A stretch of DNA of 34,236 bases. It comes from Tannerella sp. GTDB lineage: Bacteria; Bacteroidota; Bacteroidia; Bacteroidales; Tannerellaceae. Under the pieces are notes generated by a model, which worked only from the letters and a program-made list of their open reading frames with translations, searched no databases and had not been told where the DNA came from. Shown here one piece after another: positions 1-34,236 of this stretch (its first letter is position 1; each line of letters starts with the position of its first letter). Where the stretch lies: contig JAIRYD010000167.1 of the NCBI GenBank assembly GCA_031267935.1, positions 1-34,236 on the forward strand, written 5' to 3'. The translations under genes were made by a program, and so were the position numbers.

Positions 1-43
1 CAATCACAGCCATGTTCCACCCCGTCATTGCGAACGCGGTGAA

Positions 44-71
44 GTAGAGACGGGGCGCGCCCCGTCTCTAC
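44..71. repeat. Perfect 28-bp palindrome
   Basis: The left half gtagagacggggcg is followed at once by its exact reverse complement, with no spacer. It sits in non-coding DNA downstream of the DUF1080 gene. Perfect GC-rich palindromes of this kind occur as dispersed intergenic repeats in some bacterial genomes (general knowledge). No T-run follows on either strand, so it is not an ordinary intrinsic terminator. Its copy number in this genome cannot be seen from one window. Confidence 0.85.
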
Positions 72-182
72 GTGCCCTTATTTCAAAAAAGAAATAGCAC
101 CTCAAAAAAAGAATTAACCGTTCTCTTCGCGCCCTCCGTGTTTGAAAATAAGAATACTCCGCGTTGAGGAAGTAGCTGTACG

Positions 183-218
183 AAAAAAAACTCCGGCCGG
201 CATGATTCCGACCGAAGT
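183..218 (-). terminator. Intrinsic terminator of the DUF1080 gene
   Basis: Read on the minus strand, acttcggtcgg and ccggccggagt form an 11-bp stem with two G-U pairs and a 7-nt loop, followed directly by a run of eight or more T. It lies about 45 bp after the stop codon of the DUF1080 gene, so it most likely ends that transcript. Confidence 0.85.
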
Positions 219-263
219 CCTTTCTTCTTCAAACTTTAAACCCCGAATTCCGCGCGTCCCGGG

Positions 264-1043
264 CTACAGTTCCCTGATCCATATATTGCGGAAACTGATC
301 GGCTCGCTGGGGTCGCCGTGGCTTTGCAGGATGATCGGACCGGCGCCGTGGGGCTGCACCCGGGGGAATCCGATGTATTCGGTGGTACCGAGTATCGTCG
401 TGTTGTGCTGCACGACCACGCCGTTGTGCAGCACGGTCACGCGCGGCGGGATGCGATACGTCCCGTCGTCCTTGAACACTGGCGCGGAGTAGAGGATGTC
501 GTAGACGTTCCATTCGCCCGGTTTGCGCATCGCGTTCACAAGCGGGGGCGACTGCTTGTAGATGCTCGCCGCCTGCCCGTTGGCGTAGGTCTCGTTCACG
601 TAGCTGTCCATCACCTGCACTTCGTATTTGCCCTGCAGATGGATCCCGCTGTTGCCGCGCGCCTGACTCTGTCCGCTGATGTTTTCGGGGATGCACCATT
701 CGATGTGCAGCTGGAAGTCGTCGAAAGACTGTTTCGTCTGGATGTCGCCGGCTTGCTTGTTGACGGTGAAGGTGCCGTTGCCGTTGACCGTCCATCCTGC
801 GGCGGACTTGTCGCGCGAGGATTCCCACGCCGCGAGGTCCCTGCCGTCGAAGAGGACGATGGCGTCCGACGGCGCGCTGCCGGTCTGTATATTGCCGGGT
901 GTGATGACCCGGGGCTGGGGCAGCCAGAATTCGGACATGCCGGGACGCATCCGTTCCGGTTCGGGATAAGTGGTCTGTGCATACGCAGTCGCTGAAATCA
1001 GGGAGGCGGCGATCAGCGCGCCGCATTTCATAAATCTGTTCAT
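264..1043 (-). CDS. Secreted DUF1080 / 3-keto-disaccharide hydrolase family protein
   Basis: The 259-aa product starts with a signal peptide (hydrophobic stretch CGALIAASLISATAYA, likely cleaved before Gln23), so it is exported. The mature part matches the DUF1080 fold, a concanavalin-like beta-sandwich: 'IVLFDGRDLAAWES' is the typical family opening, and 'SGIHLQGKYEVQVMDSY' and the C-terminal 'ISFRNIWIREL' are typical later strands. Family members include glycoside-active proteins that act on 3-keto-glycosides; the substrate here is unknown. The gene is monocistronic by appearance: it has its own TAnnTTTG element upstream and a strong terminator downstream. No oxidoreductase partner (for making 3-keto sugars) or other carbohydrate enzyme lies next to it. 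It stops at TAG. The family call is firm; the enzymatic role is inference. Confidence 0.88.
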   Translation of the reverse strand: MNRFMKCGALIAASLISATAYAQTTYPEPERMRPGMSEFWLPQPRVITPGNIQTGSAPSDAIVLFDGRDLAAWESSRDKSAAGWTVNGNGTFTVNKQAGDIQTKQSFDDFQLHIEWCIPENISGQSQARGNSGIHLQGKYEVQVMDSYVNETYANGQAASIYKQSPPLVNAMRKPGEWNVYDILYSAPVFKDDGTYRIPPRVTVLHNGVVVQHNTTILGTTEYIGFPRVQPHGAGPIILQSHGDPSEPISFRNIWIREL

Positions 1044-1074
1044 GGTCGTTCTTGTTTAATTGATTAATAACGTG

Positions 1075-1082
1075 CAAAAATA
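1075..1082 (-). promoter_or_regulatory. Bacteroidetes-type -7 element for the DUF1080 gene
   Basis: On the minus strand the sequence reads TATTTTTG, matching the Bacteroides TAnnTTTG -7 consensus, about 32 bp upstream of the DUF1080 start codon. No well-spaced -33 TTTG is visible. Call made by pattern only. Confidence 0.5.
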
Positions 1083-1130
1083 CATGTTTTTTTAAAATAA
1101 AGCGTCGCCCGGTCACAAAAAATTTACCGG

Positions 1131-3686
1131 TTAAAACCACCGCACACAGGCAAAATCCATCCGGTGAGGCAATTTTTCATGGACGGGATACACGCGGAAT
1201 CCTACTTTCAGGTGGCCGAAGCCGGACGTTTTCTTTTTCAGTTCGAAATGCAGCTTCGCGCCTTCCTCCCGTATCAGTTTGAAAGGCGTGGCGGAAACGA
1301 ACTCCAGCTTGTGCCGGTCGGGATCCTCGCGCGTATAAACCAGTTCGACGCCGAGCATGCACTTCAGTTGCCGCCGGTCGATCGTCACCCGGATGATGTA
1401 GTCTTCGCCCACGACGGCGTGCATGAGGTCGTCGTACTCGAACGATTCGACCGCGAAGGAGTCCCAGTGCGCCGCCACTTCCCTCTTCCAGTGCGCCAGG
1501 TTTCGGGCTTCGGCAAAATCGTCGCCGGAGAGCATCTTCACGCGAGCGGCCAGCTTGCTGTAGAAACGGTTGATGTAGTCGTCCAGCATGCGCTTCATCG
1601 TGTAGTGCGGCGCAATCTGCGAGATGGAGTTTTTGATGTACTGTATCCATTCGGGCGAATATCCCTTGCTGTTTTTGGCGAAATAGAGCGGGATGATTTC
1701 GTGTTCGAGGATATGGTAGATCGTGGCGGCGTCGAGCTGGTCCTGATACTGCTGGTTGTCGTACGTGCGCTTGTCGGTCAGCGCCCATCCGGCGCCCTCG
1801 CGATAGCCTTCGTACCACCAGCCGTCGAGCACGGAGAAGTTGAGCACGCCGTTCATCTCGGCCTTTTCGCCCGACGTGCCCGAAGCTTCGAGCGGTCGCG
1901 TGGGCGTGTTCAGCCATACGTCCACGCCGGAAATCAGACGGCGCGCCACGCGCATGTCGTAGTTCTCGAGGAAAATAATCTTCCCGAGAAATTCAGGCCG
2001 GCGCGAAATCTCGACGATGTGCTTGATCAGTCCCTGTCCGCCTCCGTCGGCGGGATGGGCCTTGCCCGTGAAGACGAACTGGATGGGACAGCTTTCGTTG
2101 TTGACGATCTTGGCCAGCCTGTCCAGGTCGGTAAACAGCAGGTGAGCCCGTTTGTAGGTGGCAAAGCGGCGTCCGAATCCGACCAGCAGGGCGTTCGGGT
2201 CAATTCTTTCGAGCAGCGAAACGACTTTCGACGGGTCGCCCTGGTTCTTCAGCCAGTTGTCGCGATATTCAATCTTGATATACTCGACCAGCCTGTTCTT
2301 CAGCTTACGGCGTATATCCCATATTTCGCTGTCGGCCATCTGCTGGATGGCCTCCCAGATGCGCGGGTTCGACTGGTCCTGCAGGAAAGACGGGTCGAAG
2401 ACCTTGTCGCAGTACTGTTTCCATTCGCGCGCCATCCAGGTGGGCATGTGCACGCCGTTGGTGACGTATCCCACGTGCAGCTCTTCCGGGAAATAGCCTT
2501 TCCAGACGGGCGCGAACATCTGTTGCGACACTTTGCCGTGCAGCTGACTCACGCCGTTGACTTCCTGGCAGGTATTCAGCGCGAAGGTGCTCATGCTGAA
2601 TTTTTCGCTGCTTCCCGGATTTTCGCGTCCCATGTCGATAAACTCCTGCCAGCTGATGCCGAGCCGGGCGGGATATTCGCTCATGTACTTCCCGAACAGG
2701 GTTTCGTCGAAATAGTCGTGCCCGGCGGGAACGGGCGTATGGACGGTGTAGAGTGATGATGCACGGACGACTTCGAGCGCTTCGTTGAAGTCGAGACGTT
2801 CGTCCTGTATGTAGTCCACCAGACGCTGCACGTTGATCAGGGCGGCATGTCCTTCGTTGCAGTGATACACCTCTTTTTTTATCCCCAGTTTATTGAGCAG
2901 CAGGATACCGCCGATGCCCAGCATGTATTCCTGCTTCATCCTGTTTTCCCAGTCGCCGCCGTAGAGCTGGTGGGTGATGGAACGGTCCCAGTCGCTGTTG
3001 TCGGGGATGTCCGTATCCATCAGATACAGCGGTACGCGTCCGACGCTTACTTTCCAGACGTGGGCGTATACCTTCCGTTCGGGGTAAGGCACTTCGAGCA
3101 CGAACGGGTCGCCGTTTTCGTCGAGCAGCTGCGTGAGCGGCAACTGCTCGAAGTCCTGCGATTCGTAGTTGGCGACCTGCTGGCCGTCCATCGCAAGCGT
3201 CTGCGTGAAGTATCCGTAACGGTAAAGGAACCCGACGGCCACGAGGTCGACGTTGCTGTCGCTGGCTTCCTTCAGGTAGTCGCCCGCCAGAATGCCCAGT
3301 CCGCCGGAGTAGATTTTCAGCACGTTGGTCAATCCGTATTCCATGCTGAAATAGGCTACGGACGGTTTTGAATGGTCGGCCCTGACCTGCACGTAGCTTT
3401 TGAACTGCCGGTAGACCCGGTCGATTTTGGCCATCAGTTCCGGATTGCCCTGTATCTGTTCCACGCGTTCGTGAGATATTCTTTGCAGCAGGACGGCCGG
3501 GTTGCCCTGCGTTTCTTCCCAGATGACCGGATCCAGTTCCTTGAAAAGGTTCGCACCGCTGTGATTCCACACCCACCAGAGGTTGGTTGCCATCTCCTGG
3601 AGATTTTTCAACTGATCGGGAATCCTGGACTGTGAATAAATATCCCTCCAGATTGCGTCGTTCGATTTACTTGGTTGCGTTCTCAT
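1131..3686 (-). CDS. glgP: Alpha-glucan phosphorylase, GT35 family (short type with DUF3417 domain)
   Basis: The 851-aa enzyme should release glucose-1-phosphate from glycogen or maltodextrins with pyridoxal phosphate in the cytoplasm. The N-terminus (about residues 15-120, '[20 protein letters not shown]') is the DUF3417 domain that marks the short bacterial/archaeal alpha-glucan phosphorylases, not the MalP/GlgP type of E. coli. The catalytic C-terminal region holds '[16 protein letters not shown]' and '[20 protein letters not shown]'; by alignment with the family, Lys608 in 'SGEKAEMNG' is the expected PLP lysine. The length is normal for this subtype. It is the last gene of a three-gene operon, 33 bp after the glycogen synthase, so making and breaking of glycogen are under joint transcription. 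No clear terminator follows it. Confidence 0.95.
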
Positions 3687-3719
3687 AAGTTTGTTGTTAT
3701 TGTTTAATATCGTTCCTGA

Positions 3720-5405
3720 TTATGTGTTTCGACACAGGTTGTCCTGCATCCGTTTTTCCGCCTTTTCCAGTGCAATGCCGTAAGCGCGGAAGTAGAATTT
3801 GATGAAATGCGACCATGTGGCTTTCGATGCCGTACGGAAACAGTTTTGCGCAACGGCATTTCTTTCCGTTTCGTTTTTCTGCATGAGCGCACGCAGGCAG
3901 GCGGATATGTCGCAGACCACATTATCATAATTGTCGTCCGTGCGATGAATCACGGCCACTCCTTCGCCGATGTCGTGTCCCGAGACGATGCTTTTCGCCC
4001 ACAGTCCGAATCCTGCCAGGTCGGTAGTGACGGTCGGTATGCCGAAGGCGATGCTTTCCATCGGCGTGTATCCCCACGGCTCGTAGTAGGAAGGAAAGAC
4101 CGTGCAGTCCATCCCCGGCAGCAAGTCGTAGTACGTCATGTCGAAAATGCCGTCCTTTCCGTCCGCATAGCAGGGCACGAAGATGATTTTCAGTTTTTCG
4201 GACGCGGCATTGGTAAATCCCGCATGGCGGATAAAATTCATCACGCGGTCTTCGTCCATGCCGTGCAGCCAGTGCGTAAGGAAAGGGGTCTGCATCGGTT
4301 CCGTGATGTCGATGTCTTTGTCCAGCGCTTCTTTCAGGTCGGCTCTTGGCGCGTAGATCCAGGCGGGCACCATCACGAAGGCGACGGTTTCGCCCGTCCA
4401 CGTGTCGTCGTGTCGCAGGCGGTTCATCACGTCGATAAACACGTCGATACCCTTGTTTCGATATTCGTACCGTCCGCCGATCGAGACAAGAAAAGCGTCT
4501 TCGGACACGGCGCGTCCCAGCAGTTTTCCGGCGACGCGTCGCAGTGCATGGCGAGCCTGACGGCGTTTTGCTTCGTACGGTTCGCCGGCGGGAGGCACAA
4601 AATCCGGTTCGAAGCCGTTGGGTGTCACCATGTCCGGTTCCTTTTCGAGCAGGCGGCGACATTCCAGCGCCGTGATCTCGCTCACGGTCGTGAAGCAGTC
4701 GGCATGATGCGCCGTCTGTTTTTCGAGCGAGTGTTTTGCTTCCATGTTGAGTTCCGCCGCCATCTGGTCGCCGTTGTATCCGTCCAGATAGTCGTGCAGC
4801 GGTTTGCCGTTGCCGGCGATGGACCGGCCGATGGAAGTGGCGTGCGTCGTGAAAACGGTGGCTACGGCAGGCAGTTGCTGCTGCAGATACAGCGCGCCCA
4901 TGCCCGTCGTCCATTCGTGGAAGTGGGCGACGACGTGTTTGTCTTCCAGATGATGATACTGATAAAAATGACGAATGACCTTTGCCGCGGCGTATGCAAA
5001 AATACATGCTTCGTCGTAATCGCCGTATGCGCACGAAGAATCCACGCCGAAAGATTCCCAAATGGAATAGTAAAGCATGTCGCGCCCGGCAAAAAACGGC
5101 TTGAAGTCGATCAGTACGACGAGCGGTTCTCCGCAGACAGTCCATCGTCCGACGCGGACGTGAAGCGCTTCGTCCTTCCCGGCGGCTTTGCGCCAGGCGG
5201 AAAGCAGTTTGCGGTCTTCGCTGAAACCGGTGTCCGGCGTGCCGGTATCGGGGCCGATAAATATCAGATTGTTTTTAAATTGCTGTTGCAGCGTACGCGC
5301 CATCGTGGAGAGTACCGTGTAGATCCCTCCCACTTTGTGACAAACTTCCCAGCTGCTTTCGAAAATATAGTCAGGCTTGATCATCTCGGATTTCATTTTT
5401 TTCAT
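3720..5405 (-). CDS. Glycogen synthase, GT3 family (eukaryote-like type)
   Basis: The 561-aa cytoplasmic glycosyltransferase should extend alpha-1,4-glucan from a nucleotide-glucose donor. Its N-terminus 'ESSWEVCHKVGGIYTVLSTM' and the motif 'YEPWGYTPMESIAFGIPTV' near residue 442 are hallmarks of GT3, the family of yeast and animal glycogen synthases, rather than the GT5 GlgA of E. coli. It is shorter than the eukaryotic enzymes and lacks their long phosphorylated tails. The donor (UDP- or ADP-glucose) cannot be told from sequence. The ATG overlaps the TGA of the upstream nitrilase gene (ATGA), which implies translational coupling. The phosphorylase follows after 33 bp. No branching or debranching enzyme is present in this window. 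Confidence 0.93.
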   Translation of the reverse strand: MKKMKSEMIKPDYIFESSWEVCHKVGGIYTVLSTMARTLQQQFKNNLIFIGPDTGTPDTGFSEDRKLLSAWRKAAGKDEALHVRVGRWTVCGEPLVVLIDFKPFFAGRDMLYYSIWESFGVDSSCAYGDYDEACIFAYAAAKVIRHFYQYHHLEDKHVVAHFHEWTTGMGALYLQQQLPAVATVFTTHATSIGRSIAGNGKPLHDYLDGYNGDQMAAELNMEAKHSLEKQTAHHADCFTTVSEITALECRRLLEKEPDMVTPNGFEPDFVPPAGEPYEAKRRQARHALRRVAGKLLGRAVSEDAFLVSIGGRYEYRNKGIDVFIDVMNRLRHDDTWTGETVAFVMVPAWIYAPRADLKEALDKDIDITEPMQTPFLTHWLHGMDEDRVMNFIRHAGFTNAASEKLKIIFVPCYADGKDGIFDMTYYDLLPGMDCTVFPSYYEPWGYTPMESIAFGIPTVTTDLAGFGLWAKSIVSGHDIGEGVAVIHRTDDNYDNVVCDISACLRALMQKNETERNAVAQNCFRTASKATWSHFIKFYFRAYGIALEKAEKRMQDNLCRNT

Positions 5406-6184
5406 TTAATCACAAACGAATCGGCGTCTTCCAGGACCGGGAATTTTGTGCGCAGGGCATCCAGTGCGTCTTTTTCCAGGAGGCAGGTCCTCACCGTTTC
5501 CCTGTTTCCGGCGTCGACCAGTTTATTTCCTTTGGGCGACCAGACCGCCGATCCGCCGTCGTAGGCATATCCGTTTCCGTCCGCCCCCACCCGATTCACG
5601 CCGCACACGTACGCCATGTTTTCCATGGCGCGTGCAGGCAGCAGTGTTTTCCACACGTTTTTGCGCACCGCCGGCCAGTTGGCCACGTAAATCAGCAGGT
5701 CGTATGCGTGCGGCACATTGCGGCTCCACACGGGGAAACGCAGGTCGTAGCACACGAGCGGACAGATCTTCCAGCCGCGGTAGTCGACCGTCAGCCGCTC
5801 GCGGCCGGCATCGAAGTATCTGTTTTCGCTTCCCATCCTGAACAGATGACGTTTGTCGCCGTAATACGCGTCGCCGTCGGGCGTGACGAAAAAGGCGCGG
5901 TTGAAATACCGTCCGCCATCGCTTGCCATGAAGCTGCCTGTGAGAGCCATCCCGTAAGCCGATGCCCAGTGTTTGAGCGTGGTCACCGTTTCGCCGTCCA
6001 TCGAATCGGCCAATGTTTCTACCCGCATCGAAAAGCCGGTGGAGAACATTTCGGGCAGGACTGCCAGATGCGTCCGTCCGCTTATTCTGCGAAGCAATTC
6101 GCCGAAACGGCGCAGATTTTCCGCCTTGTCCTCCCATTCGATCCGGGACTGGATGATGCTGATCCGCAATATATTGTTATCCAT
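5402..6184 (-). CDS. Carbon-nitrogen hydrolase, omega-amidase (YafV/Nit2-like)
   Basis: The 260-aa nitrilase-superfamily enzyme carries the full Glu-Lys-Cys triad: Glu45 in 'LAVLPEMFSTGFSM', Lys111 in 'YYGDKRHLF' and Cys145 in 'ICPLVCYDLRFP'. The pattern around these residues fits the YafV/Nit2 branch, which hydrolyses omega-amides of 2-oxo acids such as alpha-ketoglutaramate in metabolite repair. It is the first gene of the glycogen operon and overlaps the GT3 synthase gene by 4 bp. The link between an amidase and glycogen metabolism is not obvious and may only reflect shared housekeeping expression. A TAnnTTTG element lies about 100 bp upstream. The family is sure; the exact substrate is inferred. 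Confidence 0.9.
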   Translation of the reverse strand: MDNNILRISIIQSRIEWEDKAENLRRFGELLRRISGRTHLAVLPEMFSTGFSMRVETLADSMDGETVTTLKHWASAYGMALTGSFMASDGGRYFNRAFFVTPDGDAYYGDKRHLFRMGSENRYFDAGRERLTVDYRGWKICPLVCYDLRFPVWSRNVPHAYDLLIYVANWPAVRKNVWKTLLPARAMENMAYVCGVNRVGADGNGYAYDGGSAVWSPKGNKLVDAGNRETVRTCLLEKDALDALRTKFPVLEDADSFVIK

Positions 6185-6284
6185 ATTTCAGTCGTATAAA
6201 ATCATTCCGGAAGATAACCCGCTGTCCTGCTGCTGCCGAACGAAAACGCGGGACAGTCATTCCGCACCGTACAAATCGGCGCAG

Positions 6285-6292
6285 CAAAGTTA
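6285..6292 (-). promoter_or_regulatory. -7 element for the nitrilase-glycogen operon
   Basis: The minus strand reads TAACTTTGC, an exact TAnnTTTG match, about 100 bp upstream of the nitrilase start codon, giving a leader of roughly 95 nt. No clear -33 TTTG is seen at the usual distance. The rest of 6185-6422 shows no gene. Confidence 0.55.
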
Positions 6293-6422
6293 ATGTTTTT
6301 TTCTATTTTGGAATGAACTGTGTGAGGATTTCCGTTGTCGTGCAGCGACTTCTTCAGATAGGTTTATTATAATCAGCAGAATAAAAAAAGTGCGGCGGGG
6401 TGGCGTAAAACACGGCTGATTT

Positions 6423-7010
6423 TTATCGATACTGGTTGTATAATTGCGCCGCGGCATGCTTCCCGTTTCGTTTTTTGGCGCGTGCACTTGGCCGGAAAAT
6501 GTATTCCAGGATCTCTTCGGCGCTGAACGAAATGCCGCCCGAGCGAATGGTAGACGGGTCGTTCACGACTGCTTTTCGCGGCGTGGCGGACTCCAGCCAC
6601 TCGAGCTCGACGACGACGAGCGATTTTTGGAGACGCGGGACGTATGATTCGAGACGCGGCGCGGTCGACGGCCGTGTCCCGCCAATACCCAAACCTTCCA
6701 TCAGCATGACGGACGGGGGCAGTTCCGTCAGGCTCTTCTTCTGATGTCCGGAGGGTTGGATGTTGTCGAACGATTTCGTGAAAGGCAGTTCGGGCGGACT
6801 GAGCTGCATCTGCTGCTCGGACTGCGGATCGGTCGAAATGAGCGAGCCTTCGCGGATGGCACGTTGCGTCGCATCGTTCAACTGCAGCTTTTCCTCGCCC
6901 GACAATACGCGGCGAAGCCATACGGAATCCCGTACAGACCATTCCTGTGCATGGAGATGAACAACCGCAGACATGCCGGTGATAAACAGCAGAAAGCCAT
7001 ATTTTCGCAT
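6423..7010 (-). CDS. Small exported protein of unknown function (possibly DUF4858-like)
   Basis: The 195-aa product has an N-terminal signal peptide (MRKYGFLLFITGMSAVVHLHA, cleavage before Gln22 likely) and no other membrane segment, so it should be periplasmic or surface-exposed. The mature part begins 'EWSVRDSVWLRRVLSGEEKL', has a middle Pro/Ser-rich stretch, and ends in a basic segment (RPSARAKKRNGKHAAAQL). I recognise the general look of a Bacteroidales-restricted family, tentatively DUF4858, but cannot confirm it. It lies 139 bp downstream of asnB on the same strand and may be the last gene of the gltB-gltD-asnB unit or have its own promoter; a near-consensus TATCTTTC lies just upstream. 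No function is proposed. Confidence 0.65.
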   Translation of the reverse strand: MRKYGFLLFITGMSAVVHLHAQEWSVRDSVWLRRVLSGEEKLQLNDATQRAIREGSLISTDPQSEQQMQLSPPELPFTKSFDNIQPSGHQKKSLTELPPSVMLMEGLGIGGTRPSTAPRLESYVPRLQKSLVVVELEWLESATPRKAVVNDPSTIRSGGISFSAEEILEYIFRPSARAKKRNGKHAAAQLYNQYR

Positions 7011-7149
7011 CAGCCTTTTTTTTCGGCAAAGAAAGATAATATTTGCGTAAAAAAATATCCCCGTTTCAATAAAAATTTATAAGAGTTGCGAAATAAACCA
7101 CATGTGCGTGTTTTTCTGCATCCGACTGTCCGTGCGTTCCGTGTACGGT

Positions 7150-8823
7150 TCAGCTGTATCCGTCCAGGTGGATGTCTTTGACGGCGCGTCCGCTGGGTTC
7201 GTTCATGTGGAGAAAGGTGCTGTCCCAGGCGAGCGCTTCGGCGGTCGAGCAGGCTACGCTGGGAACGGAGGGTACGGAGCGTGCGGCGCTTTCGCTCGGG
7301 AAGTGTTCTTCGAAGATGGAGCGGTAGTGATATTCTTCTTTGTTTCGCGGTGTGTGGACGGGGAAGCGGAGGGCGGCGTTTTCCATCTGCCGGTCGGAGA
7401 CATGCGCTTCGGCTACGTGGCGGAGTGTGTCGATCCAGTTGTAACCGACGCCGTCGGAGAACTGTTCTTTCTGCCGCCAGACGATGCTTTGCGGGAGCAG
7501 GTCTTCGAATGTTTCGCGAAGGATTTTCTTTTCGACTGTTCTGCCGGGGGCCATTTTGGAGGCGGGATTGAGTGTCATGGCGACGTCGAGAAATTCTTTG
7601 TCGAGAAACGGTACGCGTCCTTCGACGCCCCATGCTGCCAGGCTTTTGTTGGCTCTCAGGCAGTCGTAGAGATAGAGTTTGTCGATTTTGCGGAGTGTTT
7701 CGTCGTGGAAGGCGCGTGCATCCGGCGCCTTGTGGAAGTAGAGGTATCCGCCGAATATTTCGTCGGCGCCTTCGCCGCTGAGTACCATTTTTATTCCCAT
7801 GCTTTTGATGACGCGTGCGAGCAGGTACATGGGTGTCGAGGCGCGAACGGTCGTTACGTCGTACGTTTCGATGTGATAGATCACGTCGCGGATGGCGTCG
7901 AGGCCCTCCTGTATCGTGTAGTGTATTTCGTGATGGACGGTGCCGATGTGTGCCGCTACTTTCTGTGCGGCGATCAGGTCGGGGGATCCTTCGAGTCCGA
8001 TGGCAAAGGAGTGGAGCTGCGGCCACCATGCGTCGGTTTTCTGTCCGGATTCGATGCGTTTGGGGGCGAACCGTCTGGCGATGGCGGAGATGATGGACGA
8101 GTCGAGTCCGCCGGACAGCAGTACGCCGTAGGGGACGTCGCTCATCAGCTGCCGGTAAACGGCGTCTTCGAGCGCTTTGCGCAGTGCGTGGCGGTCGGTG
8201 GCGCGGTGGCGTACGTTTTCGTAGTCCATCCAGTCGCGTCTGTACCACCGGACGGGTGCGGGGTCTTTGCTGCTGAGGTAGTGTCCGGGCATGAACTGAT
8301 CGTACTGTGTGGCAAATCCTTCCAGCCCTTTCAGTTCTGACGAGACGAGGAGGTGTCCGTCGCTGTCCGTCCCGACGTAGAGGGGGATGACGCCGACCGG
8401 GTCGCGTGCGATCAGGAAAGTTCCGTCCGTTTCGTCGTAGAGTGCAAAGGAGAAAATGCCGTTCAGGTCTTCCAAAAAATTGATCCCTTTTTCCCGGTAG
8501 AGGGCGAGAATGACTTCACAGTCGGAGCCGGTGCGAAATTCGTACTTGCCTTTCAGGCGTTCGCGTATTTCCAGATGGTTGTAAATTTCGCCGTTGACGC
8601 AGAGAATTACTTTGCCGTCGGGGCTGAAGAGTGGCTGCTTGCCCGAGGCGGGGTCGACGATCGAGAGTCGTTCGTGCACGAGAATGGCTTTGCGGCCTGT
8701 GTATATCCCGCTCCAGTCCGGGCCGCGGTGGCGTATGCGTTTGCTCATTCGCAGGGCCTGCGTCCGGAGGTCGTCCGGCGATTCTTCTTCACGGATATTG
8801 AATATGGCTGTTATTCCGCACAT
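7150..8823 (-). CDS. asnB: Asparagine synthase B (glutamine-hydrolysing)
   Basis: The 557-aa cytoplasmic enzyme makes asparagine from aspartate, ATP and glutamine. Cys2 (MCGITAIF) is the nucleophile of the N-terminal class II glutaminase domain (about 1-190), with 'RHRGPDWSG' and 'CVNGEIYNH' as glutamine-site motifs. The synthetase domain carries the pyrophosphate loop SGGLDSS at 237-243 and 'VLSGEGADEIFGGYLYFHKAP'-type sequence further on. The length equals that of E. coli AsnB. The initiator Met must be removed to expose Cys2, which fixes this start. It lies 33 bp after gltD, so asparagine synthesis is transcribed together with glutamate synthase, an order common in Bacteroides relatives. 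Confidence 0.97.
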   Translation of the reverse strand: MCGITAIFNIREEESPDDLRTQALRMSKRIRHRGPDWSGIYTGRKAILVHERLSIVDPASGKQPLFSPDGKVILCVNGEIYNHLEIRERLKGKYEFRTGSDCEVILALYREKGINFLEDLNGIFSFALYDETDGTFLIARDPVGVIPLYVGTDSDGHLLVSSELKGLEGFATQYDQFMPGHYLSSKDPAPVRWYRRDWMDYENVRHRATDRHALRKALEDAVYRQLMSDVPYGVLLSGGLDSSIISAIARRFAPKRIESGQKTDAWWPQLHSFAIGLEGSPDLIAAQKVAAHIGTVHHEIHYTIQEGLDAIRDVIYHIETYDVTTVRASTPMYLLARVIKSMGIKMVLSGEGADEIFGGYLYFHKAPDARAFHDETLRKIDKLYLYDCLRANKSLAAWGVEGRVPFLDKEFLDVAMTLNPASKMAPGRTVEKKILRETFEDLLPQSIVWRQKEQFSDGVGYNWIDTLRHVAEAHVSDRQMENAALRFPVHTPRNKEEYHYRSIFEEHFPSESAARSVPSVPSVACSTAEALAWDSTFLHMNEPSGRAVKDIHLDGYS

Positions 8824-8856
8824 AAGATTTTGTTTTTTATTGTTTGATGAGAGATG

Positions 8857-10281
8857 TTATTTGTCTGACAGGTGTTTTTCGATTGCGTCGGCCGTGGTGC
8901 GTCCCGATGCCATGGCTCGGACGACGAGGCTTGCGCCCGATGCGGCGTCGCCACAGGCAAACACGTTCGGGTGCGACGTCAGGCCGTCGGCATCGGTTGC
9001 GATGGTACGGCGGGCGGTGGTCTGCAGCGCCAGTTCTTTCAGCAGGCCGTCCTGTACGGGATTGACGAATCCCATCGAGAGGAATGCAAGGTCGGCCTGC
9101 AGTATTTCCTTTTTCCCCGTCGGTTTCATGGCCGGCCGGGCGCCGTCTTTTGCCGGCGTCCATTCTACTTCTTCCACTTCGACGCCTTTGAGTATGCCCC
9201 GCTCGCCGACAAACCTGTTTGTCGTCAGGCTCCAGCGGCGGGTGCATCCTTCTTCGTGGCTGCTGCTTGTCTTGAGGATCTGCGGATACATGGGCCAGGG
9301 GGTTTCGGGGTTATAGTCGGCGGGAGGTTCGGGCAGTATTTCGATCTGCGTGATGCTTGCCGCGGCGTGGCGGTTGGATGTGCCGACGCAGTCGCTGCCC
9401 GTATCTCCGCCGCCGATGACCAGCACGTGTCTGTCTTTTGCTGCGATGATGTCTTTCCGGGGCACGTTCTGCTGCTGGAGGAGGCGGTTCTGCTGCGACA
9501 GGAAGTCCATCGCGAAGTGTATGCCTTTCAGACTGCGGCCCTCGACGGGCAGGTCGCGCGGCACTTCGCATCCGATGGCGATGCATACGGCGTCGAAAGT
9601 GTCGACGAGGGTCATGGCGGCAATGTCGCGCCCTATTTTCGTTTTTGTTCTGAACAGGATGCCTTCGGTTTCCATCAGGCGGATGCGGCGGTCGACAACG
9701 GTCTTGCCCAGCTTGAAATTGGGGATGCCGTATCGCAGCAGGCCGCCCGGCTGCTCGTCTTTTTCGAAAACGGTTACTTCGAATCCTTTTCGATTCAACT
9801 GGTTGGCTACGGTCAGTCCTGCCGGTCCGCTGCCGATAACCGCTACTTTTTTGCCGTTGCGGACAGGGTTCACCGACCGGACGAATCCTTCTCTGAAAGC
9901 CATCTCGGCTATCGCCACCTCGTTTTCGCGAATCGTCACCGGTTCGTGGATGGCGAGCGACAGCACGCAGCTTTTTTCACAGAGCGCCGGACAGATGCGG
10001 CCCGTAAATTCGGGGAAGTCGCATGTCTGTTCCAGCACGTAATAGGCGTCCCGCCATCGTCCGCGATACAGCATGTCCTGCCATTCGGGCTGTTTGTTGC
10101 CGATCGGACATGCCCAGTGGCAAAACGGTACGCCACAATCCATGCAGCGGGAAGCCTGCATGCGGCGGTCGCTGTTGTTCAGCGTCTGCTCCACTTCGCC
10201 GTAGTCGTGTATCCTGTCGTGTACAGGGCGATAGCCGGCTTCTTCTCTCGGGATGGTCAAAAATGCTTTCGGGTTACCCAT
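8857..10281 (-). CDS. gltD: Glutamate synthase (NADPH) small subunit
   Basis: The 474-aa subunit takes electrons from NAD(P)H and passes them through FAD and Fe-S clusters to the large subunit. The N-terminal cysteines Cys46, Cys49, Cys54 and Cys58 ('CMDCGVPFCHWACPIGNKQ') and a second group in 'ICPALCEKSC' are the expected 4Fe-4S ligands. Then come an FAD-binding 'VIGSGPAGLTVANQL' and an NAD(P)-binding 'VIGGGDTGSDCVGTSNR'. The C-terminal 'VFACGDAASGASLVV' is the second FAD contact. The length is normal. It follows gltB by 18 bp and precedes asnB by 33 bp, forming one nitrogen-assimilation operon. Confidence 0.97.
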   Translation of the reverse strand: MGNPKAFLTIPREEAGYRPVHDRIHDYGEVEQTLNNSDRRMQASRCMDCGVPFCHWACPIGNKQPEWQDMLYRGRWRDAYYVLEQTCDFPEFTGRICPALCEKSCVLSLAIHEPVTIRENEVAIAEMAFREGFVRSVNPVRNGKKVAVIGSGPAGLTVANQLNRKGFEVTVFEKDEQPGGLLRYGIPNFKLGKTVVDRRIRLMETEGILFRTKTKIGRDIAAMTLVDTFDAVCIAIGCEVPRDLPVEGRSLKGIHFAMDFLSQQNRLLQQQNVPRKDIIAAKDRHVLVIGGGDTGSDCVGTSNRHAAASITQIEILPEPPADYNPETPWPMYPQILKTSSSHEEGCTRRWSLTTNRFVGERGILKGVEVEEVEWTPAKDGARPAMKPTGKKEILQADLAFLSMGFVNPVQDGLLKELALQTTARRTIATDADGLTSHPNVFACGDAASGASLVVRAMASGRTTADAIEKHLSDK

Positions 10282-10299
10282 TTGTCTATCTTTTTTAAA

Positions 10300-13200
10300 T
10301 TAATAATCATGCTGCATTTCGGCAATCTTCTGTTGCAGCTTCTTCATCTGCTCTTCCTGCAACACTTTCTTGTATTCGATCGGAACGATCTTGATGAATT
10401 CTTCCACATAGTTGTCCCACTGTCCGATCATCTTCCATGCCAGCGGACTGCCGGTATGGCGGTAATGCCTGTTTATCAGCTCATACAATTCTTTCCGCGT
10501 GATGTTGTCCTCGATCAGGGAGAGTTCGACCATTTCCATGTTGCAGTAAAAATCGAAATTGCCCTTTCTATTCCACACGTATGCCACGCCGCCACTCATT
10601 CCGGCAGCGAAGTTGCGTCCCGTTTCACCCAGGACGACGACGCGTCCGCCCGTCATGTATTCGCAGCAATGGTCGCCCACGCCTTCCACTACGGCAATGG
10701 CGCCGCTGTTCCGGACGCAGAAGCGCTCGCCCACGCGTCCGCTGATGTATACTTCGCCACTCGTGGCGCCATATAATAATGTATTGCCGGCAATGGTGTT
10801 TTCGTTTGCCACGAAAGTGGAACGGATGGGGGGCATCACACTGATGTGTCCTCCGCTCAGTCCCTTGCCGAGGTAATCGTTCGTTTCGCCTTCGAGCCGG
10901 AAATGGACGCCATGTGCCAGAAATGCGCCGAAGCTTTGCCCTGCAGAGCCTTTAAATTTTACGTTCAGCGTATTGTCCGGCAGTCCTTCATGCCCGTACT
11001 TCTGTGCGATGATGCCCGAAAGCATGGCGCCCACTGCCCGGTCGGTATTGGCAATGGCATAGTCGAGCGAAACCGGCTGCCGATGCTCAATGGCGTCTTT
11101 CGCCTGACGGATGATGTCGCGGTCTTTTATTTCCGTGATGCGGTGTATCTGCCTTGTCGTCCGGCAGATGGATGAAGTGTGTCCTTCGTCGGGGAAACAG
11201 ATGAGGTCGGTGAAATTCAGCAGGTCATGTTTTTTATTTCCCGTGAAAGGTTTGCGTTCCAGCAGATCTGTCCGTCCAATGATTTCTTCCATCGTCCGGA
11301 ATCCCATTTCCGCCAGATATTCGCGTACTTCCTGCGCGAGGAAGGTGAAGAAATTCACCAGATATTCATGCTTGCCGTGGAAACGTTTGCGCAGGTTTTC
11401 GTCCTGCGTAGCCACGCCTACCGGACACGTGTTCATGTGACATTTGCGCATCATCACGCAGCCAAGCACAACGAGCGCCGAGGTGGCGAAGCCAAATTCT
11501 TCGGCGCCCAGCATCGCCATCAGGATGATGTCGCGGCCTGTCTTCAACTGTCCGTCGGTCTGCAGGCGTACCTGTCCGCGAAGACCGTTCATGACCAGCG
11601 TCTGCTGCGTTTCCGACAGTCCGAGTTCGGGAGGAGTGCCGGCGTAGCGTATGGAGCTGATGGGCGATGCGCCCGTCCCTCCGTCGGCGCCCGAGATGAT
11701 GATCCGGTCGGCTTTCGCTTTGGCCACGCCTGCCGCAATGGTGCCCACGCCATTCTCGGAGACCAGTTTTACGCTGATCTCGGCATTGGGATTCACGTTT
11801 TTAAGGTCGAAAATCAACTGCGCCAGGTCTTCAATCGAGTAGATGTCATGATGGGGCGGCGGCGAAATCAGGGAAATACCGGGAATGGAATGTCGTGTGC
11901 GTGCGATAATGACATTCACCTTGTGTCCGGGCAGCTGGCCGCCTTCGCCCGGTTTTGCGCCCTGTGCTATTTTGATCTGTATCTCGTCGGCGTTTACCAG
12001 ATATTCGGTCGTCACACCAAAGCGTCCCGAAGCGACCTGTTTGATTGCCGAACGGAGCGACAGTCCGTCTTCGCGCGGCTTGAAACGCGCCGGGTCTTCG
12101 CCGCCTTCGCCGGTATTGCTGCGTCCGTGGATTTTGTTCAATGCCATTGCAATGGTTTCGTGCGCTTCCTGGCTGATCGAGCCGTAACTCATTGCACCCG
12201 TCACGAAACGTTTCATGATTTCGCTCGCCGGTTCCACGTCGTCTACCGGAATCGGTTTTCTCTTTTTACAGGTCAGGAAATCGCGCAGAAAAATCGGTTC
12301 GCGCTTTTCGTCGACCAGACGCGAATATTCCCTGAATTTGCCGTAACTGCCCAGCCGGGTGGCCAGCTGCAAAGTGGAGATCGTTTCGGGATTCCATGCA
12401 TGCCGTTCCCCGTCCTTTCGATAGCTGAGCATGCCCTTGTACGAAAGTACGTGCGTCAACGGTTCCCTGAATGCCGCTTCGTGAAGCCGGCGGGAATCGT
12501 CGGCAATTTCTTCCAGACGGACACCGCCTACCCTGCTCACCGTACTGCCGAAATATTTCTCGGCCAATTCCGGATTAAGTCCTACGGCTTCGAACAGTTT
12601 GGCGCCGCGATAGCTTCGAATCGTGCTGATGCCCATTTTGCTGAGTATCTTGAACAGCCCTTTGCAGAGGGCTTTGACATAATTCTTCTCGGCCGTGCCG
12701 TAATCGAGCTGTATTTCATTGTTTTTGACCAGTTCTTCCATCACGGCAAAGGCCATGTAGGGATTCAGCGCGCTGGCGCCAAAGCCCAGCAGGAGTGCGG
12801 CGTGCATGACTTCGCGCATCTCGCCCGTTTCCACGATGAGCGCGGTCTGCACGCGTTTCTGCACGGAAATAAGATAGTGATGAACGGCGCTGACGGCCAG
12901 CAGCGAAGGTATAGGGGCATATTTTTCGTCTGCATTCCGGTCGCTCAGGATGATGTAGTTCCGGCCTTCGCTGACGGACTGTTCGGCCTGCCTGCACAAC
13001 TGCTCCAGCGCACGCTCCATTCCCGGACTGCCCTTGCCTGCTTCGTAGAGCATCGAGAGCTTGACACAGTGGAAACCCTTGTAACCGATGTTGCACAGCA
13101 CGTCGAGTTGCGTATTGCTCAGGATGGGATGCGGCAGACGCACCATCTTGCAGTGCGATTCGTTGGGGACAAGTATTTGATCGCCCACCGTGCCGATATA

Positions 13201-14859
13201 TTCCGTCAGACTCATCACGAGTTCTTCGCGGATGGGGTCGATCGGCGGATTGGTGACCTGCGCAAACTGCTGACGAAAATAGTTATACAGCAACTGCGGA
13301 CGCGACGAGAGCACGGCCAGCGGCGTATCGTTTCCCATCGAACCGACAGGTTCTGCGCCGCTCGTGCACATCGGGATCAGGATGCGTTCGATGTCTTCGC
13401 GGCTGTAGTCGAACAGACGGAGCAGCCGTTCATATCCTTCGACCGTACTCGTCACATGACGTCCCGACCGCAGTTCGTCCAGTTCTACCCTGTTATCCGT
13501 AAGCCACTTGCGGTACGGCCTGTCTTCAGACAGCTGTTTCTTCAGTTCGTGGTCGAAATAGATTGTACCTATTTCCGTATCTACCAGAATGATTTTGCCG
13601 GGCTGCAACCGGCCTTTGGCTTTGATTTCGCCCGGTTCGAAATCGATGACGCCCACTTCGGACGACACGACCATGATGTCGTGGGTCGTCACCAGATAAC
13701 GGGCCGGCCGCAATCCGTTACGGTCGAGCATCCCGCCTGCATAGCGGCCGTCGCTGAAAAGCAGCGCCGCGGGGCCGTCCCACGGTTCCATCAGGATGGA
13801 ATGATATTCGTAGAAGGCTTTCAAGTCTTCCGTGATGGGATTCTTGTCGTTGAAGCTTTCGGGGATCAGCATGGCCATGGCGTGCGGCAGGCTCATGCCC
13901 GAAGCAATCAGAAATTCCAGTACGTTGTCGAGCGAGGCGCTGTCGCTCATGCCCGCCTGTACAATCGGACGGACATCGTCGATATTGTGCAGCGTGGGCA
14001 ACGTCAGTACGCTTTCGCGCGCGCCCATCCAGCCGCGGTTTCCGCGGACGGTGTTGATCTCGCCATTGTGCGCCAGCAGACGGAAAGGCTGGGCAAGGCT
14101 CCAGCGCGGGAACGTGTTCGTGCTGAAACGCGAATGCACGAGCGCCAGTCCCGACGTGAAATAGCTGTTCATCAGGTCGGGGTAGTAATGACGCAGTTGC
14201 ATCGTTTCCAGCATGCCCTTGTATACGATGTTGCGCGTCGAAAGTGATGCCACATAGAAATCGTCTTTGGCCGGCAGTTGGCTGCCTGCGACGCGTTTTT
14301 CGATTCGCCGGCGTATGATGTACAATTTCAATTCGAGTTTCTTCTGGTCGCTGCATCCGGTGATAAAGACCTGTTTGATATCCGGCTCCGTCGCAAGGGC
14401 TTCTTTTCCGAGAATCGATGGATTCGTCGGGACTTTCCGCATGTGCATCATCGAGAGGCCTTCTTTTTCTACTTCCTCGATCATTATACTCAGTATTTTG
14501 GACTGCTGCGCTTCGTCTTTGGGAAGGAATATCAGACCTGTACCGTATTTTCCTTTTTCGGGTACGGGAATTCCCTGCAACAATATAAATTCATGCGGGA
14601 TCTGCAACATGATACCGGCGCCGTCGCCGGTCTTGTTGTCTGCACCTTCCGCTCCGCGATGTCGCAGGTTTTCAAGCACTTTAAGGGCAGATTCCACGAT
14701 CTCGTGCGATTTTTCGCCATGCACCTGTACAATCATTCCCACACCGCACGCATCATGCTCGTTCGATACATCGTATAAGCCTCTTGCTTCTTTAAAGTTA
14801 TTTGTTTTATCCATTTTTTCAATTGACATTTTGCCGTTCTCAGCCACCATATTCATCAT
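10300..14859 (-). CDS. gltB: Glutamate synthase large subunit
   Basis: The 1519-aa subunit converts 2-oxoglutarate and glutamine to two glutamates. Domains in order: class II glutaminase (nucleophile Cys38 in 'NEHDACGVGM'), central domain, FMN-binding synthase domain with the 3Fe-4S cysteines in 'CVMMRKCHMNTCPVG', and the C-terminal GXGXG beta-helix ('GEVYISGRVGERFCVRNSG'). GltB is normally made with a short leader cleaved before the catalytic Cys. The annotated Met1 is doubtful: a TATCTTTG promoter element ends only about 10 bp upstream, so the transcript would begin almost at this ATG. Met11 (14829) or Met16 (14814) are more likely starts and still leave a leader before the Cys. First gene of gltB-gltD-asnB. 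Confidence 0.96.
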   Translation of the reverse strand: MMNMVAENGKMSIEKMDKTNNFKEARGLYDVSNEHDACGVGMIVQVHGEKSHEIVESALKVLENLRHRGAEGADNKTGDGAGIMLQIPHEFILLQGIPVPEKGKYGTGLIFLPKDEAQQSKILSIMIEEVEKEGLSMMHMRKVPTNPSILGKEALATEPDIKQVFITGCSDQKKLELKLYIIRRRIEKRVAGSQLPAKDDFYVASLSTRNIVYKGMLETMQLRHYYPDLMNSYFTSGLALVHSRFSTNTFPRWSLAQPFRLLAHNGEINTVRGNRGWMGARESVLTLPTLHNIDDVRPIVQAGMSDSASLDNVLEFLIASGMSLPHAMAMLIPESFNDKNPITEDLKAFYEYHSILMEPWDGPAALLFSDGRYAGGMLDRNGLRPARYLVTTHDIMVVSSEVGVIDFEPGEIKAKGRLQPGKIILVDTEIGTIYFDHELKKQLSEDRPYRKWLTDNRVELDELRSGRHVTSTVEGYERLLRLFDYSREDIERILIPMCTSGAEPVGSMGNDTPLAVLSSRPQLLYNYFRQQFAQVTNPPIDPIREELVMSLTEYIGTVGDQILVPNESHCKMVRLPHPILSNTQLDVLCNIGYKGFHCVKLSMLYEAGKGSPGMERALEQLCRQAEQSVSEGRNYIILSDRNADEKYAPIPSLLAVSAVHHYLISVQKRVQTALIVETGEMREVMHAALLLGFGASALNPYMAFAVMEELVKNNEIQLDYGTAEKNYVKALCKGLFKILSKMGISTIRSYRGAKLFEAVGLNPELAEKYFGSTVSRVGGVRLEEIADDSRRLHEAAFREPLTHVLSYKGMLSYRKDGERHAWNPETISTLQLATRLGSYGKFREYSRLVDEKREPIFLRDFLTCKKRKPIPVDDVEPASEIMKRFVTGAMSYGSISQEAHETIAMALNKIHGRSNTGEGGEDPARFKPREDGLSLRSAIKQVASGRFGVTTEYLVNADEIQIKIAQGAKPGEGGQLPGHKVNVIIARTRHSIPGISLISPPPHHDIYSIEDLAQLIFDLKNVNPNAEISVKLVSENGVGTIAAGVAKAKADRIIISGADGGTGASPISSIRYAGTPPELGLSETQQTLVMNGLRGQVRLQTDGQLKTGRDIILMAMLGAEEFGFATSALVVLGCVMMRKCHMNTCPVGVATQDENLRKRFHGKHEYLVNFFTFLAQEVREYLAEMGFRTMEEIIGRTDLLERKPFTGNKKHDLLNFTDLICFPDEGHTSSICRTTRQIHRITEIKDRDIIRQAKDAIEHRQPVSLDYAIANTDRAVGAMLSGIIAQKYGHEGLPDNTLNVKFKGSAGQSFGAFLAHGVHFRLEGETNDYLGKGLSGGHISVMPPIRSTFVANENTIAGNTLLYGATSGEVYISGRVGERFCVRNSGAIAVVEGVGDHCCEYMTGGRVVVLGETGRNFAAGMSGGVAYVWNRKGNFDFYCNMEMVELSLIEDNITRKELYELINRHYRHTGSPLAWKMIGQWDNYVEEFIKIVPIEYKKVLQEEQMKKLQQKIAEMQHDY

Positions 14860-14868
14860 TTATGGCCG

Positions 14869-14902
14869 CAAAGATAGTAATTATATTTCCAAATAACACA
14901 AA
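14869..14902 (-). promoter_or_regulatory. Promoter of the gltB-gltD-asnB operon
   Basis: The minus strand carries TTTG (14902-14899), a 22-bp spacer, and TATCTTTG (14876-14869), close to the Bacteroides -33/-7 consensus TTTG-N19-21-TAnnTTTG. The predicted transcription start is near 14862. This is the best-formed promoter in the window, and it argues for a gltB start codon further downstream than 14859. The remainder of the divergent gap up to 15073 shows no further gene. Confidence 0.65.
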
Positions 14903-15073
14903 TAGAGAGGCCGCTTTATGCAAATTGTATGCGATTTGGAATTAAAATTTAACTAATGTGCTGTTAAACATGTCCTGCGGCGGAAAGATTCTGCATGCGG
15001 AAATTAAACTTGACGGCAGATATGCAGTCTAAGAAACAATAAAAGACGAGAACCGAGTATTAATTTCTAAAAC

Positions 15074-15817
15074 ATGAAGGTTATGAAAACTTTAATTGTT
15101 GTTTCGGTATTGGGCTTGACGGTCGGAATGTGCAATGTCAATGCCCTGCACGCACAGAATGTGTCGGTAAACGTACACGTCAATCTCGACCGCCAGCCGG
15201 CATGGGGCCCTTCGGGTTATCATTATGCCGCGTTCTACTATTTTCCAGCCATCAACGTATATTACGACATTGACCACGAACTGTTTTATTACCGGCGAAG
15301 CGGCACATGGGCGGCCAGTTATTATCTTCCGTCGAAATATCACGGATACGACCTTTACAGTCTGTACAAGGTGGTACTGAACGACCTTACCCGCCCGTGG
15401 CTCCAAAACAAACTGCACAGACAGACGTATGCCCGCCTGAAAAACGACCGGACGCAAATCCCGATCCACCGCATGAGCGATCACCGTTACCTCAAGGCGA
15501 AAAGCAATACACGCGCCTGGGTAGCGCCCCGCAAGCCGGAAACGGACAAACGGACGGCCGTTCGTGAGGACAATCGTCGCAACGACAGGAAACCGGTCGT
15601 CCGCGACTCGGCCCGGGAGAAAAACAAAAAGGCTGTCCGAAGCGACAAGGACAGCCGGCAGAGCCGGAATACGGAAACGTCCGCCGCCCGTTCGTCCAAA
15701 CGCACAGACAGCAGTAAGGCGGGCACGTCCAAAAGCGTCCGCCGCGACAGCAAAGAAAAAGCGCCTGCACCGGACGAGAAAAGAACAGACCGGAACAGCC
15801 GTTCAAGGTCAGATTAG
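15074..15817 (+). CDS. Exported protein with basic low-complexity C-terminal tail, unknown function
   Basis: The 247-aa product has a signal peptide (MKTLIVVSVLGLTVGM then ALHA, cleavage before Gln28 likely). Residues about 28-140 form a compact domain rich in aromatic residues ('YHYAAFYYFPAINVYYDIDH', 'WAASYYLPSKYHGYDLYSLY'), a pattern I associate with conserved uncharacterised Bacteroidales exported proteins. From about residue 145 to the end the sequence is dominated by Lys, Arg, Asp and Ser (e.g. 'KPVVRDSAREKNKKAVRSDK') and looks disordered and strongly basic, so it could bind acidic polymers such as nucleic acid or polysaccharide; that is inference. It stands alone, divergent from gltB, with a perfect terminator behind it. 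Met1 or Met4 may be the start. No function is assigned. Confidence 0.75.
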   Translation: MKVMKTLIVVSVLGLTVGMCNVNALHAQNVSVNVHVNLDRQPAWGPSGYHYAAFYYFPAINVYYDIDHELFYYRRSGTWAASYYLPSKYHGYDLYSLYKVVLNDLTRPWLQNKLHRQTYARLKNDRTQIPIHRMSDHRYLKAKSNTRAWVAPRKPETDKRTAVREDNRRNDRKPVVRDSAREKNKKAVRSDKDSRQSRNTETSAARSSKRTDSSKAGTSKSVRRDSKEKAPAPDEKRTDRNSRSRSD

Positions 15818-15845
15818 GGGACAAAAAGAGAGCGTTGTTTTATCG

Positions 15846-15879
15846 AAACGGAGAGGCGGGGGAACTCTCCGTTTTTTTT
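15846..15879 (+). terminator. Intrinsic terminator after the basic-tail exported protein
   Basis: A perfect 10-bp stem (aaacggagag pairing with ctctccgttt), a 9-nt loop and a run of eight T form a textbook Rho-independent terminator 28 bp downstream of the stop codon. Confidence 0.92.
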
Positions 15880-15908
15880 GTTTATACCGTGCGCGGCATA
15901 GTTTTGCG

Positions 15909-15929
15909 AACGATGAACGATGAACGATG
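15909..15929. repeat. Three direct copies of aacgatg
   Basis: The 7-mer aacgatg occurs three times head to tail in intergenic DNA, followed 22 bp later by tatcgtt, which could pair with it. It lies between the terminator of the upstream gene and the inverted-repeat element. Its role is unknown, and short repeats of this kind can arise by slippage. Confidence 0.7.
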
Positions 15930-15994
15930 AATCCGCTCATAGTTTATCGTTAAACTCACAATTTTAGACCACGTGAAGTATAGCAGGACGATCG

Positions 15995-16481
15995 TCCGGA
16001 ACCTGAGTTTTGGATAAGCAAACCTCATTTTTCCCGATTCAAACAAAAACAACCCCGGCAGTTCGGGTTTTCGATGCCGCAAACCTGTTTTCGGGCTTAA
16101 GAAAACTGGTTTCGGGCTTAAGAAAACTATTTTCGGGCCTAAGAAAACTATTTTCGGGCCTAAGAAAACTGGTTTCGGGCCTAAGAAAACTATTTTCGGG
16201 CCTAAGAAAACTGGTTTCGGGCTTAAGAAACTTATTTTCGGGCCTAAGAAAACTGGTTTCGGGCATCGCAAACCTGTTTTCGGAGAGCGGTATCGCGGTT
16301 TTTGCAATATCCGCCTGTGGAATATTGTGCTCCCGTGCACGTGCCGTGCATCAGCCGCAGCCGGCCGGAGACCCCGTCGGCGTCGGCGTCGGGGTACGGG
16401 CTGATGTGCAAATATTTCGTGTCTTTCATCCGCCACGCTTATCCAAAACTCAGGTTTCTCAGGTCGAACTCAGGTTCCGGA
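15995..16481. repeat. Inverted-repeat-bounded 487-bp non-coding element
   Basis: The left end reads tccggaacctgag then ttttggataagc. The right end, read on the opposite strand, has the same two blocks with a 20-bp insert between them that itself contains two more cctgag copies. The inner 20 bp (aacctgagttttggataagc at 16000-16019 versus 16437-16456) is a perfect inverted repeat. Between the arms lies the 21-bp tandem array and about 155 bp of unique sequence. No credible gene, transposase or clear target-site duplication is visible. It could be a small non-autonomous mobile element, a large cruciform, or a structured 3' region of the MATE transcript, which would run into it. This element accounts for most of the 15818-16513 gap. 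Confidence 0.6.
16072..16280. repeat. 21-bp tandem repeat array, 8 core copies plus 2 variant caps
   Basis: Eight units of exactly 21 bp run from 16092 to 16259, each beginning cgggcYtaagaaaact and ending in ggttt or atttt. The two endings form the order A B B A B A B A, with unit 7 slightly altered. One degenerate unit on each side (16072-16091 and 16260-16280) shares the variant cgcaaacctgtttt, so the array is capped at both ends by the same form. There are no unique spacers, so it is not CRISPR. Because 21 is a multiple of three, several frames stay open and create heptapeptide ORFs in the track. Substitutions do not favour any one frame, which argues for non-coding DNA. Confidence 0.9.
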
Positions 16482-16513
16482 AGATTTCCGTTTTTTCAGT
16501 TTTTCACGAAAGC

Positions 16514-17839
16514 TCAGACCTTCTTTCCCCACCAGGAAGCAAAGCGGAAATAAAGCATACTCCCGACGAGCATGCAGGCGAAATAGATCGGCTCGGAGAT
16601 GAAACAGACGTGCACGGGCTGGCGAAAGCGTATGCCCGTGAGGTAAATGAAAAGAATGTAGACGACCAGCACGCCCATCTCGATGACGAAAGCCGGACGC
16701 GTATTGCCCGTGCCCGACAGGGCATTGAAGACGATGCTCGCCAGCGACGCGATGAGCGCGGCGACGACCACCACCTGCAGCGCGGCGATGGAATCGGCTA
16801 CCAGCGATGCATCGTTCGTATAGACGTGCAGGACGGCCTGCGGAAACAGTCCCGGCACGAGGGAAAAGACGAGCATCACGCCGAGCGACACCAGTGCAAT
16901 CCGTCGGACGAGCGGAACGACTTCCCGGACGCGGCCTGCACCGACGGTATTACTGACCATCGTATTGGCCGTGGTAGCAAAGGCATTGACGGGGATGAAC
17001 ATCACGATGTAGACGCTGCGCACGATGTTGGCCACCGCCAGCGCCCGCAGGCCGAGCCGCTCGACGACGATGAAGAACAGGAAAAACGTGCTCATCGAAA
17101 CGAAATGCTGCAGCATCATGAAGATGGAAATATGGAGAATACGCTTCATCAGCCCGAAATCGAATGCGTGCAGCCGCTGCAGTCCGTATTTCCGGCGGTC
17201 GACGGTCAGAAACGTGTATGCCAGAAAGAACACGAGCGAAACGCCCTCGGAGATGACCGACGCCAGCGCCGCGCCTTCGATGCCCATTTGCGGAAAGCCG
17301 CCGTGCCCGAAGATCAGCAGCCAGTCCAGCACGACGTTTGTCAGCGACATCAGGATGGCATTGAATGTAAGCGCCTTCGTGCGCGTGATGCCGACAAACA
17401 GCGCGCGAAATATCACGTTGACGAACGAGAAGAAAAAACCGTACGCACGCACGTCCAGGAAATCCATCGTCGACGCCAGCACGATATCGGACGAAATCAT
17501 CCACCGCATCAGCCCGGCGCCCGCCAGGCGGGTAAAAGCAAACATCAGCACGGCAAGCGCGAAGAGGAAGATGACGCCCTGAAGCAGTACCGGCCCCACG
17601 GCAGCATGCTGCCGCTCGCCGTTTCGACGGCCGATGACGATCTGCGCCCCCATGCTGAACCCGAACGCAATCGTAAAGGCGCAGATGTAGTACAGCCCGC
17701 CCATCGCCGAGGCGCCCAGCTCCACCTCCCCCACCCTGCCCAAAAACGCCGTGTCGGTCACGTTGATGATGTTCTGCGCCAGCAGGCTCAGAAAAATCGG
17801 GGAAGCGATTTGCAGTATGTCCTTGTTTCTGTACATCAT
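16514..17839 (-). CDS. MATE family efflux transporter
   Basis: The 441-aa inner-membrane protein has about twelve hydrophobic helices in two related halves, as expected for MATE (multidrug and toxic compound extrusion) cation-coupled antiporters. The opening 'ASPIFLSLLAQNIINVTDTAFLG' and the repeat-like 'NAFATTANTMVSNTVGAG' at the start of the second half are family signatures. The length is typical. It begins 17 bp after panD on the same strand, so it is probably co-transcribed with panC-panD; whether its substrate has anything to do with pantothenate is unknown. Its transcript would read into the inverted-repeat element 32 bp beyond the stop codon, and no simple terminator lies before that. 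Confidence 0.93.
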   Translation of the reverse strand: MMYRNKDILQIASPIFLSLLAQNIINVTDTAFLGRVGEVELGASAMGGLYYICAFTIAFGFSMGAQIVIGRRNGERQHAAVGPVLLQGVIFLFALAVLMFAFTRLAGAGLMRWMISSDIVLASTMDFLDVRAYGFFFSFVNVIFRALFVGITRTKALTFNAILMSLTNVVLDWLLIFGHGGFPQMGIEGAALASVISEGVSLVFFLAYTFLTVDRRKYGLQRLHAFDFGLMKRILHISIFMMLQHFVSMSTFFLFFIVVERLGLRALAVANIVRSVYIVMFIPVNAFATTANTMVSNTVGAGRVREVVPLVRRIALVSLGVMLVFSLVPGLFPQAVLHVYTNDASLVADSIAALQVVVVAALIASLASIVFNALSGTGNTRPAFVIEMGVLVVYILFIYLTGIRFRQPVHVCFISEPIYFACMLVGSMLYFRFASWWGKKV

Positions 17840-17856
17840 GATGATACGGCGGCGGC

Positions 17857-18207
17857 CTACTTCAGCCGGTTGGTCGCCGTATCGGGAAAAACGATGGTCG
17901 GACGAAACGTCCGGGCTTCTTCATAATCGATTCGGGCATACGAGATGATGATGACGACATCGCCCGGCTGCACGCGCCGCGCCGCCGCGCCGTTCAGGCA
18001 GATCGTGCCCGAACCGCGCTCGCCCCTGATGACGTACGTTTCGAAACGCTCGCCGTTGTTGTTGTTCAGCACGTGCACCTTCTCGTATTCAATCAGATCG
18101 GCGGCTTCCATCAGATCGGCGTCGATCGTGATGCTTCCGATATAGTTCAGGTTCGCATCCGTTACCGTGACGCGATGAATTTTCGATTTCAGGATTTCGA
18201 TATACAT
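17857..18207 (-). CDS. panD: Aspartate 1-decarboxylase precursor
   Basis: The 116-aa proenzyme makes beta-alanine from aspartate for pantothenate synthesis. The self-cleavage site Gly24-Ser25 is present in '[14 protein letters not shown]'; cleavage turns Ser25 into the catalytic pyruvoyl group. Lys9 in '[10 protein letters not shown]' and the segment '[20 protein letters not shown]' complete the active site. The length is slightly under the E. coli enzyme. It starts 13 bp after panC and is followed after 17 bp by the MATE gene, forming an operon. Beta-alanine from this enzyme is the substrate of PanC. Confidence 0.97.
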
Positions 18208-18220
18208 TCCTTTGTTGTAT

Positions 18221-19102
18221 TTAATTTACAATCCCCGCCTCCACGTACCGCACGTTGTCTATCAACCGCACTTCGCCGCAAAAGACGGCGATACACCCGA
18301 TGATGTCGTCCGATTCGTTCCAGTCGCGTACGGACAGAAGCGTTTTCGTATCTGCAATTTCGTAATATTCCACGCGCAGCAGAGGCGTCCTGTTCAGCGT
18401 GTCCGTCACCAGACCGACTACCTCCTTTACGCTTTTTTCAGGTACAAAGGTACGACTTTCTTTTAATGTAACGGCAATCGCCGGCGCAATTCGACGCTGT
18501 TCGGGCGTCAGGCGCACGTTGCGGCTGCTCATCGCCAGTCCGTCCGCCTCGCGAAGTATCGGACAGGGCACGATACGCACCGGCAGCGACAACTGCCGCG
18601 TCATTTCACGGATAACGGCAATCTGCTGGAAGTCTTTCTCCCCGAAATACGCGCTGTGCGGCTCGACGATACGAAACAGTCTACTCACGACCTGCGCCAC
18701 GCCGTTGAAATGTCCCGGCCGGAAAGCCCCTTCCATCACCTGCGCCACCGTTCCGAGGTCGAACACGCGCCCGTCCGGTTCGGGATACATCTCCCCCACC
18801 GGCGGCATGAACACGCAGTCGCAGCCGGCCTCTTCGAGCAGCCGGCAATCTTTTTCCGGCGTCCGCGGATACGCCGCCAGGTCGCGCACGTCATTGAACT
18901 GCGTCGGATTCACAAAAATGCTGGCCACGCACACGTCGTTTTCCGCCACGCACGCCTTCACCAGGCTCAGATGCCCGTCGTGCAACGCGCCCATCGTCGG
19001 GACGAAGCCGATCCGCCTGCCCGCCTGTCGCTCCGGAGCGAGATACGCCCTCAAGTCATTTATCGTATATGCTACTTTCATCATACCGTATTTTTTATCC
19101 AT
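18221..19102 (-). CDS. panC: Pantothenate synthetase (pantoate-beta-alanine ligase)
   Basis: The enzyme joins pantoate and beta-alanine using ATP in the cytoplasm. Seen motifs: '[17 protein letters not shown]' (ATP-binding HxGH), '[10 protein letters not shown]', 'YFGEKDFQQ' and '[10 protein letters not shown]' (KMSKS-like). The ORF is 293 aa, but family members usually start right before 'MKVAYTIND', so Met7 or Met8 (19084 or 19081) may be the true start, giving about 286 aa. It is the first gene of panC-panD-MATE and is divergent from the degenerate GT5 gene. A loose -7 element lies about 35 bp upstream. Confidence 0.96.
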
Positions 19103-19133
19103 ATCCGTCCAAAAAAAAACGACTGCAAAGCAA

Positions 19134-19142
19134 CAAAATATA
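19134..19142 (-). promoter_or_regulatory. Possible -7 element of the panC operon
   Basis: The minus strand reads TATATTTTG, one base longer than the TAnnTTTG consensus, 32 bp upstream of the annotated panC start. The match is imperfect and no -33 is clear. Confidence 0.3.
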
Positions 19143-19208
19143 TCGACACGCGGATACGGTTTTAAAAAGATTTTTTATCGGATCGTGTGTAATTCAAAAA
19201 AAATCACG

Positions 19209-19216
19209 TACATTTG
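19209..19216 (+). promoter_or_regulatory. -7 element of the GT5-like / DUF4270 pair
   Basis: TACATTTG is an exact TAnnTTTG match 28 bp before the ATG at 19245, implying a leader of about 20 nt. It supports 19245, rather than the upstream ATG of the long ORF, as the real start of the next gene. Confidence 0.55.
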
Positions 19217-19244
19217 TGGTCGATTTTACATACTCAGTCAAAGA

Positions 19245-20063
19245 ATGGATGCTAAAAAGATTTTATTCATAACTCAGGAAATCTCCCCCTACTCACCGGA
19301 CTCCGAAATTGCCATTATATGCCGGGATCTCCCACACGGCATACAGGATCATGGAAGAGAAATCAGAACTTTCATGCCCAAATACGGCTGTATCAACGAG
19401 CGACGCAACCAGTTGCACGAAGTCATCCGGCTCTCGGGCATGAACCTGATTATTGACGATACCGACCATCCACTCATCATCAAGGTGGCCTCGATACAGT
19501 CGGCGCGCATGCAGGTTTACTTTATCGACAACGAAGACTTCTTCCAGCGCAAAGCCATGCTTGCGGACGACGAAGGCCGCGAATTTGAAGACAATGACGA
19601 GCGCGCCATCTTCTTCGTGCGGGGCGTCTTCGAAACCATCAAGAAACTGCGCTGGATGCCCGACGTGATCCACTGCCACGGCTGGCTCACCGCCCTCACG
19701 CCGCTATATCTCAAACGGATGTATATCGACGAATCGCGCCTTGTAGACACGAAAGTCGTCTACTCCGTCTACGACGACGCTTTCAGCAACCCGCTCAGGG
19801 ACGAGTTTTCCAGCAAACTGATACAGGACGGCGCCACGAAAGACGATACGCACCTGCTCAAAATGCCCGACCACCGGTCGCTGACAAAACTGGCCGTCCA
19901 GTTCTCCGACGCCATTATTCAGGGCAGTCCGCAAATAGACGGCGAAATACAGGAGTTCATCACGCAGTCGGGGAAAACATTCCTCCCCTACCATTCTTCT
20001 ACAGATAATTACATCCACCAATATAACGACCTTTACGATTTGCTCATTCATTCAAAAGAATAA
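19245..20063 (+). CDS. Degenerate N-terminal-only GT5 glycogen/starch synthase homologue
   Basis: From the ATG at 19245 the product is 272 aa; the 554-aa track ORF is an artefact that runs back through panC. It matches the N-terminal Rossmann half of GT5 GlgA proteins ('KKILFITQEISPYSPDSE', 'TFMPKYG', 'WMPDVIHCHGWLTALTPLYL'). Two key parts are missing: the KTGGL sugar-nucleotide motif expected after 'SPYSP' is replaced by 'DSEIAIICRDLP', and the entire C-terminal GT-B domain is absent, since the ORF ends at about half the normal length without a visible frameshift. Glycogen synthase activity is therefore unlikely and a binding or regulatory role is possible (inference). The protein looks intact and constrained, not a decaying pseudogene. 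DUF4270 follows after 5 bp. Confidence 0.85.
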   Translation: MDAKKILFITQEISPYSPDSEIAIICRDLPHGIQDHGREIRTFMPKYGCINERRNQLHEVIRLSGMNLIIDDTDHPLIIKVASIQSARMQVYFIDNEDFFQRKAMLADDEGREFEDNDERAIFFVRGVFETIKKLRWMPDVIHCHGWLTALTPLYLKRMYIDESRLVDTKVVYSVYDDAFSNPLRDEFSSKLIQDGATKDDTHLLKMPDHRSLTKLAVQFSDAIIQGSPQIDGEIQEFITQSGKTFLPYHSSTDNYIHQYNDLYDLLIHSKE

Positions 20064-20068
20064 AAATC

Positions 20069-21445
20069 ATGAATATCAAACAGTATATGGCGGCCATTGC
20101 CGGCCTGGGATACCTTTTGCTGACAAGCTGCAACGACGAGATAAATCCGGTGGGCACCGGCATCCTGCCCGACGAAGACCACATCACGGTCTACGCGGAT
20201 ACGTTCCCGATGATGGCCTCGACCGTCCAGTACGACTCGCTCTACGCCCGAAGCCATTCCGGCTTCCTCGGCGAATTTTACGACCCGCTCTACGGCCGGC
20301 TCAAATCCGACTACGTCTGCCAGTTCTACTGCAAGGACGGGTTCCGCTTCGCCCACACCCCCGACAACGGCCTGATCGACTCCATCTCGCTGGTACTTGT
20401 CTACTATGAGTGGCAAGGCGACCCGGCCATCCCTATGCAGGTCTCGATCTATCCCGTCACGGAGCAACTGCCGAAAAACTACTACACCAACGTCGATCCG
20501 ACGCCCTTCTGCGACCGCAATCCGATACTGTCGCAGGCCTACGCGGCGCAGAGCGGGATCCTCGTCGATACGGCAGATACGGAATCGGGGCGGATGCAAT
20601 ACTTCCGGCTTCCCCTCGAATGGGGACAAAATATATACAACGAAACGGTAAACAATCCCTCTTCGTTCGACAGCCAGGAATCATTCAACCGCTTCTTACC
20701 CGGCTTATACATCACCACCGACTACGGCAGCGGGAACATGCTCTACATTTCCAGCACGCAACTGCTGATCAACTATCACTACACGGAAACAGCCAGCACG
20801 GGCGAAGACTCCGTCATCACTGCCTGGGAGATATTCAACGTCAGCAAAGACATCATCCAGCTCAACCGTTTCGAAAGCACGTACACGGAACCGCTGCTCG
20901 CGGACACCGACTACACGTACCTCAAGACGCCCGCCGGCATTTTCACGCGCATCGTCGTCCCCGCCGCCGAAATCAGCCGCGTCATCGAAAAGCGCATCAT
21001 CAACTACGTGTCGCTAAACCTCAGATACATGCCGCAAGAAAAATGGGAATATGCCCTGACGCCGCCATCCTACATGCTGCTGATTCCCGAAGACTCGATC
21101 CACACGTTCTTCGAAAACAGGAACATCGAGAACAATATCACCTCGTATCTTTCGGACTATTCCAGTTCGTCTTCTCCGGCCGGATATAATGAAGCGGGGC
21201 GCGTCTATCCCTTTCCCAACATCGCGAACCTGCTGAACTACCATATCGCCTACAACCCGGACGAAGACCTGCGGCTGCTGGCCGTGCCCGTAAGTCGCAA
21301 CATCGCCACCTCGTCGAGCTACTACTCCGGCTCCACCTTCTACACAACGTCGCTCAGCCATTATCTGGCGCCCTCGGGACTGAAAATCCGCAAGGACGGA
21401 AACAACATGAAGGTAGTCATCATTTCGAGCCTGTTAAACAATTAA
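20069..21445 (+). CDS. DUF4270 family lipoprotein
   Basis: The 458-aa product has a lipoprotein signal peptide with lipobox 'LLLTSC' (Cys at about residue 21), so it should be lipid-anchored, probably to the outer membrane. The start of the mature protein, 'NDEINPVGTGILPDEDHITVY', and alternating short hydrophobic/polar segments suggest a beta-rich fold; I recognise this as the Bacteroidetes DUF4270 family, whose role is not established. It begins 5 bp after the degenerate GT5 gene and is very likely co-transcribed with it. No terminator is obvious before the dnaN promoter. Confidence 0.85.
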   Translation: MNIKQYMAAIAGLGYLLLTSCNDEINPVGTGILPDEDHITVYADTFPMMASTVQYDSLYARSHSGFLGEFYDPLYGRLKSDYVCQFYCKDGFRFAHTPDNGLIDSISLVLVYYEWQGDPAIPMQVSIYPVTEQLPKNYYTNVDPTPFCDRNPILSQAYAAQSGILVDTADTESGRMQYFRLPLEWGQNIYNETVNNPSSFDSQESFNRFLPGLYITTDYGSGNMLYISSTQLLINYHYTETASTGEDSVITAWEIFNVSKDIIQLNRFESTYTEPLLADTDYTYLKTPAGIFTRIVVPAAEISRVIEKRIINYVSLNLRYMPQEKWEYALTPPSYMLLIPEDSIHTFFENRNIENNITSYLSDYSSSSSPAGYNEAGRVYPFPNIANLLNYHIAYNPDEDLRLLAVPVSRNIATSSSYYSGSTFYTTSLSHYLAPSGLKIRKDGNNMKVVIISSLLNN

Positions 21446-21551
21446 GCGACATGAAACATTTGTATGGAGAACTGACCGTTCAGCACGACATGGCGAAACG
21501 CCAAACCGAGCAGGGAAAATAAAAAAACAGACCGGAATAAAAAAATATTAC

Positions 21552-21559
21552 TACCTTTG
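21552..21559 (+). promoter_or_regulatory. -7 element of the dnaN operon
   Basis: TACCTTTG is an exact TAnnTTTG match 51 bp upstream of the dnaN start codon, giving a leader of about 45 nt. A -33 TTTG is not evident in the A-rich stretch before it. The 165-bp gap between DUF4270 and dnaN otherwise holds only a 23-codon ORF of doubtful value. Confidence 0.6.
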
Positions 21560-21610
21560 TTTCGTCGCAAGAACAAGGAATAAATTTTATGTATAACAAA
21601 AATAAAACGT

Positions 21611-22750
21611 ATGAAATTTGACGTATCAAGTAACGCGTTACTAAACCGCTTACAATCCATCAGTAAGGTGATTGCCTCAAAAAACACGCTGCCGGTGCTG
21701 GACAGTTTTCTTTTCCGGCTGGAAGACAACAAACTGACCATTGTCGCCTCGGACGTGGAAACCCGCCTGATCACGAGCGTGGACGTGATGAACGCACAGG
21801 GAGCGGGGATTTTCGCCATCTCGGCAAAGATGCTGCTCGAGCCGCTCAGAAAACTGCCCGAACAGCCGCTGACGTTCGATATCAATGATGACAACATGGA
21901 GATTTTCATCTACTTCGTGAACGGGAAGTACAACTTCATCGGTCAGACCGGCGACACCTATCCGTCGCAAAAACCGCTGAACGAAAACACCATGACACTT
22001 ACGATGGCATCGGAAGTATTGCTGAACGGCATCAGCCGCACGATCTTCGCCACGGCCGACGACGAACTCCGCCCGGTGATGAACGGCGTTTATTTCGACA
22101 TCCAGACGGACCATACCACGTTCGTCGCATCCGACGGGCATAAACTCGTACGCATGCGCAACAGTACCGTCCGGTCCGAAGGCCGCGCATCGTTCATCCT
22201 GCCGAAAAAACCGGCTTATCTGCTCAAGACGCTACTGTCCAAAACGTCGGAAATCGTCAAAGTCCGGTTCGACGAAAACAGCGCCTGCGTGACGACCGAA
22301 AACTTCGAAATGGCATGCCGTCTCATCGAAGGACGTTATCCGAACTACAACAGCGTCATCCCCGACAACAACCCGAACGAGGTGACCATCGAACGCCTCC
22401 CGCTCAACAGCGTGCTGGAACGGGTCGTCGTCTTTTCGAATCAGGCCAGCAACCTGATCAAGCTGCAATTGATGGAGAACCAGATCGTCGTCTCCGCACA
22501 GGACATCGACTTCTCAACCTCGGCGGAAGAAAAAATCACCTGCCGATACAGCGGCGCAAACTTCAGTATCGGCTTCAAGGCCACGTTCCTGATCGAAATG
22601 CTGTCCAATATCGGCTCGGACGAAGTCGTGATCAAACTGGCCGATCCGTCGCGCGCATGCATCATCGTACCGATCGAAGACGAAGAGGACGAAGAACTGT
22701 TGATGCTGCTCATGCCGATGGTACTGAACGACGAAGGGACACACACATGA
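21611..22750 (+). CDS. dnaN: DNA polymerase III beta subunit (sliding clamp)
   Basis: The 379-aa protein forms the ring-shaped dimer that holds the replicative polymerase on DNA. Its three repeated clamp domains are visible: residues about 1-125 ('KNTLPVLDSFLFRLEDNKL'), 126-250 ('RTIFATADDELRPVMNGVYF', 'FVASDGHKLVRM') and 251-379 ('RYPNYNSVIPDNN', ending in an acidic stretch EDEEDEE and 'LLMPMVLND'). The C-terminus carries a few extra residues beyond the usual end. It is the first gene of a long plus-strand operon; its TGA overlaps the ATG of the exonuclease gene. dnaA and gyrB are not adjacent, so no replication origin is suggested here. Confidence 0.97.
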   Translation: MKFDVSSNALLNRLQSISKVIASKNTLPVLDSFLFRLEDNKLTIVASDVETRLITSVDVMNAQGAGIFAISAKMLLEPLRKLPEQPLTFDINDDNMEIFIYFVNGKYNFIGQTGDTYPSQKPLNENTMTLTMASEVLLNGISRTIFATADDELRPVMNGVYFDIQTDHTTFVASDGHKLVRMRNSTVRSEGRASFILPKKPAYLLKTLLSKTSEIVKVRFDENSACVTTENFEMACRLIEGRYPNYNSVIPDNNPNEVTIERLPLNSVLERVVVFSNQASNLIKLQLMENQIVVSAQDIDFSTSAEEKITCRYSGANFSIGFKATFLIEMLSNIGSDEVVIKLADPSRACIIVPIEDEEDEELLMLLMPMVLNDEGTHT

Positions 22751-23523
22751 AGTTGAATCTGAACAAGCCGCTGGTCTTCTTCGACCTGGAAACAACGGGC
22801 ATCAACATCAACAAAGACCGTATCGTCGAAATCTCGTTGCTGAAAATCTACCCGGACGGAAACGAAGAAAGCAAAACGCGACGTATCAACCCCGAAATGC
22901 CGATACCTCCCGAAGCCACCAAAATACACGGCATCACGGACGAGGACGTCAAGGATTGCCCTTCCTTCAAGGCCATCGCCCGGTCGCTGGCGATGCTGAT
23001 CGATGATTGCGACCTCGCGGGATTCAATTCCAACCGGTTCGACATCCCGCTGCTTGCCGAAGAATTTCTGCGCGCCACGGTGGATATCGACCTTGGCAAA
23101 CGACGGTTTGTCGACGTGCAGACCATCTTTCACAAAATGGAACAGCGCACGCTCTCGGCCGCATACAAATTCTACTGCGACAGAGAACTCGACAACGCCC
23201 ACAGCGCCGAAAGCGATGCGAAGGCGACCTACGAAGTGCTTAAAGCCCAGTTGGAACGATATTCCGCCCTGCAGAACGACATCCGGTTCCTTTCCGAGTT
23301 TTCAAGTTTCACGAACAATGTCGATTTTGCCGGACGGATGATTTACAACGAAAACAAAGAAGAAGTAATCAATTTCGGCAAATACAAGGGACGACTGGTA
23401 AAGGACGTGCTGGCAAGCGATCCGAGCTACTACAATTGGATCATGAATGGCGATTTTGCATTGAATACGAAGCAAAAACTGACGGAGATACGCCTGCGCG
23501 ACATACAGGCAAAAAAAAACTGA
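22747..23523 (+). CDS. DnaQ-like DEDDh 3'-5' exonuclease with ExoX-like C-terminal domain
   Basis: Starting at the ATG that overlaps the dnaN stop, the product is 258 aa; the track's longer 402-aa ORF only extends into dnaN in another frame. The catalytic acids are present: Asp13 and Glu15 ('FFDLETTGI'), the ExoII Asp in 'GFNSNRFDIPLLAEE', and the His and Asp of 'NAHSAESDAKATYEV'. The C-terminal 'INFGKYKGRLVKDVLASDP' segment resembles the small domain found at the end of ExoX/DUF3820-type exonucleases. It is too small to be a Pol III alpha. Overlap with dnaN suggests production in step with the clamp, fitting a role as a proofreading or repair nuclease; that role is inferred. Confidence 0.92.
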   Translation: MKLNLNKPLVFFDLETTGININKDRIVEISLLKIYPDGNEESKTRRINPEMPIPPEATKIHGITDEDVKDCPSFKAIARSLAMLIDDCDLAGFNSNRFDIPLLAEEFLRATVDIDLGKRRFVDVQTIFHKMEQRTLSAAYKFYCDRELDNAHSAESDAKATYEVLKAQLERYSALQNDIRFLSEFSSFTNNVDFAGRMIYNENKEEVINFGKYKGRLVKDVLASDPSYYNWIMNGDFALNTKQKLTEIRLRDIQAKKN

Positions 23524-23586
23524 CGCGCCCCGTCCGCATTTTTGCCGGACACACGTACAGATCGTTTTTTTGCAATCCGTAAAAAG

Positions 23587-24792
23587 ATGAAAGACAAAAA
23601 AATCATACTCGGCATCACAGGCAGCATCGCCGCATACAAGGCCGCCATTCTGACCCGCCTCCTGACGAAGAAAGGCGCCGAAGTACAGGTCGTGATGACG
23701 CCCGCCGCAAAAGAGTTTATCACGCCGCTCACGCTCTCGACCCTGAGCCGCAAGCCCGTCATCAGCGAATTTTTCTCGGCGCGCGACGGCTCGTGGCACA
23801 GCCACGTCGAACTGGGCGCGTGGGCCGACGCCATGCTGATCGCTCCCGCAACAGCCGCCACCATCGGAAAAATGGCCAACGGCATAGCCGACAACATGCT
23901 TGTAACCACCTACCTCTCGTGCAAGGCGCCCGTCTTCGTCGCCCCCGCGATGGATCTGGACATGTATGCACATCCTTCGACCCGGCATCAAATCGAACGC
24001 CTGTGCAGCTACGGCAATCACATCATCGAACCGGTCGAAGGCGAACTGGCAAGCCTCCTGAACGGAAAAGGACGGATGGAAGAGCCTGACAGGATTGTCG
24101 GCGTGCTCGAAGATTTTTTTACCTCGCAAAACCTGCTGCGAAAAAAAAAAATACTGATCACGGCCGGCCCGACGTATGAAAAGATCGATCCCGTACGTTT
24201 CATAGGTAACTACTCGTCCGGCAAGATGGGTTTCGCACTGGCCGAAGCCTGCGCACGAAAAGGCGCAGAGGTGCATCTCGTCGCAGGCCCCGTGGCGCTG
24301 AAGACCGTGCATTCCCGTATCCGACGGACGGACGTGGAGTCGGCCGACGAGATGTATGCGGCAGCAACTGTTTCGTTTGCAGAGGCAGACATCGCCATCC
24401 TCTGTGCCGCCGTAGCAGACTACCGCCCCGAAACGCAGCGGACGGACAAGTTGAAACGCGAAACGGACGCACGCCTCACGCTACCCCTGACGCGAAACAG
24501 GGACATCGCCGCCGCACTTGGCGCCACGAAGCGCAAAAATCAGTTGCTGATTGGCTTCGCACTGGAAACGAACGACGGCGTCAGGCATGCGCGCGAGAAA
24601 CTGGCACGAAAGAATTTAGACCTGATCGTCCTCAATTCGCTCGAAGACGAGGGCGCAGGTTTCAGATACGATACAAACAGGGTCACGCTCATCGACCGCA
24701 AGGGAGAAACGACGGCGCTCCCGCTGAAAAGCAAAACGGAGATTGCCGAACAAATCGTGGCCGAAGTGATAACTTTAATGAATGAAAGATGA
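23587..24792 (+). CDS. coaBC: Bifunctional CoaBC: phosphopantothenoylcysteine decarboxylase / phosphopantothenate-cysteine ligase
   Basis: The product is 401 aa from the ATG at 23587 (MKDKKIILGITGSIAAYK); the track start at 23542 adds 15 unlikely residues. The FMN-binding CoaC half (1-184) has 'GSIAAYK' and catalytic-type His73 in 'HSHVELGAWAD'. The CoaB half (about 186-401) has 'KKILITAGPTYEKIDPVRFI', 'NYSSGKMGFALAEA' and 'TDKLKRE'. Two CoaC residues differ from E. coli: the PAMN motif reads 'PAMDLDM' (Asn to Asp at 123), and the lid motif ACGxxGxGRM reads 'ASLLNGKGRM' (Cys to Ser); these may be lineage features. An A11 tract lies at the domain junction. It follows the exonuclease by 63 bp, and its TGA overlaps the DUF4835 ATG. 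Confidence 0.96.
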   Translation: MKDKKIILGITGSIAAYKAAILTRLLTKKGAEVQVVMTPAAKEFITPLTLSTLSRKPVISEFFSARDGSWHSHVELGAWADAMLIAPATAATIGKMANGIADNMLVTTYLSCKAPVFVAPAMDLDMYAHPSTRHQIERLCSYGNHIIEPVEGELASLLNGKGRMEEPDRIVGVLEDFFTSQNLLRKKKILITAGPTYEKIDPVRFIGNYSSGKMGFALAEACARKGAEVHLVAGPVALKTVHSRIRRTDVESADEMYAAATVSFAEADIAILCAAVADYRPETQRTDKLKRETDARLTLPLTRNRDIAAALGATKRKNQLLIGFALETNDGVRHAREKLARKNLDLIVLNSLEDEGAGFRYDTNRVTLIDRKGETTALPLKSKTEIAEQIVAEVITLMNER

Positions 24793-25691
24793 AAAGATTG
24801 GGATTACTTGCAGGTATGTGGCTGCTTGCCGTGGCGGCGGGACTGGCGCAGTCGTCGGAACTGAACGCCCGCCTGACTATCAACAGCAGCAAGATTCAGG
24901 GCACGAACACGCAGATATTCACAACGCTGCAGACGGCTCTGAACGAATTTATCAACAACAAGAAGTGGACGACCGCCACCATCGCGCTGAACGAACGCAT
25001 CGACTGTACGTTCACGATCATCCTGAACGAAATGACAGACAGTCACTTCACCGGCGAGATTCAGGTACAGGCGCGCCGACCCGTGTTCAACTCGACGTAT
25101 ACCACGACGATCTTCAACTTCCGCGACACGCAGTTCGATTTCGACTACACGGAGTTCGAACCGCTGGAGTATACCGAAAATACGCTCGAGAGCAACCTGA
25201 CGGCAACCATCGTGTTCTATATCTACACGATTCTGGGACTTGACTTCGACAGTTTTTCACCCAAGGGCGGCAGCGCTTTCCTGCAGGAAGCGCAACGCAT
25301 CGTTTCGCTCGCACAGGGGCAGATGGGATGGTCGGGATGGAAGGCTTTCGACAGCAACCGTAACCGCCACGCGCTGGGCACGGCCCTGACCGAAAACAGC
25401 AGCGAAGCCTTCCGTCAGTTCTGGTACGACTATCACCGCAAAGGACTGGACGAAATGGCCGCCAATCCCGACCGCGGACGTACGAACATCCTCGCCGTGC
25501 TGCCCGCACTGACCACGTTCAAAACCGCACGCCCCAACTCCATCCTCCTGCAAATGTTCTCCGACGCCAAACTGGACGAAGTCACCGCCCTCTATTCGAA
25601 AGCGACGACGCAGGAAAAACAGGAAGGCTACAAAATGATGTCGAATCTGTTTCCGGCCGAAAGCCTGCGGCTGGAAGCGCTAAAAAAATAA
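24789..25691 (+). CDS. DUF4835 family exported protein
   Basis: The 300-aa product has a signal peptide (LGLLAGMWLLAVAAGLAQ, cleaved near residue 20). The mature part starts 'SSELNARLTINSSKIQGTNT' and has 'ALNEFINNKKWT' and 'RRPVFNSTYTTTIFNF' segments that I recognise as the Bacteroidetes DUF4835 family. Some annotation pipelines call this family PorD and link it to type IX secretion; I am not certain of that link, and no other secretion gene is in the window. It sits between coaBC (4-bp overlap) and recN (7-bp gap), in the middle of a cytoplasmic housekeeping operon, which is an unexpected place for an exported protein but appears to be an old arrangement. Confidence 0.87.
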   Translation: MKRLGLLAGMWLLAVAAGLAQSSELNARLTINSSKIQGTNTQIFTTLQTALNEFINNKKWTTATIALNERIDCTFTIILNEMTDSHFTGEIQVQARRPVFNSTYTTTIFNFRDTQFDFDYTEFEPLEYTENTLESNLTATIVFYIYTILGLDFDSFSPKGGSAFLQEAQRIVSLAQGQMGWSGWKAFDSNRNRHALGTALTENSSEAFRQFWYDYHRKGLDEMAANPDRGRTNILAVLPALTTFKTARPNSILLQMFSDAKLDEVTALYSKATTQEKQEGYKMMSNLFPAESLRLEALKK

Positions 25692-25698
25692 ATCACAC

Positions 25699-27384
25699 AT
25701 GCTGAAATCCCTGTCCATAAAAAATTTTATCCTGATAGACAAACTGGATATCCGCTTCGAAGACGGTTTTTCCGTCCTGACAGGCGAAACGGGCGCCGGA
25801 AAGTCCATCATTCTGGGTGCGCTGGCGCTGGTGCTCGGACAGCGGGCCGACAGCAAAAGCATCCACGACGGCTCGGACAAGTGCGCGGTCGAAGCTGTCT
25901 TCGACATCTCGGCATATCCGCTGAAAACGTTCTTCTCGGAAAACGACCTTGAATACGACCCGCAGCACTGCATCCTGCGCCGCGAAATTCTCCACTCGGG
26001 CAAGTCGCGCGCCTTTGTGAACGATTCGCCTGTCCAGTTGAATATTCTCAAACTGCTTGGCGACAGATTGATCGACGTCCATTCGCAACATCAGAATCTC
26101 CTGCTCGCAGATACGCATTTCCAACTGAACGTGGTAGACGTGATGGCCGGTACGGCCGCGCTGCTGCACGAGTACGGAGCGGAATACGACCGTTACCTCG
26201 CCATCACGAGTGAACTGAACGGGCTGACGGAAAAAATGCAGCGGACGAAGGCGGAAGAAGATTATGTCCGCTATCAGTCCGAAGAACTGAATGCCGCCCG
26301 TCTGACCGACGGCGAACAGACCGATCTGGAACAGGAACTGGGCACACTCTCGCACGCGGAAGAAATCAAAAACGCCCTCTACAAGGTCGCCGCGCTGCTC
26401 AACGGCGACGAACCGTGTGCCGTGCAGATGATCAGAGAATCGTGCGCCACGATGGACTCACTCGCCCCTCATTTTCCCCGGGCCGGCGCATTTGCGGAAC
26501 GCCTGCGTACCGCCTTCATCGACCTCAATGACCTTGCCCTCGAGACGGACGTCCTGAAAGACGACATCGAATTTAACCCCGAACGCCTCGAATGGGTCAA
26601 CAGACGCCTGAACACGCTCTATGCCCTGCAACAGAAACACCACGTCTCGTCGGTCGAAGCGCTCATCGCCTGCCGGAATGCGTTCGACAGGCAGTTGCAA
26701 CTCATCGACTCGTTCGACGAAGAGATTGCCGCGCTGACAAAACGACAGACCGAATCGCACCGGGCAGTGCTGGACAAGGCACACGAAATCAGCCTGAAGC
26801 GCAAGGCGACAGCCGAAGACATCGAACAGCAGATCGTCCGGCGGATGGTGATGCTCGGAATGCCCCACACGCGCTTCGGTATCGAATTTACCGACAGGCC
26901 GCAACCGACTTCCGACGGCATGGACGAAGTCGGCTTCCTCTTCGCCGCCAACAAGAACGAACCGCTGAAACCTGTCGCACGCACGGCCTCCGGCGGCGAA
27001 ATATCGCGGCTCATGCTATGTGTCAAGGCCATGATTGCCGGATATGCGGCGTTGCCGGCGATTATTTTCGACGAAATAGATACCGGCACGTCGGGCGAAA
27101 TCGCCGACAGAATGGCCGGCATCATGCAGGATCTGGGACAGAAGATGCAAGTCATCGCCATCACCCATCTTCCCCAGATCGCCGCGAAGGGGAAGGCACA
27201 CTATTTTGTCTACAAGGAAGACGGCGAAGACCGCACACACACGCGCATACGCTGCCTCGACATGCAGGAACGCGAACACGAAATCGCCCGCATGCTCAGT
27301 GGAGCCACGCGTACCGACGCCTCGTTTGCCAATGCCCGGGAACTGCTGCATGCCGCCGGAATCACAAACAACAACTCTCGATGA
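25699..27384 (+). CDS. recN: DNA repair protein RecN
   Basis: The 561-aa SMC-like ATPase acts in double-strand break repair. Walker A 'GETGAGKS' lies at 29-36, the ABC signature 'TASGGEISRLML' and Walker B 'AIIFDEIDTGTSG' near the C-terminus, with the helical coiled-coil arms between (about 150-370, e.g. 'LTEKMQRTKAEEDYVRYQSEE'). The C-terminal 'VIAITHLPQIAAKG' is the H-loop region. Length and order match the family. Its TGA overlaps the rlmB ATG. The position in the dnaN operon links it to replication and exonuclease genes. Confidence 0.97.
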   Translation: MLKSLSIKNFILIDKLDIRFEDGFSVLTGETGAGKSIILGALALVLGQRADSKSIHDGSDKCAVEAVFDISAYPLKTFFSENDLEYDPQHCILRREILHSGKSRAFVNDSPVQLNILKLLGDRLIDVHSQHQNLLLADTHFQLNVVDVMAGTAALLHEYGAEYDRYLAITSELNGLTEKMQRTKAEEDYVRYQSEELNAARLTDGEQTDLEQELGTLSHAEEIKNALYKVAALLNGDEPCAVQMIRESCATMDSLAPHFPRAGAFAERLRTAFIDLNDLALETDVLKDDIEFNPERLEWVNRRLNTLYALQQKHHVSSVEALIACRNAFDRQLQLIDSFDEEIAALTKRQTESHRAVLDKAHEISLKRKATAEDIEQQIVRRMVMLGMPHTRFGIEFTDRPQPTSDGMDEVGFLFAANKNEPLKPVARTASGGEISRLMLCVKAMIAGYAALPAIIFDEIDTGTSGEIADRMAGIMQDLGQKMQVIAITHLPQIAAKGKAHYFVYKEDGEDRTHTRIRCLDMQEREHEIARMLSGATRTDASFANARELLHAAGITNNNSR

Positions 27385-28151
27385 AAAACAACGACCTCAT
27401 ATTCGGCATCCGCGCCATCATGGAAGCCCTCCTGGCCGGCAGAGAAATAGACCGGCTGCTCGTAAAGAAAGACCTGCAGGGCGATCTCATCCGCGAACTC
27501 TATGCAGCCCTGAAAGAGCGGCACATACCCGTACAGCACGTCCCCGTCGAACGCCTCAACCGCATCACGCACGGAAACCACCAGGGGGTGATCGCCTTCG
27601 TTTCCGCCGTCGCCTACCACCGCCTCGACGACGTCGTACCCTTCGTCTACGAACAGGGACGCGACCCTTTCATCGTCCTCCTCGACGGCATTACCGACGT
27701 ACGCAATTTCGGCGCCATCGCCCGCACGTGCGAATGTGCCGGCGTCGACACCATCGTAATCCCGGCCAGGGGAAGCGTCTCCGTCAATGCCGATGCCGTG
27801 AAGACTTCGGCCGGCGCCCTGCATGTGATCCCCGTCTGCAAAGAACCTTCCATCCGCCAGTCTGTCCGGCTGCTCCGGGACAGCGGCATCGCCGTCTATG
27901 CCGCCAGCGAAAAAGCGTCGAAGAATTATACCGAAGTGGCGTATGACCGCCCCGTCGCCATCGTCACCGGCGCCGAAGATACCGGCGTAGCCCCGGAAAA
28001 CCTCCGTATCTGCGACGAGATCATAAAAATCCCGCAGTTCGGGACGATCGGCTCGCTGAACGTTTCCGTCGCCACCTCCGTCATCGTCTACGAATGCGTC
28101 CGGCAAAGAATGAAACAGAATATCCAATCATTAAATATCCACGAAAAATGA
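27381..28151 (+). CDS. rlmB: TrmH/SpoU family 23S rRNA 2'-O-methyltransferase (RlmB type)
   Basis: Starting at the ATG overlapping the recN stop, the product is 256 aa; the 519-aa track ORF extends back through recN in another frame. The N-terminal L30e-like substrate-binding domain begins '[17 protein letters not shown]' (about 1-80). The SPOUT knot methyltransferase domain follows, with motif 1 '[20 protein letters not shown]', motif 2 '[11 protein letters not shown]' and motif 3 '[18 protein letters not shown]', which bind S-adenosylmethionine. This fits RlmB, which methylates G2251 of E. coli 23S rRNA; the exact target in this species is inferred. Its TGA overlaps the ridA ATG. Confidence 0.93.
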
Positions 28152-28543
28152 AAAAAGTGATCAGTACAACACAGGCGCCTGCCGCCATCGGCCCGTACAG
28201 CCAGGCCATACAGGTCGGAAACATGCTTTTCGCATCCGGCCAGCTCGGGATAGACCCCGCTACGAACGACTTCGTCGAGGGTGGCGTCAAGGAACAGACC
28301 CGACAGGCTTTCCACAATATCCGCGCCATCCTCGGCGAAGCCGGATACACACTGCAGGACGTCGTCAAAGCGACCGTCTTCCTCGCCGACATGGCCGATT
28401 TTGCAGCGATGAACGAAGTGTATGCCGCCCAGTTCGACAGCGATTTCCCCGCCCGATCGGCCGTTGCCGTTCGCACCCTGCCCAAAAACGGGCTTGTGGA
28501 AATCGAGGTGATCGCGGCGCCGAGATTCAAAGGTGGTGTGTGA
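28148..28543 (+). CDS. ridA: RidA family enamine/imine deaminase
   Basis: From the ATG that overlaps the rlmB stop (28148), the product is 131 aa; the track start at 28094 lies inside rlmB. RidA hydrolyses reactive 2-aminoacrylate and related enamines to keto acids and ammonia. Typical motifs are '[19 protein letters not shown]', '[17 protein letters not shown]' and the active-site Arg in '[20 protein letters not shown]'. The length is normal and the trimeric cytoplasmic fold is expected. It is the last gene of the dnaN operon; beyond its stop there is a 462-bp gap with no clear terminator in the first 100 bp. Confidence 0.96.
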
Positions 28544-28567
28544 GAATCGGGAATCGTCTTTTTTTTA

Positions 28568-28579
28568 CCGGCGCGCCGG
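28568..28579. repeat. 12-bp GC palindrome ccggcgcgccgg
   Basis: A perfect 12-bp palindrome lies 25 bp after ridA, directly preceded by a T-rich stretch (tttttttta). Read on the minus strand it precedes an A-run, so it is a poor terminator on the plus strand. It may be a protein site or simple chance; its role is unknown. Confidence 0.4.
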
Positions 28580-28645
28580 CTGAGTGACGGTCCAAACATA
28601 AGTGCGCTAAAATGTCCGGTCTGTGCGATTTTTTTCATCGGACGC

Positions 28646-28674
28646 TTGTTGTTTGAAAAAAAAGTCTTATCTTG
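28646..28674 (+). promoter_or_regulatory. Possible promoter ahead of a candidate small RNA
   Basis: TTG at 28646-28648, a 19-bp spacer and TATCTTG at 28668-28674 resemble the Bacteroides TTTG-N19-TAnnTTTG pattern with one missing T in the -7 box. Transcription would start near 28681. It lies between ridA and a strong terminator. Confidence 0.35.
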
Positions 28675-28680
28675 CGCCGC

Positions 28681-28927
28681 AAAATGAGATAACAAAAAAA
28701 AGGATGATTCCGTACATGAAAAATATAAAAACGAAAAACACTTCATGCCGTCTCCACCCGCTTATATGTGAGCAAATGTTAATCGGGGGGGGGCATACCT
28801 CTTATGTTACAAGAGATTACGGAATAATATTTTTACATTTCGGAAGCGATTACGTACACAACGGTCGCTCCACAGGCAGAAACGGCGCTTTGCCCTGTCC
28901 ACACGACAGGGCGAAGCGCCGTTTTTT
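28681..28927 (+). ncRNA. Candidate small RNA or susC-leader transcript, unidentified
   Basis: This stretch has a promoter-like element just upstream and ends at a very strong intrinsic terminator (28881-28927), giving a possible transcript of about 250 nt. It includes a G9 run at 28785-28793. It does not match any RNA family I can name. The only open frame across it (ATG 28704 to TAA 28967) passes straight through the terminator stem and has no recognisable content, so a protein is unlikely. It accounts for most of the 28544-29005 gap. The alternative is a long leader or attenuator for the susC operon that begins further upstream. Support is structural only. Confidence 0.3.
28881..28927 (+). 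terminator. Strong intrinsic terminator upstream of susC
   Basis: Arms aacggcgctttgccctgtc and gacagggcgaagcgccgtt form a 19-bp stem with a single G-U pair and a 5-nt loop (cacac), followed by T6 including the stem end. It separates the ridA operon and candidate small RNA from susC 78 bp downstream. In the absence of an alternative pairing I can see, it is a plain terminator, not a proven attenuator. Confidence 0.93.
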
Positions 28928-28953
28928 ACATGTATGTCCGCGCACGATTACAC

Positions 28954-28980
28954 ATATAACTCAGTAAAAATATACTCAGT
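28954..28980 (+). repeat. Direct repeat in the susC upstream region
   Basis: atataactcagt (28954-28965) and atatactcagt (28970-28980) are near-identical and start 16 bp apart, 26 bp before the susC start codon. No TAnnTTTG element is visible between the terminator and susC, so these could be part of a non-standard promoter or operator. This is inference from spacing alone. Confidence 0.45.
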
Positions 28981-29005
28981 TTTTAACCATTAATTAATTC
29001 AATGT

Positions 29006-31984
29006 ATGAAAGAAAAAGCAAAATCAGAAAAAAACTTGTTCAGCCTTGTGCGAAGGGCAGGGGTCTTTACCCTGGTGATGAGTTTTTGCATGTCGACAGC
29101 ATTCGCACAAATGACGGTAAAAGGCAAGATTCTCGATGAAACGGGCGAAACCATCATTGGCGTCAACATCCTCGAGAAGGGAACCACGAACGGGACCGTG
29201 TCGGACACGGACGGTAATTATTCGCTTATCGTTCAGAACGGACAGCGGGCGACGCTCCAGTTTTCGTACGTAGGCTACAACACGCTGGAAGAAGACGTCA
29301 ACAGCCGCAGCGTGATCGACGTCACGCTGGCGCCCTCGGTAGTCAACCTGGGTGAAGTAGTGGCGATCGGCTACGGCACGCAGACGCGCCGTCAGATCAC
29401 CGGCTCGGTAGCCAACGTTTCGGAAGAAAACTTCAACAAGGGTATCACGCGCGACGCGGCAGACCTGCTGCAGGGCAAAGTGGCGGGTCTGACCATCACG
29501 AGCGGTTCGGGCGACGTCACGCGCGGCAGCCAGATTCGCCTGCGCGGTACCTCCACGCTGCAGAACGACCAGGGTCCGATGATCGTCATCGACGGCATTC
29601 CGGGCGGCGACATGTCGACCGTTTCGCCTTCGGACATCGAATCCATCTCCGTGCTGAAAGATGCTTCCTCGCAGGCCATCTACGGCTCGCGGGCGGCAGG
29701 CGGCGTCATACTGATTACGACCAAGCGCGGATCGGGTGTGAAAACGCAGATCACGTACGACGGGTATGCCTCGGCAGACTTTGTCTCCAACAAACCGCAT
29801 CTGCTGAACGCCACGGAATGGCGCGACATCAACCGGCAACTCGGTAACGACATTTCCAACATCGACCGCTTCGGCGCGGAAACCGACTGGCTGGGTGAAA
29901 TGCTCCGCACGGGATTTTCGCAGAATCATTCTCTGTCGATGTCCGGCGGAGGTTCGAAAAATACCTACCGCGCCTCGTACACCTACCTGGATCGCAACGG
30001 GATTGCCCGCGACAACTTCATCGAGCGACACAGCTTCCGGTTCCATTTCCAGCAGCGCGCCATCAACGACCGCCTGCGCATCGACATGACGGGCGCAGCC
30101 ACGCTGAGCAACATGCGCTTCCCCTTCCGCGACGACTTCATCCTTGCCTACAACCTGCCTCCGGTCTATCCCGTCAAGAACGCCGACGGCAGCTGGTATA
30201 CGGGCATGTTCGGACAATACGACCAGGGAAATCCGGTACAGAATCAGGAAGAAAACTACAACTTGATGAAAAACAACTATTTCTACGGCGCAGGAAACAT
30301 CCAGTTCGACATTGCGGAAGGACTGAACGCCAAGGTGCATCTCTACAAGAGCATGTTCAACGGCGACCAGAGCCAGTGGCACGCCCCGGGCAACTCGCGC
30401 GGACGCGGCGACAACGGCTATGCACGCCGGTTGGGACAGACGTGGGAACGCGACCTGATGGAATGGACGATCAACTACAACCGTGAGTTTAGCGACAAAC
30501 ACAAGGTAGACGCCATCGCCGGATATTCGTGGGAAAACGACATGTACCAGTCGCAGCAGTCGGTAGCCACCGATTTTGCCGTCAGTTCGATGGGCGCCAA
30601 CAACATCCAGAGCGGAAACCTGCTCAAGGTGGGCGACGTGACTTCGTCGAAGAACGAATACAAGCTCATCTCCTTCTTCGCGCGCGGACATTACAGCTAT
30701 GCCGACAAGTACATGGTAACGGCCACGGTGCGCCGCGACGGTTCGTCCAAGTTCGGGGCCAACAACAAGTGGGGTATCTTCCCGTCCGCTTCGGCGGCAT
30801 GGGGCATCACGCAGGAAGATTTTATGAAGGATGCGTCGTGGCTCAACGACCTCAAACTCCGCGTCGGCTACGGTATCACCGGTAACCAGGATGGCCTGCA
30901 ACCCTACAGGACACTCGAGCTGTACGAAGCCTACGGCACGTATTACGACAACGGCAGCCAGTCCATCGCATACCGCGTTTCGCAGAACGCCAATCCCGAC
31001 CTGAAATGGGAAGAAACGGCCATGTTCAACATCGGAATCGACTTCTCGCTCTTCAACGGACGCGTGGGTGGAACCGTCGAATGGTACGACAAGCGGACGA
31101 CGGACATGATCTACCGCTACAGGGTACCGACACCGACCTTCGTCTACGACCGCATCTATGCCAACGTGGGCGACATGCTCAACACGGGTATCGAACTGCT
31201 GCTGAACGTCGACGTCGTGCGCGGCAAAACGTTCAACTACAACACTTCGATCAATCTCGCGCACAACAGGAACGAAATCCTCCGCCTCTCGAACGACGTC
31301 TATACGACCGACCGCATCTACACCGGCGACCCGTGGATTCGCGGCGCATCGGGCGTCACCTCCCACGTGATCGAAGAAGGACGCCCCGTAGGACAGTTCT
31401 TCATGCTGAAAGTAAATGGACTGGACGAAAACGGCAAGTTCATCATCGAGGATATCAACGGCGACGGACAGTATACGGACGACGACCGCACATACGTGGG
31501 CAGCGCTCAGCCCAAACTGACGTTCGGATGGAACAATACGTTCGGATACAAGAACTGGGATGCCAGCTTCTTCATCCGCGGCACGATCGGCAACAAGGTG
31601 CTGAACAACCCCATAGCCGCATACGGCAACAACAACTACGTCGCCGGCGCCAATGCGATCATGAACGACAACATCCTGAAGTTTACCGAAAACTCCCGCG
31701 TATGCTCGTTCTTCCTCGAAGATGCCTCGTTTGCACGGCTCGACAACATGGCGATCGGCTACACATTCAATACGCAGAAAACAAACTGGCTGAACAGGGC
31801 GCGCATATACGTGGCTGCCCAAAACCTGTTTGTGCTCACCAGCTATAGCGGACTGGACCCCGAAGTCGAACTCTTCCGCGGCAATGCGACCGACGACGAC
31901 GCCGGCCTCTCGCCCGGTATCGAAGCGCGCAACTACTTCCCCAAAGCCCGTTCGTTTACGTTTGGCGTCAATTTAACTTTCTAA
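29006..31984 (+). CDS. SusC/RagA family TonB-dependent outer-membrane transporter
   Basis: The 992-aa protein should be a 22-stranded outer-membrane barrel importing a glycan or peptide with its SusD partner, powered by TonB. The signal peptide ends at about Ala34 ('SFCMSTAFA'). Next is the carboxypeptidase-regulatory-like domain (about 36-115, 'VKGKILDETGETIIGVNILE'), a TonB box region ('LGEVVAIGYGTQTRRQITG'), the plug ('LLQGKVAGLTITSGSGDVTR', 'RGTSTLQNDQGPMIVIDGIP', 'IYGSRAAGGVILITTKRG'), and the barrel ending in 'FTFGVNLTF' with a C-terminal Phe. There is no N-terminal STN domain, so direct anti-sigma signalling is unlikely. susD follows after 25 bp. No CAZyme, sigma/anti-sigma or HTCS regulator is next to it, so the substrate is unknown. 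Confidence 0.96.
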   Translation: MKEKAKSEKNLFSLVRRAGVFTLVMSFCMSTAFAQMTVKGKILDETGETIIGVNILEKGTTNGTVSDTDGNYSLIVQNGQRATLQFSYVGYNTLEEDVNSRSVIDVTLAPSVVNLGEVVAIGYGTQTRRQITGSVANVSEENFNKGITRDAADLLQGKVAGLTITSGSGDVTRGSQIRLRGTSTLQNDQGPMIVIDGIPGGDMSTVSPSDIESISVLKDASSQAIYGSRAAGGVILITTKRGSGVKTQITYDGYASADFVSNKPHLLNATEWRDINRQLGNDISNIDRFGAETDWLGEMLRTGFSQNHSLSMSGGGSKNTYRASYTYLDRNGIARDNFIERHSFRFHFQQRAINDRLRIDMTGAATLSNMRFPFRDDFILAYNLPPVYPVKNADGSWYTGMFGQYDQGNPVQNQEENYNLMKNNYFYGAGNIQFDIAEGLNAKVHLYKSMFNGDQSQWHAPGNSRGRGDNGYARRLGQTWERDLMEWTINYNREFSDKHKVDAIAGYSWENDMYQSQQSVATDFAVSSMGANNIQSGNLLKVGDVTSSKNEYKLISFFARGHYSYADKYMVTATVRRDGSSKFGANNKWGIFPSASAAWGITQEDFMKDASWLNDLKLRVGYGITGNQDGLQPYRTLELYEAYGTYYDNGSQSIAYRVSQNANPDLKWEETAMFNIGIDFSLFNGRVGGTVEWYDKRTTDMIYRYRVPTPTFVYDRIYANVGDMLNTGIELLLNVDVVRGKTFNYNTSINLAHNRNEILRLSNDVYTTDRIYTGDPWIRGASGVTSHVIEEGRPVGQFFMLKVNGLDENGKFIIEDINGDGQYTDDDRTYVGSAQPKLTFGWNNTFGYKNWDASFFIRGTIGNKVLNNPIAAYGNNNYVAGANAIMNDNILKFTENSRVCSFFLEDASFARLDNMAIGYTFNTQKTNWLNRARIYVAAQNLFVLTSYSGLDPEVELFRGNATDDDAGLSPGIEARNYFPKARSFTFGVNLTF

Positions 31985-32009
31985 CTTTATTAAAAAAAAT
32001 GAACAGACT

Positions 32010-33575
32010 ATGAAAAAGATAACAATAATACTGTTTACAGCGATCACTTCGGCTGTCCTCATGCCGTCGTGTACAAATCTGGACGAAAACGTGTATGACC
32101 GCCTGCCGGCAGACGACTTCGGCAGTACGGAAATAGAAGTGAAAGCCCTGATGGGCACGGTTTACAACACGCTGAAGACCTACTGGCCCAGCAACTTCAT
32201 GTATCTCTCCGAATGTGGAGGATCCATGGCGGTAAGCCCCACGCGTATCGGCGGCGACTGGTACGACGGCGGGCAGTATCGCGAAATGTACATGCACACG
32301 TGGACGGGCATGACGCAGGTCATACGCGACTCGTGGAGCGCCGCATCCACCGCCCTCGGCACATGTAACGCCACCATAGACGTACTGAAAAACTCGACCT
32401 TCATGACCGACGCCCAGAAAACCGAAAACATCGCCTCCATGCGCGGCATACGCGCCTTCTGGATCTACGCAATGATGGACAACTGGGGCAACATCCCGCT
32501 GGTCACCGACTATCAGGACAAGGAACTGCCCGCCAACCGTCCGCGTCAGGAAATATTCGACTGGCTGGTACAGGAAGTAAGCGAAATCGCCGAACAGTGC
32601 CCCGACGGAACATACGACAACTACGGCAAATTCACCAAAGGCGCCGCATGCTTCCTCCTCGCCAAACTGTATCTGAACGCCGAAGCATGGAAAGTAAGCG
32701 TATCGGGCAATGCCTGGCAGCAGTGCATCGCCGCATGCGACAGGGTGCTCGCCATGGGATACGTGCTCGAACCGAACTACAAAACCAACTTCGGCATCAG
32801 TGACCGCTCGCGCGAAGGCATACTCACGGTTTGCTTCAGCGAATCCGATACGCAAAACCGGAACCAGCTGATGCTGCGCACGCTCCACTATGCCGACAAT
32901 CTTTCGGACGGATCCAAGTACAGCGCATGGAACGGCGTCTGTGCACAGCCCGACTACGTGAAACTTTTCGACGCCGAAGACCCGCGCTACGAAACCACGT
33001 TCCGCATCGGTGAACGCCGCAACCTGGAAACGGGCGAAATACTGATGACAGGCTATGACGACCCGCTGATCTATACGGTAGACATGAGCCTCATCCCCGG
33101 TCGTGAATACGACGGCGGACCGTGGGCCGACGTCGTGCAGGAAGCCGGCGCCCGTTGCCAGAAATGGCCCTACTCCACCAGCCTGACAAACGCCATGGGC
33201 AACCATTTCCATATCTTCCGCCTGGCCGACATTTACCTGACTAAAGCCGAAGCCCTGCTCCGCTCGGGTGGCGACGCAGCCGAAGCAACACGACTGATAA
33301 ACGTCATCCGCGAAAGAGCCTACGGCAATACCGACCACAACCATGCCACCGTGGACCTGGCGAAAGTACAGCAGGAACGACGTTTCGAACTGGCCTGGGA
33401 AGCATGGTCGCGACAGGACGACATCCGCTTCGGCGATTTCGAAAAAGCCTACTGGTCGGCGTCCAACTGCCCGCGCAACACAAGCGAACACCTGCGGATC
33501 TACCCCATCTCGCAAACGGCATGGCAGACAAACCAGAACCTCGCACAGAACCCGGGCTATCCGTCATTTAACTGA
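32010..33575 (+). CDS. SusD/RagB family outer-membrane nutrient-binding lipoprotein
   Basis: The 521-aa lipoprotein has lipobox 'AVLMPSC' (Cys21) and should cap the SusC barrel on the cell surface, handing substrate to it. The N-terminal SusD-like part ('NLDENVYDRLPADDF', 'MRGIRAFWIYAMMDNWGNIP') and the C-terminal RagB/SusD part ('FRLADIYLTKAEALLRSGG', 'QQERRFELAWEAWSRQDDIRF', 'YPISQTAWQTNQNLAQNPGY') are canonical TPR-containing segments. Size is typical. The pair ends with a 350-bp gap containing hairpins, and convergent to it lies a fimbrillin-like gene. Substrate cannot be inferred. Confidence 0.96.
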   Translation: MKKITIILFTAITSAVLMPSCTNLDENVYDRLPADDFGSTEIEVKALMGTVYNTLKTYWPSNFMYLSECGGSMAVSPTRIGGDWYDGGQYREMYMHTWTGMTQVIRDSWSAASTALGTCNATIDVLKNSTFMTDAQKTENIASMRGIRAFWIYAMMDNWGNIPLVTDYQDKELPANRPRQEIFDWLVQEVSEIAEQCPDGTYDNYGKFTKGAACFLLAKLYLNAEAWKVSVSGNAWQQCIAACDRVLAMGYVLEPNYKTNFGISDRSREGILTVCFSESDTQNRNQLMLRTLHYADNLSDGSKYSAWNGVCAQPDYVKLFDAEDPRYETTFRIGERRNLETGEILMTGYDDPLIYTVDMSLIPGREYDGGPWADVVQEAGARCQKWPYSTSLTNAMGNHFHIFRLADIYLTKAEALLRSGGDAAEATRLINVIRERAYGNTDHNHATVDLAKVQQERRFELAWEAWSRQDDIRFGDFEKAYWSASNCPRNTSEHLRIYPISQTAWQTNQNLAQNPGYPSFN

Positions 33576-33581
33576 CAACCC

Positions 33582-33717
33582 GTGAAAAAGTGAAGAATGA
33601 AAAATTAAGAACCGCGGATTTCGAATTGCGACTGCGCAGCGAAATCGAAACAGTCGGGAAAACCGCATTCTTAATTTTTCATTCTTCTTTTCATGTTCAT
33701 TCTTCACTGTTTTTCAC
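33582..33717. repeat. Nested inverted repeat (136 bp) after susD
   Basis: The outer arms start gtgaaaaagtgaagaatga and, on the opposite strand, gtgaaaaacagtgaagaatg; both continue into gaatgaaaaattaagaa, with about 18 extra bases in the right arm. Inside is a second stem (gatttcg with cgaaatc) and a third (tgcg with cgca around actg). Transcribed, it would fold into one long hairpin 7 bp beyond the susD stop. It may act as a bidirectional transcription end or RNA stabiliser, or be a dispersed repeat; no transposase or target duplication is evident. Confidence 0.75.
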
Positions 33718-33844
33718 GCACCCTCCGATATAAAAAAGCGTGGCGTCGGGGCGACGAACAAACCGACGGAACTGACAAAATATATCCTTTCCTGTAAAAT
33801 CTCAAGGAAATCCCTAAAATCTCCGAATTCAAGGATTGCAAGGA

Positions 33845-33885
33845 GCTAAAAGCGGCGTTTACTAATCGTAAAAGTGCATTTTAGC
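33845..33885. repeat. Small nested hairpin between susD and the fimbrillin gene
   Basis: gctaaaa and ttttagc form the outer stem, and tttac and gtaaa form an inner stem with loop taatc, separated by symmetric 6-nt internal loops. It is 40 bp beyond the stop of the convergent fimbrillin-like gene and could help end transcription, though no long T-run follows. The rest of 33718-33924 shows no gene. Confidence 0.45.
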
Positions 33886-33924
33886 GACGAAGCGTCACGC
33901 AGAAGTCGGTTTTTAGAGGTTTTC

Positions 33925-34236
33925 TCAGCTTACTTTCAACGTAATGGCATACGTATAGCGTTTGCCTGGCTGGAAGATGTCCGCAGTGGGGACGGTCCAG
34001 TTGTATTCGTTGCCGTTGAGGTGGAAAGTCACGCGGCGCGTACCGCCCGTGCCCGGAATGACAACGGCGTCGAACGTCGCGATGCTTCCCGATGCGGCAG
34101 TTGCTTTCCGCATCGGGAAAGCGAGGTTGCCTTCCGGCACAAACTGCCTGTCCGAAAGCGAGAATCCGGCCTTCACCGGCATACCGGACATGGTGGCGGT
34201 GATGTCTGCAAAATCGGAATCGACCAGGCCCGTACC
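33925..34236 (-). CDS. Fimbrillin-like (Mfa-like) protein, C-terminal part, cut by window end
   Basis: The frame is open to the window edge, so the 88-aa track ORF starting at an internal Met is only part of a longer gene; 103 residues are visible. The end, 'HLNGNEYNWTVPTADIFQPG' followed by 'KRYTYAITLKVS', is the typical closing strand pair of the Bacteroidetes fimbrillin family (FimA/Mfa-like adhesins and pilins), where the last strand takes part in subunit exchange. The visible part cannot show the signal peptide or lipobox. It is convergent with susC-susD and probably belongs to a separate unit that starts beyond the window. Confidence 0.8.
   Translation of the reverse strand, partial: GTGLVDSDFADITATMSGMPVKAGFSLSDRQFVPEGNLAFPMRKATAASGSIATFDAVVIPGTGGTRRVTFHLNGNEYNWTVPTADIFQPGKRYTYAITLKVS

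Follow-up and report, generated by a model that had tools for sequence, protein, structure and literature searches.

Among the systems closest to the gene described here, a fragment of the GT5 synthase GlgA that is conserved in Bacteroidetes is already in print, in one sentence of a review (PMC11046441; Chem Rev 2024). The roles of the GlgA residues discussed below are taken from PMC6210743. The BAM complex of Bacteroidota includes BamA, BamD, BamG and BamH (PMC12611786, PMC12578637), with BamH corresponding to BT4306 in PMC12578637 and to Fjoh_0823 in PMC12611786. The GT5 fragment is not mentioned in two published studies of purified Bacteroidota BAM complexes. In the openly accessible literature, neither a paper linking it to BAM nor essentiality data naming the gene were found.

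A half-length GT5 gene in Tannerella sp.

The window, i.e., the whole stretch of 34,236 nt that was analyzed, carries a gene for a truncated GT5-type protein of 272 amino acids at positions 19245 to 20063 (+ strand). The reading frame is open in the 5' direction as far as 18399, antisense to panC, and the ATG at 19245 was chosen as start since Met1 is near-invariant across the family. The product, here called half-enzyme, consists of an N-terminal Rossmann domain and a kept C-terminal helix. In Pfam, PF08323 (N-terminal GT5 domain) was the sole domain, covering residues 5–238 with 172 bits (cut-off 22.7), and no C-terminal GT-B domain of the Glycos_transf_1 type was matched in the 272-aa protein. 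With the NCBIfam glgA subfamily model TIGR02095, the half-enzyme scored 110.7 bits, below the cut-off of 328; its best NCBIfam match was NF010698, with 155 bits for residues 4–178 (cut-off 754). The AlphaFold2 model (pLDDT 85, pTM 0.88) was most similar to structures of GT5 synthases (6gne, E 4e-14; 1rzu, 7e-13; 2qzs, 4e-12), and the TM-score was about 0.7 by query length but fell to about 0.4 by target length. Thus, as the initial annotation had stated, the N-terminal GT5 fold is kept. An export signal was not evident in the half-enzyme, which is presumably cytosolic.

The initial annotation had also regarded the full C-terminal domain as lacking. This holds for the second Rossmann domain: about 225 residues, i.e., the entire domain, are absent between the N-domain and the C-terminal helix. 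It does not appear to hold for the last helix (residues 256–269 in the model; 20010 to 20051, + strand), which can be aligned to that of full-length GlgA. The short forms end with a helix of the pattern 'Y..LY..L' that resembles the final helix of full-length GlgA. In a profile–profile comparison of the C-termini of short and full-length forms, a score of 22.4 was obtained, while the maximum of 100 column shuffles was 11.7; the low hhalign probability (39%) is in line with the 23 columns compared. On this alignment, the case for homology of the two helices is good but not conclusive. Since the last helix was apparently retained, an internal deletion describes the protein better than the lack of a C-terminal domain.

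Gene order and a possible link to outer-membrane assembly

The gene following the half-enzyme, bamH (20069 to 21445, + strand; 458 aa), starts 5 nt past the stop codon of the GT5-like gene. It had been described initially as a coupled DUF4270 gene (PF14092, 296 bits). Its product carries the signal LLTSC followed by NDE. The score with the model NF053687 (BamH_bt) was 210.8 bits, below the cut-off of 670, and the protein matched chain G of the P. gingivalis BAM complex (PDB 9hjm_G, E 5e-64) as well as 9his_G (1e-30). The coupled gene product is BamH, a surface lipoprotein and core part of the outer-membrane assembly machine of Bacteroidota. An own promoter, as had been proposed, is borne out by the Bacteroidetes -7 motif TACATTTG at 19209 to 19216 (+ strand), 36 nt upstream of the ATG. 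In 93 of 94 loci, the 150 nt preceding the orthologue contained the motif TANNTTTG, as compared to a mean of 10.6 and a maximum of 20 after shuffling. The half-enzyme gene and bamH are probably co-transcribed from this promoter. In Flavobacterium johnsoniae, BAM depletion constructs were made with the fjoh_0824 promoter (PMC12611786); fjoh_0824 adjoins bamH (Fjoh_0823) and, by this gene order, presumably encodes the half-enzyme. Elsewhere in the window (16081–16283), a 21-bp unit is repeated in tandem 9.7 times, with 85% matches, beside a MATE transporter gene.

BamH directly followed the half-enzyme in 14 of 16 representatives of the class Bacteroidia (13 by Pfam, one by profile); in two class lineages (G002, G007), the genes were not adjacent. 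Since the Pfam model DUF4270 misses BamH outside the class, a separate profile (A3) was used there. In the sister classes, BamH-like genes were found downstream of the full-length or short GT5 gene in 42 and BamG-like genes in 38 of 46 loci, counts that are circular for the ten loci from which the profiles were built. Beside canonical GlgA paralogues, the profiles detected neither gene (0/11). The identity of sister-class BamG was obtained independently of the profiles (NF053685 in 10/10; PDB 9hiv_F and 9n2d_B), and that of BamH by one PDB match (9hjm_G, E 1.5e-12). A profile made from the sister-class genes alone recovered BamH in 8 of 14 class loci. The order of the GT5 gene and bamH is thus firm, and the association with bamHG is older than the truncation.

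Several of these loci carry further genes. The place between the GT5 gene and bamH is often taken by a gene for a GmhB-like HAD phosphatase of the heptose bisphosphate phosphatase type (e.g., L153:6487-7062, L162:6468-7055, L144:4243-4845), pointing to an envelope-sugar operon. Downstream of bamH, glmS is found in locus L118, the BamH of which scores above the NCBIfam cut-off. Two full-length GT5 genes (L159:3886-5352, L162:4989-6458) have RVSxL in place of KTGGL and are followed by the HAD gene, but bamH was not encountered in the stretch that was read.

Genes of one operon may be expressed together without acting together. The half-enzyme might have a cytoplasmic housekeeping or metabolic role unrelated to BAM, for example the sensing of a metabolite of sugar or CoA supply, with bamH only sharing a strong promoter. 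We regard this reading as a serious possibility, though held with less than even confidence. It is favored by panC (18221 to 19102, - strand), which lies next to panD (17857 to 18207, - strand) and is the divergent neighbor in 97 of 111 class loci, and by the two class lineages in which bamH is not adjacent. In addition, a vitamin B12 photo-affinity probe enriched BT_4307, the half-enzyme of B. thetaiotaomicron, in both screens of one study (PMC8941943, Table 1). As to B12 binding itself, trigger factor and other unlikely binders were enriched too, and BT_4307 was not followed up in that study.

The metabolic reading also draws on two strongly reduced genomes, G535 (1.2 Mb) and G318 (0.49 Mb), in one of which panC is still divergent. 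Both keep the half-enzyme (286 and 284 aa; G535:C5:1078557-1079366, loci L190 and L195; G318:C1:436930-437706, loci L193 and L196) together with a BamA-like gene. With the NCBIfam models for BamG and BamH_fj, no match was obtained in either genome; the BamH_fj model is weak across the class, but the BamG model gave strong matches in the four other genomes searched. Retention of the half-enzyme therefore does not depend on BamGH, and the notion of an accessory that depends on BamG and BamH is weakened; these two genomes are the main evidence against a tie to envelope assembly. On the other hand, panC was not recognized in the sister-class loci, whereas bamH was present there, and several classes share the adjacency of bamH, which canonical GlgA lacks. 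We consider the chances of an envelope role of the half-enzyme to be about even.

Loss of the active site and conservation of a subfamily block

In the alignment with GlgA, the site of the lost KTGGL..D donor/acceptor motif is occupied by YSPDSEI (residues 16–22; 19290 to 19310, + strand). The positions of KTGGL itself, the absence of which had been noted before, read PDSEI. KTGGL is one of several active-site elements lost. Neither Lys15 nor Gly18 was present in any of the 125 class sequences aligned. The motif CHGWL (residues 144–148; 19674 to 19688, + strand) has Gly where E. coli GlgA has Asp137; this exchange was found in 122/125 and that of His161 to Tyr in 118/125 class sequences. The residues Asn246, Arg300, Lys305 and Glu377 fall in the missing part of the protein. 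By comparison, 28 full-length relatives look active, since they kept Lys15 (26/28), Asp137 (24/28), His161 (25/28) and Glu377 (27/28). The short forms of the sister classes were intermediate (n = 18), with Lys15 in four, and Asp137 and His161 in six.

A half-length protein of this kind could in principle contribute one domain to a split glycosyltransferase, with a different protein providing the second domain, as in Alg13/Alg14. Splitting is known among GT-B enzymes, and the fold of the N-domain is intact. However, its catalytic residues are lost too. When five genomes were searched with a profile of the missing domain, only full-length frames of GT-B size (368–441 aa) and no short orphan were found. 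We consider a split enzyme very improbable.

Even less probable, and hardly tenable, is that the protein still acts as a glycogen synthase despite its unusually minimal fold. This reading agrees with the database annotation and with a paper in which storage of glycogen by B. thetaiotaomicron was proposed from BT_4307 (PMC10797578). It is opposed by the absence or replacement of all eight residues named above and by the lack of GlgC in Bacteroidetes according to the review PMC10395257. Moreover, the genome has a separate GT3 glycogen synthase (3720 to 5405, - strand; PF05693, 300 bits), which the initial annotation had regarded as able to supply synthase activity and which is likely the real synthase of this genome. 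Since Lys15, Gly18, Asp137 and His161 are replaced, synthase activity of the half-enzyme is very unlikely. With the fold kept, the catalytic residues lost and purifying selection acting on the gene, we are highly confident that it is a pseudo-glycosyltransferase. The label 'glycogen synthase', which the gene bears in almost all genomes of the class, is thus very unlikely to be right, as had been suspected, and it has already been used for biological inference. Besides the case of BT_4307, selection in Porphyromonas was interpreted via a 'glycogen synthase' gene that was not otherwise named and is possibly the half-enzyme (PMC10394638).

The most constrained part of the protein is a block at residues 51–100 (NERRNQLHEVIRL...IKVASI...MQVYFIDNEDFF; 19395 to 19544, + strand). 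Constraint centers on a subfamily motif outside the known catalytic residues. Within it, R53, H58, R62 and Q90 reached or approached 100% both in the short forms as a whole and in the full-length subfamily, i.e., the bamHG-linked relatives, but not in canonical GlgA. Since the block is common to the short forms and the full-length subfamily, it is older than the deletion and the best candidate for the retained function. The confidence of the AlphaFold2 model was lowest here (64–69). The protein offers a clear case in which the catalytic half was lost while an older, subfamily-specific patch stayed under the strongest selection.

Origin of the half-enzyme and its proposed role

The half-enzyme was found in 378 of 395 genomes of the class and in 337 of the 339 of good quality; 15 of the 17 genomes lacking it were outside the good-quality group. 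Protein searches returned hundreds of orthologues, the best 80 of which had 57–82% identity and lengths of 266–279 aa; across the short forms, length was conserved at 247–290 aa. In close pairs, dN/dS was 0.02–0.12 where computable. When a maximum-likelihood tree was built from 78 N-domain rows, a single clade (support 100/100) united 37 short forms, of which 20 came from the class and 17 from sister classes. This clade was nested within the full-length subfamily, apart from the canonical GlgA paralogues of the same genomes. Judged from the tree, the truncation is essentially a single ancient event common to the class and its sister classes. We would guess from sequence motifs that the short forms of the sister classes belong to Rhodothermia and some of the full-length ones to Chlorobia or Ignavibacteria types. 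One short form of the family f39 (L144) sat elsewhere in the tree, outside the 37-member clade, and a second f39 genome has a frame of about 290 aa as well, so that a second, independent shortening in f39 is likely. These shortened genes are L144:4842-5708 (genome G172) and L188 (genome G256), the L144 copy lying within a HAD-bamH-bamG operon. A decaying pseudogene or a recent truncation, as half length alone might suggest, is ruled out for practical purposes by dN/dS, conserved length, promoter motif, distribution and the ancient clade. The case that the initial annotation had named as evidence against itself, a fresh truncation alongside an intact gene in near relatives, does not apply.

An ancient inactive half-enzyme that is near-universal and usually stands in an operon with a BAM part suggests reuse for a new job. 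A GT5 synthase of the ADP-glucose type may have been present in the bamH-bamG operon already in the ancestor of Bacteroidota and its sister classes. An internal deletion would then have removed the donor-binding second domain before Bacteroidia split from the sister lineages with short forms, and the catalytic residues would have changed afterwards. Strong selection for binding or regulation at the NERRxxLHEVIRL block would have preserved the N-domain and the C-terminal helix, with transcription together with bamH from the promoter that precedes the half-enzyme. Most likely, the half-enzyme would couple a cytoplasmic signal, i.e., a glycan, a sugar nucleotide or a protein partner, to outer-membrane biogenesis. 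We give roughly even weight to this account as a whole, in which a cytosolic pseudo-glycosyltransferase is retained for a binding role and is probably connected with envelope assembly. More tentative, and short of even, is the wider proposal that a phylum-wide cytosolic pseudo-glycosyltransferase, which took its place in the operon from a catalytic GT5 ancestor, is an unrecognized factor of outer-membrane biogenesis through which BAM output is coupled to cytoplasmic carbohydrate status or to the handling of precursors. If the link to BAM is true, the half-enzyme is a concrete cytoplasmic candidate, and two BAM studies of 2025 left the gene directly upstream of bamH undiscussed.

The view taken in the initial annotation, of a repurposed, non-catalytic protein misannotated as GlgA, agrees with near-universal presence in the class, purifying selection and loss of the catalytic residues, and a non-catalytic binding role accordingly seems probable from such comparisons. 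That view had missed the identity of BamH, the age of the association, which precedes the truncation, the sharing of the event with the sister classes, and the kept C-terminal helix.

Compared with known systems, the half-enzyme shares with GlgA (GT5; PF08323, TIGR02095) the N-terminal Rossmann fold, the C-terminal helix and, being nested in the GT5 tree, common ancestry, but lacks the second Rossmann domain and the catalytic and ADP-glucose residues. The starch synthases of the PRK14098 type (NF010698) include, judged by motif, full-length relatives (L159, L162) that share the NDRKxRLHDVxRL block; the model spans 489 positions at full length, whereas the half-enzyme is far shorter. The Bacteroidetes GT5 fragment of PMC11046441 is almost certainly the same protein, described there without context, tree, residue analysis or function. 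With the Bacteroidota BAM complex, the half-enzyme is connected by bamH next to it and by bamG, which follows in the sister classes, but it is predicted to be cytosolic and is not a reported subunit. Like Alg13 and Alg14, it represents a GT-B half as a separate protein; unlike these, it has lost its catalytic residues and had no orphan second half in the five genomes searched.
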